A stretch of DNA of 64,000 nt from Emticicia sp. 21SJ11W-3. GTDB taxonomy: Bacteria > Bacteroidota > Bacteroidia > Cytophagales > Spirosomataceae. The stretch is from assembly GCF_024138715.1 (NCBI RefSeq), contig NZ_CP092074.1, forward strand, positions 4,216,001-4,280,000, read 5' to 3'. The translations under genes and the position numbers were made by a program. The number at the start of each line of letters is the position of its first letter. Position 1 is the stretch's first letter. The notes below the pieces were generated by a model. That model had not been told where the DNA came from and did no database searches. It was given only the letters and a program-made list of their open reading frames with translations. Positions 1-64,000 of this stretch are shown here, in pieces.

Positions 1-351
1 CGCTTAGGTGCCTTTCAGGCATTGGCGCACACGGCGCTTTTACACCAACTACCGGAAGGTGTAAGCCCGGCACAGGTACGCTGTGCAATGACAGCCGTTA
101 TGAAGCGGATGTTCGGCCAAGAAGGTGTTTTTGATAAAGCCGGATGGCTGACCCTCGGTTTTGCAGGGCACCAGCCGGGCATTGCTGATTCATACTCTAA
201 CGCGGGCAGCATGTATCTCACCTCTTTGGGATTCCTGACTTTGGGCTTGCCCGAAACCGACCCGTTCTGGTCGGCACCTGATGAAGAATGGACCCAGCAA
301 AAAGCATGGTCTGGCAAGCCATTTAAAAAAGATAAAGCAGTAAGCTATTGA
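1..351 (+). CDS. DUF2264 family protein, C-terminal fragment
   Basis: The frame is open from base 1 to a TGA at 349-351, so only about the last 116 residues are in the window. The tail contains SNAGSMYL, then LGLPETDPFW, then WTQQKAWSG, which I recognise as the conserved C-terminal signature of DUF2264 proteins. These are large proteins often found beside polysaccharide-use genes; no reaction can be assigned from this fragment. It runs convergently into the cytochrome/DUF1501 operon, whose last gene ends 28 bp downstream. No terminator hairpin is obvious in that short gap. Family call from memory of the motif, fairly sure; function unknown. Confidence 0.72.
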   Translation, partial: RLGAFQALAHTALLHQLPEGVSPAQVRCAMTAVMKRMFGQEGVFDKAGWLTLGFAGHQPGIADSYSNAGSMYLTSLGFLTLGLPETDPFWSAPDEEWTQQKAWSGKPFKKDKAVSY

Positions 352-379
352 TTAGGGTTTAAACGGCATCCTGAAAAAC

Positions 380-2527
380 TTAGTTGAGGAAGATTTCATC
401 AACACAAAACCAGCCCGGCTTCCCTTTTTCCGGATGCCACTTAGGCAATTTTGGTAGTGGTTTCACTACTACTTTTATTACTTTATAATCACCGGGTCTG
501 ATAGGCACATTAATACCCATGTTTACAGCATTCTGCATTTTATCGGGCTGCTCAGGCACTATTTTTTGAAGTTTCTTGAGGTCTGCCTCACTGCTTCCCC
601 CCCATACTTCAACAGTAGCAGGCGGCATAATGTGCGACCCCGGCTTCATTAAATAGCTAAGGGTTATCATGCTTAAAAACGTCGACTTCTTAAATTTAAG
701 CAGGCTCACAAAATCTTCCTGCTGGTAACCCAGCCAAGCCGCATCGCCGTGGTTATCGTTCGGGCCTTTCTTTAAATCTATCAGGTTCCTGGCGCCCTTG
801 CCTGCATACTGCGGTTTGGGTAAGGTAAGCAAAAGGGCTGTATCAGCTACAAAGCCGGCTTTAAAGAAAGTGTAAGATACCCTATTACTTGCAAGCCATC
901 CATCTTTGGTGGCCAGCGCTTTTAAACGGGTATAGCTATCAACAACCAATGGTTTGGTGTATATCGTTCCGGTGGTTGAGTCAGGGTCGGTGCCATCTAA
1001 AGTATAATGAATCTGCACATTTTTTAATGTATGTTTAAGCTCTACCGGTATGCCTTTTTTAAGTATAAAATCTTCATTAACCAGTATCGGCGGATTCAGT
1101 TTCAGTACTTCTTTCGGATTCCCCCTGTAACCTGTATCAAATACAACCCCCGGATACTTTTTAGCAAATTCCTGAATTGCCACTGAATCTAACGAAGTAT
1201 TCCATACGAAAACTTCTTTTAAAGCTGGCAACACCATTAATTTTTGTAGTTGGGCTTTTCCTATTTTTGTACCTGACAATGTAACAGAATATAATTTTTT
1301 GTTTTGTGCAAGCTGGTCTAAAGTACTGCCTGAAATATCAGTCTGATTCAGATTGAGTTTTTCAAGATTTCTGAATTGGGCAATTAGTTTAATATCCTCA
1401 TCCTTCACAGGCATTTTTGACAGACTCAGTTCTACCAGTTGCTCTTTTACTTTAGCCAGATTCTCAAGCGATTTTTTATCGAATTTCCGACTGACAAAAA
1501 ACTCGGCCTCCAATGCTGGAGACCCGGCTGCCAGCGGACTTACCACACAAAAAGGTGTGTTGACGTCTGTCAATGTACTTTCAGATGCCTCGGCGAAATC
1601 ATAAGTTATTATACTATTGCCACTGCCCGCTATTTTCAGGGCCATTGCTCTGGTTTTTGATGCCTCCGGATAATCCTTCACCGTTTTTTTTATGTTGGCG
1701 CCTTCCTGTATCCAAGCACTCAATAAGGCAATTTCTTCAAAAGTCAGCTGTTCTTTGCCTTTAGGCGGCATGTGCTCTTTTTCTTCAAGCGGTAAGTGTA
1801 CCCTTTGCAGCAATAAGCTATGCAGGGTATCTCCGGCTTTCCATAAAGCGCCATGCTTACCCCCTTTCAGTATTTTTTCTACGCTGCTCATGTTCAGTTC
1901 TCCTTTTACTTTCTGGTCGTTATGGCATGCCATACATTTCTTTTCCAGAATCGGCACAATAGAGACAGCATATAGATTGCTTTCATTCGAAAAATCTGAC
2001 GATTTCTTTTTATTCTCAAAGGCTTCCAGTACATAGTTCTCACCATGCGTGATAGCCGCCCCATAGTGACCGGCTAAAATGAAAAGCACTAGACAGAATA
2101 CTGACAGGTACTGAAGTAACTTTGTTTTTTCGCTTAAATATTCATAAAACCAGGTTAAAGCATAAGTAAATACACTCACGCCTACACCTGTCCACTTATG
2201 CCATTGCAAAAGACCGGCATCGTATCCACCCTCTCTCGACAGGAAAAAACCCATCAAAGCAGCAATACAAGATGTTAGCGCCGTAATGATGAGCATCAGC
2301 CTCACAAAAAATGTATAGCTTTTGGGTTCAATTTCTTTCTTTATCAGTATTATGAGTACCAGTATAATTGAAAACCCGATTGGTAAATGCAGCAGCATTG
2401 GGTGAAGCCTGCCAAAAGGACTTACCCAAAGAGGCACCTTTACCCTTTCTTCAAAAAAGAGCAGAAAAATGAGCAGTAAATTACAAACTAGTAAAAGATA
2501 CGAACTGGCTTTATAGAAACGATTCAT
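380..2527 (-). CDS. DUF2231 membrane cytochrome with LRR, CHB_HEX-like and discoidin-like domains
   Basis: 715 residues, third gene of a leftward operon, 43 bp after the DUF1501 gene. The first 155 residues hold about five hydrophobic segments and resemble DUF2231. A haem c motif C198-M-A-C-H202 follows, with Met253 in HMPPKG as probable distal ligand, typical of the PSCyt1 (planctomycete cytochrome c) domain. Residues about 365-465 are leucine-rich-repeat-like. Residues about 480-560 match the chitobiase/beta-hexosaminidase C-terminal type (IHYTLDGTDP). The last 140 residues look like a galactose-binding, discoidin-like domain ending in WFCVDEIFLN, as seen at the end of some hexosaminidases. 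The layout implies a membrane-anchored, periplasmic haem protein able to bind a carbohydrate; that role is inference. Domain order is read by eye. Confidence 0.75.
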   Translation of the reverse strand: MNRFYKASSYLLLVCNLLLIFLLFFEERVKVPLWVSPFGRLHPMLLHLPIGFSIILVLIILIKKEIEPKSYTFFVRLMLIITALTSCIAALMGFFLSREGGYDAGLLQWHKWTGVGVSVFTYALTWFYEYLSEKTKLLQYLSVFCLVLFILAGHYGAAITHGENYVLEAFENKKKSSDFSNESNLYAVSIVPILEKKCMACHNDQKVKGELNMSSVEKILKGGKHGALWKAGDTLHSLLLQRVHLPLEEKEHMPPKGKEQLTFEEIALLSAWIQEGANIKKTVKDYPEASKTRAMALKIAGSGNSIITYDFAEASESTLTDVNTPFCVVSPLAAGSPALEAEFFVSRKFDKKSLENLAKVKEQLVELSLSKMPVKDEDIKLIAQFRNLEKLNLNQTDISGSTLDQLAQNKKLYSVTLSGTKIGKAQLQKLMVLPALKEVFVWNTSLDSVAIQEFAKKYPGVVFDTGYRGNPKEVLKLNPPILVNEDFILKKGIPVELKHTLKNVQIHYTLDGTDPDSTTGTIYTKPLVVDSYTRLKALATKDGWLASNRVSYTFFKAGFVADTALLLTLPKPQYAGKGARNLIDLKKGPNDNHGDAAWLGYQQEDFVSLLKFKKSTFLSMITLSYLMKPGSHIMPPATVEVWGGSSEADLKKLQKIVPEQPDKMQNAVNMGINVPIRPGDYKVIKVVVKPLPKLPKWHPEKGKPGWFCVDEIFLN

Positions 2528-2570
2528 CGAAGTGTTCAGGGTGCAATAGATGTTTCAGACAGGTGGAAAA

Positions 2571-4025
2571 TCAGGCAATGATACCGGGCACTAGCTTACC
2601 GGCCACGTCGGTGAGCCTGTACCTTCTGCCTAAATGCTTATAAGTCAGCTGCTCATGGTTAAGACCCATCAGGTGCATAACAGTGGCATGGAAATCGTGT
2701 ATATGCACGGGGTCTTTAACTATATTGTAACCAAACTCGTCTGTTTCTCCATAAACTATGCCGGGCTTTACCCCACCGCCCGCCATCCAGATGGTGTAGG
2801 CTCTGGGGTGGTGGTCACGGCCATAATTATCTTTTGTAAAGTTGCCCTGGCAATAATTAGTTCTGCCAAATTCGCCGCCCCATATCACAAGCGTTTCGTC
2901 TAACAGTCCTCTTTGTTTTAAGTCCATTATCAAAGCTGCCGACGAACGGTCAACGTCTTCGGCCTGCAACGGCATTTCGTTGGGCAAATTACCGTGCTGG
3001 TCCCATCCCTGATGATACAACTGCACGAAGCGCACGCCCGATTCAGAGAGTTTTCTTGCCAGCAAAGCATTGGCCGCATAAGTACCCGGCACCAGGCATT
3101 CAGGGCCATACATTTTTACGATATGGTCTGGCTCTTTTGATAAGTCTGTCAACTCAGGCACAGCCGTTTGCATGCGGTAGGCCATTTCATATTGCTGCAC
3201 TTTGGCCTGCACTTCGGGGTCGCCATTGGTCTCAAAGCCCAGGTTATTAAGTTCTGCCAGTTTATCCAGCATACGCCTGCGCGATTCTTTATCAATACCT
3301 TCTGAATCTTTCAGATACAGAATCGGGTCTTCTCCGCTACTGAACACCACGCCCTGATGGGTAGAATCAAGAAAACCGTTTGTCCACAGTTTTGAGTAAA
3401 CCCCTTGCCCGTTGCCTCTTCCGCGCGACAATAACACGCAAAACGCAGGCAGGTTTTTGTTTTCACTACCTAAACCGTAGCTCATCCAGGCGCCCATGCT
3501 CGGGCGATTCCCAACCTGTGCTCCTGTCTGGAGAAAAGTCAGGGCGGGGTCATGATTTATGGCCTCGGTGTTCATGGTTTTTATGATACAAAGCTCATCC
3601 ACAATCCTGGCCATGTTGGGAAACATATCGCTTACCCATGCACCAGACTGACCGTATTGTTTAAAACCAAAATAAGACCCAACCAGCGGAAATTTGGTCT
3701 GGTTGGCGGTCATACCAGTCAGCCTCTGCCCTCCTCTGATTGACTCGGGCAGGTCTTCACCTGCCATTTTATTGAGCAAAGGTTTATAATCGAAAGTTTC
3801 AAGCTGAGAAGGTGCCCCATTCTGAAACAGATAAATTACTCTTTTGGCTTTGGGTGCAAAGTGAGGCAAGCCAAGCGGCAATTGTGCCGCGCTTTCATCT
3901 CCACCCCTGAAAAGGTCAGGAATCATCAATGAGCCCAAGGCCAAACTGCCCAGGCCCACGGCCGATTTGCTCAGAAAATGCCTGCGGTTAATATTCAATC
4001 TGTTTTTGAAAAATTCGTTTTCCAT
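2571..4025 (-). CDS. DUF1501 domain-containing protein with Tat signal
   Basis: 484 residues. The N-terminus has a twin-arginine motif (NRRHFLSKSA) followed by a hydrophobic stretch, so the folded protein is probably exported by Tat. The body matches DUF1501, an alkaline-phosphatase/sulfatase-fold family of unknown activity; the segments WGGEFGRT, GRDHHP and IHDFHATVMHLMGL are characteristic. It lies 39 bp downstream of the PSD1/DUF1553 gene and 43 bp upstream of the membrane cytochrome, and the three are clearly co-transcribed. DUF1501 and DUF1553 proteins are encoded as neighbours in many planctomycetes and in some Bacteroidota, which supports joint function. Substrate is unknown. Confidence 0.88.
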   Translation of the reverse strand: MENEFFKNRLNINRRHFLSKSAVGLGSLALGSLMIPDLFRGGDESAAQLPLGLPHFAPKAKRVIYLFQNGAPSQLETFDYKPLLNKMAGEDLPESIRGGQRLTGMTANQTKFPLVGSYFGFKQYGQSGAWVSDMFPNMARIVDELCIIKTMNTEAINHDPALTFLQTGAQVGNRPSMGAWMSYGLGSENKNLPAFCVLLSRGRGNGQGVYSKLWTNGFLDSTHQGVVFSSGEDPILYLKDSEGIDKESRRRMLDKLAELNNLGFETNGDPEVQAKVQQYEMAYRMQTAVPELTDLSKEPDHIVKMYGPECLVPGTYAANALLARKLSESGVRFVQLYHQGWDQHGNLPNEMPLQAEDVDRSSAALIMDLKQRGLLDETLVIWGGEFGRTNYCQGNFTKDNYGRDHHPRAYTIWMAGGGVKPGIVYGETDEFGYNIVKDPVHIHDFHATVMHLMGLNHEQLTYKHLGRRYRLTDVAGKLVPGIIA

Positions 4026-4064
4026 CAGTGAAAATTAAAATCAGTAATTGGTAATCCAAAACGG

Positions 4065-6410
4065 CTAAATGCGGGTAATGGCCTCTTCCATGTTATACAA
4101 CATCTGAATAGTTTGCATCAAAGCAGCGGCCGAAGCCTTGTCTTTTACTGCTTCATGTGTGTATTCACCTATATTAAGCAGCCTTTCGGCTCGCTTTATA
4201 TCTTTTTTAAGTAACCCTGACTCTTGCGCAAAGTACTGCTTCACAATGGTCATTTCCTTTTCGGTCGGCTTTCGGCAAAGCACCTTTCTGAAAGCCTTTT
4301 CCAGTTTTGTATCATAGTTACCGCTTTCAATCGACAACTTTTCAGCCATTACTCTTGAGCCTTCAATCATCTGCGGGTCGTTCATCATTACCAGTGCCTG
4401 CAAAGGCGTATTGGTACGCACGCGCTGTACCTCGCATTGGTCACGGTTACTGGCATCAAAAATCAGCATGGTAGGTGGCGGAACCGTTCGTTTAATGAAC
4501 ACATACATACCACGCCTGTACAGGTCAGATTCATGGTCCTGCACATATCTTGACAGCGTTCCGCGGCCAGAGGTTGCCACTTCCCACAACCCTTTGGGTT
4601 GATACGGTTTAATACTTGGCCCGCCGATTTCATCATTTAGTATGCCACTGCTCGACAAAACATAGTCGCGTACGTTTTCTGCTGGTATTCGAAGGCGCGA
4701 ACTCCTTGCCAGATAAATATTCTCAGGGTCGGTGTTAAGGTGTTTCTTTGTTACCACTGAAGACTGCCGGTAAGTGGCCGACATTACCATCTGTTTTACC
4801 AGCCGTTTAACATTCCAGCCTTTTTCTCTGAAATCAACCGCCAGCCAGTCGAGTAATTCGGGATGAGACGGCAGTTCACCCTGCATCCCGAAATCGCCCA
4901 GTGTTTTTACAATACCTCTGCCAAAAAACTGCGCCCACAGGCGGTTCACATATACCCGTGCCGTTAAAGGATTTTTAGGGTCAAGCATCCATTTGGTTAG
5001 TCCCAGGCGGCCTCTTCCGTACTTTACGGTATCATAAGGCATCACCCTTTGTGGCAGGCCAAAGGTTACTGAGTCTCCGTGCGAATCATAATTTCCGCGG
5101 TTCAGCACATAGGTTGTCCGGGTTTTGGTAGTATCTTTCATTATCATTACCATCACTTTTGCGGTGTCTTTTTTATTGATAAACTTCAATAAAGACTTTA
5201 CGTCTGCATCGGTTATAGCCATGTTCGGCGGGTCGGCAAAAGAGGCATCTATGGTTCCGAAAAGTCCTTTCTCAGGCACCTGGTTAAAGAAAGCAAAGGT
5301 GCGGTAATAATCTTTCTGAGAAATCGGGTCATACTTATGGTCGTGGCATTTAGCGCATTCAAATGTCAGCGCCAGAAAAGACTTGCCAAAGGTATTGGTG
5401 CGGTCGGTTACGTATTCTATCCGGTATTCTTCGTCAATTACCCCGCCTTCCTGTGTTATTTTATGATTCCGGTTAAATCCGGTTGCCAGTAGCATTTCTT
5501 TTGAAGGTTTACCGCTTCCGTCCGGATTCGGCAACAGGTCGCCGGCTAATTGCCAGCTCAGAAACTTACTGTAAGGATAATTCTCATTATAGGCATGAAT
5601 CACCCAGTCTCTCCAGGGCCACATGGTACGCAGCCCATCGTCCTGGTATCCGTGCGAATCGGCATAACGGGCTACGTCCAGCCAGTAGGTGGCCATTTTC
5701 TCGCCGTAGTGCTTGCTCTTTAATAGTTCGTCTACAATTTTTTCATAAGCATTTGGCGATGTATCTTTCAGGAAACGGTCTTGCAATTCTACGCTTGGCG
5801 GCAGGCCGGTTAAGTCGAGGCTTACACGTTTCAGCAATTGTTCTTTTTCTGCCTCATCATTGGGTTTCAGACCCTTTTCGCGCATTTTTTCATACACAAA
5901 ATTATCTATCTCGTTCACCACCCAATCTTCATCGGCTTTAGGCACCGTTGTTTTACGTGGTGCAATAAATGCCCAGTGTTCTTTATATTTTGCACCCTGC
6001 TTAATCCATTTTTCTATCAGGTCTATTTCATGCCGGGTCAGTTTCAGGTTTGATTCAACCGGAGGCATCAGTTGACTGGAGTCTTTGGCTGTAATTCTAA
6101 GAAACACTTCTGACAAATCCGGATTCCCGGCCACAATGGCATGTGCCTTTGGGTTGTCTTTCAGTGCAGCATACGCGCCTTCCGGGGTATCCAGGCGCAG
6201 GTTCGCTTCGCGGGTTTTGGCGTCCGGGCCATGGCACTTAAAACAGCGGTCGGATAATATCGGGCGGATATGAAAATTATAGTCTACCTCATCTGGTATA
6301 GCCGATGTTTCTGCTGAAGCGCTGGTGCAATTCCAGACCACAGAGGCAATGCCAACCGTAATAAGGCAAAGAAGAAAAAGGTATTTAATTTTTACGGTTA
6401 AAGTTTTCAT
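4065..6410 (-). CDS. PSD1/DUF1553 and DUF1549 domain protein with two haem c motifs
   Basis: 781 residues, first gene of the leftward operon. An N-terminal hydrophobic segment (about residues 9-26) serves as signal; the following WNCTS is a poor lipobox, so plain secretion is as likely as lipidation. A PSCyt1 domain has C56-F-K-C-H60 with Met115 (LMPPVE) as probable sixth ligand. DUF1549 follows (about 165-370) and contains a second motif, C352-A-K-C-H356. DUF1553 occupies roughly 470-740, with the conserved YVNRLWAQFFG and NTPLQALVMMNDP runs. The family is abundant in planctomycetes and still lacks an assigned reaction. A TAnnTTTG-type -7 box lies on the minus strand at 6442-6449. Identity is secure, function unknown. 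Confidence 0.9.
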   Translation of the reverse strand: MKTLTVKIKYLFLLCLITVGIASVVWNCTSASAETSAIPDEVDYNFHIRPILSDRCFKCHGPDAKTREANLRLDTPEGAYAALKDNPKAHAIVAGNPDLSEVFLRITAKDSSQLMPPVESNLKLTRHEIDLIEKWIKQGAKYKEHWAFIAPRKTTVPKADEDWVVNEIDNFVYEKMREKGLKPNDEAEKEQLLKRVSLDLTGLPPSVELQDRFLKDTSPNAYEKIVDELLKSKHYGEKMATYWLDVARYADSHGYQDDGLRTMWPWRDWVIHAYNENYPYSKFLSWQLAGDLLPNPDGSGKPSKEMLLATGFNRNHKITQEGGVIDEEYRIEYVTDRTNTFGKSFLALTFECAKCHDHKYDPISQKDYYRTFAFFNQVPEKGLFGTIDASFADPPNMAITDADVKSLLKFINKKDTAKVMVMIMKDTTKTRTTYVLNRGNYDSHGDSVTFGLPQRVMPYDTVKYGRGRLGLTKWMLDPKNPLTARVYVNRLWAQFFGRGIVKTLGDFGMQGELPSHPELLDWLAVDFREKGWNVKRLVKQMVMSATYRQSSVVTKKHLNTDPENIYLARSSRLRIPAENVRDYVLSSSGILNDEIGGPSIKPYQPKGLWEVATSGRGTLSRYVQDHESDLYRRGMYVFIKRTVPPPTMLIFDASNRDQCEVQRVRTNTPLQALVMMNDPQMIEGSRVMAEKLSIESGNYDTKLEKAFRKVLCRKPTEKEMTIVKQYFAQESGLLKKDIKRAERLLNIGEYTHEAVKDKASAAALMQTIQMLYNMEEAITRI

Positions 6411-6711
6411 TAAGGGTGTTTGAATAGAGATGGCCCAAAAACAAAAGTAGTATTTTTTATAGAAAAAATGAAATTATTTAAAACATTATTAAATTATTTT
6501 AAAAATTCAATATTACTCATTTACACAGCTGTTTTCTGCAAAAAATTGCCTCCAAAGGGCATATTTTATAATTTAATTGAATAGATTTTAATAATTACGC
6601 TAAAGTAGCCAGAACGACTATCCGATTGCACCAAAAAATCAGTTTTTTCGATGCAAAACCTAAAAAATTATATTTAATTTTAGTGATTCCTCTTAAATCA
6701 TTCGCAAACTT
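6411..6711. other. AT-rich divergent intergenic region
   Basis: 301 bases between the divergent PSD1 gene and the PLP-enzyme gene. The centre (about 6470-6530) is almost pure A/T. The left side carries the probable promoter of the PSD1 operon. I found no TAnnTTTG box for the rightward gene, no coding potential, and no stable hairpin or RNA gene. Confidence 0.6.
6442..6449 (-). promoter_or_regulatory. Probable -7 box of the PSD1 operon
   Basis: Read on the minus strand the bases are TACTTTTG, matching the Bacteroidota -7 consensus TAnnTTTG. The -33 position, 20 bases upstream, reads TTTC rather than TTTG. It would give a leader of roughly 30 nt to the ATG at 6410. Confidence 0.45.
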
Positions 6712-7866
6712 ATGAACCATCTACACCGCAGAAATTTCCTGAAGCTGTCTTCTGCGTTTTCGCTGGCGCCTGCCTTTGCTGCCAACGCTTTTACAACTGA
6801 AAACCCACCTGTTGACGTGCCACCTGCCACCGTTAATTTTGTATCAGACGGGCTTGTGCTTAATCCGGCGGCTTATTCACAATTACTGGCAGATATTACC
6901 AAAAAAAAGAACCTGACGACCGACTATTACTCTCTGAACGGCTGCGTTGAAGAGCTCGAAACAAAAATGGCAAATCTGCTGGGCAAAGAAGCCGCCGTTT
7001 TTATGCCAACGGGTACATTGGCTAATCATCTGGCCATACGGACACAGGCAGGAAAAAACAGCAGGGTGATTCTTCAGCACGAAAGCCATGTGTATAACGA
7101 TACGGGAGATTCCACCCAGATACTCTCTAATCTTAATCTGGTTCCTTTAGGTTTAGATAAGGCAACTTTTACGGTTGAAGAAGTAAGCGAGGTGCTGAAA
7201 AGAACAGCAGGTGGCAGAGTGGCTTCTAAAGTAGGGGTTATTTCTATTGAATCGCCGGTACGAAGGAAAAACGGACAATTGTTTGATTATGAACAAATGC
7301 AGCAGATTTCAGCTCTTGCCAGAACCAATAACATTAAAATGCACCTTGATGGTGCACGGCTATTGCTTGCTTCTGCCTATACAGGTATCAGTCCGGCTGC
7401 TTATGCCTCTTTATTTGATACCGTTTATGTCTCGCTTTACAAATATTTCAATGCGGCATCAGGGGCTATTCTGGCGGGACCAAAAGAACTGATAGCCCCA
7501 ATGTATCATGAAAGGCGGATGTTTGGAGGCGGTTTGCATCAGGTCTGGCCTTTTGCAGCGGTGGCCTTACATTATCTGGATGGTTTTGCCGATAGATATG
7601 CCAAAGCTGTAAACATTGCCGAAGACCTGATAAAAAACCTCGATGCGCATGAGGCATTTAAAATTGAGCGGATTACAAACGGAACCAATATTTTTAAGCT
7701 GACAGTGAAAGGCATAGCCCCAAAAACATTTGCAGAAAACCTGAAGAAAAATGGTATTACAGCCAGGCCAAATGAAAGCAATGGTTTTAATCTTCTGGTG
7801 AATGAATCATTGTTGAGTAGTAATGCATCTACTTTGGCTCAGGCGTTTGTAAATAGTTTGAAATAA
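6712..7866 (+). CDS. Tat-exported PLP enzyme, low-specificity threonine aldolase / beta-eliminating lyase family
   Basis: 384 residues. The start carries HRRNFLKLSSAF, a twin-arginine motif plus hydrophobic core ending near AFAANAF, so the protein should leave the cytoplasm already folded with cofactor. The rest is a fold-type I PLP enzyme of the threonine aldolase/beta-eliminating lyase family: LGKEAAVFMPTGTLANHLA near residue 95, HLDGARLL with the PLP-ring Asp, and the probable Schiff-base lysine K244 in SLYKYFNAASG. Cytoplasmic homologues split threonine or allo-threonine to glycine and acetaldehyde; the substrate of an exported form is unknown. Monocistronic by position; three hairpins follow the gene. 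Confidence 0.82.
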   Translation: MNHLHRRNFLKLSSAFSLAPAFAANAFTTENPPVDVPPATVNFVSDGLVLNPAAYSQLLADITKKKNLTTDYYSLNGCVEELETKMANLLGKEAAVFMPTGTLANHLAIRTQAGKNSRVILQHESHVYNDTGDSTQILSNLNLVPLGLDKATFTVEEVSEVLKRTAGGRVASKVGVISIESPVRRKNGQLFDYEQMQQISALARTNNIKMHLDGARLLLASAYTGISPAAYASLFDTVYVSLYKYFNAASGAILAGPKELIAPMYHERRMFGGGLHQVWPFAAVALHYLDGFADRYAKAVNIAEDLIKNLDAHEAFKIERITNGTNIFKLTVKGIAPKTFAENLKKNGITARPNESNGFNLLVNESLLSSNASTLAQAFVNSLK

Positions 7867-7887
7867 TTGTTTTCCACCTAAAAAACA

Positions 7888-7901
7888 CCCAATGAATTGG
7901 G
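7888..7901. repeat. Perfect 6-bp inverted repeat with 2-nt centre
   Basis: CCCAATGAATTGGG, 22 bases after the stop of the PLP-enzyme gene. No T-tract follows. It could be a weak hairpin or a protein-binding palindrome. Confidence 0.4.
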
Positions 7902-7986
7902 CGACTAATAAAACAAAGGTTAATTTTTATGCAAGAATACCGGCATAAGTCGGTATAAAAATAAACTATAGTGTTGTTTTGAAAGC

Positions 7987-8009
7987 CAGTGAATTCATAC
8001 ACTGTTTTT
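7987..8009 (+). terminator. Weak terminator-like hairpin after the PLP-enzyme gene
   Basis: Stem CAGTG (7987-7991) with CACTG (8000-8004), 8-nt loop, then TTTTT. A second small stem, ATACCG with CGGTAT, lies at 7937-7956. The hairpin ends 30 bases before the next start codon, so it might equally sit in that gene's leader. Confidence 0.4.
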
Positions 8010-8039
8010 AAAAATATCGGTCCTTTAATAATATAATTC

Positions 8040-9131
8040 ATGAAAAAAATCTACTCCCTCATACTCCTGAGCATCACCCTAAACAGTTTTGCACAAAATA
8101 ATATTCCGGCTACTAACGAAGCCATCTATCTGGAAGATATCAGTTGGACATCTGCTCGCCAAATACTCAACAGTGAAACGGTGGTTGTAATTCCCCTCGG
8201 CGCGGGCGCTAAAGAACATGGGCCTCATTTGCCTCTGTCGACTGATTTTCTGCAAGCACAAGAGCTGGCTAAAAGAGTAGCTGCCAAAAAAAAGGTGGTT
8301 ATTACACCCACCGTCAGTTACGGGTTTTATCCGGCTTTTCTGAAATACCCCGGCTCTACCAGTACTACTTTTGCAACAGCCACCAATATGGTGGTTGAGA
8401 TAGTGAGAAGTCTGGCTGGCTATGGCCCCCGCAGGTTTTATATTATTAATGTGGGGGTAAGCACCACACCTACTCTTGAAACAGCCGCCAGAACGCTGGC
8501 AGATGAGGGCATACTGCTCTATTTCAGCAGGTATGACCGCCCTGCTTTCGATAAAGCAGAGGCTCGTTTCAGAACTAAAACTTATAGCGGCCATGCCGAT
8601 GAATTGGAAACCTCTAATGTCCTTAGCATCCGCCCCGATTTGGTTGATATGGACAGCGCCGTTAATGATTCGAGCATGAAAGGCAAAAGCGGAAGTATGA
8701 CCCCCATCATGATTGAGGGCGGCAATCTGAATACCAGTGGTATCAACGGCTATTCAGCTTTGGGAACCAGAGAAAAAGGAGAAAAGAACATGGCATCGTT
8801 TGCACATGAATTAATGAAAGAGATTGACAGCATAGCCACTTGTGCCTTACCCAAAGTAAAAAACAAAACGGCTGAGTTTGCCCAATATATAGGCACTTAT
8901 GTAGATGCCACCGGGCGCAAACTGGAAATAAGCCAGAAAGACAATACGCTGCACTTTATCTGGAACGGGCGAGACACACGTAATTTCTTCCATCTTTATC
9001 AGGATGCCCCCGATTATTTTTCGTCCATGAATATGAACATACTTTTTGTAAAAGATGAGTCGGGTGCGGTAAAAAAAGCCTGGTGCCAGTTCAGGGGCGA
9101 GAGGTTCTGGGTTACAAAAGCCAGCCAATAA
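8040..9131 (+). CDS. Exported creatininase-family amidohydrolase with C-terminal beta-barrel-like extension
   Basis: 363 residues. A Sec signal peptide (IYSLILLSITLNSFAQ) directs it to the periplasm. Residues about 45-260 match the creatininase family (creatinine or formamide-type amide hydrolysis, metal dependent): VIPLGAGAKEHGPHLPLSTD holds the usual E-H and D metal ligands. About 90 further residues (YIGTYVDATGRKLEIS to the end) resemble the small DUF3471/lipocalin-like barrel found at the end of some serine hydrolases. Most family members are cytoplasmic and lack both additions. The actual substrate cannot be told. Confidence 0.8.
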   Translation: MKKIYSLILLSITLNSFAQNNIPATNEAIYLEDISWTSARQILNSETVVVIPLGAGAKEHGPHLPLSTDFLQAQELAKRVAAKKKVVITPTVSYGFYPAFLKYPGSTSTTFATATNMVVEIVRSLAGYGPRRFYIINVGVSTTPTLETAARTLADEGILLYFSRYDRPAFDKAEARFRTKTYSGHADELETSNVLSIRPDLVDMDSAVNDSSMKGKSGSMTPIMIEGGNLNTSGINGYSALGTREKGEKNMASFAHELMKEIDSIATCALPKVKNKTAEFAQYIGTYVDATGRKLEISQKDNTLHFIWNGRDTRNFFHLYQDAPDYFSSMNMNILFVKDESGAVKKAWCQFRGERFWVTKASQ

Positions 9132-9307
9132 TTTTCTTGTGGTTCAGTTATCAATAAAAAACCTGTAAATACGTTTATTCCTCAACAGGTAATTAAGGCC
9201 TTCACTTTGCTCAGAAACCAGATTCTGATTGGCCTGTCTATTAACCTTTTAATGCACCACGAAATACTATTTTCCTTGTTATTCAAGGGTTTTTCTGCCA
9301 GGATTCA

Positions 9308-9315
9308 TATATTTG
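9308..9315 (+). promoter_or_regulatory. Candidate -7 box for ftsK
   Basis: TATATTTG matches TAnnTTTG and lies 36 bases before the ftsK ATG. No TTTG is visible at -33, so support is partial. An ACCTGT/ACAGGT inverted repeat at 9161-9190 upstream may end the creatininase transcript. Confidence 0.35.
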
Positions 9316-9351
9316 TTTTAAAATTGATAGCTTTCCTAATAAAAGTATAAG

Positions 9352-11922
9352 ATGTCGGGTAATACATTTCGCAAAAAACAGCCCCCGAAGAATACCGAGC
9401 GTACGGCTTCGAAAGGTTCGGGAAACAGCGGAACAAAAGAGCCGATTGAGATCAGTGTAAATACCGATGGCTACGTGCTTGCCTTCGGAGTTTTCTTGTT
9501 GGTTCTCTCGGTTATTCTTCTTGTTTCGTTTATTTCGCACTTATTGGTGGGCAACGCTGATCAGGACATTGTTCAACGTAACTTTAGCGCTTCTCTTGAA
9601 GAAATAGACCTTAAGCCTCGTAACATGATGGGCCTGATGGGTGCCTATATTTCGCATTATTTTATTTTTGAATGGTTTGGTATTTCAGCCTTTGGCTGGA
9701 TTCCGGTAATTTTCTGGGCAGGTTTTCGTCTGGTATTCAAAAAAGACCTCCTGCCACAAAGTCTGAATCGCTTCACTATTGCCAGTGTTTTCTATATTTT
9801 CTGGGCAAGTATCTGCCTCGGCTATTTTGTTACCATGATAGACATACCCGCTGGCACCTTATGCGGGGGTATTGGTTATTCGGTCAATAAATTTCTTTAC
9901 CATGCCATTGGTGCAGGCGGTATACTTATCATCATGCTGGTTTTGGTGGCCTGGCTTATTTTCTTTCATGGTTACTCTACTATTGACGACTGGTTTATTA
10001 CGAAGGTATTTAACCGTCAACCGCAGGTTGACATTGCTACTGAAAGAATCAGAAACGCTGTACAGGTTGATTTGGACGAAGAGGTTTCACCTTATGACGA
10101 ACCCTCTTTCAGAAGAAAAGAACATGCCCGTGAAGAACCGGTAATACCTGAACCGGTTATGGAAGTGGCCGTAACACCGAAATCTTTTGAAGAAGATCCA
10201 GTGGCTGACAGCCCTGTAATTGACACCGAAGTTAATAAACCGGTGCAATTTGAAATTGAAAAGCCACAACCTCAGAAAAAAACAGAGACCAGCCAGGCAC
10301 CGGGCAACGGCCCTACATTTATTATAGAAGATACCCGTGTAAATGAGCCCCAGCCTGAAGAGCAAGAAGGAGACCTGGACGATGACGACGTAAACGAAAA
10401 GGTACTGAAAGACTACGGCATGTATGACCCAACCCTTGACCTGGGCAGTTACCAATATCCGCCGGTTAGTCTTCTAAGTGAATACAGCAACGCCGGAGGC
10501 AAAGTAACTGAAGATGAGCTGGAAGCCAACAAGAATAAAATTGTGGAAACCATGCGCAATTTTCAGATTGGTATTTCAAGCATCAAGGCTACTATTGGCC
10601 CTACGGTTACACTCTACGAAATTGTACCCGATGCAGGTATCAGAATTTCAAAAATCAAAAATCTGGAAGACGACATCGCCCTTAACCTGTCGGCTTTGGG
10701 TATCCGTATCATTGCCCCCATGCCCGGTAAAGGCACGGTAGGTATTGAAGTGCCGAACAAAAACCGTGAAATGGTAACGATGAAATCGGTTATCTCGAAC
10801 GAGAAATTCCAGAAAAGTAATTATGAATTACCCATTATTCTGGGCAGAACTATATCAAATGAGGCTTTTATTACCGACTTAGCCAAGATGCCTCACTTGT
10901 TGATGGCCGGTGCTACCGGACAAGGTAAATCGGTGGGCTTAAATGTAATTCTTACGTCTCTGCTTTACAAGAAGCACCCGTCACAAATCAAGTTTGTATT
11001 GGTTGACCCTAAAAAAGTTGAGCTGACACTTTACAACAAAATTGAGCGGCATTTTCTGGCAATGCTGCCAAATTCGGAAGAAGCAATTATTACTGATACC
11101 AAGAAGGTTATCTATACCCTCAATTCGTTGTGTATTGAGATGGACAACCGCTATAATCTGCTGAAAGATGCAGGTGTGCGAAACATCAGAGAATACAACA
11201 CCAAGTTTGTGCAACGCCGCCTGAATCCGGAAAAAGGACACAAATATTTACCATACATCGTACTGGTGATTGACGAGTTGGCCGATTTAATGATGACCGC
11301 CGGTAAAGAAGTTGAACAACCCATAGCCCGTTTAGCTCAGCTGGCCCGTGCCATTGGTATACACCTGATTGTTGCTACCCAACGCCCATCGGTTAATGTT
11401 ATTACGGGTCTTATTAAAGCGAACTTCCCGGCGCGTTTGTCTTTTAAAGTAACTTCAAAAATAGACTCACGTACCATTCTTGATACCGGGGGGTCTGAAC
11501 AGCTGGTGGGAAATGGAGACATGCTGCTGTCTATGGGTTCAGACATGATACGCCTGCAATGCCCATTTGTAGATACGCCGGAGGTAGAAGATATCTGCGA
11601 GTTTATCGGTAGCCAGAGAGCCTATGAGTCTGCTTATATGCTACCCGAGTTTTATGGTGATGATGATAACGAAACACTGGATTTTGACGCTTCAGAACTG
11701 GACTCCATGTTTGAAGAAGCCGCCCGATTGCTGGTTAGTCACCAACAGGGTAGTACCTCATTAATACAACGTAAAATGAAACTGGGCTACAACCGTGCCG
11801 GTAGAATTATTGACCAGCTGGAAGGTGCAGGCATTGTAGGGCCATTTGAAGGTAGCAAAGCCCGTGAGGTGCTGGTAAAGGACCTTACTCACCTGGAAGA
11901 AATATTACGCAATTTACGTTAG
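9352..11922 (+). CDS. ftsK: DNA translocase FtsK
   Basis: 856 residues, the usual length for Bacteroidota FtsK. It pumps double-stranded DNA at the septum and helps resolve chromosome dimers. Four hydrophobic segments lie in the first 215 residues. A charged, proline-rich linker (about 225-350) follows, then the motor: Walker A GATGQGKS near residue 520, Walker B around LVIDELADLMM, and the motif ATQRPSVNVITGLIKANFPAR. The C-terminus (about 785-850) is the winged-helix gamma domain, with LIQRKMKLGYNRAGRIIDQLE, which reads polar DNA sequences. lolA follows 65 bp downstream, the same order seen in many relatives. Confidence 0.97.
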   Translation: MSGNTFRKKQPPKNTERTASKGSGNSGTKEPIEISVNTDGYVLAFGVFLLVLSVILLVSFISHLLVGNADQDIVQRNFSASLEEIDLKPRNMMGLMGAYISHYFIFEWFGISAFGWIPVIFWAGFRLVFKKDLLPQSLNRFTIASVFYIFWASICLGYFVTMIDIPAGTLCGGIGYSVNKFLYHAIGAGGILIIMLVLVAWLIFFHGYSTIDDWFITKVFNRQPQVDIATERIRNAVQVDLDEEVSPYDEPSFRRKEHAREEPVIPEPVMEVAVTPKSFEEDPVADSPVIDTEVNKPVQFEIEKPQPQKKTETSQAPGNGPTFIIEDTRVNEPQPEEQEGDLDDDDVNEKVLKDYGMYDPTLDLGSYQYPPVSLLSEYSNAGGKVTEDELEANKNKIVETMRNFQIGISSIKATIGPTVTLYEIVPDAGIRISKIKNLEDDIALNLSALGIRIIAPMPGKGTVGIEVPNKNREMVTMKSVISNEKFQKSNYELPIILGRTISNEAFITDLAKMPHLLMAGATGQGKSVGLNVILTSLLYKKHPSQIKFVLVDPKKVELTLYNKIERHFLAMLPNSEEAIITDTKKVIYTLNSLCIEMDNRYNLLKDAGVRNIREYNTKFVQRRLNPEKGHKYLPYIVLVIDELADLMMTAGKEVEQPIARLAQLARAIGIHLIVATQRPSVNVITGLIKANFPARLSFKVTSKIDSRTILDTGGSEQLVGNGDMLLSMGSDMIRLQCPFVDTPEVEDICEFIGSQRAYESAYMLPEFYGDDDNETLDFDASELDSMFEEAARLLVSHQQGSTSLIQRKMKLGYNRAGRIIDQLEGAGIVGPFEGSKAREVLVKDLTHLEEILRNLR

Positions 11923-11987
11923 TATTAATCCCTGGTATAAATTTTTAGTCTAAAGGGTATATATACACCCAGTTAAACGTTTACAGA

Positions 11988-12632
11988 ATGAAAAAATTAA
12001 TTTTAATAATAGGCGGGCTGGTTATAACTAGCCTGGCAATTGCCCAGAAAGACCCCAAAGCCACAGCCATATTAGACGAAGTGAGCCGGAAATACCAGAG
12101 CATGAAGTCGTTCAATGCGGCTTTTACTTTTGGAACAGAAGGCAATAATGCCAGGCTGCTTGAAAGTACCAAAGGCGATGTAACAGTAAAAGGAAATAAA
12201 TTTCATTTAAAAATGGCAGGGCAGGCTGTATTTACCAACGGAAAAGACCTTTACACCTATGTAAAAGAAACCAATGAGGTAAATATTACAGAATATGACC
12301 CCAGTACCGACGAGGCGCTGTCTCCGACCGGTATATTGAACCTTTATAAAAAAGGCTATAAATATGTTTATGCCGGAGAAACCAAAGAGGGCGCGCAGGT
12401 ATATGATAATATAGAGCTGACCCCTGAAAGCAAATCGGGTAATATAGCCAAAATTCAGATGAAGGTGGATAGAAAAGATAAAGCCTTAAAATCCTGGAAA
12501 ATATGGGATAAAAGCGGCAAACGTACGGTTTTCAGAGTAGATAAATTCGTACCCAATGCACCGGCTGACGAAAAGCTTTTCACTTTTGATAAAAAGCTGT
12601 ACCCCGGCGCAGAGGTAGTGGATTTGCGGTAG
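11988..12632 (+). CDS. lolA: Outer-membrane lipoprotein carrier protein LolA
   Basis: 214 residues with a signal peptide (LILIIGGLVITSLAIAQ). LolA takes lipoproteins from the inner-membrane LolCDE complex through the periplasm towards the outer membrane. The features fit the family: an N-terminal helix (ILDEVSRKYQSMKSFNAAF), then alternating beta strands including LLESTKGDVTVKGNKFHLKM. A LolA gene directly behind ftsK is a common arrangement in this phylum. A strong terminator follows 18 bases after the stop. Confidence 0.88.
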   Translation: MKKLILIIGGLVITSLAIAQKDPKATAILDEVSRKYQSMKSFNAAFTFGTEGNNARLLESTKGDVTVKGNKFHLKMAGQAVFTNGKDLYTYVKETNEVNITEYDPSTDEALSPTGILNLYKKGYKYVYAGETKEGAQVYDNIELTPESKSGNIAKIQMKVDRKDKALKSWKIWDKSGKRTVFRVDKFVPNAPADEKLFTFDKKLYPGAEVVDLR

Positions 12633-12650
12633 TTACGCTTTACCCAAAAT

Positions 12651-12686
12651 AAAACCCTGATGAACCGCCATCGGGGTTTTGTTTTA
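12651..12686 (+). terminator. Terminator after lolA
   Basis: AAAACCCTGATG pairs with CATCGGGGTTTT (one G-T wobble) across a 6-nt loop, followed by GTTTTAT. Confidence 0.85.
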
Positions 12687-12744
12687 TATACTCGCGCCTT
12701 TTGATTTCTTAACTTTAGTCAATGTCTGGCAATCAGTAGCTGCT

Positions 12745-12752
12745 TAGTTTTG
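12745..12752 (+). promoter_or_regulatory. Candidate -7 box for the DUF4386 gene
   Basis: TAGTTTTG matches TAnnTTTG and is 22 bases before the ATG at 12775. No -33 box is evident. Confidence 0.35.
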
Positions 12753-12774
12753 TGTTCCTATTCCAGATTCAAAA

Positions 12775-13497
12775 ATGAGCATCAAAACACCAGGCACCAC
12801 TACAGGGCAAGCGGCTTTTATAGCGGCAATAGCGTCTATATTTATGTTTTTCGCAGCTATGATAGCTGAGTTTCATACACGCCAGAGCCTTATTGAACCT
12901 GCCAATGCGCAGGCTACTGCACATAATATCATCAACAATCCTTTTAAGTTTCAAATAGGTTTGCTGGCTTTTATAATTGTTCTTATTTGTGATATACTGG
13001 TTAGCTGGGCATTATATATTTTCTTTAAAAAAGTAGATAGAGGTATCTCATTACTGGCTGCTATTTTCAGGTTGGTTTACACAACCATTTTTGCAGTTTC
13101 GTTGCTGAATCTTGTATCGGGTTTCAGGCTGTTATCTACTAACCAATCGCAGCCATTTGATGAGGCTTCTGTTCAGGCGCTGATTTATTTCAATGCATTT
13201 GATGACGGCTGGGCAATTGCCCTCATCTTTTTTGCTTTTCATTTATTGCTTCCAGCCTTTCTCATCATCCGCTCGGGTTTCGTTCCTAAAATAATTGGTT
13301 TTCTTCTGTTCTGGGCTGCCATTGCCTATATGACCGATAACATGGCAAAGTTGTTAGCCAGTAACTACCATAACTATAAAACTGTTCTGACTGCACTGGT
13401 AGCTATTCCATCAATAACAGGAGAAGTAGGTTTTGCCATCTGGCTGCTAATAAAGGGAAGAAAACTAAAAGAAGGAGATTCATTTACGGAGGCTTAG
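12775..13497 (+). CDS. DUF4386 domain-containing membrane protein
   Basis: 240 residues with six hydrophobic segments (for example IAAIASIFMFFAAMIAEF, LAFIIVLICDILVSWALYI and ALIFFAFHLLLPAFLII). The pattern, including RLVYTTIFAVSLLNL and GFVPKIIGFLLFWAAIAYM, fits DUF4386, an integral membrane family without assigned function. The last 18 bases overlap the end of the convergent Crp/Fnr regulator gene, so transcripts from the two genes must share 3' ends. Confidence 0.85.
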   Translation: MSIKTPGTTTGQAAFIAAIASIFMFFAAMIAEFHTRQSLIEPANAQATAHNIINNPFKFQIGLLAFIIVLICDILVSWALYIFFKKVDRGISLLAAIFRLVYTTIFAVSLLNLVSGFRLLSTNQSQPFDEASVQALIYFNAFDDGWAIALIFFAFHLLLPAFLIIRSGFVPKIIGFLLFWAAIAYMTDNMAKLLASNYHNYKTVLTALVAIPSITGEVGFAIWLLIKGRKLKEGDSFTEA

Positions 13498-14058
13498 CCG
13501 TTTTCTGATTCTGCTGAGAGACTCCGGCTTTATGCCCAGATAACTGGCTATCTGGTGTTGAGGCACACGTTGAAGCAACCCAGGACGTTTTTCTTGAAGT
13601 TGGTTGTACCTTTCTTCAGGAGAAGACGCAATAAATGTCGAAAAGTCATCCTGCGTTTTACCAAAGTCAACTTCAAGAAATGCGCGTGTAATTTCAAGCA
13701 ATTTCGGAAATTGTGCATACATTTCCTGCTCCGCGTCAAGATAACCAACAATGGCGGTGGTGTCTTCGGCGCATATCCAATTCTGGGTAGAAGGAATTTG
13801 CCTTGCATAGCTTGAAAAAGACACAACCGCCTGCTCTTCAGTAAAAAAGGCTGTTGTTTTTTCGTCTCCGTAGGCTAGATAATACTGCCTTACGCAGCCT
13901 TTCAGTATAAAAAAGCACCTTTTAGCTATTTCACCTTCTTTCAGCAGCAATGTGCCTTTTTTGTAGGTCTGCACCTGTAGCTTATCAGCAATGCTTTCTG
14001 CTTCGTCTTGCGTAAGCGTTTCAAATTTTGATAAGAATTTCAGCAGTGCATTCTCCAT
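13480..14058 (-). CDS. Crp/Fnr family transcriptional regulator
   Basis: 192 residues from the ATG at 14058; a longer form from 14091 is possible, but the MENALLKFLSKFETLT start matches family members. An N-terminal cyclic-nucleotide-binding fold (GTLLLKEGEIAKRCFFILKGCVRQYY) is followed by a helical linker and a C-terminal winged helix (PQHQIASYLGIKPESLSRIRK). No cAMP-binding arginine or Fnr-type cysteine cluster is evident, so the ligand is unknown. The gene overlaps the convergent DUF4386 gene by 18 bases and lies downstream of the thiolase terminator. Confidence 0.88.
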   Translation of the reverse strand: MENALLKFLSKFETLTQDEAESIADKLQVQTYKKGTLLLKEGEIAKRCFFILKGCVRQYYLAYGDEKTTAFFTEEQAVVSFSSYARQIPSTQNWICAEDTTAIVGYLDAEQEMYAQFPKLLEITRAFLEVDFGKTQDDFSTFIASSPEERYNQLQEKRPGLLQRVPQHQIASYLGIKPESLSRIRKRLSLRK

Positions 14059-14118
14059 ATACTTTTGCTTGACGGTTAAAATATGTTTCAACCAGGCACA
14101 TCAAATTTACCAATAAAC

Positions 14119-14149
14119 ACAAGAGGGACAATCATTTTGCCCCTCTTGT
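14119..14149 (-). terminator. Terminator after the thiolase gene
   Basis: ACAAGAGGG (14119-14127) and CCCTCTTGT (14141-14149) form a perfect 9-bp stem with a 13-nt loop. Read leftwards it directly follows the thiolase stop codon at 14156 and separates it from the Crp/Fnr gene. Confidence 0.75.
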
Positions 14150-14155
14150 AGTATT

Positions 14156-15355
14156 TTAAACTCTCTCAAACACAGTAGCAATGCCCATACCCCCACCTAT
14201 ACACAGGGTTACTAAACCTGTTGCTTTATTGGTGCGTTCCATCTCATCAATCAAAGTACCCGATAGAATAGCACCTGTTGCACCCAGCGGATGCCCCAAG
14301 GCAATAGCGCCACCGTTGATGTTCACTTTGCTGTGGTCTACCCCCAGCTGGTCCATAAAATACATGGGTATGGCTGCAAAGGCTTCGTTTACTTCAAAAA
14401 TATCAATATCACTCACCAGCATGCCTGCGCGTTTCAGAACCTTCTGGGTAGCCGGCACAGGGCCGGTAAGCATAATAGTCGGGTCTGAACCCACTACCCC
14501 GAAAGCCTTGATTTTGGCTCTGGGCTTTAAGCCCAGTTTCTCTCCTGTGGCTTTGTTGCCTATCAGCAAGGCTCCTGCTCCGTCGCTTATCTGCGACGAG
14601 TTACCTGCATGATGCACATGGTTGATGGCCAGCAGACTATTGTATTTAAGCAAAGCCAGGGCATCAAGCCCCATGCTGCCTATCATTTCAAAGGCCGGCT
14701 TTAGTTTGCTTAACGATTCAGTAGTTGTATCAGGCCTGATGCCTTCGTCTCTGTCAAGCACGGTCAATCCTATTTCATCTTTTACAGGTACTACTGAACG
14801 GAAATAACCATTTTGCTGAGCTTGCACGGCTCTTCTTACCGACTCAGCAGCAAAGGTATCCAGCTCTGTTCTTGAGTAACCATATTTGGTAGCTATCAAA
14901 TCGGCAGATATGCCTTGTGGAACAATGTTATGACGGGCAATTAGCTGCGGATTCATCATCATTGCGCCGCCGTCAGAGCCCATTGGCACGCGTGACATGG
15001 ACTCTACTCCGCCAGCCACTATCAGGTCTGCCTGACCCGACATTACATAAGCGGCTGCCATATTGATAGCCTCCAGCCCCGACGAACAGAAGCGGTTTAC
15101 CTGCACACCGGCCACACTCTGGGCATAGCCTGCATCTAGCACGGCAGCACGGGCAATGTCACCTCCCTGCTCGCCCAGTGGCGAAACACAACCGGCAATT
15201 ACATCGTCTATATAAGAGGTATCTAGATCATTGCGCTCTTGTAAGGCTTTTAAAACGGTTGAGAGCAATTGCACAGGCTGAACATCATGCAAAGAGCCGT
15301 CTGCTTTGCCACGCCCGCGAGGGGTTCTTAGGGCATCATATATATAAGCTTCCAT
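14156..15355 (-). CDS. Acetyl-CoA C-acyltransferase (thiolase)
   Basis: 399 residues. The enzyme cleaves 3-ketoacyl-CoA in fatty-acid beta-oxidation, or runs the reverse condensation. The nucleophilic Cys lies in NRFCSSGLEAIN near residue 90; the base His is in GGAIALGHPLGATGA; the second catalytic Cys is in LCIGGGMGIAT near the C-terminus. It is one of two thiolases in the window, the other being at 27073. Its promoter region (15356-15430) holds a TATGCTTGCATAC inverted repeat also found before the hotdog/fad operon at 23.9 kb, which ties the two units into one probable regulon. Divergent from an MFS transporter. Confidence 0.93.
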   Translation of the reverse strand: MEAYIYDALRTPRGRGKADGSLHDVQPVQLLSTVLKALQERNDLDTSYIDDVIAGCVSPLGEQGGDIARAAVLDAGYAQSVAGVQVNRFCSSGLEAINMAAAYVMSGQADLIVAGGVESMSRVPMGSDGGAMMMNPQLIARHNIVPQGISADLIATKYGYSRTELDTFAAESVRRAVQAQQNGYFRSVVPVKDEIGLTVLDRDEGIRPDTTTESLSKLKPAFEMIGSMGLDALALLKYNSLLAINHVHHAGNSSQISDGAGALLIGNKATGEKLGLKPRAKIKAFGVVGSDPTIMLTGPVPATQKVLKRAGMLVSDIDIFEVNEAFAAIPMYFMDQLGVDHSKVNINGGAIALGHPLGATGAILSGTLIDEMERTNKATGLVTLCIGGGMGIATVFERV

Positions 15356-15382
15356 TTACGTTTATTGGTTTGTGTTGAAATA

Positions 15383-15396
15383 GTATGCTTGCATAC
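15383..15396. promoter_or_regulatory. Probable operator, thiolase/MFS intergenic region
   Basis: GTATGCTTGCATAC: a perfect 6-bp inverted repeat around TT. Relative to the leftward thiolase promoter it begins about 10 bases after the -7 box, i.e. over the start point, where a repressor would act. The 13 bases TATGCTTGCATAC recur exactly at 23820-23832 before the hotdog/fad operon. Confidence 0.65.
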
Positions 15397-15405
15397 CTAT
15401 TACAA

Positions 15406-15413
15406 CAAAACTA
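15406..15413 (-). promoter_or_regulatory. Thiolase promoter, -7 box
   Basis: On the minus strand the bases read TAGTTTTG, matching TAnnTTTG. Twenty bases upstream the -33 position (15434-15437) reads CTTG. The start point would fall near 15400, at the edge of the operator. Confidence 0.55.
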
Positions 15414-15426
15414 AGAAATTGTTTAG

Positions 15427-15457
15427 TTTGATGCAAGCAATGAAAACATTACCTTTG
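15427..15457 (+). promoter_or_regulatory. MFS gene promoter, -33 and -7 boxes
   Basis: TTTG at 15427-15430 and TACCTTTG at 15450-15457 are separated by 19 bases, an exact fit to the Bacteroidota consensus TTTG-N19-TAnnTTTG. It predicts transcription from about 15463 and thereby supports the ATG at 15488. A near-copy of the operator core (ATGCAAGCA, 15431-15439) lies in the spacer. Confidence 0.7.
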
Positions 15458-15487
15458 TTTCAGTGCTATTACCTAATTTTTCTTCAG

Positions 15488-16675
15488 ATGGTTTCCTTGT
15501 TTCGCAATGCTTTTGGCGGCCTTTCAAAGCAGGTGTGGTTATTGGCTGTTGTTATGTTTATCAACCGTAGCGGTACAATGGTAATTGCATTCCTGACGGT
15601 TTATCTTACCCGGAAATTACATTTCAGTATTGAACAGGCTGGCGTTATTATGACCCTTTTTGGAGCGGGTTCTATATTCGGAACCTGGATGGGTGGCAAG
15701 CTTACCGATAAAATCGGATACTATCCGGTTCAGTTCTGGAGCCTGTTTCTGGGAGGTATTATGTTTATTGTAATGGTTCACTTACAGAGCTTCTATCCGC
15801 TGTGCGCTTGTGCGCTTTGTCTCAGTGCGTTCGGAGAAGCCTACCGCCCCGCCAACACCGCCTCTATTGCAGATTTCAGCACACCTGAAAACTTCACCCG
15901 TTCGGTTTCTCTCATTCGCCTGGCTATCAATATAGGCTGGTCTATCGGGCCGGCCATCGGAGGCTTTCTGGCAGCTTATAACTACAGCCTGCTATTCTGG
16001 GCTGATGGTTTTACAAATATTGGCGCCGGATTATTGGTTTGGGCGTTCTTGAGAAGCACAAAAAAGAAAAAAACATCCACTAACAACACCTTTGTACCCG
16101 ATAAAAACGACTCGGCCTTCAAAGACCGCATTTATTTGGTTTTCATTCTGCTGGCTACGCTCTATGCCATTGCTTTTTCGCAATTGTTTACCATAGGCCC
16201 GCTTTTTTATAAAGAAGCCTGTCATTTAACCGAGGTTCAGATTGGCTATCTGCTGGGCCTGAATGGCCTGATGGTTGCCTTGATAGAGATGGTTTTCATA
16301 TACAAAATTGAAGGAAAATTCAGACGGTTGTCTCTTATCAGTATCGGAACATTACTGGTTGTGCCCAACTACATTATATTTTTGCTTACGCACAATTATT
16401 TCTGGCTGATAATAGGTGTGGTGTTTGCTACTTTTTCAGAAATGTTTGCCATGCCTTTTATGAATGCATTCAGCATTGAGCGAGCCAAGCCTCATAATCG
16501 TGGACAATACTCGGCACTCTACGCCATGAGCTGGTCTATGGCGCAGATTTCGGCCCCACTCATAGGCACACAAACAATTGCCAGGTTTGGCTATGATGCC
16601 CTTTGGTATATTCTGGGGTCTTTTGGCCTGATTGCGACTATAGGATTCGCAGCTTTACGGAAGAAACTGGTGTAA
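15488..16675 (+). CDS. MFS transporter
   Basis: 395 residues from the ATG at 15488; the frame is open from 15365, but a consensus promoter lies inside that extension, so the shorter form is preferred. About twelve hydrophobic segments are present, with the MFS loop-2 motif GGKLTDKIGYYP. The protein resembles the MdtH/YfcJ-like multidrug or metabolite exporters. It is divergent from the beta-oxidation thiolase, and the shared promoter region holds the operator, so it may carry a compound linked to fatty-acid or CoA-ester metabolism. That link is inference; substrate unknown. Confidence 0.88.
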   Translation: MVSLFRNAFGGLSKQVWLLAVVMFINRSGTMVIAFLTVYLTRKLHFSIEQAGVIMTLFGAGSIFGTWMGGKLTDKIGYYPVQFWSLFLGGIMFIVMVHLQSFYPLCACALCLSAFGEAYRPANTASIADFSTPENFTRSVSLIRLAINIGWSIGPAIGGFLAAYNYSLLFWADGFTNIGAGLLVWAFLRSTKKKKTSTNNTFVPDKNDSAFKDRIYLVFILLATLYAIAFSQLFTIGPLFYKEACHLTEVQIGYLLGLNGLMVALIEMVFIYKIEGKFRRLSLISIGTLLVVPNYIIFLLTHNYFWLIIGVVFATFSEMFAMPFMNAFSIERAKPHNRGQYSALYAMSWSMAQISAPLIGTQTIARFGYDALWYILGSFGLIATIGFAALRKKLV

Positions 16676-16692
16676 AGCTCCGCTTTTCATGC

Positions 16693-17520
16693 TCATGATA
16701 CGTATAATATAGGGTTCAGCTTTCCATCTGCAATGCTGCCAACGGGTTTGCTATCAAGCCAGGTTTGCCAGTCTGCCAACCGGTATTCGTTGGTAGGTTC
16801 AACAATTCTAATGTCTTTGTCCATGTATATCATGGTCATTACCTTACGCGGCTTATCAGATATGTTCGGCCCAGCGCGGTGATACGTCCATCCGGCATGA
16901 AAGCTTACTTCACCCAGTTCAAAGGGTGTATCGTTCATTGAGAACTGCTTCAGAGTATCTGCCAGCAGGGCTTCCGACTCGTCAGAAATCTCTTTATCGC
17001 GGCCTATTTCCAGGTTCTGGCTTTTTTCGGCAAATGCCAGAGGCCCCATTTCCATTGGCGTTTCCTGTAGCGGAATCCAGACTGTAATGGTATTTGAACT
17101 AGATAGTGGCCAGTAAAACTGGTCGGCATGCCAGGGGGTAATACCTCCGGAGGACTCTTTGTACAGTGCCTGGTCATGGTAAAGCCTCACACCCGATACA
17201 CCCATCAGTTCGCTGGCAATGCGCGCCAGCCGTTCAGAAAAAACCAATTCTTTTACCTCCTCATTTTCGCACCACAAATTCATTATCTGCAAAAACGCTT
17301 TTTCGTACGTAGTGCGCTCGTCCATTGGCTTGTTCAGCTTATTGAGTCTGAAAACCCAATCTGTAATAATTTCACCGTAATAGGTTAAGACTTCCGCTGA
17401 AAGTACATTTTTTAGCTTTACATAGCCGAATTCCTGGTAGAATGCAATGGTTTCTGCTGATAATTGGAAGGGTTCTCTGAGTTGTTGCAAAAGAATTGTT
17501 TTCTCTGACTCAGCAATCAT
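16693..17520 (-). CDS. Phytanoyl-CoA dioxygenase (PhyH) family protein
   Basis: 275 residues of the non-haem Fe(II)/2-oxoglutarate dioxygenase fold. The facial triad is visible: HxD in TPWHADQFYWP near residue 131 and the distal His in TYHRAGPN near 213, followed by the 2-oxoglutarate-binding region DKPRKVMTMIY. Bacterial PhyH proteins hydroxylate diverse small molecules, so the substrate cannot be named. It is divergent from an AraC-type regulator 170 bp away, a common enzyme/activator pairing, and converges with the MFS gene with only 17 bp between the stops. Confidence 0.87.
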   Translation of the reverse strand: MIAESEKTILLQQLREPFQLSAETIAFYQEFGYVKLKNVLSAEVLTYYGEIITDWVFRLNKLNKPMDERTTYEKAFLQIMNLWCENEEVKELVFSERLARIASELMGVSGVRLYHDQALYKESSGGITPWHADQFYWPLSSSNTITVWIPLQETPMEMGPLAFAEKSQNLEIGRDKEISDESEALLADTLKQFSMNDTPFELGEVSFHAGWTYHRAGPNISDKPRKVMTMIYMDKDIRIVEPTNEYRLADWQTWLDSKPVGSIADGKLNPILYVS

Positions 17521-17690
17521 TGCTTAAAGTGTTATGGTTGAATAGAGAATACAAATCTCGATAGAATTTTTCTAAGAAAAATCTTTATTATTTTCATTTT
17601 TGTATAGTATTTTAACATAAATTTGAAACCCCATGAATCAACTATGTTAATCAATACCGCTGAATATATTTTAGCACTGTTGTAAGTCTT

Positions 17691-18539
17691 ATGAAAGCGC
17701 TTTTTGAGAAAGTAATAACTGATGAAGGCTCGTCTTTCCTGACAAGATATGTAGCCCTGCCCCACTTTGATGCCCCCCTGCACTATCATCCTGAATATGA
17801 GCTGACTTTAATTGTAAAAGGTAGCGGACAAAGATTTGTGGGCGACCACGTCTCTGCTTTTGAAGAAGGCGACCTTGTTCTGCTGGGTTCTAATCTGCCG
17901 CATTTCTGGCGAAGTGAACATGTGAGCAAAAATGAAGATGACCTTGACGAAGCCGTGGTGATTCAGTTTTCTCCGGCCTTTGTAGATAATATTTTAGATA
18001 GCCTGCCTGAATGTAAATCTATTGTGTCAATGCTGAATATGGCTGATTCGGGCATAAAATTTCCGGTGTCTATGGCGCCACTTGTACAAAAAGTATTTGA
18101 AACTGAAGGCGTAATGCGCTTGCTGGCTTTGATTGATGCACTAGAGCAATTATCTAAATGCGCCGAATACCAGTTGCTGGCCAGCGAGGGTTTCAATATT
18201 AAACCTGATGAGACTGAAAATGAGCGGATGCGGAAGATTCTGGAGTTTACGCTTGAGAATTTCAAGGAAGATATATCTTTAGAAACAGTGGCAGAAATTG
18301 CCAATCTTACCGTTCCTTCGTTTTGCCGGTACTTTAAATCCCGAACCAGAAAAACCTATATTTATTTTCTGAACGAAATAAGATTAAGTAACGCCCGTAA
18401 GATGTTGATGGATAATGAGCTGGACATAAGCCAGATAAGTATTGAGTGCGGGTTTCAGAACTTATCGCACTTTCACCGGATATTTAAAAGCCAGACAGGA
18501 GTTACCCCGCTGGTTTACAGAAGGCAATATGAGGCTTAA
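17691..18539 (+). CDS. AraC family transcriptional regulator
   Basis: 282 residues. The N-terminal part is a cupin sensor domain (HFDAPLHYHPEYELTLIVKGSGQRFVGD split over residues 25-50). The C-terminal 100 residues hold two helix-turn-helix units: SLETVAEIANLTVPSFCRYFK and ISQISIECGFQNLSHFHRIFK, ending in the usual GVTPLVYRR. It probably activates the divergent PhyH gene in response to a small-molecule ligand; this is inferred from position. The stop lies 3 bp from that of the convergent TPR gene. Confidence 0.93.
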   Translation: MKALFEKVITDEGSSFLTRYVALPHFDAPLHYHPEYELTLIVKGSGQRFVGDHVSAFEEGDLVLLGSNLPHFWRSEHVSKNEDDLDEAVVIQFSPAFVDNILDSLPECKSIVSMLNMADSGIKFPVSMAPLVQKVFETEGVMRLLALIDALEQLSKCAEYQLLASEGFNIKPDETENERMRKILEFTLENFKEDISLETVAEIANLTVPSFCRYFKSRTRKTYIYFLNEIRLSNARKMLMDNELDISQISIECGFQNLSHFHRIFKSQTGVTPLVYRRQYEA

Positions 18540-18542
18540 TGT

Positions 18543-19337
18543 TTACTGTGCTTTTTTGAAGATACCTTTAGGGTCTTCTTTCTTTTCAAGCAATGCCTGC
18601 AAAATTTCTGGGTTTGCGCTTTGCGGGTCTAAAGAGTAGCCTTTGTGGAAATTATCCCAGGCTTCGTCAATCTGGTTATTGGTGAGCCTTGCCAGCGATA
18701 ACTGCATATAAGCATTGGCATACTCCGGCGATTTTTTAATTACATCTGCCAGTAAGCTAAAGGTTTTATCTATATGCTCGATTTTGCTATCAACCATAAA
18801 CCATTTCAGGTAAACGGTCGATAAATCTACCATCAGCGTGGTGTTATCTTCATTGTCAAGCTGCAAGCCATGTTCCATCAGCTCTATGGCTTCTGGGTAT
18901 TTCTCATTCTGGTAGTTAATAACACCCAGGCCCCAGTATACGTCTACGTTCTCATCATTAAGCAGATAAGCCAGATTGAAACGGTACGTTGCGGTATCTC
19001 TTTGGCCTTCGCCCAGATACTCCCAGGCTCTTGAAGAGAAAAACTCACTGGCTTCTTTACGACTTTTGAAGTTCAGGTCACATACTTTCAAAAATTCTGC
19101 ATCTGTTGCTTTCTGGCTATCGGTTTTATCAAAACCTCCAAAAAGAGGCAAGAGATGAATATTTGTACCTGCGGGGGCAAATCGCTTTTTGGTATTCTTG
19201 ACCTCTGAAGCAGGCGAACTGGTTTTAACCACAGACGTACTACCAAAACTTGCATTTTGCGAACGCAGAACAGGTGTCTGAGCCGACAACTCTGCTGAAA
19301 CAAATAGGGTAACACAAGAAAACAAATACAATCTCAT
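18543..19337 (-). CDS. Secreted tetratricopeptide-repeat protein
   Basis: 264 residues from the ATG at 19337; the frame extends to 19379, but the shorter start gives a clean signal peptide (LYLFSCVTLFVSAELSAQ). After a low-complexity stretch rich in Ser/Thr, residues about 120-260 form TPR-type helices, for example VYWGLGVINYQNEKYPEAIELMEHGL split in two helices, and LARLTNNQIDEAWDNFHKGYSLDP. It probably acts as a periplasmic scaffold; partner unknown. A long palindrome lies just upstream at 19380-19418. Confidence 0.8.
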   Translation of the reverse strand: MRLYLFSCVTLFVSAELSAQTPVLRSQNASFGSTSVVKTSSPASEVKNTKKRFAPAGTNIHLLPLFGGFDKTDSQKATDAEFLKVCDLNFKSRKEASEFFSSRAWEYLGEGQRDTATYRFNLAYLLNDENVDVYWGLGVINYQNEKYPEAIELMEHGLQLDNEDNTTLMVDLSTVYLKWFMVDSKIEHIDKTFSLLADVIKKSPEYANAYMQLSLARLTNNQIDEAWDNFHKGYSLDPQSANPEILQALLEKKEDPKGIFKKAQ

Positions 19338-19379
19338 TACTTTTCCTGAAATAAACTTCAAATAAATAACGTCTGGCAC

Positions 19380-19418
19380 GCTGAATTATTAGTAATTACT
19401 GAAAATTAATAATTCAGC
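19380..19418. repeat. 12-bp perfect AT-rich inverted repeat between rimO and the TPR gene
   Basis: GCTGAATTATTA (19380-19391) and TAATAATTCAGC (19407-19418), 15-nt loop. It could terminate the leftward rimO transcript, but no T-tract follows. It also lies 42 bases ahead of the TPR start, so an operator or leader hairpin is possible. Confidence 0.6.
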
Positions 19419-19492
19419 ATGTAACAATTTATAATGGCTATAGCATGTAAGATTGCGTGGCTGAAAACCCGCCAGGGCAAAGCCGGTAGTTA

Positions 19493-20803
19493 TCAGACAA
19501 CTACCTCCCCGTATAAATCAAATTCAGTTGCATCGGTGATTCGTATGTTGGCGAAGTCTCCGAGGCGAACATACTGAGAAGCCGGCACCAGCACTTCATT
19601 ATCCACTTCCGGCGAGTCAAATTCTGTTCGGCCAATGAAATAACCGCCTTCTTTGCGGTCGAACAACACCTTGAAGGTCTGCCCGACTTTCTGCTGATTG
19701 AGTTCCTGAGAAATACCTTGTTGCAACTCCATAATCAGGTCGTTTCGCTCCTGCTTCACCTCTGCCGGAATATCGTCTGGCATGGTATATGAATGCGTAT
19801 TTTCTTCGTGTGAATACTGAAAAACCCCCAGGCGCTCAAACCTTGTTTCTTCTACAAAACGGTACATTTCTTCAAAGTACTCTTCGGTTTCGCCGGGGTG
19901 GCCGGCTATCAGGGTAGTGCGTAAGGCAATGCCCGGCACGGTATCCCTGATGGTTTTAATCAGGTCTTCTGTTTTTTCTCTGGTAATACCGCGGCGCATC
20001 AATTTCAACATTTCTGTTGAACCATGTTGCAAGGGCATATCAAGATAATGACATACATTAGTGCGATTCTTCATTACCTGCAGCACATCTAACGGGAAGC
20101 CCGAAGGATACGCATATTGCAGGCGAATCCATTCTATTCCTTCAACATCAGACAGCCTGTCGAGCAAATTGGCCAGTTCACGCTTTTTATAGAGGTCTAA
20201 CCCATAATAGGTCAGGTCTTGTGCAATCAGAATCAGTTCTTTGGTGCCTTTTCTTGCCAGATTCTTCGCCTCCAACACAACCTCTTCAATTGTTTTTGAA
20301 ACATGCCCTCCTCTCATTAGAGGTATTGCACAAAAACTACAGGGGCGGTCGCAGCCTTCGGCTATTTTCATATAGGCGTAATGTGCAGGGGTAGTTAGCA
20401 GGCGTTCACCCACTAGCTCCTGTTTATAATCGGCCTTCAGGGTTTTCAATAAGCGTGGTAGCTCATTGGTACCAAACCAGGCATCAACCGTTGGTATTTC
20501 AAGCTCAAGTTCGTCTTTATACCTATGCGACAAACACCCCGTTACATATACTTTGTCGACCACGCCGGCATCTTTGGCATCGGCATAGCGTAAAATTGTA
20601 TCTATCGATTCCTGTTTGGCATTATCAATAAACCCGCAGGTATTAATAATAACAATATTGGCATCATCTTTTTTACCCTCATGCGTTACATGGTAGCCAT
20701 TACCTTTTAACTGCGTATAGATAACCTCCGAATCGACCAGATTTTTGGAGCAACCAAGTGTAACTATATTTACTTTATTTTTTACTGAACCTTTTGTTTT
20801 CAA
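19493..20803 (-). CDS. rimO: Ribosomal protein S12 methylthiotransferase RimO
   Basis: 436 residues, full length. RimO is a radical-SAM enzyme that adds a methylthio group to a conserved Asp of ribosomal protein S12. The N-terminal UPF0004 domain has LGCSKNLVDSE and further cluster cysteines at NTCGF and VTGCLSHRY. The radical-SAM motif C-x3-C-x2-C (CDRPCSFC) sits near residue 150, and a C-terminal TRAM domain ends the protein. RimO rather than MiaB is indicated by LGCSKNLVDSE and the ending. Monocistronic, with its own short leader region. Confidence 0.95.
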   Translation of the reverse strand: MKTKGSVKNKVNIVTLGCSKNLVDSEVIYTQLKGNGYHVTHEGKKDDANIVIINTCGFIDNAKQESIDTILRYADAKDAGVVDKVYVTGCLSHRYKDELELEIPTVDAWFGTNELPRLLKTLKADYKQELVGERLLTTPAHYAYMKIAEGCDRPCSFCAIPLMRGGHVSKTIEEVVLEAKNLARKGTKELILIAQDLTYYGLDLYKKRELANLLDRLSDVEGIEWIRLQYAYPSGFPLDVLQVMKNRTNVCHYLDMPLQHGSTEMLKLMRRGITREKTEDLIKTIRDTVPGIALRTTLIAGHPGETEEYFEEMYRFVEETRFERLGVFQYSHEENTHSYTMPDDIPAEVKQERNDLIMELQQGISQELNQQKVGQTFKVLFDRKEGGYFIGRTEFDSPEVDNEVLVPASQYVRLGDFANIRITDATEFDLYGEVVV

Positions 20804-20975
20804 CTTTTTACTGATTGTAGTAAGACAGGCGTAGAATAGACTAACGGCTATTCAGGATACAAAGTTCGGAAAAGAATAGGATATTAAAAAGTTTAGAGCA
20901 GTTTCACAAGCTAAATCGCCCTTTTAATACCAGATAAGACTGTTTACTGCTGATATTTGACTAAACTTATATACG

Positions 20976-21004
20976 AAAAAAGGGTATCGGCAGCCGATAC
21001 CCTT
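20976..21004 (-). terminator. Terminator after asd
   Basis: GGGTATCGG and CCGATACCC form a near-perfect stem around CAG. Read leftwards, TTTTTT follows (plus-strand A-run at 20976-20981). It closes the cyclo-ligase/asd direction of transcription. Confidence 0.9.
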
Positions 21005-21033
21005 CTATATAAAAACATCTGTAAAACCAGTTT

Positions 21034-22029
21034 TTAAGCAAGTAAACCCTTTGCCAACAAGTACTCGGCAATCTGAACGGCATTCGTAGCAGCACCTTTA
21101 CGAAGGTTGTCAGCTACAATCCAGAGGTTAAGGGTTTTAGGCTGAGATTCGTCACGACGGATACGGCCTACGAAAACTTCGTCTTTTCCGTGTGCATTAA
21201 TTGGCATAGGATACACAAAGTTTTTAGGGTCGTCCTGTACAACTACTCCCTCCATTTCGCTTAGCAACTGCGGGATATCAGCGAGGTCAAACTCGTTTTC
21301 AAATTCAATATTTACCGCCTCAGAGTGCCCGCCGATTGTCGGGATACGCACCGTGGTTGCCGTTACTGCAATGCTGTCGTCGCCCATTATTTTCTTGGTT
21401 TCGTTGGTCATTTTCATTTCTTCTTTGGTATAACCATTGTCAAGAAATACATCAATGTGGGGCAACACATTCAGGTCTATTTTGTGCGGGTACACCTTTT
21501 TAGCTTCGTCGTCGCCACTTCTTTCAGCAAAAAGCTGGTCAACTGCTGCTTTTCCGGTTCCGGTAACTGACTGATAGGTAGATACCACCACACGCTTTAT
21601 CTTATATTTGTCATGCAAAGGTTTCAAAACCACTACCATCTGAATAGTAGAGCAATTCGGGTTTGCAATAATTTTATCTTCTGCTGTTAAGGCATCTGCG
21701 TTTACCTCTGGCACTACCAGTTTCTTGGTAGGGTCCATTCTCCAGGCTGATGAATTATCAATAACCGGGATGCCTGCTTCTGCAAATTTCGGAGCCAACG
21801 CCAACGAAGTACTTCCACCAGCCGAAAAAATTGCCACCGCAGGCTTCATCTTGATTGCGTCTTCATAGCCTACTACTGTAAACTGCTTACCCTTAAATTC
21901 AACCTGTTTACCAATAGATTTTTCTGAAGCAACAGGAATGATTTCGGTAACGGGAAAATTACGTTCCGCCAAGACTTTCAAGATTTCAGTGCCTACCAGT
22001 CCGGTAGCACCTACAACTGCGATTTTCAT
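21034..22029 (-). CDS. asd: Aspartate-semialdehyde dehydrogenase
   Basis: 331 residues from the ATG at 22029 (another in-frame ATG is three codons upstream). It reduces aspartyl phosphate to aspartate semialdehyde, the branch point to lysine/diaminopimelate, threonine and methionine. The NADP-binding start is KIAVVGATGLVGTEIL; the catalytic Cys126 lies in NPNCSTIQ; the base region holds RIPTIGGHSEAVNIEF. Read downstream of the cyclo-ligase gene with a 135-bp gap that includes its own candidate -7 box (TATTTTTG on the minus strand, 22115-22122) and a small hairpin. A strong terminator follows. Confidence 0.96.
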   Translation of the reverse strand: MKIAVVGATGLVGTEILKVLAERNFPVTEIIPVASEKSIGKQVEFKGKQFTVVGYEDAIKMKPAVAIFSAGGSTSLALAPKFAEAGIPVIDNSSAWRMDPTKKLVVPEVNADALTAEDKIIANPNCSTIQMVVVLKPLHDKYKIKRVVVSTYQSVTGTGKAAVDQLFAERSGDDEAKKVYPHKIDLNVLPHIDVFLDNGYTKEEMKMTNETKKIMGDDSIAVTATTVRIPTIGGHSEAVNIEFENEFDLADIPQLLSEMEGVVVQDDPKNFVYPMPINAHGKDEVFVGRIRRDESQPKTLNLWIVADNLRKGAATNAVQIAEYLLAKGLLA

Positions 22030-22083
22030 GATTAACAACCCCTTTTTGAGGGCAAAATTTAGTTAGACATATATTTACAGCAA

Positions 22084-22105
22084 AGCCCCAATTTTCAAAG
22101 GGGCT
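22084..22105 (-). promoter_or_regulatory. Leader or attenuator-like hairpin upstream of asd
   Basis: AGCCCC (22084-22089) and GGGGCT (22100-22105) with a 10-nt loop; downstream on the minus strand comes TTGCTG rather than a T-run. It could be a weak terminator of the upstream gene or part of the asd leader. Confidence 0.4.
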
Positions 22106-22164
22106 ATGGAATTACAAAAATAGAAGTTTTTTTGTTTGTTTTTCTTGGAATAATCCAAAATATT

Positions 22165-22737
22165 TTAAAAGCTCCAAATTCCGTTAGGTGTAATACAATA
22201 ATCGAGCTTTATATCAGTATCATTCACGTCATCAATGGCCTCTACGGGGTCAAAAAAAGACACGCCAATCTTCACTACATCAGGCCTGCATCTGGTCAGA
22301 AAACGGTCATAATAGCCTTTACCGTATCCTACTCTGTAACCTCGTTTATCAAAAGCCAGCAGAGGTATTAAAACCATATCAATTTCTTGTGCATTAACGG
22401 TCAATGGTGAGCAGTTAACAGGCTCGGGTACACCAAATTTATTCTCCAGCAGTATAGTATCATCTTTCAGCCAGTAATTAGTCATGGTGCCGTCATCATG
22501 GCTTTTAGGAACAACTATACCGGCCTTAAAATCCTGCTTGAGCGTATCTATAACCAACTGCGTATCAACCTCAATCTTTTTTTTTATGGGCAGATACGTA
22601 TGAATAACCGCATAATTATGAACAGGAAAACTTTTAAAAAGCCAATCATGGATTCGTTGCGAGTAAGTCTGGCTGTCGGTACCCGAAAGTTCTTTTCTTT
22701 TTTGCAGGTACGCTGCTCTTAATGCCGCTTTATTCAT
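22165..22737 (-). CDS. 5-formyltetrahydrofolate cyclo-ligase
   Basis: 190 residues, usual size. It converts 5-formyl-THF to 5,10-methenyl-THF with ATP. The signature GYRVGYGKGYYDRFL lies near residue 132, preceded by the typical MVLIPLLAFDKRGYRVGYG-type stretch, and the N-terminus is basic (RAAYLQKRKELS). It begins 3 bp after the stop of the JmjC-like gene, so the two are co-transcribed. Confidence 0.93.
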   Translation of the reverse strand: MNKAALRAAYLQKRKELSGTDSQTYSQRIHDWLFKSFPVHNYAVIHTYLPIKKKIEVDTQLVIDTLKQDFKAGIVVPKSHDDGTMTNYWLKDDTILLENKFGVPEPVNCSPLTVNAQEIDMVLIPLLAFDKRGYRVGYGKGYYDRFLTRCRPDVVKIGVSFFDPVEAIDDVNDTDIKLDYCITPNGIWSF

Positions 22738-22740
22738 CTA

Positions 22741-23592
22741 TCAGGCTTCCTGTAATGCCTGAGCTGCTTTTTCTCTGGCTTTATTTTCTTTCCACTCTTT
22801 CCACTGTCCACCCAGCATTTTGGTCATTCCTTTATCCACAAATGTGTGGCGCACCAGATTCCAGCCACCTCTTACGGTAGTAAATATTGAGTCATTGGCA
22901 CGCAAGGCAAGGCTGAAACCGCCATCTACGTACTTAATATAGTGCCACCATAGAGAAGGAATAAACACGGTTTCGCCATGCCCGAAAGTGGCCTCATAGC
23001 CTACGGCATTTTTAAACGCCGGGTATTTGTCAAAATCGGGTTTCAGCGGATGCACGTGGCTCTGAACCGTAAACGGGTGGTGATATAGATTTGTGCTCTC
23101 TTCAGGCGGAAAAAGAATGATTTGCTTACGTGTCTGAAACTGTGTCAGAAACACGTGCGAGCAGTCCATATCATAATGCAGATTCACTTCTGAATTCTGC
23201 CCGCCAAAGAACATGAATTTATAGCTTTTCAGGAAACCGTCCATAATAGTAGGAAAACGGATATCGTTGGCAAGCTCAGGTACTTTTTTGAAAATATCGA
23301 ACAGGAAAATCCTGAGGTCGGTCGGTCCTTTCTCTATCAGGCTCAGGTACTCGCCAAAAGGCATTGTTTTTGCCGCCTGAAAATAAGTTTTGGTGTCATG
23401 CACGTGGTTGTCAAACAGCGGCACTTCAATGTGTCCGTAATTTTTTTTGAGCCATTCAAAAGTCCATTTATCTAAAGCTGGCCAATCTTTTACAAGGTCG
23501 GTAAATACAACCGGCTTTTTAGGCTTCAGATAATTTTCTATGAACTCTTCACGACTTAAGTTGCTGCGTCTTTCAATGGGTATAAGTTCCAT
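22741..23592 (-). CDS. JmjC/cupin-8 type Fe(II) oxygenase
   Basis: 283 residues from the ATG at 23592; the open frame continues to 23691, but MELIPIERRSNLS is the natural family start. The double-stranded beta-helix iron site is visible: H-x-D in NLHYDMDCSHVF and the distal His in PSLWWHYIKYVDGG. The protein fits the cupin-8/JmjC-like hydroxylases, which modify protein side chains with 2-oxoglutarate. The target is unknown. Its start faces the beta-oxidation operon across a 316-bp region; the cyclo-ligase gene follows 3 bp behind. Confidence 0.85.
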   Translation of the reverse strand: MELIPIERRSNLSREEFIENYLKPKKPVVFTDLVKDWPALDKWTFEWLKKNYGHIEVPLFDNHVHDTKTYFQAAKTMPFGEYLSLIEKGPTDLRIFLFDIFKKVPELANDIRFPTIMDGFLKSYKFMFFGGQNSEVNLHYDMDCSHVFLTQFQTRKQIILFPPEESTNLYHHPFTVQSHVHPLKPDFDKYPAFKNAVGYEATFGHGETVFIPSLWWHYIKYVDGGFSLALRANDSIFTTVRGGWNLVRHTFVDKGMTKMLGGQWKEWKENKAREKAAQALQEA

Positions 23593-23803
23593 AACAATGA
23601 ATTTAATTTTTATCGAATAATACAAATCAATAAAAACAATAAACAGTAGAGTGTTGTAATTGAATGCTGTTATTAAAAACCATTGGCGCAAAAAAATGGT
23701 TTCAAAAATACTTCTGCTGCTAAAAATTTTTATTATATAATTATTCGGAAATTTATTATAATAAATTTTACATTCTTATTCTTTCATAATATTTACTTTG
23801 CTG

Positions 23804-23811
23804 TATCTTTG
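23804..23811 (+). promoter_or_regulatory. Hotdog/fad operon promoter, -7 box
   Basis: TATCTTTG matches TAnnTTTG. The operator begins 9 bases further on, so start point and repressor site would overlap. The -33 region reads CTTT rather than TTTG. Confidence 0.55.
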
Positions 23812-23819
23812 TAAAAAAT

Positions 23820-23832
23820 TATGCTTGCATAC
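23820..23832. promoter_or_regulatory. Probable operator of the hotdog/fad operon
   Basis: TATGCTTGCATAC. The inner 12 bases form a perfect 5-2-5 inverted repeat, and all 13 are identical to the site in the thiolase/MFS promoter at 15384-15396. It lies directly after the -7 box, as in the thiolase promoter. Confidence 0.65.
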
Positions 23833-23908
23833 TATTTTTACACGGCGCAAATCAGATGTCCAAAATTCTGGCAGCATCAAATATCAATAAATCTTTTGCT
23901 CAAAATTG

Positions 23909-24397
23909 ATGGAATTTAACAATTTTCTTAACCGAAACCTTGCAAAGATTCAGAAACTACCCGTTTTTCTGCAAGGTAAGGTACGAGATTATTCCATCGG
24001 CCGGCTCGTTAAATTTGTAGGCACTGCCGGCATACATTTCAATAAAATGAGTTGCCGCGAGGTCGTAATTACACTTCCAAATAAACCCAGGGTTCAGAAT
24101 CATATCAGACAGATACACGCAGCAGCCAGTTCACTTCTGGCAGAAACCGCCACGGGCATGGTTGTAGGTATGAATATACCCGACACCAGCATACCACTGA
24201 TGAAAAGTATGTCTGTAAAGTATATTAAAAGAAGCCTGGGCAATCAAAAAGCAGTAGCCACCCTAACTGATCAGCAAATAAGCCAGATTCGCGAAACTGT
24301 AAAAGGAGATGTGAATGTGGCAGTTAAAATTACTGACGAAACGGAAGAAGAAGTGGCTGTAGCTGAAATGATATGGGCCTGGATTCCGAAAACCTGA
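23909..24397 (+). CDS. DUF4442 hotdog-fold protein (thioesterase-like)
   Basis: 162 residues from the ATG at 23909 (a TTG precedes it directly). The fold signature NHIRQIHAAASSLLAETATG with the central helix matches DUF4442, a PaaI-related hotdog family. A role in hydrolysing or binding acyl-CoA esters is likely, because the next genes encode beta-oxidation enzymes; the reaction itself is not shown. The gap of 186 bp to the dehydrogenase gene holds no clear terminator or promoter, so co-transcription is plausible. Confidence 0.8.
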   Translation: MEFNNFLNRNLAKIQKLPVFLQGKVRDYSIGRLVKFVGTAGIHFNKMSCREVVITLPNKPRVQNHIRQIHAAASSLLAETATGMVVGMNIPDTSIPLMKSMSVKYIKRSLGNQKAVATLTDQQISQIRETVKGDVNVAVKITDETEEEVAVAEMIWAWIPKT

Positions 24398-24583
24398 ATC
24401 CGTCGATTAGTAGTATAATTTGAGCGGAGAATGTTGCTGATAGTGAGAATTTTTTGCTTATTTGATTACGTTTAGGCAGGAGTTAAAACAGACGACATTC
24501 GGTTTCAGACATAAAACTGAGTTTTATCAATTATAACAGAGTTAAGAAACCATTTAAGATTAAGAAATAATATTCAATCAAAA

Positions 24584-26992
24584 ATGAATCGTAGTATAAA
24601 AAAAGTAGCTGTTTTAGGTGCAGGTATTATGGGAAGCCGAATAGCCCTGCATTTCGCTAATATCGGTGTGGAAGTACTATTGCTAGACATGGTACCAAAA
24701 GAAGCGGCTGATGCCGAAAAGGATGGTGAAATTTTTACCAGCCAGCCGGGTATTCGTAACCGTATTGTGACAGACCTGTTTCAGGCTGCGGTAAAGGCAA
24801 GCCCTTCGCCCATTTACAGCCAGAAATCGCTGTCGTTGGTTTCGTTGGGTAATTTTGATGATGATATGCCCAGAATTGCCGATTACGATTGGGTTATTGA
24901 AGTAGTTGTAGAAAGGCTGGATATTAAAAAAGCGATTTACGAAAAAGTGGATGAGTTCCGTAAACCCGGTACGCTTGTTACATCCAATACTTCTGGCATA
25001 CCTATTCAGCTAATGGCCAAAGGGCGCTCAGAAGACTTCCGTAAGCACTTCTGTGGTACGCACTTCTTCAACCCTCCGCGCTATCTGCGTTTACTGGAAA
25101 TTATTCCTACAGGAGATACTGACCCTGAGGTAGTCAACTTTTTGATGAAATACGGCGACCTCTTTCTGGGTAAAACCACTGTGCTTTGCAAAGATACACC
25201 GGCATTTATCGCCAATCGTCTGGGTATATATGCCATGGTGCAAACCATCAGAGCAGCCGAAGACATGGGGCTGACCGTTGAAGAAGTAGATAAACTGACT
25301 GGCCCGGTTGTTGGCAGGCCGAAATCAGGCACGTTCCGCCTGTCTGATATCGTAGGGCTTGATACCACCGTCAACGTTTGTAATAACCTGTCGAAAGTGT
25401 TGCGTGTCGATGAATCAAAGGATGCGTTCCAGCTTCCGACAGTTATGGCCAAGTTGCAGAAAAACAAATGGCTGGGCGACAAAACCGGACAAGGCTTTTA
25501 TAAAAAAACCAAAGATGAAAGCGGCAAAACGGTTATTCTGGCACTAGACCTGAAAACTTTTGAATATAAACCATCTGAGAAGGTAAAATTTGCCACGCTT
25601 GAAAGCACCAAAAGTATCAATAACCTGAAAAAACGTTTTTCGGTTTTACTGAATGGTAAAGACAACGCCGGAGAATTTTACAGAAAAACATTTGCTGATT
25701 TCTTCCGCTATGCAACCCGTCGTATCCCCGAGATTTCAGATGAACTTTACCGCATTGATGAGGCCATCTGTGCCGGATTCGGCTGGGAAATAGGTCTGTT
25801 TGAAACCTGGGACGCCATAGGTGTACGCAACATGCTGAAAATCATGGAAACAGTAAACATGAAACCGGCCACCTGGGTTTATGAAATGCTGGAAGAAGGA
25901 TTTGAAAGTTTCTATAAAATAGAAGACGGCCAGCGTAAGTATTATGATATACCAAGTAAGACTTACAAGACCATTCCAGGAACAGAATCGTTCATCATTC
26001 TTGATAACCTTCGCCAAAGCAACGTTGTCTGGAAAAACGCCGGCTCAACCCTGTTTGATTTGGGTGATGGTATTGCAGGTATAGAATTCCATTCAAAAAT
26101 GAACACCTTTGGCCCGGAAGTGGTAGAGGGACTCAACAAAGCCTATGCCGTTGCAGAGAAAGATTTCAGAGGGTTGGTAATTGGCAATGACTCTAACGAG
26201 GCGTTTTCGGCAGGTGCCAATCTGGCTATGCTGTTTATGTTTGCAGTTGAGCAGGAATATGACGAAATCAACCTGATGATAGCGCAGTTTCAGCAAACCA
26301 TGATGCGTGCCCGTTACTCTTCTATACCTGTAGTTACGGCTGCACACAGCCTTGCTCTGGGTGGTGGCTGCGAGCTAAACCTGCATGCCGACCGAGTAAT
26401 AGCGCATGCCGAAACCTACATGGGGCTGGTTGAACTGGGCGTAGGGCTGATACCAGCCGGTGGAGGTACCAAAGAAATGGCGGTTCGCTGCTCTGACATG
26501 TATCAGGCAGGTGATATCGAACTAAACATTTTGCAGAGCGCATTTATGAATATTGCCCAGGCTAAGGTTTCAACCTCGGCTCAGGAAGCTTTTGATATGA
26601 ACTACCTGAAAGCCGGTAAAGACCGGATAGTGCTGAACCGCAGCCGACTGATTGCCGAAGCGAAATACGAAGCCATTAAACTGGCCGAAGGCGGATATAC
26701 CCAGCCAAAAATGCGCACCGATATTAAGGTGCAGGGTAAAACCGGTCTGGCGCTTTTTAAAGCTGGCATACAAGGCATGTTGATGGGCAAGTACATCTCT
26801 CGCCATGATGCAAAAATTGCCGAAAAACTGGCTTATGTTATTTGTGGTGGTGATTTAAGTTACCCTCAGAAAGTATCTGAGCAATACCTGCTTGATCTGG
26901 AGAGAGAGGCGTTCTTATCGCTAACCGGCGAGAAGAAAACCCTTGAGCGTATGCAGGGGCTACTGAGCGGTGGTAAACCACCAAGAAATTAA
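24584..26992 (+). CDS. 3-hydroxyacyl-CoA dehydrogenase / enoyl-CoA hydratase, bifunctional
   Basis: 802 residues. It hydrates enoyl-CoA and oxidises the resulting 3-hydroxyacyl-CoA in beta-oxidation. The dehydrogenase comes first: NAD-binding GAGIMGSRIALHF at residues 11-23, then HFFNPPRYLRLLEI. The crotonase part is C-terminal: FSAGANLAML near 545 and ALGGGCELNLHADRV near 590 forming the oxyanion region, with ELGVGLIPAGGGTKE after it. This is the reverse of the E. coli FadB/FadJ order and is typical of the separate family in this phylum. The thiolase gene follows 80 bp later. Confidence 0.95.
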   Translation: MNRSIKKVAVLGAGIMGSRIALHFANIGVEVLLLDMVPKEAADAEKDGEIFTSQPGIRNRIVTDLFQAAVKASPSPIYSQKSLSLVSLGNFDDDMPRIADYDWVIEVVVERLDIKKAIYEKVDEFRKPGTLVTSNTSGIPIQLMAKGRSEDFRKHFCGTHFFNPPRYLRLLEIIPTGDTDPEVVNFLMKYGDLFLGKTTVLCKDTPAFIANRLGIYAMVQTIRAAEDMGLTVEEVDKLTGPVVGRPKSGTFRLSDIVGLDTTVNVCNNLSKVLRVDESKDAFQLPTVMAKLQKNKWLGDKTGQGFYKKTKDESGKTVILALDLKTFEYKPSEKVKFATLESTKSINNLKKRFSVLLNGKDNAGEFYRKTFADFFRYATRRIPEISDELYRIDEAICAGFGWEIGLFETWDAIGVRNMLKIMETVNMKPATWVYEMLEEGFESFYKIEDGQRKYYDIPSKTYKTIPGTESFIILDNLRQSNVVWKNAGSTLFDLGDGIAGIEFHSKMNTFGPEVVEGLNKAYAVAEKDFRGLVIGNDSNEAFSAGANLAMLFMFAVEQEYDEINLMIAQFQQTMMRARYSSIPVVTAAHSLALGGGCELNLHADRVIAHAETYMGLVELGVGLIPAGGGTKEMAVRCSDMYQAGDIELNILQSAFMNIAQAKVSTSAQEAFDMNYLKAGKDRIVLNRSRLIAEAKYEAIKLAEGGYTQPKMRTDIKVQGKTGLALFKAGIQGMLMGKYISRHDAKIAEKLAYVICGGDLSYPQKVSEQYLLDLEREAFLSLTGEKKTLERMQGLLSGGKPPRN

Positions 26993-27072
26993 TCACTAAA
27001 GTTTCATTGAACTAATTCCCTTTTGGCAAGGAGCTTTTACCCTTGCAGAAAGCTTTATAAAACGAACAAAAC

Positions 27073-28251
27073 ATGAATGCATATATAGTCGCCGGCTACC
27101 GTAGTGCTGTCGGCAAAGCACCCAAAGGTGTATTTCGTTTTACACGCCCTGACGACCTGGCCGCTGAGGTAATTAAACACCTGATGGCCAGCATACCTAA
27201 CCTTGACCCGGCACAGGTAGACGACGTTATTGTAGGTAACGCCGTACCGGAAGCCGAACAGGGAATGCAAATGGCGCGTTACATATCTTTATTGGCATTG
27301 GGCAAAAGTGTACCGGGTGTTACTGTAAACCGTTACTGCGGCTCTGGTATTGAAACCATTGCCATTGCTGCTGCCAAAATACATGCCGGCCTGGCCGACT
27401 GTATTGTTGCCGGTGGTACAGAGTCAATGTCGCTGGTACCAACCATGGGCTGGAAAACCGCATTGAACTATAACCTGGCCACCATGCACCCCGACTACTA
27501 CATTGGTATGGGCTTAACGGCCGAACAGGTGGCGCAACAATTTAATATTTCACGCGATGAGCAGGATCGTTTCTCTTACTATTCGCATCAGAAAGCACTG
27601 GCCGCACAGGCAGCAGGCAAGTTTGATGAAGAAATAGTGCCAATAACCGTTAAAGAAACGTTTTTTGACGAAACGACCGGTAAGAAAAAAACAAAAGAAT
27701 ATGTAGTAAATAAAGACGAAGGCCCCCGTGCTGACACTAGCCTTGAGGCCCTGGCTAAACTTAAGCCTGTGTTTACCATGGGTGGCAGCGTTACGGCAGG
27801 TAACTCTTCACAAACGTCTGACGGAGCTGCCTTTGTTGTGGTAATGTCAGAGAAGATGGTAAACGACTTAGGGCTTAAACCTATAGCACGTATGATGGCC
27901 TATGCTTCGGCAGGGGTTGAGCCACGCATAATGGGTATAGGCCCTGTGGCTGCTATTCCGTTGGCTTTAAAACAGGCAGGCTTAACTCAAAATGATATTG
28001 ATATCATTGAGCTGAACGAAGCCTTCGCTGCTCAGTCGTTAGCAGTTATTAAAGAACTTGACTTAGATTTGAACAAAATTAACCCGAACGGCGGTGCAAT
28101 TGCTTTAGGCCATGCACTGGGTTCAACCGGTGGCCGCTTATCGGTACAGATTATCAACGAGCTGCGCCGTCAGAACAAAAAATATGGTATGGTAAGTGCC
28201 TGCGTAGGCGGTGGACAAGGCGTGGCAGGTATTTATGAGTTTCTGAACTAA
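27073..28251 (+). CDS. Acetyl-CoA acyltransferase (3-ketoacyl-CoA thiolase, FadA-type)
   Basis: 392 residues. It performs the last, thiolytic step of beta-oxidation on the product of the upstream dehydrogenase. Nucleophile Cys in NRYCGSGIETIAIAA near residue 90; His in GGAIALGHALGSTGGR; second Cys in SACVGGGQGVAGIYEF. It is co-directional with the dehydrogenase gene, 80 bp apart, and closed by a T-tailed hairpin 22 bases after the stop. Only about the catalytic motifs are shared with the thiolase at 14156, so this is not a recent duplication. Confidence 0.95.
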   Translation: MNAYIVAGYRSAVGKAPKGVFRFTRPDDLAAEVIKHLMASIPNLDPAQVDDVIVGNAVPEAEQGMQMARYISLLALGKSVPGVTVNRYCGSGIETIAIAAAKIHAGLADCIVAGGTESMSLVPTMGWKTALNYNLATMHPDYYIGMGLTAEQVAQQFNISRDEQDRFSYYSHQKALAAQAAGKFDEEIVPITVKETFFDETTGKKKTKEYVVNKDEGPRADTSLEALAKLKPVFTMGGSVTAGNSSQTSDGAAFVVVMSEKMVNDLGLKPIARMMAYASAGVEPRIMGIGPVAAIPLALKQAGLTQNDIDIIELNEAFAAQSLAVIKELDLDLNKINPNGGAIALGHALGSTGGRLSVQIINELRRQNKKYGMVSACVGGGQGVAGIYEFLN

Positions 28252-28273
28252 GGTCTTTGGTTTTTATAAACGC

Positions 28274-28307
28274 AGAGGCTGCCTTTTCAGGTGGCCTCTT
28301 TGTTTTT
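28274..28307 (+). terminator. Terminator after the thiolase gene
   Basis: AGAGGCTGCC pairs with GGTGGCCTCT (two G-U pairs) across TTTTCA, then TTGTTTTT. It separates the fad genes from the SDR gene. Confidence 0.85.
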
Positions 28308-28388
28308 GCAGCCCTAGTAATTTTAGCAATCCGGCCCCTCATCGTCTTTAAAATTTATTACATTTGGCTTTCAATTTTCTATTCAACC

Positions 28389-29186
28389 ATGCGATTAAAA
28401 AATAAAATTACCCTTATAACAGGAGCCGGACGAGGTATTGGAGAAGCCATAGCCCTGGGCTTTGCCCGGGAAGGAGCCGACGTAATTATAAACGAAATAG
28501 CAGGCGCCACTTATGCCGAAGAAGTGGCTGCCCAAATACAGGCTATGGGCAGGCGTTCTGAAGTGATTTATGCGGATATTTCAAAGGTGGCTGAAATCAG
28601 AGAAATGTTTGGGCTGATTACCCAAAAATACGGCAAACTGGATGTGCTGGTAAACAATGCTGGCATAACCGGCTGGAGTGATTTCTTTGAAACAGACGAA
28701 GCCGTGTTTGATACCGTAATGGGCGTAAACCTGAAAGGTACGTTATTCTGCTCAATAGAGGCAGCCAAAATTATGCGCGCCAACGGCGGCGGCAGTATTA
28801 TTAACATTTCAAGTATCTGTGCTGCGTTAAGTGTTAAAAACCTCATTACTTATTCAACCAGCAAGGGTGGTATACACGCCATGGCCGAACAAATGGCAGT
28901 AGAACTGGCACCTTACAATATCAGAGTAAATACCTTTGGCCCCGGGCCAATTAATGTAGATAGAAACCTGAGAGAAGACCCCAACTACCGTACCAACTGG
29001 GGTGGCGTGGTACCTTTGGGCAGAACCGGTGAGCCGGAAGAAATGGTAGGCCCTGCGGTTTTTCTGGCCTCTGACGATTCAAGCTTTGTATCCGGGCAGT
29101 TGTTCTTTGTAGACGGAGCCTGGAGCGTGCAAGGCAAAATACCAGTGAACAGTATGGATAGCCAATTGGCTAACAGCAACAAATAA
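28389..29186 (+). CDS. Short-chain dehydrogenase/reductase
   Basis: 265 residues from the ATG at 28389; the frame is open from 28257, but that extension crosses the terminator and lacks homology. Classical SDR: TGAGRGIGEAIALGF for NAD(P), NNAG, and the YSTSKGG catalytic YxxxK, with the Ser in NISSICA. The end (SSFVSGQLFFVDGAWSV) is like glucose 1-dehydrogenase/FabG-type members. Substrate unknown. It lies behind the beta-oxidation terminator, so it may be a separate unit. Confidence 0.88.
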   Translation: MRLKNKITLITGAGRGIGEAIALGFAREGADVIINEIAGATYAEEVAAQIQAMGRRSEVIYADISKVAEIREMFGLITQKYGKLDVLVNNAGITGWSDFFETDEAVFDTVMGVNLKGTLFCSIEAAKIMRANGGGSIINISSICAALSVKNLITYSTSKGGIHAMAEQMAVELAPYNIRVNTFGPGPINVDRNLREDPNYRTNWGGVVPLGRTGEPEEMVGPAVFLASDDSSFVSGQLFFVDGAWSVQGKIPVNSMDSQLANSNK

Positions 29187-29240
29187 TGAACCAGCCAGGG
29201 CCTGTTTGCGTTGACAAATAGACCCTGAATATGTTTCAAA

Positions 29241-30470
29241 ATGAGTTCAAAAGAAAAACTACTACTTTTTATACTGGCCTGCATTAATTTTACACACATT
29301 GTGGACTTCATGATTATGATGCCTCTGGGGCCACAATTAATGCAGATTTTCAATATTTCTCCCCGTCATTTTGGTTTCATTGTTTCAGCTTATGGGCTCA
29401 GTGCGGGTATTTCGGGTTTTCTGGCTGCCTTTTTTGTAGATAATTATGACCGCAAAAAAGTAGTACTCTTTGCCTATATTGGCTTTGTGGCAGGTACATT
29501 TGCCTGTGCCTTTGCCCCTACGCACCAGTTTCTTATTATTGCACGCATCATTGCAGGTACTTTCGGCGGTCTTATCGGCGCCCAGGTGATGTCTATCGTA
29601 GCTGATACCTTTGATTACGAACGCCGGGCTACTGCCGTAGGTTATATTACCACTGCTTTTTCTGTTGCCTCTGTGGTTGGCATACCCTCAGGTTTGTTTC
29701 TGGCCGCTAAATTTGGCTGGCACACGCCATTTCTGGTAGTAGGGTTTCTGGGTATTGTGGTTATTTTTCTCATTATCCGTTTCGTACCCAATCTTGACAA
29801 ACATCTGAAAAACAGAGAAACCAAGCCTAATCCGTTGAATGTAATAACCAATATATGGAATAATCCGAACCAGATGAAAGCCCTCTGGCTCTCAACTACC
29901 ATCATGCTGGGGCATTTCAGTATTATTCCGTACATTTCTCCGACGCTGGTGGCAAATGTAGGTTTTAGCCAGCAGAATATCTTTCTTATTTATCTGGTTG
30001 GTGGGCTGCTTACCATTTTTACAGCACCCATGGTAGGCAAACTGGCCGACAAAAGAGGCAAGTACCCTGTATTTGTAGTTTTTGCGTTGCTGTCTATGAT
30101 TCCTATTTACCTTATCACCAATATGTTTTCAGGCGCGGTGTGGGCAGTTTTATTAGTAGCCGGTATTTTCTTTGTCTTCTCAAACGGCAGGCTGATTCCT
30201 ACACAGGCAATTATATCAAACGTAGTTAATCCGCAGCAAAGGGGTAGCTTTATGGCTATCAACTCTTCGTTGCAATTGCTTGCACAGGCGCTGGCAGCCA
30301 ATATAGGCGGTTTTATAATCCATAAAACCGCCTCGGGCTATATTGAAAACTATGCCTATGTAGGGTACTTTGCCATAAGTATGATATTTATCAGTATTTT
30401 TATTGCCCGTTTGGTGAATCCAATAGCCCGGCCAATTGTTACTAATGAAAACACCGTAGATGTTTCATAA
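29241..30470 (+). CDS. MFS transporter (AraJ/arabinose-efflux-like)
   Basis: 409 residues with about twelve hydrophobic segments. The N-terminal part (HIVDFMIMMPLGPQLMQIF) and the loop-2 motif FFVDNYDRKKVV are typical of AraJ/YdhP-type exporters. It starts 54 bp after the SDR gene and ends 13 bp before the DUF1684 start, so it may form an operon with both. Substrate cannot be told. Confidence 0.88.
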   Translation: MSSKEKLLLFILACINFTHIVDFMIMMPLGPQLMQIFNISPRHFGFIVSAYGLSAGISGFLAAFFVDNYDRKKVVLFAYIGFVAGTFACAFAPTHQFLIIARIIAGTFGGLIGAQVMSIVADTFDYERRATAVGYITTAFSVASVVGIPSGLFLAAKFGWHTPFLVVGFLGIVVIFLIIRFVPNLDKHLKNRETKPNPLNVITNIWNNPNQMKALWLSTTIMLGHFSIIPYISPTLVANVGFSQQNIFLIYLVGGLLTIFTAPMVGKLADKRGKYPVFVVFALLSMIPIYLITNMFSGAVWAVLLVAGIFFVFSNGRLIPTQAIISNVVNPQQRGSFMAINSSLQLLAQALAANIGGFIIHKTASGYIENYAYVGYFAISMIFISIFIARLVNPIARPIVTNENTVDVS

Positions 30471-30483
30471 AAACTGTAAAACT

Positions 30484-31092
30484 ATGATACGGATAACTAC
30501 CACATTGGCCTATGTATTCATGTTTTTTGCGCTGAATACATTTGCACAGGATTTTAAAACGGAAATTGTAGAGTTCAGGGAAAATTACAAGGAAGAATTT
30601 CTGAAGTCGAAGTTTTCGCCGGTAAAAAAAGAAGACTTTCAATATCTGCGCTTTTACGAACCTGACGAGAAATACAGGGTAGAATGCCAGTTTACAGCCA
30701 CTACTGCCGGCAAGCCATTCAAGATACCGACTACTACGGGCGAAACCAGAACGTACACAAAATTCGGAGAACTGACCTTCAGGCTGGATGGGAAGAATTA
30801 TACCCTTGCCGTTTATCGCTCTCCTGATTTACAACGTATACAACAGTATCGTGACTACCTGTTTATACCATTCAAAGACCAGACCAACGGCAAGGGTACT
30901 TACGGCGGCGGCAGATATATAGATTTACGTATGAATCAGCTTGAAAAAGACGTTATCATTCTTGATTTCAACAAAGCCTATAATCCGTACTGCGCTTTTG
31001 GTGATGGCTTCAGTTGCCCGATACCTCCGCGTGAAAATCACCTGAAGGTGGCAATAGAAGCCGGAGAAAAAAATTATGCAAAGATAAACTAG
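30484..31092 (+). CDS. DUF1684 domain-containing exported protein
   Basis: 202 residues from the ATG at 30484; an earlier in-frame ATG at 30460 would overlap the MFS gene by 11 bases. A signal peptide (LAYVFMFFALNTFAQ) is followed by the DUF1684 core: FQYLRFYEPDEKYRVECQF, YGGGRYIDLRM and FNKAYNPYCAFGDGFSCPIP. The conserved NPYCAF...CPIPP run is characteristic. Function is unknown for the family. Its TAG stop shares the palindrome CTAG with the stop of the convergent acyltransferase gene. Confidence 0.88.
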   Translation: MIRITTTLAYVFMFFALNTFAQDFKTEIVEFRENYKEEFLKSKFSPVKKEDFQYLRFYEPDEKYRVECQFTATTAGKPFKIPTTTGETRTYTKFGELTFRLDGKNYTLAVYRSPDLQRIQQYRDYLFIPFKDQTNGKGTYGGGRYIDLRMNQLEKDVIILDFNKAYNPYCAFGDGFSCPIPPRENHLKVAIEAGEKNYAKIN

Positions 31093-31721
31093 ACTTTCTG
31101 TGCAGGGTTGCCAAAAACAGTGGCGTTGTCGGCCACGTTTTCTACCACCACCGAGCCAGCCCCCACCCGGGCATTTTTACCGATTCTGATGCCGGTAACA
31201 ATTACGGCACCCGAACCTATAAACGCGCCCTCTGCTATATCTACATTTGTGTTTATAATAGCGCCTGCGCCAATGTTTGCAAAATCGGCTACCTGAGTTT
31301 CTGCATCAATTACCGCACCCGATTGTATAATACAATGGTTGCCAACCTTGGCAAACGGGTTAATAACTGCATTGGCCATAACCAGATTACCATGCCCGAT
31401 AATGGCTTCTTCTGATACCACCGCCCGGTCATGAATGGCGTTTACGGGCATTACTTTGCGGCGCTCGTTCAGTATCTCTACCAGTTTCTTTTTAACTTTT
31501 GTGTTGCCAATGGCCACAAAAGCTTCGGTTTTCTGGCCAATAATTTTCAGAAAACCGTCATCGTCTGTATCTCCCAAAACTACAATTTCACCTATTTCGG
31601 TATTATGCAGTTTTTTGTCATCATCTAAAAAACCATATACCAATACGTTGTTTCGGTTGAAAATATCGAGGGTAATCTTGCCGAGCGAGCCTGCTCCAAA
31701 AATTAAAATAGGATTTTGCAT
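31089..31721 (-). CDS. NeuD/PglD-family sugar O-acyltransferase
   Basis: 210 residues. The N-terminal 75 residues are a PglD-type Rossmann-like nucleotide-sugar-binding domain (ILIFGAGSLGKITLDIF). The rest is a left-handed beta-helix built from hexapeptides (IGHGNLVMANAVINPFAKVG, then IGSGAVIVTGIRIGKNARVG split over adjacent turns). Such enzymes acetylate amino-sugars or sialic acids with acetyl-CoA. There is no neighbouring sialic-acid or polysaccharide locus, so the substrate is open. Leftward transcription, probably separate from the Bat-type genes that end 52 bp to the right. Confidence 0.87.
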   Translation of the reverse strand: MQNPILIFGAGSLGKITLDIFNRNNVLVYGFLDDDKKLHNTEIGEIVVLGDTDDDGFLKIIGQKTEAFVAIGNTKVKKKLVEILNERRKVMPVNAIHDRAVVSEEAIIGHGNLVMANAVINPFAKVGNHCIIQSGAVIDAETQVADFANIGAGAIINTNVDIAEGAFIGSGAVIVTGIRIGKNARVGAGSVVVENVADNATVFGNPAQKV

Positions 31722-31773
31722 AATTAAAAATGCTGTGCTTAATAACCGAGTACCTAACCGGAGATACCCTTAT

Positions 31774-32700
31774 TTATGAGTTCAAAATTAGTTCTTCTCT
31801 GCGTTTCCGGTATAATTCAACAGCCGTGTCTAACAAAACGTTCATTGCTAAAGGCATATAGGTAGAAAGGATCCCCCCATAAATTGCTGTGTCAACATCC
31901 CTAAGCGACTCCTCTAACGATTCGCTTGGCAGCCTGTTGATAATTTCTTTACTGGTGTATGAGGTATAAGGCCGGTCTTCCAGCCATTCCAGGTGTTCTT
32001 TCCACATAACCAATGCCCTGGCAATATTAGCGCTGTCTAATGTGCCGCGTGCAATTTTACGGTAGCTGCTCACAAAATCTTTATGACGCCGGCTAAAAAG
32101 AAAAAGTCTGTATTGTTTCTCAATCCATTTGCCAAAAAGTGCATATATAATGCCCAGAAAGCACAGCAAACCCAAGATGTATCCCAGAATTTTCGGATAA
32201 TTAACCTGCTGCTGCAAGGGCATCAGCGTTGTGTCTGTTTTTAGAGAGAGCGAGTCGGTGTCTGATTTTATCATCTCCTTCAGAAAAACCGAATCGAGGC
32301 TCGCAAAAACAGCCGTGCAGTCTTTTTTACCAAATAAATAAACAGGCAGGCTGAATTTCTGCGTTTTGCTGATATCAAAGGTTACCAGCGTATACACTAC
32401 GCTATCGAGGCTCTTGTTGTTATTGGTACTGGTTGTAAAATAATTGCGCCGTACCATTTCAAAGGGGTAGAAATTATAGGTGGTATCGGGGAAGAACACC
32501 TCCTCTGCAGGAGCATGTTTATAACTCAGGGCGTAGTCAAAAGGGCGGCCCAGTTCTACACTATCCGTCAGAAAACGGCCTTTGGGTTTCTGCGCAAACA
32601 GGTCTGCTCCGGCACACATAACAAAATAAAAAAGCGTGCCTAGCACCATGCGCATAGCCCACCGAATTTCTTTTGTATAAAACAGACGATTACCCCGCAT
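31774..32700 (-). CDS. Membrane protein of a Bat-type locus
   Basis: 308 residues from the ATG at 32700, 4 bp behind the DUF58 gene; the open frame reaches 32826 but would overlap DUF58. An N-terminal hydrophobic segment (about 19-36) ending in LFAQ is probably a signal peptide, followed by a periplasmic beta-rich part. One transmembrane segment (172-190) precedes a helical cytoplasmic tail with RRHKDFVSSYRKIARG. Its place after DUF58 and its topology correspond to the uncharacterised gene between DUF58 and BatA in the aerotolerance (Bat) operons of Bacteroidota. I do not recognise a named family with certainty. Confidence 0.7.
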   Translation of the reverse strand: MRGNRLFYTKEIRWAMRMVLGTLFYFVMCAGADLFAQKPKGRFLTDSVELGRPFDYALSYKHAPAEEVFFPDTTYNFYPFEMVRRNYFTTSTNNNKSLDSVVYTLVTFDISKTQKFSLPVYLFGKKDCTAVFASLDSVFLKEMIKSDTDSLSLKTDTTLMPLQQQVNYPKILGYILGLLCFLGIIYALFGKWIEKQYRLFLFSRRHKDFVSSYRKIARGTLDSANIARALVMWKEHLEWLEDRPYTSYTSKEIINRLPSESLEESLRDVDTAIYGGILSTYMPLAMNVLLDTAVELYRKRREELILNS

Positions 32701-32704
32701 GATG

Positions 32705-33568
32705 TTATTTTCTGACTCTGAACAATTGTATAAGCTTTGAAACATAATCTTCGCGTGAGTCAATGGCCAGATAATTGGCATTATGTTGTTTGCAGAGTTT
32801 TTCCAGCCGTTCCTGATTATTTTCAAACATCTCTTTCATTTCCCGTTTGAATCTGGGAGATGAAGTATTGAGCCACACCGTTTTTTTGCTTTCTTTATCT
32901 AAAACCGGGATAATCCCCAAGCTTGGCAGCTTTATTTCCCGCTGGTCATAAATGTGTATCACCACCAGGTCATGTTTACGGGCAAGGGCTTTCAGGTTAT
33001 GCTCATAATTGTTGTCCAGAAAATCAGATATCAGAAAAACAACGCTCCGGCGCTTTAAGATGTTTAGTGCGAATCCGATGGCCGACGTTATGTCGGTCTG
33101 CTGCGAAAGCGGCTTCATTTTAAACAGACTCAGAATAATTTCGTAGCCGTGTTTCATACCGTTAGATGGTTTAAAATACAGCTCTTTCTGGTCAGAAAAA
33201 CAATATAGCCCTACATGCCCTGCCTCTTTAATAGCCGAAAGCGACAACACCCCGCATATTTCTTTGGCGGTATCCAGCTTCAGCTGGCCGTTATTTCCTA
33301 CCTCCTGCGACGCGCTCACATCGAGCATAAAAAAGACCGTCTGCTCTTTTTCTTCCTTAAAAATCTTCACATAGGCACCGTGGCCTTTGGCGGTGGTAAT
33401 CCAGTCTATGGCTCGTACATCATCTCCATACTGATAGGTACGCAAGTCGCTGAACTCAAGGCCTGAACCCTTAAATACCGACCGGAAGTTTCCGTGCATT
33501 TGTGAGTCTACTGCCTTGCGTATCTTAATTTCGTACTTATTTAATTTCGAAATGATATCCTCAACCAC
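32705..33568 (-). CDS. DUF58 domain-containing protein (vWA-like)
   Basis: 287 residues. The start is GTG (minus strand at 33568); there is no in-frame ATG before an upstream stop. DUF58 core: SVFKGSGLEFSDLRTYQYGDD then RAIDWITTAKGHGAYVK. The von Willebrand A-type metal site is FMLDVSASQEVGN, a D-x-S-x-S variant. DUF58 proteins work with MoxR AAA+ ATPases in envelope stress and aerotolerance loci. No MoxR or BatA/BatB gene lies nearby: the upstream gene is divergent. Confidence 0.9.
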   Translation of the reverse strand: MVEDIISKLNKYEIKIRKAVDSQMHGNFRSVFKGSGLEFSDLRTYQYGDDVRAIDWITTAKGHGAYVKIFKEEKEQTVFFMLDVSASQEVGNNGQLKLDTAKEICGVLSLSAIKEAGHVGLYCFSDQKELYFKPSNGMKHGYEIILSLFKMKPLSQQTDITSAIGFALNILKRRSVVFLISDFLDNNYEHNLKALARKHDLVVIHIYDQREIKLPSLGIIPVLDKESKKTVWLNTSSPRFKREMKEMFENNQERLEKLCKQHNANYLAIDSREDYVSKLIQLFRVRK

Positions 33569-33685
33569 CTGTCTTTCAGAATTTACTTACCATTCTTTTT
33601 AATCGATTAACAAACTTTAACGTACTCAATCTCTTATTTTTTTCCGTAATTTGTTGTTTAATCTGAAAACGAAGATAAAGTGAAA

Positions 33686-34045
33686 ATGCTGACAAAAAAA
33701 ATAATCTTACATTTAGCTCTTATTTCAGCGCTCGCTTCATGTATACCAGACCCCAAAATACCGGCAGATGTAATTGACATGAAAACCATGGCCAAGATTC
33801 TGGCAGATGTGCACCTGACAGAGGCTAAGGTAAACAGGCTCACTTTTAATGATTATGATTCAACCCGGGTGGCGTATGTTGAACTGGAACGCCGAATAAT
33901 GGCCAAATACAAAGTAGATACTGCACAGTATAAAAACAGCTATAAATTTTACGTGAAGAATCCGGGACTGATGGTGAAAGTGTATGACGAAACCCTGAAT
34001 ATTCTGGACGAACGAAAGCAGAAAAAACAAATAAAAACAGATTGA
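33686..34045 (+). CDS. DUF4296 lipoprotein
   Basis: 119 residues from the ATG at 33686 (a GTG two codons earlier is also possible). The lipobox LISALASC puts the lipidated Cys at 19, so it is a membrane-anchored periplasmic or outer-membrane protein. The body (MKTMAKILADVHLTEAKVNR, then YKNSYKFYVKNPGLMVKVYDE) matches DUF4296, a small Bacteroidota-specific family. The glycosyltransferase gene follows 26 bp later, indicating co-transcription. No function is known. Confidence 0.88.
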   Translation: MLTKKIILHLALISALASCIPDPKIPADVIDMKTMAKILADVHLTEAKVNRLTFNDYDSTRVAYVELERRIMAKYKVDTAQYKNSYKFYVKNPGLMVKVYDETLNILDERKQKKQIKTD

Positions 34046-34071
34046 AGCAACCGCAACACAAATAAAAGTAA

Positions 34072-34806
34072 ATGTTTAAAGACAACCTGGTTATTATACC
34101 CACTTATAACGAAATTGAGAACATTGAAGCCATTATCAGAAAAGTTTTCAATCTGGATGAAGCATTTGATATTCTGATAATTGATGATGGTTCTCCTGAC
34201 GGTACAGGCCTTAAGGTGAAAGAGTTACAGAAGGAGTTTCCGAACGAACTGCATCTGGTTGAGCGCAGCGGAAAACTCGGCCTGGGTACTGCTTATATAC
34301 ATGGTTTTAAATGGGCTATCGAAAAAAAATATGCATTTATCTATGAAATGGATGCTGATTTTTCGCACAACCCTGAAGACCTGGTAAGGTTATACAAAGC
34401 CTGCAAAATAGATGGTTTTGATGTGGCCGTGGGCTCAAGGTATATCAAGGGTGTAAACGTTGTTAACTGGCCTATCGGGCGTGTGCTAATGTCTTATTTT
34501 GCAGGCGTATATGTAAGATTTGTAACAGGTATGAAAATAATGGATCCTACCGCCGGGTTTATCTGCTACAGGCGTGAAGTACTGCAAACCATACCGCTAC
34601 ACAAAATTACATTTGTTGGTTATGCGTTTCAGATTGAAATGAAATTTAACGCCTTCCTTTATAAATTCAATATCACTGAAGTACCTATTATTTTTACCGA
34701 CCGCACCAAAGGAGTTTCGAAGATGTCGACCAAGATTTTCAGAGAAGCGGTATTTGGTGTAATTATGATGAAAGTATGGAGCTGGTTTAAAAGTTTCAAG
34801 AGATAA
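34072..34806 (+). CDS. Polyprenol monophosphomannose synthase (GT2, DPM1-like)
   Basis: 244 residues. It transfers a hexose, usually mannose from GDP-mannose, to a polyprenyl phosphate on the cytoplasmic face. The GT2 fold is shown by VIIPTYNEIENIEAII at the start, IIDDGSPDGTG and the D-x-D of EMDADFSHNP near residue 100. The region VGSRYIKGVNVVNWP and the C-terminal FTDRTKGVSKMS are typical of DPM1-like enzymes without the extra membrane domain. Behind a DUF4296 gene; the stop is 1 bp away from the convergent MutS-like gene's stop. Confidence 0.93.
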   Translation: MFKDNLVIIPTYNEIENIEAIIRKVFNLDEAFDILIIDDGSPDGTGLKVKELQKEFPNELHLVERSGKLGLGTAYIHGFKWAIEKKYAFIYEMDADFSHNPEDLVRLYKACKIDGFDVAVGSRYIKGVNVVNWPIGRVLMSYFAGVYVRFVTGMKIMDPTAGFICYRREVLQTIPLHKITFVGYAFQIEMKFNAFLYKFNITEVPIIFTDRTKGVSKMSTKIFREAVFGVIMMKVWSWFKSFKR

Positions 34807-34807
34807 A

Positions 34808-36583
34808 CTACACAATGCCCATCTGTTTCATCAGAAACAAGGCATTCATGTTTTGAGTTACGCCTGCTCTCAGCTTGTAATCAAACCGCATTTTGTCGTT
34901 TTCTATAATTATTTCAAAACAGATATTCTTTATTTTTTCAGGATACTGCGTAGCCATGGCCGTTAGGTCCAGGTCATGTGTGGCTATCATGCCAAAAACA
35001 GTTTTATACTGCACCAGCTTTTCAAGAAACAATTCAGAGCCCCGCAACTTGTCTTTTGAATTTGTGCCTTTTAGCAACTCATCCAGAATCACAAATAACT
35101 CCTGCCCCGACGCCAGCAGGTTTACAACCTGTTGCAAGCGGAGCAATTCGGCATGGAAATATGACTCGCCCTCATCTATTGAATCAGAGATGCGCATACA
35201 GGTATAAACCTGCATCGGCTTAAACACAAACCTTTCGGCTCTGACGTTCGCGCCTGTCATAGCCAATATCATATTAGCACCTATGGCACGTAAAAAAGTA
35301 CTTTTACCCGCCATATTGGCTCCGGTAACGATAAATATCTGCTCCTCTTTATTAATGCTGAAATCGTTGTTTACGCTTTTGCCCTTTTTTAGCAGCGGAT
35401 GCCCCAACTGTGTGGCATCAAGTATCACGGTGTCTGAAATCTGAGGCACCGTGTAGCCATCGTTGGCAAAGTTGAAGCAGGCAATGCTTATCAGCGCTTC
35501 CCATTCATGCAGTATTGTAAAGGCATTCAGTATTGAATCGTTGTACTGAACTTTCCAGCTTTCAAAACGGTGCGCACATTGGTAATCCCACAGAAACAAA
35601 GCATTCAAAACTGGGGCAAATACACTGTTACGAATGGCAAAATAGGCCGATACTGTAGCCAGTTTTTGAATAATAACCGATGTCTGCACAGGTTTTGACA
35701 GTTCTGCCTGTTGGCTACTCAATAAAGTAGCAGAAAATGGCTCATTCTCAATCAACTTGAACAACTCTGTGTATTTCTGCAGATTAGAAGCATTTTTGCT
35801 GATATTCAAATAAAGTGAGCTCAGTTTCTTCTGATTCACAAAAGAAAAAACTGATTGGGCTATCAAAGTGAGCAGCCATACCCTGAACGTAATTATATCA
35901 AACAACCACAAGCCCAATAAAATGGCATTGATGGCCGGCACCAGCCAAAGTAAAAATCTGTATCTGTCCAGTAAATCAACGGGTTCTGTTTTTAGCCATT
36001 TAAGCAGCTCCTGGTATCTCTTTTCGTCTTTTTCAAGCAGGTTGCCCGTTGCAAGAAAATCAACCCTCCAAGCTACTTTATTGCCTAGTTCGGCAATGGC
36101 CGTTTGTCTATCTTCAATGGCTTGTCTTTGCAAAAAAGGGAATTTCAACTGCCGGGCCAGCGTATCCCTGCCCGACTGCGTAACGGTTCGGTTCAGTAAC
36201 TGAAATAGCGAATGCCTTCCGAATATATCAAGGTCGAACGAAAAAAAATGTGACTTATCGTGGTACTCCTTTCCATCTTCAAACTGGTCATAGACACCAT
36301 TTACAGCCGCTGTTTCTTTTTCGCAGACTTTGAGCATAGACTCATGAAATTCTATGCGCTCAATAATCTTCTGGTGATAGTTCACAAAAAACAAAAAACA
36401 GGCAAGCACCAAAACGGCGCCTGTAACAAGCACAACAGAAGACCCGTCTCTAATGATAACAAACAGAATGTATAACCCGGCAATGGCCAGAAAAAGCCGC
36501 AGATAAGAAATGAAAGAAGAGGTTGATTTGTTTTTTTTTATATATGCAGTAGCGTGGTCTGCGATGGGCTGATAGCTCTTCAT
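34808..36583 (-). CDS. Membrane-anchored MutS-family ATPase
   Basis: 591 residues. The C-terminal part is a MutS domain V ATPase: Walker A GANMAGKSTFLRAIG near residue 420, Walker B FVILDELLKGTNSKDK, and the His switch in MIATHDLDL. The mismatch-recognition domain I of MutS and the Smr tail of MutS2 are both missing. Two hydrophobic segments lie at about residues 25-66, and two more at about 210-250, so the protein looks membrane-inserted. The family is widespread in Bacteroidota under the name MutS-like, with no proven task. It is last in a leftward series after the serine hydrolase and mre genes. Confidence 0.88.
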   Translation of the reverse strand: MKSYQPIADHATAYIKKNKSTSSFISYLRLFLAIAGLYILFVIIRDGSSVVLVTGAVLVLACFLFFVNYHQKIIERIEFHESMLKVCEKETAAVNGVYDQFEDGKEYHDKSHFFSFDLDIFGRHSLFQLLNRTVTQSGRDTLARQLKFPFLQRQAIEDRQTAIAELGNKVAWRVDFLATGNLLEKDEKRYQELLKWLKTEPVDLLDRYRFLLWLVPAINAILLGLWLFDIITFRVWLLTLIAQSVFSFVNQKKLSSLYLNISKNASNLQKYTELFKLIENEPFSATLLSSQQAELSKPVQTSVIIQKLATVSAYFAIRNSVFAPVLNALFLWDYQCAHRFESWKVQYNDSILNAFTILHEWEALISIACFNFANDGYTVPQISDTVILDATQLGHPLLKKGKSVNNDFSINKEEQIFIVTGANMAGKSTFLRAIGANMILAMTGANVRAERFVFKPMQVYTCMRISDSIDEGESYFHAELLRLQQVVNLLASGQELFVILDELLKGTNSKDKLRGSELFLEKLVQYKTVFGMIATHDLDLTAMATQYPEKIKNICFEIIIENDKMRFDYKLRAGVTQNMNALFLMKQMGIV

Positions 36584-36640
36584 TTTGTTTTTTAGGTTTT
36601 ACCCGGTGTATCTAATACCTGCCTTTGAATAAAAAAGTTC

Positions 36641-37834
36641 TTATTCATCCAGGATATTTTCTTCAACTGTTGACTTCTTACCTTCATTCATAATATCAAC
36701 AATCTCTTTTATATTGTACACCGAACGATTGTAGCGATTGCTCAGCAGTATAATCACGAAATCCTCACGCAGATCAAAAAACATAATGGTATTGTAGCCT
36801 TTCCACCAGCCGGTGTGGTACACGTAGTCGGTTTGTTGTTTGGCATTCACCCATAGTCTGAATCCGTAGCCATAATTGCGCAAACCCGGGTATTCAAAAC
36901 TCCTTGGCAGAATCATTTCTTTCAACGATTCCTTCGATATAATCCTGTTATCTCTTAAAGCATTATACCATTTCAGCAAATCACCGGCGGTTGAAAACAC
37001 GCCTTTGTCGCCGGTTATATCGTCATAATAATCTTTTGGTAGCCTTTGCCCGAACTGGTACCCATAGGTACGGTTGATATTAAGCGAGTCATTTTTAGAG
37101 GTAGCAATGAAAGAATCTTTCATGCCCAGCGGCACAAAAATGTTCTGGCGCATGTATTGGTCAAAGCCCATACCTGTTACTTTCTCTACCAGTGCCGCTA
37201 AAATGGCAAAATTGGTATTGTTGTAACTAAAGAAATGATCGGGCAGGTTAAAAATTGCCGGAGTAGGTTTAGTAGTAGCAAACCACTTCATCATTTCCTG
37301 GTTGGTTGGGTAAATTTTGTCGCCTCTTACAACCTTATCAAAAGTATACTGATAATAAGGTAAACCTGAGCGGTGGCATAGCAGACTTCTGATGGTTACA
37401 CCCTCATAGGGGAAATCGGGGTAATAGTCTTTAACTGTGTTGTCAAGCCCCAGTTTGCCTTGCTCGCTCAGTTTCATTACAGCTACAGCCGTAAATGTTT
37501 TGGATAGTGAGGCCAGCTGAAATTTAGATTGCAGGGTATTTCGGACGGTGTCTTTAAAATTGGCGTAGCCATAAGCGTTTTGGTACACGATAATGCCTTT
37601 CTGTGCAACCAGTACGGTTCCGTTAAAGCCCTGTGCCTGTTTCTTTTTCATTACTTCTTCAATCAGCCCGGCTTTTATATCGGCTTTGATGTCTTTTCTG
37701 ATACGTGCTTCTCTCTTTCGGATAGCAGCGCTGTCTACTGATGGTTCTGACGAAGAAGCATCAGTAGATTTTTGTTGACAAGAAAAACTGAAAACAGAAA
37801 ATAGAATGGCAAGAATATATAGCTGAAAACGCAT
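36641..37834 (-). CDS. Serine hydrolase, class C beta-lactamase/D-peptidase family
   Basis: 397 residues. The N-terminus (FSVFSFSCQQKST) suggests a lipoprotein with Cys19, although the residue before the Ser is not ideal. The catalytic S-x-x-K is S109-L-S-K112 and the Tyr motif is SYNNTNFA; a late YHTGWWKGYN supplies the third element. Such enzymes cleave D-amino-acid peptides or esters; a cell-wall role is plausible because mreBCD is directly upstream. It stands where mrdA (PBP2) is often found in related genomes, but it is not a transpeptidase of that family. Confidence 0.88.
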   Translation of the reverse strand: MRFQLYILAILFSVFSFSCQQKSTDASSSEPSVDSAAIRKREARIRKDIKADIKAGLIEEVMKKKQAQGFNGTVLVAQKGIIVYQNAYGYANFKDTVRNTLQSKFQLASLSKTFTAVAVMKLSEQGKLGLDNTVKDYYPDFPYEGVTIRSLLCHRSGLPYYQYTFDKVVRGDKIYPTNQEMMKWFATTKPTPAIFNLPDHFFSYNNTNFAILAALVEKVTGMGFDQYMRQNIFVPLGMKDSFIATSKNDSLNINRTYGYQFGQRLPKDYYDDITGDKGVFSTAGDLLKWYNALRDNRIISKESLKEMILPRSFEYPGLRNYGYGFRLWVNAKQQTDYVYHTGWWKGYNTIMFFDLREDFVIILLSNRYNRSVYNIKEIVDIMNEGKKSTVEENILDE

Positions 37835-37904
37835 TTTTAAAACCCAATAAATAAGTTTTACAATTACTTTTTATACGATTAAAAAAATCGTTTTTAATGG
37901 CCTG

Positions 37905-38411
37905 TCAGTTTCCTCTAACGTACTGCAGAATAATAATCATAAATGAAGTAAACACAACACTACTGATTACCTTGAGAATGGTAATAAGAAAAAACGTAAA
38001 CCCGCCCGCTTCTATAAAAAACAGAGCCGTGTGATGTATAAGGGTAAGTATGAAAATATATCTCACAAATCGCTCTGCTCCCATGTCTTTCAATGAAATA
38101 ACTATCTCGTTATCAATGCCTTTGGTTGGAAGCAAAAACTTAACAATGCTGCCGCGGCTATACCCTACCAGCACGCTTGCAGCTGCATGCACCCCGGCTG
38201 TATTATAGAAAATATCAACCAGCAAACCGGTAAGAAAACTTATCAGAATAACCCAGAGGGTCGGAATCTCATAAGGCAACAATAGTATACAGGCAACATA
38301 TACAAAACAGAAGGCCACATCAAAAAATACAAAATTGCGGAGCACCACTATCTGTAAGATGAGGTAAATGAAAAAGGTTACTATTAACTTTATGACGGTC
38401 TGGGAGTTCAT
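37905..38411 (-). CDS. mreD: Rod shape-determining protein MreD
   Basis: 168 residues, almost wholly hydrophobic, with about five segments including LIVTFFIYLILQIVVLRNFVF at the start and FTGLLVDIFYNTAGVHAAAS-like text near residue 65. MreD is the inner-membrane partner of MreC in the elongasome. The order mreB-mreC-mreD, with gaps of 72 and 65 bp, supports the call more than sequence alone. A 10-bp palindrome (CGGGTACCCG, 38446-38455) lies in the mreC-mreD gap. Confidence 0.88.
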   Translation of the reverse strand: MNSQTVIKLIVTFFIYLILQIVVLRNFVFFDVAFCFVYVACILLLPYEIPTLWVILISFLTGLLVDIFYNTAGVHAAASVLVGYSRGSIVKFLLPTKGIDNEIVISLKDMGAERFVRYIFILTLIHHTALFFIEAGGFTFFLITILKVISSVVFTSFMIIILQYVRGN

Positions 38412-38476
38412 TTAAAGTCTTGCGTATAATTGATACAATGCACAACGGGTACCCGCTGTATGGCTGGTCTGCAATA

Positions 38477-39340
38477 TTATTTTTTAACTTCGGGTCTGGT
38501 CGATTCTTCGAGTTTTTCCTGCTCTTTTTTCAACTTGTTATTCACTACATACACGTACGATATGTTCTGAAAATCAGTTGCCAGCTCTACCTCAATATCA
38601 AAAAATGCTTCATCTTGCTTTGTGCCTATTTTACTGATTCTACCCACCATGGTTCCTGAAGGGAAAATCACGTTCTGTTCAGATGTCATCACGGAGTCAC
38701 CTTTCTTGATAGGCTTGAATCGCCCGATAGTTGTCAGCTCAATAGACCGGGGATCCAGCCCTTCCCATTTTGCAATACCTAAAGCTTTTTCGTTTTTGGC
38801 GCGCAGGGCTTCGCTTCTTACCTCGCTTGACACATTAAATTCTGAATGCAGAATTGAATACACCCGCGAGAAGTGGTCTGAACATTGCATAACCTGCCCA
38901 ACCACACCTTGCGGACAAATAACGCCCATACCGGGTTCAATGCCGTCTAGCTTGCCCTTGTTAATAGTAAGGTAGTTTTTAGACAAGTTAACCGTATTAT
39001 TAACAACTTTGGCAACCTTAAATTCAAACCGGGTAGCATAGGCCGAATCTACCTTGTAATAGTCTCCCTCGCGGCCTTTTAATTCCTGCATGGCAATCAT
39101 GGCGCGCTTCAGCTCGGCATTTTCGGTTACCAGCTGCTCGTTTACATTACCGAGGTTCATATAACTCTTCACATAGTTTGATACCTCCAGGGTTTTGGCA
39201 GCGTAGTAGTTTGAGGTATTAAAGAATGAGACATCCCAGTAATAATCGTTCTTCACTATCAGCCAGAAACTCAGCATTTCTAAAATCACAAACAACAGGA
39301 AATTTCGTATCCGATATATCAGACGGAAGAGTTGCGACAT
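38477..39340 (-). CDS. mreC: Rod shape-determining protein MreC
   Basis: 287 residues. One N-terminal transmembrane segment (FLLFVILEMLSFWLIV) is followed by a coiled coil (YVKSYMNLGNVNEQLVTENAELKRA, split at residue 60) and a beta-rich periplasmic domain containing LDGIEPGMGVICPQGVVGQV. MreC spans the inner membrane and links MreB to the periplasmic wall synthases. A perfect 15-bp hairpin lies between mreB and mreC. Confidence 0.95.
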   Translation of the reverse strand: MSQLFRLIYRIRNFLLFVILEMLSFWLIVKNDYYWDVSFFNTSNYYAAKTLEVSNYVKSYMNLGNVNEQLVTENAELKRAMIAMQELKGREGDYYKVDSAYATRFEFKVAKVVNNTVNLSKNYLTINKGKLDGIEPGMGVICPQGVVGQVMQCSDHFSRVYSILHSEFNVSSEVRSEALRAKNEKALGIAKWEGLDPRSIELTTIGRFKPIKKGDSVMTSEQNVIFPSGTMVGRISKIGTKQDEAFFDIEVELATDFQNISYVYVVNNKLKKEQEKLEESTRPEVKK

Positions 39341-39356
39341 AAGTCTTTATAAATTA

Positions 39357-39398
39357 AAACTATAAGCTACGAGTAATACAACCCGTAGCTTATAGTTT
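39357..39398 (-). terminator. 15-bp perfect hairpin between mreB and mreC
   Basis: AAACTATAAGCTACG (39357-39371) and CGTAGCTTATAGTTT (39384-39398) with a 12-nt loop. On the minus strand it ends in TTTTAATTT, 17 bases before the mreC start. It could act as a partial terminator or a stabilising hairpin that sets the mreB to mreCD ratio. Confidence 0.7.
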
Positions 39399-39412
39399 GA
39401 AGATTACTAAAT

Positions 39413-40444
39413 CTACTGAACAATAACGGCTCTGTATTTTTCAATATTTTTCAACACTTCTCCGGTACCGCGCACCACAGCACGAAGCGGGTCGTCGGCC
39501 ACATGGATAGGTAATTTTGTTTTTATAGCCAGACGCTTGTCTAAACCATGCAACAAGGCGCCACCACCGGTAAGGTAGATGCCGTTTTCGTAAATATCTG
39601 CAGAAAGCTCTGGTGGAGACATCTCTAATGCACGCATGATAGCCTCTTCAATTTTAGAAATTGATTTGTCAAGGGCATAGGCAATCTCGCTGTAAGTTAC
39701 TTTAATTTCCTTCGGAATACCCGTCATCAGGTCACGGCCACGGATTTCGATATCAGCCGGCGGATTATCCAGGTCTGGCAAAGCTGCTCCTACCTGAATT
39801 TTAATAAATTCTGCCGAACGCTCACCAATCAAAAGGTTATGCTCGCGGCGCATGTAATCAACAATATCTCTCGTAAATAAATCACCCGCAATACGGATAG
39901 ACGCCTCACACACAATACCCGAAAGCGCTATTACTGCAATTTCGGTAGTACCACCACCAATATCGGCAATCATTGAGCCATTGGGCTGTTCTATATCAAT
40001 GCCAATACCAATAGCTGCTGCAATGGGCTCGTGCACCATGTAAACCTCTTTGGCTCCGGCGTGCTCGCATGAATCTTTTACCGCACGTTTTTCAACCTCA
40101 GTAATGCCTGACGGAATACAAACCACCATGCGGTGCGACGGTGAAAAAAACCAGTTACGACCGGTTTCAATCATTTTTATCATTCCCCGAATCATCAATT
40201 CGGCGGCGGTAAAGTCAGCAATTACACCATCTTTTAACGGACGGATAGTTTTTATATTTTCGTTCGTTTTTTCATGCATTTGCATTGCTTTATGACCAAT
40301 GGCCAACACTTTTCCGGTAATCTTGTCTAAAGCAATAATTGAGGGTTCATCTACAACTATCTGGTCTTTGTAGATAATAAGGGTATTTGCCGTACCCAGA
40401 TCAATCGCGATGTCACTCGTGAGAAAATTAAACAATCCAGCCAT
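39413..40444 (-). CDS. mreB: Rod shape-determining protein MreB
   Basis: 343 residues, full length. MreB is the bacterial actin that guides side-wall synthesis. Phosphate-1 motif AIDLGTANTLIY at the start, phosphate-2 region MIADIGGGTTEIAVIALSG near residue 160, and the adenosine motif LTGGGALLHGLD near 290. First gene of the leftward mre series. A minus-strand TAAATTTG box (40485-40492) would give a leader of about 35 nt. Confidence 0.98.
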   Translation of the reverse strand: MAGLFNFLTSDIAIDLGTANTLIIYKDQIVVDEPSIIALDKITGKVLAIGHKAMQMHEKTNENIKTIRPLKDGVIADFTAAELMIRGMIKMIETGRNWFFSPSHRMVVCIPSGITEVEKRAVKDSCEHAGAKEVYMVHEPIAAAIGIGIDIEQPNGSMIADIGGGTTEIAVIALSGIVCEASIRIAGDLFTRDIVDYMRREHNLLIGERSAEFIKIQVGAALPDLDNPPADIEIRGRDLMTGIPKEIKVTYSEIAYALDKSISKIEEAIMRALEMSPPELSADIYENGIYLTGGGALLHGLDKRLAIKTKLPIHVADDPLRAVVRGTGEVLKNIEKYRAVIVQ

Positions 40445-40484
40445 ATTGAGCTTTATGAGTTAATAAGTTTTTTAAATTTGCCCG

Positions 40485-40492
40485 CAAATTTA
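40485..40492 (-). promoter_or_regulatory. Candidate mreB -7 box
   Basis: Minus-strand TAAATTTG matches TAnnTTTG. The expected -33 TTTG is not at the standard distance; a TTTG lies only 13 bases upstream. Confidence 0.4.
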
Positions 40493-40638
40493 CAATTATT
40501 ATTTGCAAACTTCTGTGAAAAATAAATTTTTTACTTTTTAATTGGCCGAATAATATAAATACTTTGCAGGGCATAGAACCCCGCCGTTTTTTTATTTTCC
40601 TTAAGTTTAGGCCCTTAATTTTCGCAGTATGTTGGCAT

Positions 40639-40669
40639 GGCGCCGCTTAATCGTTTCTACGGCGCTTTT
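40639..40669 (+). other. GC-rich hairpin with short T tail
   Basis: GCGCCG (40640-40645) and CGGCGC (40660-40665), 14-nt loop, then TTTTA. No gene lies upstream on this strand, so it is either the end of a small RNA or a structure in a long GH3 leader. Confidence 0.4.
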
Positions 40670-40757
40670 ACCTTCTTTTTTATGTACTGGCAAGCAATGC
40701 AGTATTAAAACTTACCAAACTAATAACGACCTGTGAACAATATTTATTCTAAACTCC

Positions 40758-40765
40758 TATATTTG
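40758..40765 (+). promoter_or_regulatory. GH3 gene -7 box
   Basis: TATATTTG matches TAnnTTTG and ends 7 bases before the ATG at 40773. Transcription from it would begin almost at the start codon, giving a leaderless or nearly leaderless mRNA. Confidence 0.45.
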
Positions 40766-40772
40766 CCACATT

Positions 40773-42266
40773 ATGGGAATACGGTCAATTTTAAGCAAAC
40801 CGCTGGCAGCTTATGTTGTTGCCCGGCAAAAAAAATGGATGGCCCGTTCGGCTGAAGTACAGGCCGGATGGAGAAAAACGCTGGTTGAAAAAGCAACCGA
40901 TACCGCCTTTGGCAAAGACCATTATTTTAAGGATATCAGGTCTTATGACGATTTCAAGCAGGCGGTTGCTGTAAGAGACTACGAAGACATAAAAGATTAT
41001 GTTAATCTGATTCTCGACGGCCGTGAAGATGTTCTCTGGCCGGGTAAACCTCTCTACTTCGCTAAAACCTCTGGTACTACCTCTGGCACCAAATATATCC
41101 CTATTTCAAAAGACTCTATCCATAATCATATTAACTCGGCCAAAAACGCTTTGCTCAATTATATTCATGAGACAGGTAAATCGCAGTTTCTGGACCACAA
41201 GCTTATCTTTTTATCTGGTAGCCCGGAGCTGAAAGAAAAAAACGGCATACATATAGGCCGTCTGTCCGGAATCTCTACCCATCACGTACCTGCTTATCTG
41301 CAAAGCAACCGGATGCCGTCTTTTGAAACCAATTGCATTGAAGACTGGGAAGAAAAACTGGAGAAAATAATTGATGAAACCATCAATCAGCCCATGAGCC
41401 TCATATCGGGTATTCCGCCCTGGGTACAGATGTACTTCGACCGCATTCAGGCTCGTACGGGCAAAAAGATAAAAGATGTTTTCCCTAATTTTGAATTGTT
41501 CGTTTATGGCGGTGTTAATTTTGAACCCTACCGCGCTAAACTGTATGAGTCTATCGGCAAAAAAATTGATTCGGTAGAGCTTTTTCCGGCTTCTGAGGGA
41601 TTCTTTGCCTATCAGGATAAACAGGGCGACCCGGGCATGCTGCTGCTGTTAGACACCGGCATTTTCTATGAATTTATACCTATTGACGAATATTTCAACG
41701 AAAAACCAACCCGCCTGAGCATTGAGCAGGTTGAACTGGGTAAGAACTACGCGCTCGTAATAAACAATAATGCAGGCTTATGGGGTTACTCTATCGGCGA
41801 CACTGTAAAGTTCGTATCCCTTGACCCTTATAAAGTAATAGTATCTGGCCGTATCAAGCATTTTATTTCAGCCTTTGGCGAACACGTGATTGGGGAAGAA
41901 GTAGAAAAAGCAATGAAGTTTGCCTGCGAACGCCATCCGGAAGTAGAACTGATTGAGTTTACAGTAGCGCCAATGGTAAGCCCGGCAGAGGGTTTGCCTT
42001 ACCATGAATGGCTTATTGAATTTGCCACACCGCCAAAAAACACAGCTCAGTTTGCCGAAGACCTCGACAAACGAATGACCGAACTGAATGTTTATTACGA
42101 CGACCTCATAACCGGAAGCATTCTTCAGCGCCTGGTTATTACACCGCTGAAACGCGATGCCTTTATTACCTATATGCGTTCTCAAGGTAAACTGGGTGGG
42201 CAGAATAAAGTCCCTCGTTTATCCAACGACCGCAAAATTGCCGACGTGCTTGGCAAAATGGTTTAG
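40773..42266 (+). CDS. GH3 auxin-responsive promoter family protein
   Basis: 497 residues. GH3 proteins belong to the ANL (acyl-adenylating) superfamily; plant members join amino acids to jasmonate or auxin, and the bacterial substrate is not known. The P-loop-like ATP motif is AKTSGTTSGTKYIPIS near residue 97; further family marks are SGIPPWVQMYFDRI, YGGVNFEPYRAKL, ELFPASEGFFAYQ and ISAFGEHVIGEEVEKAM. The MGIRSILSKPLA start is the one usual in Bacteroidota. Followed by a strong terminator. Confidence 0.93.
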   Translation: MGIRSILSKPLAAYVVARQKKWMARSAEVQAGWRKTLVEKATDTAFGKDHYFKDIRSYDDFKQAVAVRDYEDIKDYVNLILDGREDVLWPGKPLYFAKTSGTTSGTKYIPISKDSIHNHINSAKNALLNYIHETGKSQFLDHKLIFLSGSPELKEKNGIHIGRLSGISTHHVPAYLQSNRMPSFETNCIEDWEEKLEKIIDETINQPMSLISGIPPWVQMYFDRIQARTGKKIKDVFPNFELFVYGGVNFEPYRAKLYESIGKKIDSVELFPASEGFFAYQDKQGDPGMLLLLDTGIFYEFIPIDEYFNEKPTRLSIEQVELGKNYALVINNNAGLWGYSIGDTVKFVSLDPYKVIVSGRIKHFISAFGEHVIGEEVEKAMKFACERHPEVELIEFTVAPMVSPAEGLPYHEWLIEFATPPKNTAQFAEDLDKRMTELNVYYDDLITGSILQRLVITPLKRDAFITYMRSQGKLGGQNKVPRLSNDRKIADVLGKMV

Positions 42267-42304
42267 CCGATTGCCATCTCAATCATTAATCAATAGTTTT
42301 GGTT

Positions 42305-42337
42305 GGCCCTGCGCTTTGCGTGGGGCTAGTTTTTTTT
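42305..42337 (+). terminator. Terminator after the GH3 gene
   Basis: GGCCCTGCGC pairs with GCGTGGGGCT (three wobble pairs) around TTT, then AG and TTTTTTTT. Confidence 0.8.
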
Positions 42338-42445
42338 GCCAGAGCTGCTGAAGAATCTTGTTGATTCGGCACCTGATGAATGTCAGATGAACAATTTTTT
42401 ATAAATTCACGTTGACAAAAGCAAACAGAACACATCAACAAAAGC

Positions 42446-43840
42446 ATGAAAGTCGAACAAATCTATACGGGCTGCCTGGCTCAGGGTGCCTATTATATTG
42501 AATCAGACGGAGAAGCTGCCATTATAGACCCGCTGCGTGAAGTAAACACCTACCTCAACAAAGCCCGTAAAGACGGAGCCACCATAAAATACATATTTGA
42601 AACCCATTTTCATGCCGATTTCGTATCGGGGCATCTGGAGCTTTCGCAAAAAACACAGGCGCCCATTATTTATGGCCCCAATGCCAATACTGCTTTTGAA
42701 AGTATCATTGCCACCGACGGACAAACGTTTCAATTGGGCAAAATAAAAATAAAAGTGCTGCATACACCGGGGCACACCATGGAGTCTTCCTGTTATCTGT
42801 TGTTTGACGAACAAGGAAAAGAATACTGCATTTTTACCGGCGATACCCTTTTTATAGGCGACGTGGGCAGACCAGACCTGGCCCAGAAGTCGGACCTGAC
42901 GGTTGAAGACCTGGCAGGTTATTTATATGATTCGCTGCGTGAAAAGATTATGCCCCTGCCCAACCACCTGATAGTGTATCCGGCGCACGGTGCAGGCTCG
43001 GCATGCGGCAAAAACATGAGCAAAGAAACCTACGACACCCTCGGCAATCAGAAACAGGTAAACTACGCTTTGCAGCAACAAACCAAAGAAGCGTTCATCA
43101 ATGCCGTAACAGATGGTTTAACGCCTCCGCCTTATTATTTCCCTAAAAATGTGCAGCTAAACAAAGCAGGGTCAGCAAGCCTGGAAGCCGTAATGCAGAC
43201 CGGCATGCAACCATTGTCGCCAGAGGCTTTTGAGGCAGCAGCCAACGAAACCGGTGCGGTAATTATAGACACCCGCCAGCCAGAGTACTTTAAAGATGCC
43301 TTTGTCCCCAACAGTATCAATATTGGCCTGAAAGGCGACTTTGCACCCTGGGTTGGCACGCTGATAACCGATATTAATCAGCCGATACTTTTTTTAGCCA
43401 ACGACGGCACCGAACAAGAGGTAATTACGCGCTTATCAAGAGTTGGTTATGATAACATTATTGGCTACCTGAAAGGCGGCATAGAAGCCTGGCAGGCAGC
43501 GGGCAAAGAAACTGATAGTATTGTTTCTATTTCGGCAGAGCAATTTGCCGAAGAATATAAAAACGGCAATAAACTGGTAAAAGATGTACGCAAGGCTACT
43601 GAGTTTGAGACCGGGTTTTTAGCCGGTGCAACGAATATTCCGCTGGCTTACATCAGCGAAAACATGGCCGAGTTTTCTAAAGACCAGACCAACTACATAC
43701 ACTGCGCAGGTGGTTACCGGTCTATGATTGCCAGTTCAATCTTAAAATCAAGGGGTTTCGATAACGTCATAAATGTTGAGGGTGGCATAGGAGCCATCAG
43801 GCAGTTTCTGCCGGTGTCAAACACCGTTGTCACAAACTAA
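42446..43840 (+). CDS. Metallo-beta-lactamase-fold hydrolase with two rhodanese domains (persulfide-dioxygenase-like)
   Basis: 464 residues. The N-terminal 240 residues are an ETHE1-like MBL domain: ETHFHADFVSGHLEL, HTPGHTMESSCYLL, FTGDTLFIGDVGRPD and YPAHGAGSACG. In ETHE1-type enzymes the single iron is held by the first His of HxHxD, a later His and the Asp of GDVGRPD, all present. Two rhodanese modules follow. The first has no Cys in its active loop (LFLANDGTEQE, near 320); the second has C420 in HCAGGYRS. The protein probably oxidises glutathione- or low-molecular-weight persulfide. Monocistronic, closed by a perfect terminator. Confidence 0.9.
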   Translation: MKVEQIYTGCLAQGAYYIESDGEAAIIDPLREVNTYLNKARKDGATIKYIFETHFHADFVSGHLELSQKTQAPIIYGPNANTAFESIIATDGQTFQLGKIKIKVLHTPGHTMESSCYLLFDEQGKEYCIFTGDTLFIGDVGRPDLAQKSDLTVEDLAGYLYDSLREKIMPLPNHLIVYPAHGAGSACGKNMSKETYDTLGNQKQVNYALQQQTKEAFINAVTDGLTPPPYYFPKNVQLNKAGSASLEAVMQTGMQPLSPEAFEAAANETGAVIIDTRQPEYFKDAFVPNSINIGLKGDFAPWVGTLITDINQPILFLANDGTEQEVITRLSRVGYDNIIGYLKGGIEAWQAAGKETDSIVSISAEQFAEEYKNGNKLVKDVRKATEFETGFLAGATNIPLAYISENMAEFSKDQTNYIHCAGGYRSMIASSILKSRGFDNVINVEGGIGAIRQFLPVSNTVVTN

Positions 43841-43846
43841 AAATCC

Positions 43847-43883
43847 GGCACCTGTCAACTGAGTTTTACAGGTGCCTTTTTTT
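43847..43883 (+). terminator. Terminator after the MBL/rhodanese gene
   Basis: GGCACCTGT and ACAGGTGCC form a perfect 9-bp stem with a 12-nt loop, followed by TTTTTTTA. Confidence 0.93.
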
Positions 43884-44091
43884 ATCCTTTCAAATTTCCT
43901 CTTAGCTAATACTTCTGCCATTTATCAAAATATCTGTACTTATTAATGTGGCAACATATATTTTTGCAATTAATAATTATTTTTGAAAAACTATCCGGAG
44001 CTAAACCGCAACTAAACAGCTACCCTGAGGTCTTGAAAAAGTAATTCTTATACATGAAAACACTAAATTAACTATACCGTTTTAAAAAATT

Positions 44092-45861
44092 ATGTTACAA
44101 TTCCTGAAATACGTCTTTGCGACAATCGTTGGGCTGCTTTTGTTTTTTGTAGTTTGTTTCTTTATACTGGTGGGTATTGGCTCATTGATGTCTAGTTCTG
44201 ACGAAAAAACATTTGTATCAAAAAACTCCGTTCTAAAATTAGACCTTAATCAGATAATCCGAGAGAACACACCTCAGGAGGACCCCTTCACCGAGCTTCT
44301 TTCTGGTGGCAGAGGCCCCGGGCAGGTAGGTTTACCTCAAATAAAAGAAGCTATTGCGAACGCCAAACTAGACCCGAACATCAAGGGCATTTACCTGCAT
44401 GCAGAGTACCCTACAGCCGGTTTTGCTACGCTTGAGGAAATCAGAGGGTATTTGGTTGACTTCCGGAAATCAGGAAAGTTTATTTACTCTTATGCCGAAG
44501 TGATGTCTGAAGGCGCTGTCTATTTATCAAGCGTGGCCGACAAAAGCTACCTTAACCCAAGTGGCGGCCTGGATTTTAACGGACTAAGCGCCAAATATAC
44601 TTTTATGAAAGGCCTTTTTGAAAAAATAGGCGTGAAGCCCGAGATTTTCAGAGTTGGTGAGTATAAAAGTGCCGTTGAGCCTTTCATCAGAACCAATATG
44701 AGTGATGCCAACCGCGAGCAGACACAATCTTTTATAAACGACATAGCCGCGCGCTTCTATGGAGACATCTCGGAATCTCGAAAAATCCCTATGGAAGAAC
44801 TGAACAATATTCTTAACAACGCATTGATTCAGGAACCGTCTGATGCCGTAAAATACAAACTAATAACCAACACAGGCTACTGGGACGAATTTGAACAGGC
44901 ATTGAGAAAAGCTGCCGGAGAAGAAAATGACAAGAAAATATCTTACATCAGTATTCATAAATATCTGAAAGCCGAGAAGTTTGTTAAGGAAGGAAGCCTG
45001 TCAAACAGAATTGCCGTAATTGTAGGAGAAGGAGATATTGTAACCGGAGAAGGCGAAGATGGCTCTATTGGTTCAGACAAAATCATTAAAGAATTGCAAA
45101 AAGCCCGTAAAGATAACAAGGTGAAAGCCGTCGTAATCAGAATCAACTCGGGTGGTGGTAGTTCGCTGGCGTCTGACATCATGTGGAGAGAAATAGAATT
45201 GACCAAAAAAGTAAAACCGGTTATTGCCTCAATGGGCGACTACGCCGCTTCCGGCGGTTACTACATGGCTATGCCTTGCGATACCATTGTGGCACGCCCT
45301 ACAACCATAACCGGGTCTATTGGTATATTTGGTATGCTTTTCAATGTTGAAACCCTGATGAACCAGAAACTGGGCATTACTTTTGACGGCGTGGGTACAC
45401 ACCAATATTCAGATTTTCCTTCAGCGACCCGCACCATGAGCGATGCCGAAAAAATGATGATTCAGAACAGTGTTAACCGCGGGTACGAAGAGTTTACATC
45501 AAAAGCAGCCAAAGGCCGCCACATGAGCATTGAGAAATTGAAATCTCTGGCAGGTGGAAGGGTCTGGACAGGCAAACAAGCCAAAGAAAATGGTCTGGTT
45601 GATGTTTTAGGAGGGATGGATGTTGCCATCAGTATTGCAGCTAAAAAAGCAAAATTAAAAGAAGGAGACTACCGGGTGAAATACTACCCGATACAGAAGA
45701 CCGGAATTGAGGCCTTTATGGAGAAATTCGGCAAGGAAAGAGAAGAAGAAAAACTAAGGGCATATCTGGGTACACTGGCGCCATTGGCAAAACAGGTAAA
45801 AACCTTACAAAGCATGGATAAACTACAGGCCAGAATACCATTTGAAATGGAGATAAAGTAA
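44092..45861 (+). CDS. sppA: Signal peptide peptidase SppA, long (67K-type) form
   Basis: 589 residues with one N-terminal transmembrane segment (ATIVGLLLFFVVCFFILVGIG). SppA is an inner-membrane Ser/Lys protease that digests released signal peptides in the periplasm. This is the duplicated, E. coli-like form: the lysine K192 in GEYKSAVEP lies in the first repeat, and the nucleophile S387 in DYAASGGYYMA lies in the second. A possible -7 box TATTTTTG lies at 43959-43966. A hairpin at 45894-45940 ends the transcript. Confidence 0.94.
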   Translation: MLQFLKYVFATIVGLLLFFVVCFFILVGIGSLMSSSDEKTFVSKNSVLKLDLNQIIRENTPQEDPFTELLSGGRGPGQVGLPQIKEAIANAKLDPNIKGIYLHAEYPTAGFATLEEIRGYLVDFRKSGKFIYSYAEVMSEGAVYLSSVADKSYLNPSGGLDFNGLSAKYTFMKGLFEKIGVKPEIFRVGEYKSAVEPFIRTNMSDANREQTQSFINDIAARFYGDISESRKIPMEELNNILNNALIQEPSDAVKYKLITNTGYWDEFEQALRKAAGEENDKKISYISIHKYLKAEKFVKEGSLSNRIAVIVGEGDIVTGEGEDGSIGSDKIIKELQKARKDNKVKAVVIRINSGGGSSLASDIMWREIELTKKVKPVIASMGDYAASGGYYMAMPCDTIVARPTTITGSIGIFGMLFNVETLMNQKLGITFDGVGTHQYSDFPSATRTMSDAEKMMIQNSVNRGYEEFTSKAAKGRHMSIEKLKSLAGGRVWTGKQAKENGLVDVLGGMDVAISIAAKKAKLKEGDYRVKYYPIQKTGIEAFMEKFGKEREEEKLRAYLGTLAPLAKQVKTLQSMDKLQARIPFEMEIK

Positions 45862-45893
45862 CCGTTGCCCGTAAAGCAAGGCTTACAAACCAG

Positions 45894-45944
45894 AAGAAGA
45901 GAGAAAAAAGTACTACCTTTGTGCTTTGTTCTCTCTTCTTTGTT
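45894..45944 (+). terminator. Terminator after sppA with an enclosed -7 box
   Basis: AAGAAGAGAGAA (45894-45905) pairs perfectly with TTCTCTCTTCTT (45929-45940), followed by TGTTT. The 23-nt loop contains TACCTTTG (45914-45921), a consensus -7 box pointing at the next gene. Confidence 0.7.
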
Positions 45945-45998
45945 TAAAAGAATGAGATACCCAAGTCAATAATTTGTATTGGCCAACAGAGAAATGTT

Positions 45999-46601
45999 AT
46001 GAAGCAAACAGAAGCCAAATTTGTACAGAGTGCCTCCGACTACCGTAAGAGCCCCAAACCTTTACTGCCCGAATACGCATTTATCGGCCGGTCAAATGTA
46101 GGTAAATCTTCATTGATTAATATGCTTACGGCAACCAAAAATCTGGCTAAGACCTCGCAGACACCCGGCAAAACCCAGCTTATCAACCATTTTATGGTTA
46201 ATAATGCATGGTTTCTTGTTGACTTACCCGGCTATGGTTTTGCAAAGGCCCCAAAAGCCGAACGCGACAAATGGGATAAAATGATTTGGGACTACCTGGC
46301 CTACCGCGAAAACCTGATGTGCGTATTTGTACTGATTGACATCAGAATTGAACCACAAACCGTTGACCTGAACTTTATTGATGCGCTGGGCGAGAAGGAC
46401 ATCCCGTTTTATATCATATTTACCAAGGCCGATAAAGTGGGCAAAGTTACAGCCGAGCAAAACATTGACTTATTCAAAAAAACAATGTTAATGACCTGGA
46501 GCAAGGTTCCTCCGTACTTCGTAACCTCGTCAGAAAGAAAAACAGGCCGTGAAGAATTATTGAAAGCAATAGAAGAGTTAAATCAGGCATTTAAAAAATA
46601 A
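45999..46601 (+). CDS. yihA: Ribosome biogenesis GTPase YihA/YsxC (EngB)
   Basis: 200 residues, usual size. EngB GTPases help assemble the 50S subunit. G1 is GRSNVGKSSL near residue 31; G2 lies around SQTPGKTQ; G3 is VDLPGYGFA; G4 is FTKADK; and G5 lies near TSSERKTGREEL. Starts 58 bp after the sppA terminator. The next gene begins 115 bp later with its own candidate -7 box. Confidence 0.96.
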   Translation: MKQTEAKFVQSASDYRKSPKPLLPEYAFIGRSNVGKSSLINMLTATKNLAKTSQTPGKTQLINHFMVNNAWFLVDLPGYGFAKAPKAERDKWDKMIWDYLAYRENLMCVFVLIDIRIEPQTVDLNFIDALGEKDIPFYIIFTKADKVGKVTAEQNIDLFKKTMLMTWSKVPPYFVTSSERKTGREELLKAIEELNQAFKK

Positions 46602-46606
46602 TTTAT

Positions 46607-46614
46607 AATTTTGC
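46607..46614 (+). promoter_or_regulatory. Candidate -7 box for the DUF5606 gene
   Basis: TAATTTTG matches TAnnTTTG, 5 bases after the yihA stop and about 100 bases before the next start. No clear -33 box. Confidence 0.35.
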
Positions 46615-46716
46615 AGCCGCATTAGCCGTTGGTTGTCTGACTCCGGCTATTTACTGAATTTTTTATTCAATTACTCAAACAATTTGAGGCTTAGCCTTAA
46701 AAAAGCTTAACATCCA

Positions 46717-47175
46717 ATGGAATTACTTAGAGACATTGCCCATATATCGGGAAAAAGCGGATTGTACAAAATTTTAAAGCCAGGCCGTAATGGCGTAATT
46801 GTAGAAACCCTAGATGACAAAAAACAGCGTGAAATGGCAAGCGCCAATGCACGGGTTTCTGTTTTAAAAGATATTTCAATCTATACCGAAGACCACAATA
46901 AGTCAATACCACTTTCTGATATTTTCCTGAAAATCAGAGAGGTGCATGGAGAAACCGTTGAAGAAACCTACAAGAATTTCTCAAACAACCAGCTATTTGA
47001 TTTTTTTGCAGATATAGCGCCTGATTTTGATCGCGAGCGCGTTTATGCGTCTGATGTTAAGAAAATCATCACCTGGTATAACGTTCTTTCAAAATATTTA
47101 CCTGAAGTTTTTGAAGCGCCAGCGGCTGAAGAAGTAACCGAAGCCACACCGGCGGCTGAAGAAGCAAAAGCGTAA
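46717..47175 (+). CDS. DUF5606 domain-containing protein
   Basis: 152 residues, soluble. The N-terminus (LLRDIAHISGKSGLYKILKP, then GVIVETLD) is an SH3-like small beta domain typical of DUF5606; a helical middle follows, and the last 20 residues are a low-complexity Ala/Glu tail (two AAEE blocks). The family is nearly confined to Bacteroidota and has no known role. Position after yihA is often conserved. A strong terminator follows 19 bases after the stop. Confidence 0.9.
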   Translation: MELLRDIAHISGKSGLYKILKPGRNGVIVETLDDKKQREMASANARVSVLKDISIYTEDHNKSIPLSDIFLKIREVHGETVEETYKNFSNNQLFDFFADIAPDFDRERVYASDVKKIITWYNVLSKYLPEVFEAPAAEEVTEATPAAEEAKA

Positions 47176-47194
47176 TCTTCTGTTTACAGCACCC

Positions 47195-47239
47195 AAAACT
47201 CCCTTGTTGGCTTACAGTTCAATAAGGGAGTTTTTGTTT
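47195..47239 (+). terminator. Terminator after the DUF5606 gene
   Basis: AAAACTCCCTT (47195-47205) and AAGGGAGTTTT (47224-47234), perfect 11-bp stem, then TGTTT. Confidence 0.9.
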
Positions 47240-47290
47240 GCATGCCCTTTGCCAAAACCATTCACTGCTTTTTTTTAGCAGTTTTGCTAT

Positions 47291-47298
47291 TACCTTTG
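47291..47298 (+). promoter_or_regulatory. Epimerase-gene -7 box
   Basis: TACCTTTG matches TAnnTTTG. It lies 38 bases before the ATG at 47337 and inside a longer open frame, so it favours that later start. The -33 region is CT-rich without a clear TTTG. Confidence 0.5.
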
Positions 47299-47336
47299 CA
47301 AAACATAGAATACAGGCCAGTTTAATAGATATCTAT

Positions 47337-48338
47337 ATGAAACGCATACTTATTACCGGAGCAAACGGACTTCTGGGTAGTGCAACAGCCAGACGATTTG
47401 CCCAAGAAGATTTTGAAGTACTGGCTTTATGCCGTGCAGAAAGCGACCTGAGCTCATTGAAAGAAGTAGCGGACAAAATAAAAATTGTTGAGGGCGACAT
47501 TCTGGACATTAAATCGTTAGAGCAGGCTTTAGAGAAGGTAGATTTTGTTGTGCACACCGCGGCGGTGGTTTCTTATGCGCCCAAAGACAAAGACCGTATG
47601 CTGAAAGTAAACGTAGAAGGCACCGCCAATGTAGTAAACACCTGCCTGATGCACGGCGTAAAAAAGCTTTGCCACATAAGCTCTATAGCCGCCTTAGGAA
47701 AACCAGATGTGCAGTTAAAGCTAACATCCCCATCTATTGAAATAGATGAAAACCAGAAATGGGAAGAATCGCCCATTAATTCACATTATGCCAAAACCAA
47801 GTATCTGGCCGAGCTTGAAGTATGGCGCGCTAATGCAGAAGGCCTGCCTGTGGTAATAGTAAATCCATCGGTTATTCTTGGCGAAAGCGACTGGGGCAAA
47901 AGCAGCACTCAGCTGTTTAAATATGCTTATGACGAACACCGTTTCTATAGCGAAGGCAACTTGAACTATGTTGATGTAAATGATGTGGTAGAGGCTGTTT
48001 ATCAACTCATTAACTCTGACATTGACGGAGAAAGGTATATTCTGAACGGTGGAACAGTGAGTTATAAAGACTTTTTTACAAAGGCCGCCGGCTTGTTTAA
48101 TAAAAAACCGCCAACCAGAAAAGTGTCTCCGGTTCTTACTGAAATCATCTGGCGTTTAGAAGCCTTCCGCTCTATGCTTACAGGTAAAGCTCCGCTGATA
48201 ACCAAAGAAACAGCCAAAAATTCGCTGATGAAATTTGTGTACAAAAACACCAAAATACAAAACGCCTTGCATTTCAAGTTTACTGATTTTGACGAAACCT
48301 TAAAGCGGGTAACTGTGTTTTTATTAAAGAACCGATAG
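47337..48338 (+). CDS. NAD-dependent epimerase/dehydratase family protein
   Basis: 333 residues from the ATG at 47337; the frame is open from 47238, but the extra part overlaps the upstream terminator and a promoter box. Extended SDR: nucleotide-binding GANGLLGSATARRF at the N-terminus, TAAVVSYAPKD, and the catalytic YAKTKYLAE (Y-x3-K) near residue 147. It resembles dihydroflavonol-4-reductase-like members more than sugar epimerases. Substrate unknown; no neighbour suggests a pathway. Confidence 0.88.
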   Translation: MKRILITGANGLLGSATARRFAQEDFEVLALCRAESDLSSLKEVADKIKIVEGDILDIKSLEQALEKVDFVVHTAAVVSYAPKDKDRMLKVNVEGTANVVNTCLMHGVKKLCHISSIAALGKPDVQLKLTSPSIEIDENQKWEESPINSHYAKTKYLAELEVWRANAEGLPVVIVNPSVILGESDWGKSSTQLFKYAYDEHRFYSEGNLNYVDVNDVVEAVYQLINSDIDGERYILNGGTVSYKDFFTKAAGLFNKKPPTRKVSPVLTEIIWRLEAFRSMLTGKAPLITKETAKNSLMKFVYKNTKIQNALHFKFTDFDETLKRVTVFLLKNR

Positions 48339-48600
48339 TGTATTTAATAAAATTGATTTTCAATAATTTAGCTGGAAGGCCAAAAACCAAAAGAAATTAA
48401 ATTGGCCCGGACTATTGACTTCTAACAAAAAAACATTATATTTAATCATTATTCTTTTCTATTTGTCATCATTGAAAAGCTTAATCAAAACACTTTTATT
48501 TTTTTTGAAGCCCGTTTATATATGATTAAGACTTATCTGAACAAATTTTTATAAAATTACCGTCCTATGGTTGGGCCGTAAAAACTTTGGGTAATCTTAC
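48339..48600. other. Intergenic region before the large TPR gene
   Basis: 262 AT-rich bases. I see no terminator with a T-tract for the epimerase gene, no TAnnTTTG box for the TPR gene, and only an 11-codon ORF near 48522 that I do not consider real. Confidence 0.5.
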
Positions 48601-50013
48601 ATGCAACACGAATTCAGCGACAGATTCGAAAACTTCGATGACGCAGATGTAAAAGCGACTGTCGAACGTTTTGAAGGAATGCTCAAAAGCGGAGAAACGG
48701 TCTTCTTTGACGAGGAAACGTTTGAACAAATATCTGAATACTATATTCTGGCAGGTCAATGGGAAATGGCCATGAAAGCCTGCTCAATGGGTTTGGAACA
48801 ATACCCCTACTCACTTGATCTACTTTTAGACCAGGCCCAGATACATGCTAATTACGAGCAGTTTGAAGCAGCGCTGGAAGTGCTCGACAGGGCCTCGACA
48901 TTCAACCCCTCAGACAACGAAATTACCTATATGCGTGGTGTAATCTGTAATATGATGGGTAGTTATGAAGAAGCCGTAGAGTACCTGAGAGAGGCTCTGT
49001 TGATTTCAGAAGAGCCGGAATCTGTCTATTTTCAGCTTGCGCAGACCTACCAGAACTGGCAGAAATTTGAAGAAGCGGCGCATTTCTATAAAAAAGCAAT
49101 CAAGTATCAGTTTAATGAAGAAATAGCTTTCTATGAACTGGTTTTTTGTCTTGAACAACTCAAAAAACTGGAAGAAAACATAGCTTATTTTCAGGAACTG
49201 ATCGATAACAACCCTTATTCTTACCTGGCATGGTTTGCATTGGGTATGGTATACGGCAGGCTCAATAATCATTCAGATGCAGCCTATGCCTACGACTACT
49301 CGGTTACTATTAACGAAAAGTTTGCCTCAGGCTGGTTTAATCTTGCCTACACTTACATTAATATGGAAAACCATATTGATGCCAAAGAGTGTTATCTGAA
49401 AGTACTTAAATATGAAAAACCTACGGCTGAAGTTTACACGCACCTGGGCATTGCCTGCGAAAAACTGGAGCAGTTTGATGAAGCATACAAGTATTATAAT
49501 GAGGCAATAAATCTGGATGAAAACTGGGACGAAGCCTGGTTTGGTCTGGGTTCAGCATTGTATGAATTAGGGCGTTGGTATGAGAGTTATCATTTTACCC
49601 GAAAAGCCATTAAGCTGAACGAAATTAATGCCGATTATTGGTTACTATTGGCAGACACCGAGGCAAAAATGGGAAATCTGGTATCAAGCAACGAAGCCTA
49701 TACCCACGCCATAGAACTAGACCCCAAAAACATAGACACCTGGCTGAGCTGGTCTTTGTTGTTTTTTGAACAGAACGAATACAGCAGGGCATTTGAAATT
49801 ATTTATGATGGTATCAATGAAATACCAGACGATGCCGATTTGTTTTACAGGGCGGCGGTTTATCTCATTCTTGACGGCAACTTTAATGAAGCCTATCATT
49901 ATCTGGAAACCGGCCTTACACTTAATTATGACGCCCACGCTCAGGTTTATGATTTTTTCCCGAACCTGAATACCCAGAAGGCATTATTCAGAATTATTGA
50001 GCAATACAAATAA
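48601..50013 (+). CDS. Cytoplasmic tetratricopeptide-repeat protein
   Basis: 470 residues with no signal peptide, built almost wholly from TPR helices (about eleven repeats), for example ALEVLDRASTFNPSDNEITY, EEAAHFYKKAIKYQFNEEIA and AKMGNLVSSNEAYTHAIELD. The composition is acidic and rich in aromatic residues. Such proteins are scaffolds; the partner is unknown. Homologues are conserved in Bacteroidota as single-copy genes. A perfect bidirectional terminator separates it from the convergent kinase-like gene. Confidence 0.9.
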   Translation: MQHEFSDRFENFDDADVKATVERFEGMLKSGETVFFDEETFEQISEYYILAGQWEMAMKACSMGLEQYPYSLDLLLDQAQIHANYEQFEAALEVLDRASTFNPSDNEITYMRGVICNMMGSYEEAVEYLREALLISEEPESVYFQLAQTYQNWQKFEEAAHFYKKAIKYQFNEEIAFYELVFCLEQLKKLEENIAYFQELIDNNPYSYLAWFALGMVYGRLNNHSDAAYAYDYSVTINEKFASGWFNLAYTYINMENHIDAKECYLKVLKYEKPTAEVYTHLGIACEKLEQFDEAYKYYNEAINLDENWDEAWFGLGSALYELGRWYESYHFTRKAIKLNEINADYWLLLADTEAKMGNLVSSNEAYTHAIELDPKNIDTWLSWSLLFFEQNEYSRAFEIIYDGINEIPDDADLFYRAAVYLILDGNFNEAYHYLETGLTLNYDAHAQVYDFFPNLNTQKALFRIIEQYK

Positions 50014-50014
50014 A

Positions 50015-50054
50015 AGCAAAAAGGGCTACTTGAAATCAGGTAGCCCTTTTTGCT
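50015..50054. terminator. Bidirectional terminator
   Basis: AGCAAAAAGGGCTAC (50015-50029) and GTAGCCCTTTTTGCT (50040-50054) form a perfect 15-bp stem with T-runs on both strands. It serves the TPR gene and the convergent phosphotransferase gene. Confidence 0.93.
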
Positions 50055-50071
50055 TGATGATAATACTGTTC

Positions 50072-51166
50072 TTACAGCATCTTGCCTTTATCTACCGATA
50101 CTGTACCTTTTTTTGACAAAGCCTTTACACCAAAAATAAGGTCGGCAAAGCGCTCGTCTTTGGTAAGGCCTTTTTTGTAGCGGCCATATATCTGCTGAAT
50201 CACCACTGCGTTTTTGAAAAGCCCAAATACGTAGAAGTACAGAATATTAGATACATCTCTTCCACTTTTTTCAGCGTAGCGGTCTGCAAACTCCTGGCGG
50301 GTCATATTACCCGGCAACCACGACAAGTTAAAGCCTTTCTCAAACATGCCATCGGCGGCCTCAGCCCAGTAAGACAGCGTGGTACCTAAATCCATCCGCG
50401 GGTCACCTACGGTTGTCATTTCCCAGTCAAGCACAGCCAGTATATCGGCCCAGTCATGCGCATTCAGCACCAGGTTATCATACTTGTAGTCATTGTGTAT
50501 CAAAGTGGGTTTCCCTTCCGTTGGCATGTTAGCTTTCAGCCATGCTGCCAGATTATCCATGGCCGGAATCTCATCCGTTTGAGACACCAGATAACGCTTA
50601 TACCAACCATCAATCTGCCTTTGAATATAACCTTCAGGCTTGCCAATGTTTATCAGCGCCGGATACCCCTCATGCTGTGCCTCAATGTCTATGGCATGTA
50701 AATTAACCAGATTATCGCACAAAGCCTCAGACATCTTACGCATCAGCGCAGGCTCAACGGTGTTTATTAGTTTTGGTGCGTCTTTAGCTCTCAGAATCAC
50801 CCCCTCAACGCGCTGCATGATATAAAAAGGGCAACCCATTATGCTTTCTTCTTCTGCGTATATAACAGGCCGGGGTATTTTTTTGTACCCGCTGTTTTGC
50901 AAAGCAGTAAGAATCTTAAACTCCCGGCCCATATCGTGGCCACCTTTTATATCTTTTGCGCCAAAAGGAGGCCTGCGTAAAACATAATCGTTACCCGACG
51001 TTTTTAACAGGTAAGTAAGGTTTGAGTACCCACCCGGAAACTGCGCTATTTCTACAACCGGTTCAAAATCCGGCAACACCCCGCTTAAAAAATCATTGAG
51101 TTTCTTCAAATCAATTTCTTCGCCCTGCCTGATGCCAGTTGGAGAATCTATCCTGATAGAGTTCAT
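50072..51166 (-). CDS. Aminoglycoside-phosphotransferase-fold kinase, ACAD10/11 N-domain type
   Basis: 364 residues. The kinase-like fold shows YVLRRPPFGAK with the ATP Lys/Arg region near residue 65, the catalytic loop HNDYKYDNLVLNA near 225, and LDWEMTTVGDPRMDLG near 250. This is the subgroup related to the N-terminal domain of human ACAD10/11, which phosphorylates 4-hydroxyacyl-CoA as a step in degrading hydroxy fatty acids; here it is unfused. A link to the fatty-acid genes elsewhere in the window is possible but unproven. The gene begins 5 bp behind DUF4301, so the pair forms an operon. Confidence 0.86.
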   Translation of the reverse strand: MNSIRIDSPTGIRQGEEIDLKKLNDFLSGVLPDFEPVVEIAQFPGGYSNLTYLLKTSGNDYVLRRPPFGAKDIKGGHDMGREFKILTALQNSGYKKIPRPVIYAEEESIMGCPFYIMQRVEGVILRAKDAPKLINTVEPALMRKMSEALCDNLVNLHAIDIEAQHEGYPALINIGKPEGYIQRQIDGWYKRYLVSQTDEIPAMDNLAAWLKANMPTEGKPTLIHNDYKYDNLVLNAHDWADILAVLDWEMTTVGDPRMDLGTTLSYWAEAADGMFEKGFNLSWLPGNMTRQEFADRYAEKSGRDVSNILYFYVFGLFKNAVVIQQIYGRYKKGLTKDERFADLIFGVKALSKKGTVSVDKGKML

Positions 51167-51171
51167 GTGCG

Positions 51172-52656
51172 TCAGGCAGGTTGGTGCTCGTTTCTTAACA
51201 AGTCGTTTACCGTTTTAACCGGGTTAAAAGTAATGAGAGGTACCTCAACAAAAAGCGTATTCCAGTCAGACATCGCACCATTCCATAAGCCAGGCAACTC
51301 TTGCGCCTTCAGATCTTTACCACTCTGCGACTTCTGGGTAATAAAGCCGGTTTGCGGGTCGCGGAAATGCAACAGATTAAATTTATTGCCTTTATAATCT
51401 TTTACCGAGCATACCAGATCCACCGGGTTAAAGTGTGTGGCTTTCTGGAAAATCTCTTTCTGTTCAGGGTTATCCAGATCAATCTGCGCCGATTCCACAA
51501 CCTGTAATGACACAGAGTTGTCGGGGTCTTTTGCCCAGAAAGGCCCACCCCCGGGCTCGCCAACGTTTTTCACCATACCACAAAGGCGTATCGGCCTATT
51601 TAGTTTACGTTTACAGTAATCGGCCTTGGCATCAAACGAATACGCTCCGAAGCCTTCCGGAGGCAGCGTACAAAGTTTAGTTTCAAGAAAGTCCAGTATT
51701 TCGGCCAGAAGGGCGTCGTTTATTTCTTCGTTATATAGTTTCTCAAGATATCCGAAAATCTTATCCTGATACTCCAGTAACACACCCGCCAAAGCTTTTT
51801 TATAGAGAATAGTTTCTTTTTTAAGGCGGTCTGGCACCACATTGTCAACGTTCTTGATAAAGATAATGTCGGCCTCCTGCTCATTCAGGTTTTCAAGCAA
51901 AGCGCCATGCCCGGCTGGTCTGAACAACAACTCATCATCTGCCGTGCGAAAAGGCGTATTATCCATATTTACGGCAATGGTATCGGTTGACGGTTTTTGC
52001 TCAGAGAAACTGATGCTATATTTTACACCATGTTCTGCTTCATATTTTGGCAGTACAGCGTCAATCAGCTCAACAAATTTCTTTCTGTGTTCTGGCGAAA
52101 CTGTAAAATGGAGCCTCACTTCTTTGTTACTGTTGGCATATCTGGCACCTTCAACCAGATGCTCTTCTACTGGTGTTCGTGCGGTTTGTCCATAGCCATG
52201 AAAATGCAAAAGGCCCTTCGGCAAATTACCATAATCAAGTCCTTTGCTGGTCAGTAGATGCTCCAGCACCGTTTTATAATCGGCCGATGCCTCCCCTATG
52301 GTTTCAATCAGCTTGTTATAAAAGGCAAAATCTTTCAGGCGTTCCAGAAACTCATTTACTGATTTATCCAGCTTACCTTCATCTTTGGCCGAAAACAAAG
52401 ATTTAAACATACGGGTAGCCGCACCAGATGCGGGCACAAACTTCAATAATTTCAATTCATTGGCTCTAGAATCAAAGTAACCTGCATATTTGTCGGCCTC
52501 AGAGTCAGAAAGAGAGATAATGCCATCGCCAATTGTGGCTGCTTTAATTACATTCAGATACGGAAACCCCTTCTTGAAATTTTCTATCTGTTGCTGAATG
52601 GTTTCAAGGCTTGCCCCGCGTTGTGTTATTTTGTTAATGTCTTTTTCAATAAGCAT
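51172..52656 (-). CDS. DUF4301 family protein
   Basis: 494 residues, soluble. The N-terminus ITQRGASLETIQQQIENFKKG, then FVPASGAATRMFKSLF, and LFRPAGHGALLENLNE near residue 245, together identify DUF4301. GAATRMF and GHGALLENL resemble the nucleotide-binding elements of sugar-nucleotidyltransferase-like folds, but the family has no proven reaction. It is first in an operon with the phosphotransferase-like kinase and divergent from proA, 92 bp away. Confidence 0.88.
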   Translation of the reverse strand: MLIEKDINKITQRGASLETIQQQIENFKKGFPYLNVIKAATIGDGIISLSDSEADKYAGYFDSRANELKLLKFVPASGAATRMFKSLFSAKDEGKLDKSVNEFLERLKDFAFYNKLIETIGEASADYKTVLEHLLTSKGLDYGNLPKGLLHFHGYGQTARTPVEEHLVEGARYANSNKEVRLHFTVSPEHRKKFVELIDAVLPKYEAEHGVKYSISFSEQKPSTDTIAVNMDNTPFRTADDELLFRPAGHGALLENLNEQEADIIFIKNVDNVVPDRLKKETILYKKALAGVLLEYQDKIFGYLEKLYNEEINDALLAEILDFLETKLCTLPPEGFGAYSFDAKADYCKRKLNRPIRLCGMVKNVGEPGGGPFWAKDPDNSVSLQVVESAQIDLDNPEQKEIFQKATHFNPVDLVCSVKDYKGNKFNLLHFRDPQTGFITQKSQSGKDLKAQELPGLWNGAMSDWNTLFVEVPLITFNPVKTVNDLLRNEHQPA

Positions 52657-52748
52657 GTTACTTGTGAGTATTTATACTTTCGTTTGTAATTATTGCGATG
52701 TAATTTTACGAAAAATTAGAATCAAGGCAATACATTGGGGCGAAATTT

Positions 52749-53999
52749 ATGAACAGCATTCTTCCACTTCTTCAGGCTACACAACAGGCATCGGCAGGTA
52801 TCAGAAATTTACCAGCAATACAGAAAGCACAACTACTGAACAGCCTGGCCAATGGCATTGAGCAGTCGAAAGAGCTCATTATGGCAGAAAACAAAAAAGA
52901 CCTTGACCTGATGGATAAATCAGACCCCAAGTATGACCGCCTTCTGCTGAACGAAAACCGCATTCAGGGCCTTGCCGATTCTTTAAGGGAGGTTGCTCTT
53001 TTACCCGACCCCACTGGTGAAGTTATGCTTAATAAAAAGCTGGAAAACGGCCTGAATATTAAAAAAATAGCAGTACCAATGGGTGTGGTAGGCGTTATTT
53101 ATGAATCAAGGCCTAACGTTACTGTTGATGTTGCCGCACTTTGTCTGCGGTCGGGCAATGCCTGCGTGCTGAAAGGCGGCAAAGAAGCCAGTTTTTCTAA
53201 CCAATGCCTTGTTAGCCTTATACATCAGGCACTTGAAGAAGCAGGCTTAGCCAGAGAGGTGGTATTGCTGCTACCCGTTGACCGTAAGTTTACTGAAGAA
53301 CTTCTCAAAGCCACCCGTTTTGTAGATATTATTATTCCGCGGGGTTCAGACTCCCTCATTCAGTTTGTTCGCCAGAACTCGCTGATTCCCACAATTGAAA
53401 CCGGCGCAGGTGTGGTACACACTTATGTAGAAAAAACAGCCGATTTGGGGAAAGCCAAAAACATAATAATCAATGCCCGGGTATCGCGCCCGTCTGTTTG
53501 CAATTCGCTTGATTGTGCCATTATTGACGAGCACATTCTAGGTGATTTTCTACCTTTACTGATAGAAGATTTAAAGCAGTGGAACGTAGAAGTATATGCC
53601 GATGCCCCCGCATTTGCAGTACTTAAAGAGGCAGGTTATACCAACCTGCTTGAGGCCAGACCCGAAGATTTTGGTAGAGAGTGGCTAGATTATAAAATTT
53701 CTATTAAAACCGTAAAAGGCATTGACGAAGCCCTGGCGCATATCCAACAGCATTCATCAAGGCATTCGGAGGCTATTCTGACAGAAAACCAGGCACTGGC
53801 CAATCAGTTTTTGGCAGAGGTAGATGCCGCAGCTGTGTATCATAACGCTTCTACCCGTTTTACCGATGGCGGGCAGTTTGGCCTAGGCGCCGAGATTGGC
53901 ATCTCTACGCAAAAACTCCATGCGCGCGGGCCATTTGCTTTAGAAAAACTGGTAACCGAAAAATGGGTAATAACCGGCAACGGACAAGTGAGATGGTAA
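52749..53999 (+). CDS. proA: Glutamate-5-semialdehyde dehydrogenase (gamma-glutamyl phosphate reductase)
   Basis: 416 residues, usual length. It reduces gamma-glutamyl phosphate to glutamate semialdehyde in proline synthesis. Aldehyde-dehydrogenase fold: PMGVVGVIYESRPNVTVD, and the catalytic Cys251 in RPSVCNSLDCAII; the C-terminus has TDGGQFGLGAEIGISTQKL. No proB is adjacent. The divergent DUF4301 operon shares the 92-bp promoter region. Confidence 0.97.
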   Translation: MNSILPLLQATQQASAGIRNLPAIQKAQLLNSLANGIEQSKELIMAENKKDLDLMDKSDPKYDRLLLNENRIQGLADSLREVALLPDPTGEVMLNKKLENGLNIKKIAVPMGVVGVIYESRPNVTVDVAALCLRSGNACVLKGGKEASFSNQCLVSLIHQALEEAGLAREVVLLLPVDRKFTEELLKATRFVDIIIPRGSDSLIQFVRQNSLIPTIETGAGVVHTYVEKTADLGKAKNIIINARVSRPSVCNSLDCAIIDEHILGDFLPLLIEDLKQWNVEVYADAPAFAVLKEAGYTNLLEARPEDFGREWLDYKISIKTVKGIDEALAHIQQHSSRHSEAILTENQALANQFLAEVDAAAVYHNASTRFTDGGQFGLGAEIGISTQKLHARGPFALEKLVTEKWVITGNGQVRW

Positions 54000-54081
54000 A
54001 GGGCTGGTATAAATTTTTCATTAGTTGAAATATAAAAATGTCATTGTTGGTAATAATTGCCAAACAAACACCTGAGTAAGT

Positions 54082-55728
54082 ATGAAAAATCTTCCTGAGC
54101 AACTGGCTCATCCTTATACTTTTGCCCCCCAATTTAAAAAATCTGCTGTTTATTTCTGTATGGAATTTGCCATAGACCAGGCACTGAAAACCTATTCGGG
54201 TGGGCTTGGGTTTCTGGCGGGTTCTCACATGCGCAGTGCGTTTCAACTAAAACAAAACCTGATAGGCATAGGCATCTTGTGGAAGTATGGCTATTACGAC
54301 CAGGGGCGGAATACTGATAACAGCATGGCGGTGCAATTCCGCGAAAAAATATATAGTTTCATTAAAGACACAGGCATCCGTTTTCAGATAACCATTCAGA
54401 ACCGCCCTGTCTGGATAGCCGCCTATTTTCTCCCGCCTCAAACTTTCGGCACGGTACCCATGTTTTTCCTTACCAGCGATACTGACGGTAATGACCCCTG
54501 GGCGAGAGCCATTTCATACAGATTATATGACGCCGACGCCAATACAAAAATTGCGCAATGTATGATACTGGGCCTGGGTGGCATGAAATTGCTGGACGAA
54601 CTCAATTATGAGCCGGAAACTTACCACTTCAACGAGGCCCACGCCGTTTCGGGCATTTTTCATTTGTATAAAAAACTGGGCAATGCCGCAGAGGTAAAAA
54701 AAAGACTGGTGTTTACCACGCATACACCCGAAGAAGCTGGTAACGAAAAGCATGACATCAACCTGCTTGAAAGCATGAGCTTTTTTAACGGCATACCCAC
54801 CAATGAAGTCAGGAAAATTACAGGCATAAAAGATAACATTTTCAATCATTCTCTGGTAGCGCTTCGGTTGAGCAAAAAAGCCAACGGGGTGTCAAAACTT
54901 CATGGTGACGTGTCGCGTACGATGTGGAAAGGCTACGCAGGCGTTTGCGAAATTACCCATATAACCAATGCACAGAATAACCTTTACTGGGCCGATAAAA
55001 CGCTTGAAAAAGCCAGAAAAAAGGCCGATACAAAAACAATAGCAGACCGAAAAAAAGAGCTGAAGAATACCTTGTTTAAAACCGTGGCCGACCAGTGTGG
55101 CAAACTTTTCAAGCCCGAAGTACTCACTGTTGTCTGGACAAGGCGCTTTGCCGGATACAAACGCCCTGATTTACTGACCAGAGACCGCGAGCGTTTTGAA
55201 AGACTGATGAAAAACACTCGATACCCGATTCAGTTTATATGGGCGGGCAAACCTTACCCATTTGACGAAGGCGCCATCAATACATTTAACCATCTGTATT
55301 ATTTAAGTCATCTTTTTCCAAACATGGCTGTGCTGACGGGTTACGAACTGGCATTATCAAAGACTCTTAAAGACGGGGCCGATGTGTGGCTCAATACGCC
55401 TGTGGTAACGCGCGAGGCATCAGGTACCAGCGGTATGACTGCCGCCATGAACGGAGCGCTAAATTTGTCTACATTCGACGGCTGGATTTGCGAATTTGCT
55501 ACCAAACAGAATTCTTTTGTTGTTCCTGTTGCCCCGGGCTACCCCGAGCATGACAGAGATACACAAGATATCAATAACTTGTTTGATGCACTTGAGCAGC
55601 ATATTTTACCAATGTATTATGACAAACCAGCCGAATGGCAGCAAATGGTATGGCAAAGCATGCAAGACGTGAATGCCTTTTTTGATTCAGACAGAATGGC
55701 AACCGAATATTACGAAAAACTCTATTAG
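54082..55728 (+). CDS. Short GT35 (alpha-glucan phosphorylase-family) protein lacking the PLP lysine
   Basis: 548 residues, shorter than classical phosphorylases (over 700). The GT35 fold is recognised from TYSGGLGFLAGSHMRSAFQL near residue 35, VFTTHTPEEAGNEKHD near 210, VWTRRFAGYKRPDLL near 350 and REASGTSGMTAAMNGALNLS near 445. In phosphorylases the position after GxGM or SGM is the lysine that binds pyridoxal phosphate; here the codon at 55438-55440 is ACT, so residue 453 is Thr. The phosphate-site Arg and Lys (RRFAGYKRP) are kept. Either the cofactor is not used or the activity differs. Monocistronic with a strong terminator. Confidence 0.85.
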   Translation: MKNLPEQLAHPYTFAPQFKKSAVYFCMEFAIDQALKTYSGGLGFLAGSHMRSAFQLKQNLIGIGILWKYGYYDQGRNTDNSMAVQFREKIYSFIKDTGIRFQITIQNRPVWIAAYFLPPQTFGTVPMFFLTSDTDGNDPWARAISYRLYDADANTKIAQCMILGLGGMKLLDELNYEPETYHFNEAHAVSGIFHLYKKLGNAAEVKKRLVFTTHTPEEAGNEKHDINLLESMSFFNGIPTNEVRKITGIKDNIFNHSLVALRLSKKANGVSKLHGDVSRTMWKGYAGVCEITHITNAQNNLYWADKTLEKARKKADTKTIADRKKELKNTLFKTVADQCGKLFKPEVLTVVWTRRFAGYKRPDLLTRDRERFERLMKNTRYPIQFIWAGKPYPFDEGAINTFNHLYYLSHLFPNMAVLTGYELALSKTLKDGADVWLNTPVVTREASGTSGMTAAMNGALNLSTFDGWICEFATKQNSFVVPVAPGYPEHDRDTQDINNLFDALEQHILPMYYDKPAEWQQMVWQSMQDVNAFFDSDRMATEYYEKLY

Positions 55729-55754
55729 GCATTTCCGGCAGATTCAATCTTTGA

Positions 55755-55793
55755 GGGTATCAGAGGGGCATTCCTTCTGATACCTTTTTTTTT
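55755..55793 (+). terminator. Terminator after the GT35 gene
   Basis: GGTATCAGA (55756-55764) and TCTGATACC (55776-55784) with an 11-nt loop, then nine T. Confidence 0.93.
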
Positions 55794-55950
55794 GATTGCC
55801 AATAATCCATTCCTAATAGATGCACTTCTTTCGTTTGGTCGATTAAATCAAGTTGTTTATAGAGAAATTTAGCAGTTTTTTGAAACCCCGGCAGTGCATT
55901 AGTTGTTAATATCTATATTTGCAACAGATATCCTTTTTCTGGTGAAAGAC

Positions 55951-56298
55951 ATGAGGCCGGTATTTAAGAAAAAAACTACTACATACGTACATTTTTTATT
56001 ACTGCTGATGTTCTTATTTATTTGCAGACAGTTCGTAAGTGATGCCTTCCGCATCTATGAACTCACAACAAATGAATCAGAGCTGTGTCTGGATATTAGC
56101 ATTGAAGATAGTTGTTCTTTTGAAACCAACTTTTATGGTTTGGAAGACGCCGATGAATACATCAGCTCCGGATTTTTCAATCCTGTGGTTGCTGAACATA
56201 AACCTGGTAAGGAAGCTGCCTTTTCCGCCTCCCTTGTACATGAAGTGTACCTGGGCCTGAACACTCCCCCTCCCGAACAATCAGATTTGTTCGCCTGA
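55951..56298 (+). CDS. Small membrane-anchored protein of unknown function
   Basis: 115 residues from the ATG at 55951; the frame is open from 55903. A basic N-terminus (RPVFKKKTTT) precedes one hydrophobic segment (YVHFLLLLMFLFICRQF). The rest is acidic, with three cysteines, and ends in TPPPEQSDLFA. I recognise no family. It stands 256 bp ahead of an RND efflux operon in the same direction. The protein's codon use looks native, so I believe it is real, but support rests on length and topology only. Confidence 0.6.
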   Translation: MRPVFKKKTTTYVHFLLLLMFLFICRQFVSDAFRIYELTTNESELCLDISIEDSCSFETNFYGLEDADEYISSGFFNPVVAEHKPGKEAAFSASLVHEVYLGLNTPPPEQSDLFA

Positions 56299-56554
56299 AT
56301 TTACCGTCGCTACATACTTCCGCAGCCATTACAAGCTGCTGGTGAGGCAGTTGTAACGAAAGTAACATTTTAGCTTCCAACACAAAACACCGTTTTTCTT
56401 TGTGGCAAAGTCCTTGTCGGGCTACTGCTATGTATATCATTGTACGATTCCAACAAAAGACTTTGACTTTCAAAGAATTTCTAGGAATAGCCATTTGTAT
56501 ACGATAAATTTAATTTAACACACGCGCTACATTAAATAATATGAATCACCAAGA
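56299..56554. other. Intergenic region ahead of the RND efflux operon
   Basis: 256 bases. A small stem GCAGC/GCTGC lies near 56324-56341. I see no TAnnTTTG box, no T-tailed terminator and no operator-like palindrome. Since RND operons are usually controlled, the missing motif may simply be unfamiliar. Confidence 0.45.
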
Positions 56555-57697
56555 ATGTTTATGAAAAATCTTACAATTACACTTTCGATGCTCATTCTGG
56601 CATCTTCCTGCAGCACAGACGATGGTCAGAAGCAAGCTCAGGAGACGGAAAAATTTCCTGTTACATCGCCCATCGCCATCGATACCACGCTTCCGATTGA
56701 CTACGTGGCTGAGATTAACGCTGTTCAGAACGTAGAAATCAGAGCGAGAGTAAAAGGGTACCTCGACCACATCTATATTGACGAAGGCAAGTATGTAAAA
56801 CAAGGCCAGCTATTGTTTACCATCAATAACCCTGAGCTGAACGAAAACATTGCCAAAGCATCAGCTGCGCTTAAAAGCACCATTACGGAGTTAAAAGCTA
56901 CTGAACTTGAACTAAAGAATGTACGCCACCTGGTAGATAAAAATGTGGTTTCGAATACTGAACTTGAAATGGCAAAAAACAAAGTTGAACTGGCCAAAGC
57001 CAAAGTGGAAGAAGCACAGGCCAACGAAACTTTTGCCAAAATTCAACATACATATACGCAGGTTAAAGCGCCTTTCAGTGGAATTGTAAACCGGATTCCG
57101 AACAAAACAGGAAGCCTCATAGAAGACGGCACGCTGCTTACCAGCATTTCTAAAAACGACGAAGTATTTGCCTACTTTGATGTGTCTGAAAAAGAATACC
57201 TGAATTATGCCAATGGCCTGAAAGCAGACCAGGAGCAATCTAAAAACGTAACCCTTATACTGGCCAACGGCGAGGAGCATCCGTTTAAAGGACGAATAGA
57301 AACTACTGAAGGTGAAATAGAACAAAGCACGGGCAATATAGCTTTCCGTGCCAGATTCAGTAACCCCGACAAGATTCTGAAACACGGTGCCAGCGGTAAA
57401 GTACGTTTGCTAAGAAAATACAAAAAAGCACTGATTATTCCGCAGAAAGCCACTTTCGAAATTCAGGATAAGATGTATGTCTATGTCATTGACAAAAGTA
57501 ATAAGGTCAAGATAAAGCCCATTACAACCAACAGCCGGATGCCTCACTTCTATATCATAGATTCGGGTTTGTCGCCTGATGACAAGATTATCTACGAAGG
57601 TATCCAGAATATCAAAGACGGCATGACCGTTGAACCACAGTTTGTGGAAATGAACGAAATATCAAAAGACCTTGTGGCCAACAATGCCATAAAATAA
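56555..57697 (+). CDS. RND efflux periplasmic adaptor (membrane fusion protein)
   Basis: 380 residues; the ATG at 56555 is followed by another two codons on (56561). Lipobox LILASSC makes Cys19 the lipidated residue. Layout of the AcrA/MexA family: beta-barrel and lipoyl halves (EIRARVKGYLDHIYIDEGKYVKQGQLLF in two strands), a helical hairpin (about 90-160), then the second lipoyl half VKAPFSGIVNRIPNKTGSLI. It bridges the inner-membrane pump and the outer-membrane channel encoded next. The pump gene begins 11 bp later. Confidence 0.93.
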   Translation: MFMKNLTITLSMLILASSCSTDDGQKQAQETEKFPVTSPIAIDTTLPIDYVAEINAVQNVEIRARVKGYLDHIYIDEGKYVKQGQLLFTINNPELNENIAKASAALKSTITELKATELELKNVRHLVDKNVVSNTELEMAKNKVELAKAKVEEAQANETFAKIQHTYTQVKAPFSGIVNRIPNKTGSLIEDGTLLTSISKNDEVFAYFDVSEKEYLNYANGLKADQEQSKNVTLILANGEEHPFKGRIETTEGEIEQSTGNIAFRARFSNPDKILKHGASGKVRLLRKYKKALIIPQKATFEIQDKMYVYVIDKSNKVKIKPITTNSRMPHFYIIDSGLSPDDKIIYEGIQNIKDGMTVEPQFVEMNEISKDLVANNAIK

Positions 57698-57708
57698 CCC
57701 TGATACAC

Positions 57709-60700
57709 ATGTTTACAAATTTTATTAACCGACCGGTTCTGTCGTTGGTTATATCTATATTTATTGTATTGCTGGGGGTTCTGGCTATGATTGGCCTGCC
57801 TATTACACAGTATCCGGACATTGCCCCTCCGGCCGTTTCAGTTATAACCAAGTACACAGGCGCTAATGCCGAAGTGTGCGCCAAAGCCGTTGTAATGCCC
57901 CTTGAAAGAGCCATTAACGGGGTGCCGGGTATGACCTACATGACCTCCATGTCTGGTAACGACGGAACCAGCATCATACAGGTATATTTTGAAGTAGGTA
58001 CCGACCCCGACGTGGCAGCCGTAAACGTACAGAACCGCGTTACAACCGTATTGGACGAATTACCCGAAGAGGTAATTAAAGCCGGGGTATCAACCGAAAA
58101 AGAAGTAAACAGTATGTTGATGTACATCAACCTGATTAGTTCTGACACCTCGCTTGACGAAAAATTCATTTATAACTTTGCCGATATAAACGTTTTGGCC
58201 GAACTTAAACGAATTGACGGTGTAGGTTTTGTTGATATTATGGGCTCGCGCGAATACGCCATGCGTGTATGGCTGAAACCCGCCCGCATGGATGCCTATG
58301 AGATTTCGGCCGAAGACATCATCAAGGCGCTAAAAGAGCAGAATGTTGAAGCAGCCCCCGGTAAAATAGGTGAGAGTTCCGGTCGCCAGTCGCAATCATT
58401 ACAATATGTATTGCGCTACACAGGTAAGATGACCAAAAAAGAACAGTATGAAAATATTGTGATTAAGGCTTCTGAGAACGGTGAACTGCTTCGCCTGAAA
58501 GACGTGGCCGACCTTGAATTTGGTTCGTTAGATTACGACGTGCTTTCAAAGGAAAACGGTAAACCATCAGCCGCCATAGTTTTAAAACAAAGACCTGGCT
58601 CAAATGCCAGTGAGGTAATTGCCAATATCAAATCCCGTCTCGAATTCCTGAAAGAAACAACATTTCCACCGGGCATGACCTACACCATCAGTTATGATGT
58701 TTCTCGCTTTCTTGATGCATCAATTCATGAAGTAATCAAAACCCTGATTGAGGCTTTTATTCTGGTAGCCATTGTCGTGTTCCTGTTCCTGCAAGACTTC
58801 CGCTCTACCCTTATTCCGGTGCTGGCGGTTCCTGTTTCTCTGGTAGGTACTTTTGCTTTTATGCAATTGTTTGGCTTCTCTATTAACCTGCTTACCCTGT
58901 TTGCATTGGTGTTGGCCATTGGTATTGTGGTAGACAACGCCATTGTTGTGGTAGAAGGCGTGCATGCCAAAATGGAAGAAAAACATATTGGCCCCAAAGA
59001 AGCCACCATTGAGTCGATGGGTGAAATCAGCAGTGCCATCATTGCCATTACATTGGTTATGTCGGCCGTGTTTGTGCCGGTGGCCTTTCTTTCCGGCCCG
59101 GTGGGTGTATTTTACCGGCAGTTCTCGGTCACAATGGCTATTTCCATTGTTATTTCGGGTGTAAATGCGCTTACGCTTACCCCCGCGCTATGTGCATTGA
59201 TGCTGAAAAACCCACATCTTGAAAAGAAAAAAAGCAATCTACTGACGCGTTTCTTTGATGGCTTCAACCGGAGCTACGATAAACTTTCTGACAAATACAA
59301 AACACTTCTCGGCCTTATTGCTAACCGCAGGCTCGTAACCGTACTTGTTCTGGGTGCCTTTTGTGTGGCCACCTGGGGCGTGGGCAAGGTGCTGCCTACC
59401 AGCTTTATACCTACCGAAGACCAGGGAACCGTTTATGTAAACGTAACTACACCGGCAGGGGCTACGCTTGAGCGCACAGAAGAAGTAATGAATGAAATAG
59501 ACCGCATTGCGCAGAAACTTCCAGAGGTTGAATCCATCTCAAGCCTGTCTGGCTTTAGTATGATGACCGACGGTGTAGGGGCGTCGTTCGGTATGAGTAC
59601 CATCAACCTGAAATCCTGGAGCGAAAGAAAAGCTACTGCTGACGACATCATTGCGCAACTGGTAGAAAAAACCAAACACATTAAAGGTGCCGAGATTCAG
59701 TTCTTTCCGCCTCCTGCTGTGCCAGGTTTTGGTAATGCCAGTGGTTTTGAAATGCGACTGCTTGATAAAACCGGTACCGGTAACCTGCAAAGAACAGCAG
59801 AAGTAACAGAATCCTTTATGGAAGAGCTCCGTAAACGGCCTGAGATAAAAGAAGTGTTCTCCAGCTTCAACCCTAATTTTCCGCAGTATCTTATTCATAT
59901 TGATCAGGATATGGCCGCCAAAAAGGGCATTTCGGTTGATAACGCCATGAGCAATCTGCAGTCGCTCATTGGTAGTTTTTATGCTACCAACTTCATTCTC
60001 TATGGGCAGATGTACAAAGTAATGATTCAGGCTGACCCGAAGTATCGCGCCCAGCCTGATGATATCATGAAGTTACGTATCAAGAATAAAAATGGTGAAA
60101 TGGTACCCTACTCCATTTTCAGCCGTATTGAACGCATTTACGGCCCTGAACAGCTCACTCGATACAACATGTATTTTTCAGCGATGTTAAACGGCGAGTC
60201 TGCCGACGGCTATAGTAGTGGTGATGCCATCCGCGCTATTGAAGAAGTGGCGAAAGAAAAACTTCCGCGTGGATACTCCTACGAATGGTCGGGAATGACG
60301 CGCGAAGAGGTATTATCCGGCAATCAGGTAATTTACATCTTTATTATCTGTCTCATCTTTGTTTACTTATTGCTGGCTGCACAGTACGAGAGCTTCATGC
60401 TGCCTTTGCCTGTTATTCTTTCATTACCTGTGGGGGTATTCGGCTCGTTGTTCTTCTTATTTCTTTTCGGGCTGGAAAACAACATTTATGCACAAGTGGC
60501 CATGGTAATGCTCATAGGTTTGCTGGGCAAAAACGCCATTCTGATTGTTGAGTTTGCCGTATTGCAACAAAAAGAGGGCAAATCTGTACTGCAGGCTGCC
60601 ATTGGTGGTGCAGTAGCCCGTTTCAGGCCAATCCTCATGACCTCCTTTGCCTTTGTGGCAGGTTTAATTCCGCTTATGTTTGCTTCCGGTGCAGGTGCTA

Positions 60701-60861
60701 TCGGTAACAAAACCATTGGTACTGCAGCTGCCGGAGGTATGCTGTTCGGAACCATTTTTGGAGTGATTGTCATTCCGGGGCTGTACATCATCTTTGCAGG
60801 TACATTTAATCGTAACAAAAAAGCTAAAAAAATCACTGAAGAAGCTTATGCCGAAGCCTAA
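57709..60861 (+). CDS. RND multidrug efflux permease, HAE1 family (AcrB-like)
   Basis: 1050 residues, twelve transmembrane segments in the 1+5+1+5 pattern. It uses the proton gradient to expel drugs, detergents or other amphiphiles. The start FINRPVLSLVISIFIVLLGVLAM and PITQYPDIAPPAVSV are typical of HAE1. The proton-relay aspartates lie in LALVLAIGIVVDNAIVVVE in segment 4, and a Lys in segment 10 is given by GKNAILIVEFA. Hence a drug rather than a metal exporter. The last 14 bases overlap the outer-membrane gene, so translation is coupled. Confidence 0.96.
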   Translation: MFTNFINRPVLSLVISIFIVLLGVLAMIGLPITQYPDIAPPAVSVITKYTGANAEVCAKAVVMPLERAINGVPGMTYMTSMSGNDGTSIIQVYFEVGTDPDVAAVNVQNRVTTVLDELPEEVIKAGVSTEKEVNSMLMYINLISSDTSLDEKFIYNFADINVLAELKRIDGVGFVDIMGSREYAMRVWLKPARMDAYEISAEDIIKALKEQNVEAAPGKIGESSGRQSQSLQYVLRYTGKMTKKEQYENIVIKASENGELLRLKDVADLEFGSLDYDVLSKENGKPSAAIVLKQRPGSNASEVIANIKSRLEFLKETTFPPGMTYTISYDVSRFLDASIHEVIKTLIEAFILVAIVVFLFLQDFRSTLIPVLAVPVSLVGTFAFMQLFGFSINLLTLFALVLAIGIVVDNAIVVVEGVHAKMEEKHIGPKEATIESMGEISSAIIAITLVMSAVFVPVAFLSGPVGVFYRQFSVTMAISIVISGVNALTLTPALCALMLKNPHLEKKKSNLLTRFFDGFNRSYDKLSDKYKTLLGLIANRRLVTVLVLGAFCVATWGVGKVLPTSFIPTEDQGTVYVNVTTPAGATLERTEEVMNEIDRIAQKLPEVESISSLSGFSMMTDGVGASFGMSTINLKSWSERKATADDIIAQLVEKTKHIKGAEIQFFPPPAVPGFGNASGFEMRLLDKTGTGNLQRTAEVTESFMEELRKRPEIKEVFSSFNPNFPQYLIHIDQDMAAKKGISVDNAMSNLQSLIGSFYATNFILYGQMYKVMIQADPKYRAQPDDIMKLRIKNKNGEMVPYSIFSRIERIYGPEQLTRYNMYFSAMLNGESADGYSSGDAIRAIEEVAKEKLPRGYSYEWSGMTREEVLSGNQVIYIFIICLIFVYLLLAAQYESFMLPLPVILSLPVGVFGSLFFLFLFGLENNIYAQVAMVMLIGLLGKNAILIVEFAVLQQKEGKSVLQAAIGGAVARFRPILMTSFAFVAGLIPLMFASGAGAIGNKTIGTAAAGGMLFGTIFGVIVIPGLYIIFAGTFNRNKKAKKITEEAYAEA

Positions 60862-62293
60862 ATATATTTACACGCTCATGGCAGCTGTCTTATTAGGCGG
60901 CTGCAAAATAAAACAGAATTTACCAGACCAAAAACCAGTAAACCTACCACAGCAATTCAGTGCCAAAGCAGGGGCAGATGCCCACAAACTGGCCACTCTG
61001 AATGAGTTTTTTAACGACCCTACCCTTACCGCCCTGATAGACACAGCGCTTAAGAATAATTTTGATTTGCAGGTGGCTCTTCAAAATATTGAGTTGGCGC
61101 GTGCGGGGGTACGTTTCACCCAGGGTATTGACAGGCCCGATTTATCAGCTGCACTGTCGGTGGGTTCACGTAAGTTCGGTAATTATACAATTGATGGCGT
61201 AGGTAACTACGACACCCAGTTTTCAACCAATCTGGATAGCAAGCAAAAGTTGCCTTCACCCAGTATCCCCGATTTTTTCGTGGGCATACAGTCATCATGG
61301 GAAATTGACTTATGGGGCAAGCTGAAAAGTAAGAAGAAAGCAGCAGCAGCGCGGTTTATTGCCAGTGAACACGGCCGCAATCTGGTGGTAACCTCAATGG
61401 TTGCTGAAATTGCCGACGCCTATTTTGAATTATTGATTCTTGACAACGAACTGAAAATACTGGAAGATAACATCCGCCTGCAACAGGAAGCGCTGGATAT
61501 TGTGAAAGTAATGAAACAGGCCGGTGAAGCCAATCAGCTAGGTGTAGAACTGATGAGTGCCCAGTTGTTGAGCTCGCAATCTTTAAAAATTGAGGTAAAA
61601 CAGAAAATTATTGAAAACGAAAGCCGGATTAATTTCTTATCCGGCAGGTTCCCGCAACCAATTGCACGAAGGGCTGCAGCCTGGGAGACAGTAGTTCCAC
61701 CAAAACTATCGGCTGGTATTCCTTCGCAATTACTTGAAAACCGACCCGATATAAAACAGGCGGAGTTTGACCTGATAGCCGCCGATGCCAATATATATTC
61801 AGCCAAGGCAGCATTTTACCCGTCGCTCAACATCAATGGCAGTATGGGTTTGCAGGCATTCAGGGCAGCGGTACTTTTTAATCCGGGTTCGTTTGCCTAC
61901 AATGTGGCCGGTGGTTTGTTTGCACCATTATTGAACAGACGCCAGCTGATTGCCGAGTTGATGGCATCTGAGGCAGACCAGAAAATTGCCTACACTAATT
62001 ACAGAAAAACAATTGTGAATAGTTTTACTGAGGTATATAACTACCTGAATCTGATTGAGAATACCAATGAGATGTATGAGTTGAAATCGAAAGAGGTAGA
62101 AGTATTGAAAGTAACCATCAACACATCGGTAGAATTATTCAAGTTTGGCAGAGCCACTTATCTGGAGGTAATTACGGCACAAAAAAATGCCTTGCAGGCG
62201 CAAATAGAACTAATAAACCTGCGTAAAAGTCAGTTTGAAGGTGTCATCGGGCTTTACAGGGCTTTAGGTGGCGGATGGAAGAGCGTAATATAA
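60848..62293 (+). CDS. Outer-membrane efflux channel lipoprotein (TolC/OprM family)
   Basis: 481 residues from the ATG at 60848, overlapping the pump gene by 14 bases; the frame is open further upstream but that part lies within the pump gene. The lipobox VLLGGC makes Cys19 lipidated, the NodT/OprM pattern. Two OEP repeats: the first about residues 60-260 and the second about 280-470. Family marks are IPSQLLENRPDIKQAEFDL, PSLNINGSMGLQA and TYLEVITAQKNALQAQIELI. Third component of the tripartite pump. A GC-rich palindrome follows the stop. Confidence 0.94.
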   Translation: MPKPKYIYTLMAAVLLGGCKIKQNLPDQKPVNLPQQFSAKAGADAHKLATLNEFFNDPTLTALIDTALKNNFDLQVALQNIELARAGVRFTQGIDRPDLSAALSVGSRKFGNYTIDGVGNYDTQFSTNLDSKQKLPSPSIPDFFVGIQSSWEIDLWGKLKSKKKAAAARFIASEHGRNLVVTSMVAEIADAYFELLILDNELKILEDNIRLQQEALDIVKVMKQAGEANQLGVELMSAQLLSSQSLKIEVKQKIIENESRINFLSGRFPQPIARRAAAWETVVPPKLSAGIPSQLLENRPDIKQAEFDLIAADANIYSAKAAFYPSLNINGSMGLQAFRAAVLFNPGSFAYNVAGGLFAPLLNRRQLIAELMASEADQKIAYTNYRKTIVNSFTEVYNYLNLIENTNEMYELKSKEVEVLKVTINTSVELFKFGRATYLEVITAQKNALQAQIELINLRKSQFEGVIGLYRALGGGWKSVI

Positions 62294-62297
62294 TTAA

Positions 62298-62344
62298 CCC
62301 CACCCGACCCCTCCCCCATTAACGGGGAAGGGCCGGGGATGGGC
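62298..62344. repeat. GC-rich imperfect palindrome, REP-like
   Basis: Left arm about 62298-62316 (CCCCACCCGACCCCTCCCC), loop CATTAAC, right arm 62324-62344, with scattered mismatches and one bulge. Base composition differs strikingly from the surrounding DNA. It lies between the convergent channel gene and receptor gene, where it may act as bidirectional terminator; the look is that of a dispersed intergenic repeat. Confidence 0.6.
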
Positions 62345-62350
62345 TTACCA

Positions 62351-64000
62351 TCAGGCCTTCACACGTTTCTGCTCACTTTCTGAACCGCCACTCTGGCGTA
62401 ATTTCAGGTTTTGCCCCTTATTGAATCTAAACGAAAAAGATAACGTTACCACACGGGTATCTAAATAACTGAACCAGCTTGCTGCTGCATTTTTGATGTT
62501 GCGGATGTCGCCTCCCACCTGATTGGTGTAAAAAACATCGTTTATGTTCAGTTTTAATGTACCCTTGTCTTTCATTATTTTGGTAGAAACCCCTGCCCTG
62601 ACCGAGCCGATAGGAATTACCAGAAACTGACCAGACAATACTTTGGTCTGATACGACCCTGCCAGTTCGGCACTCCATTTTTTGTTAATTGTAAACTGAT
62701 TGGTAGGTACTGCAACCCAAAACCAGCGCGACTCGTTCAGGGTTTCGGTATAAATCGGTCCTTCAAATGTATTATTAAGATAGGCCGTATACAGTTGCAC
62801 GGTCCACCACTTGGTAACAGGATAAGAGCCGTTCAATTCTATCCCATAAGATACCTGTTTCGCAAAATTGCCGGGCCGGCTATAATAAATATTGCCCCTT
62901 TGCTCGTTGGTCTCCGAAATCACATTCTCAATTTTGCTATACTGAAGCGTTGCTGTAACAAAACTGTTGTAAGTATAAGACAACTCAAAATTATACGAAA
63001 ACGTAGGCTGTAAAAACGGATTACCACCGTAATACGTAAATCTGTCCATCGGATACGTAAACGGATTCATGTCTTTATAATTAGGCCGGTCTATTCGTCG
63101 GCCGATAGAAAGCCCGACAACATGCTTTGAGGCGGAATCCAACCTATATTGCGTATAAAAAGTAGGAAACAGATTGGTGTAGTTTCGTTTAAAAGACGAA
63201 TCTTTCACAACAATATTGCCCAGTTGATTGCCCGTTATGTTGGTATTTTCAACACGTAAGCCTAACTGCACCGATATTTTCTTAAAATCTCTCGAGTAAT
63301 TGGCATACACTGCATTGATGTTTTCCTTATACTGAAAGTTATTAGAGAATGTATAATTGGGCTGCTGTTGTCCGTCTGCCACATCATAAAAATCGGCAAT
63401 ATTGCCTGTTTTTACAAAACTGGTTTTTGCCCCGGTTTCTATCCTGCCACCTTTTGTTAACGGATGCAGATAATCTACTTTAAGCGCTCTGATGCTTATG
63501 TCAGAAGGTAAATTTGAAGCCAGAATGGTCTTGCCGGCAAGGCTTCCGTCAGGGTTCAGATTACTGTTTTCAAGTACCTGTTCAATGCTTGACTTATACA
63601 CAATATTATCTACATTAGCCGATAGCTCTCTGCCCTTACTATTCAGCTGATGCGTCATATTCAGGTTTATGCTGCCATTTTTAAATAAAATATCCATAGG
63701 ATTATAGGCATCTACCAAACCGGTAATACTGCCCTGTCCGTCTCTGATAACCGCCGTATTTTTCACATTCCGGCTCGATGGGTTAATGAAACCACTTAAT
63801 GCTATACCCAGCGTAGTTTTTTTGGTTACGTAATAATCGGCCCCAATTCTCAGATTACGGCTTCCGTTCGACGGCCGGATGTATGAGTTCTGAACAAAGG
63901 TTGAACTCAGCTGACCCGCATCAGTGAAATACTTGCGGGTAATAGTCAAATCCTGATAAGTATTGTTCTGATTAACACTCAGATTAGAGAAGAAATTGAA
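62351..64000 (-). CDS. Outer-membrane beta-barrel receptor (PF14905-type, TonB-dependent receptor-like), C-terminal part
   Basis: The frame stays open to the end of the window, so about 549 C-terminal residues are present and the start lies to the right. The text is alternating beta strands: GLSIGRRIDRPNYKDMNPF, FTYYGGNPFLQPTFSYNFEL and SYTYNSFVTATLQYSKIENV, which I recognise from the OMP_b-brl_3 (PF14905) barrels. The last segment, with LDTRVVTLSFSFRFNKG, is the usual C-terminal strand. The N-terminal carboxypeptidase-like and plug domains would lie outside. Ligand unknown. No SusD partner is seen downstream. Confidence 0.87.
   Translation of the reverse strand, partial: FNFFSNLSVNQNNTYQDLTITRKYFTDAGQLSSTFVQNSYIRPSNGSRNLRIGADYYVTKKTTLGIALSGFINPSSRNVKNTAVIRDGQGSITGLVDAYNPMDILFKNGSINLNMTHQLNSKGRELSANVDNIVYKSSIEQVLENSNLNPDGSLAGKTILASNLPSDISIRALKVDYLHPLTKGGRIETGAKTSFVKTGNIADFYDVADGQQQPNYTFSNNFQYKENINAVYANYSRDFKKISVQLGLRVENTNITGNQLGNIVVKDSSFKRNYTNLFPTFYTQYRLDSASKHVVGLSIGRRIDRPNYKDMNPFTYPMDRFTYYGGNPFLQPTFSYNFELSYTYNSFVTATLQYSKIENVISETNEQRGNIYYSRPGNFAKQVSYGIELNGSYPVTKWWTVQLYTAYLNNTFEGPIYTETLNESRWFWVAVPTNQFTINKKWSAELAGSYQTKVLSGQFLVIPIGSVRAGVSTKIMKDKGTLKLNINDVFYTNQVGGDIRNIKNAAASWFSYLDTRVVTLSFSFRFNKGQNLKLRQSGGSESEQKRVKA

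Follow-up and report, generated by a model that had tools for sequence, protein, structure and literature searches.

The PLP Schiff-base lysine has been lost throughout a large, well-conserved clade of GT35 proteins in Bacteroidota, here called the T-clade, one member of which is encoded in the window (the whole analysed stretch of 64,000 nucleotides from Emticicia sp. 21SJ11W-3). From the sequence we infer both the activity and the cofactor of this protein: with a somewhat better than even chance it would be a working alpha-1,4-glucan (glycogen) phosphorylase whose pocket has been remodelled and no longer contains the PLP lysine. A covalently bound PLP is regarded as a defining feature of glycogen phosphorylases, and T-clade genes are entered as glgP in public records (seen for two plasmid-borne members). 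An active T-clade would show in what ways a GT-B enzyme can alter, relocate or give up its cofactor. It would also allow the idea that a nucleotide gave way to PLP when GT35 originated (PMC11046441) to be tested on natural proteins. Should the PLP lysine have moved, or should these proteins work without covalent PLP, a cofactor once thought fixed in GT35 was re-engineered in evolution; should the proteins be inactive as phosphorylases, glycogen breakdown is wrongly annotated in much of Bacteroidota.

The gene and the sites discussed below are located in the window as follows:

54082-55728, forward strand: open frame for a GT35-like protein of 548 aa (TIGR02094), compact, without the DUF3417 N-domain; T-clade member
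54199-54210, forward strand: GGLG glycine loop, residues 40-43
54964-54990, forward strand: TNAQNNLYW, residues 295-303, the T-clade version of TNG(I/V)...W
55141-55164, forward strand: RRFAGYKR, residues 354-361, with the phosphate-site basic residues R354, R355 and K360 (K534, R535 and K540 of MalP)
55357-55359, forward strand: codon of Ser426, invariant in the T-clade
55369-55371, forward strand: codon of Lys430, candidate replacement lysine, invariant in the T-clade (94/94)
55414-55440, forward strand: EASGTSGMT, residues 445-453, an otherwise intact EASGTxxMK
55438-55440, forward strand: codon ACT, Thr453, at the site of the PLP Schiff-base lysine (K646 of MalP, by alignment)

In profile searches the ORF product matched TIGR02094 ('alpha-glucan family phosphorylase') with 416 bits against a cut-off of 191.7 and PF00343 (Phosphorylase) with 60.9 against a cut-off of 27. 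Tests for PF05693 (GT3) and for the Pfam GT4 domain were negative, PF00343 being the only match at E<=1, and TIGR02095 (GlgA) gave no match at E<=1. The gene is the only one with a Phosphorylase domain in the host genome (5.18 Mb, one contig). In the alignment, Thr453 coincides with the Schiff-base lysine of E. coli MalP and GlgP, which in MalP is K646 (PMC11046441), and EASGTxxMK accordingly ends in Thr in place of the PLP lysine. A role of K534 and K540 of MalP in the phosphate site is described in the same review (PMC11046441). An earlier note on this DNA had placed a threonine at the PLP lysine and had called the rest of the motif and the phosphate-site residues intact. Both statements hold, the latter for essentially all T-clade members.

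The further suggestion of the earlier note, that proteins with Thr might form a separate clade, was borne out by alignment and tree. Among 136 close relatives with the motif, the PLP-lysine site is occupied by Thr in 130 and by Ser in 6, with Lys in none, against Lys in 34 of the 34 other Bacteroidota TIGR02094 proteins checked; when 392 genomes were scanned with a degenerate DNA pattern encoding EASGTSG-x-x-A-x-MNG, every match had Lys, Thr or Ser there. Because of these two counts, Thr453 is neither chance nor error. The earlier note named a sequencing error in this codon as what would refute the finding; an error of sequencing or assembly is excluded by the 136 independent relatives and has a negligible probability. 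Relatives at 53-83% identity to the ORF product occur throughout Spirosomataceae and also in other Bacteroidota orders. The Thr/Ser proteins are monophyletic with support 100, and the branch leading to them is long (0.95 substitutions per site). The tree, which has a distant outgroup, sets them beside all Lys-bearing TIGR02094 proteins with support 100, a placement that is not to be trusted since the long branch and the far outgroup together make long-branch attraction possible for the rooting of the T-clade. The clade is under strong purifying selection, with dN/dS of about 0.04-0.11 where dS could be estimated. As it is a separate clade and all its members have Thr or Ser, a changed cofactor chemistry is likely. 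A search of the literature available for the analysis yielded no paper on the T-clade.

Residues were compared between 94 T-clade rows and 27 Lys-bearing Bacteroidota rows; the comparison was extended to MalP and GlgP of E. coli and to an extra set of 14 Lys-bearing proteins, whose hosts belong to other phyla or to Hymenobacter. Kept over the 94 T-clade rows are GGLG, N296, W303, R355, Y359, K360, K390, E445, S447, G448, T449 and G451; R354 is kept apart from a few rows with Lys, and Tyr421 is replaced by His in 5 of the 94. Equivalents of GP K568, R569, K574, E672, S674, T676 and N484 are present as R354 (Lys in a few), R355, K360, E445, S447, T449 and N296, respectively. The phosphate-site residues R354/R355/K360 and E445-S447-G448-T449-G451 are intact in essentially all T-clade members, and the clade's signature is repeated at about 40 further loci. 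Other positions are invariant in a way peculiar to the T-clade, K430 and S426 among them. K430 is found in 94/94 T-clade rows, whereas Lys-bearing phosphorylases have mainly Val or Ile, also Thr and never Lys at this position. S426 is likewise invariant, in contrast to Ala in 27/27 Lys-bearing Bacteroidota relatives; the exceptions at 426 in the extra Lys-bearing set are Ser in Chroococcidiopsis and Gly in Methylophaga thalassica. S426, K430 and T/S453 always occur together, and all Lys-bearing proteins compared, MalP and GlgP included, combine Ala (rarely Ser or Gly), Val, Ile or Thr, and Lys. In the TNG(I/V)...W region, Gly297 has become Ala or Ser and Val298 has become Gln, with N296 and W303 retained; the changed pocket-side residues outside the three linked sites are 297, 298, 391, 392, 48, 67 and 73. 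Moving one lysine would call for fewer changes, a point against the phosphorylase reading.

That the protein is a glucan-binding paralogue without catalysis, or with a regulatory role, we hold to be improbable. Such a paralogue would agree with the absence of a cofactor lysine thought essential and with the fact that glycogen genes do not lie beside most copies, but all other active-site signature residues checked are invariant across orders. The earlier note had suggested a non-phosphorolytic, regulatory or glucan-binding relative; the invariance of catalytic, glucose- and phosphate-site residues and the strong purifying selection speak against that suggestion.

The AlphaFold2 model of the ORF product (pLDDT 94.6, pTM 0.93) has the phosphorylase fold. 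Among solved structures it is closest to 9l6i, the glycogen phosphorylase of Segatella copri (Z 35.0, 2.1 A, 533 residues, 30% identity), followed by MalP with Z 33.2. In the model, the helix of residues 423-432 carries K430 and S426, and a single strand connects it to the helix that carries T453 (449-456). K430, invariant in the clade, may be the replacement PLP lysine and is thus a candidate for the other pocket lysine that the earlier note had named as a refuting condition. In a working phosphorylase, the conserved residues R354/R355/K360 and E445-T449-G451 would most likely form the site where inorganic phosphate is used, and glucose-1-phosphate would be released from glycogen made by a GT3 or GT5 synthase and branching enzyme. 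For the cofactor, three options can be proposed: PLP could be carried by K430 as a moved Schiff-base lysine, it could be bound without a covalent bond, or it could be absent, as in the GT4 trehalose phosphorylases, which have the same GT-B fold and are not known to use PLP. These belong to a different family and act on a different substrate, and no sequence match to them was found. A GT35 glycogen phosphorylase whose PLP lysine has moved to the neighbouring helix (K430), or which has no covalent PLP, we put at slightly below an even chance. GT4 retaining phosphorylases are a precedent, in another family, for retaining phosphorolysis on the GT-B fold (PMC8950772). One point against an active phosphorylase is that PLP is held essential for GT35 phosphorolysis (PMC11046441).

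With Lys-bearing TIGR02094 proteins such as 9l6i, the T-clade shares fold, glycine loop, phosphate-site residues, the EASGTSG motif and genomic niche, but the Lys-bearing proteins have Lys at 453, Val or Ile at 430 and Ala at 426, and most of them, unlike the T-clade, carry DUF3417 and are longer in their central and C-terminal regions. Compact Lys-bearing TIGR02094 proteins do exist on plasmid islands (Microvirga, Indioceanicola, Simkania, Methylophaga pinxianii); like T-clade proteins they lack DUF3417, measuring 545-575 aa, and they have similar neighbours (GAPDH-II, DUF1622, GlgX, phosphoglucomutase, phosphoketolase), but unlike them they have without exception retained the PLP lysine, and none has K430. 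Compactness as a consequence of lysine loss is ruled out by these forms in other phyla; the small size therefore arose independently. The E. coli GT-B phosphorylases MalP and GlgP (TIGR02093) are about 20% identical to the ORF product; equivalents of K534, R535, K540 and E638 are kept in the T-clade and Lys646/662 is Thr in the product.

The main rival to a phosphorylase is an alpha-glucan synthase on the GT35 scaffold, one that would have given up PLP and would house the nucleotide of ADP-, UDP- or GDP-glucose in the vacated pocket. We regard it as unlikely. Nucleotide-sugar GT-B enzymes have a role for the second Glu of EX7E; position 453, being E445+8, falls at the place of this residue, which is Glu in the GT3 protein of the host genome. 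GlgA (GT5), itself of GT-B fold (2qzs), has no lysine at the 453 position, and T-clade residues 420-435 (GYELALSKTLKDGADV) resemble a segment of E. coli GlgA (GYHEAFSHRIMGGADV). The glgA profile is matched by three T-forms out of five along most of the protein (E 1e-10 to 3e-13) and by a single Lys-form out of five (E 1e-6, N-terminal part); the missing phosphorylase insertions may alone raise this score, however, and the best sampled clade member reaches 49.3 bits with glgA (TIGR02095), far below the cut-off of 328.45. A starch synthase with ADP (starch synthase IV) fits the model nearly as well as the best phosphorylase (Z 31.6 vs 35.0), and E. coli glycogen synthase with ADP (2qzs) gives Z 31.3, both over fewer residues. 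The glycine loop differs from that of GlgA and is phosphorylase-like, Y-S-G-G-L-G; its Tyr38 stands in the position that the Lys of KTGGL occupies in GlgA. A synthase would also accord with the proposal, made in a review (PMC11046441), that a nucleotide was exchanged for PLP in the origin of GT35.

Gene neighbourhoods bear on both the phosphorylase and its rivals. The window copy is flanked by proA upstream and an RND efflux pair downstream; glycogen genes are adjacent neither at this locus nor beside most relatives, which is a point against the phosphorylase reading. Several accessory T-clade copies nevertheless have telling neighbours. Four (L239, L242, L243, L246) adjoin acetate kinase and phosphoketolase, one from another family (L198) has phosphoketolase nearby without acetate kinase, one (L069) adjoins GlgX (1016 bits, GlgX equivalog), and a copy on a Pontibacter plasmid (L227) adjoins type II GAPDH and DUF1622. 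Lys-bearing GlgP genes have acetate kinase and phosphoketolase as neighbours in Methylophaga thalassica, phosphoketolase in Criblamydia and Leptolyngbya, GAPDH-II and phosphoglucomutase on an Indioceanicola plasmid, and GlgX on a Microvirga plasmid. Since Thr-form and Lys-bearing GlgP have neighbours in common, the Thr form stands where an ordinary phosphorylase would otherwise be; a neighbouring GlgX or phosphoketolase/acetate kinase pair indicates breakdown, against a synthase.

On plasmids (L217-L234), compact glgP recurs in distant phyla with GAPDH-II, DUF1622, GlgX, phosphoketolase and acetate kinase, and further with CBS or universal stress proteins and P-type ATPases; this set looks like a travelling energy or stress island. 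Four Runella-type genomes (L235-L238) have a second Thr-form copy in a conserved neighbourhood with SDR and MBL-fold proteins, with YihY near it in three of the four; the Runella rosea record is a plasmid. Directly downstream of this copy lies a 146-aa gene of the pyridoxamine-oxidase family, which we discarded as evidence for PLP because the domain name covers many FMN proteins.

Glycogen genes were surveyed in 57 Bacteroidia genomes, 34 with a Thr/Ser form, 3 with a Lys form and 20 without a GT35 gene. A canonical TIGR02093 phosphorylase was found above cut-off in none of the 57, and none combined a Thr/Ser form with a Lys form. In almost every genome that carries it, the Thr/Ser form is the sole GT35 member, so that there is no active paralogue for it to regulate; this argues against a non-catalytic paralogue and, together with the copies beside GlgX, phosphoketolase/acetate kinase or GAPDH-II/DUF1622, against the non-phosphorolytic role that had been suggested. 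A branching enzyme (bacterial or eukaryote-type) is present in 37/37 genomes with a Thr/Ser or Lys form versus about 14/20 without GT35 (Fisher p about 0.001, only indicative because the genomes are related), a point for the phosphorylase reading. The synthase partner is GT3 in most Cytophagales, including the host genome, where it is a separate gene (C1:4599208-4600998), and GT5 with GlgC in most genomes of other families. That most genomes with the T form in this sample already have GT5 or GT3, and the rest a GT4-GH133 pair, is a further point against a synthase; the T-clade as the missing synthase of Cytophagales is weakened by the GT3 of the host genome and the GT4-GH133 pair of G225, G260 and G342. 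The absence of a GH133 debranching enzyme from the host genome is a point against the phosphorylase reading. The three genomes of genus g39 (G225, G260, G342) have neither GT3 nor GT5, and in them a GT4 gene adjoins the GH133 debranching enzyme; the pair at G225:C2:772062-774429 is a candidate alternative glycogen pathway. Outside the window, a 290-aa frame at G000:C1:1814174-1814842 (within L192) matches only the N-terminal half of GT5 GlgA. An N-terminal GlgA fragment of this sort occurs in nearly every Bacteroidia genome sampled, and a conserved GlgA-GT5 fragment in Bacteroidetes is mentioned in a review (PMC11046441).
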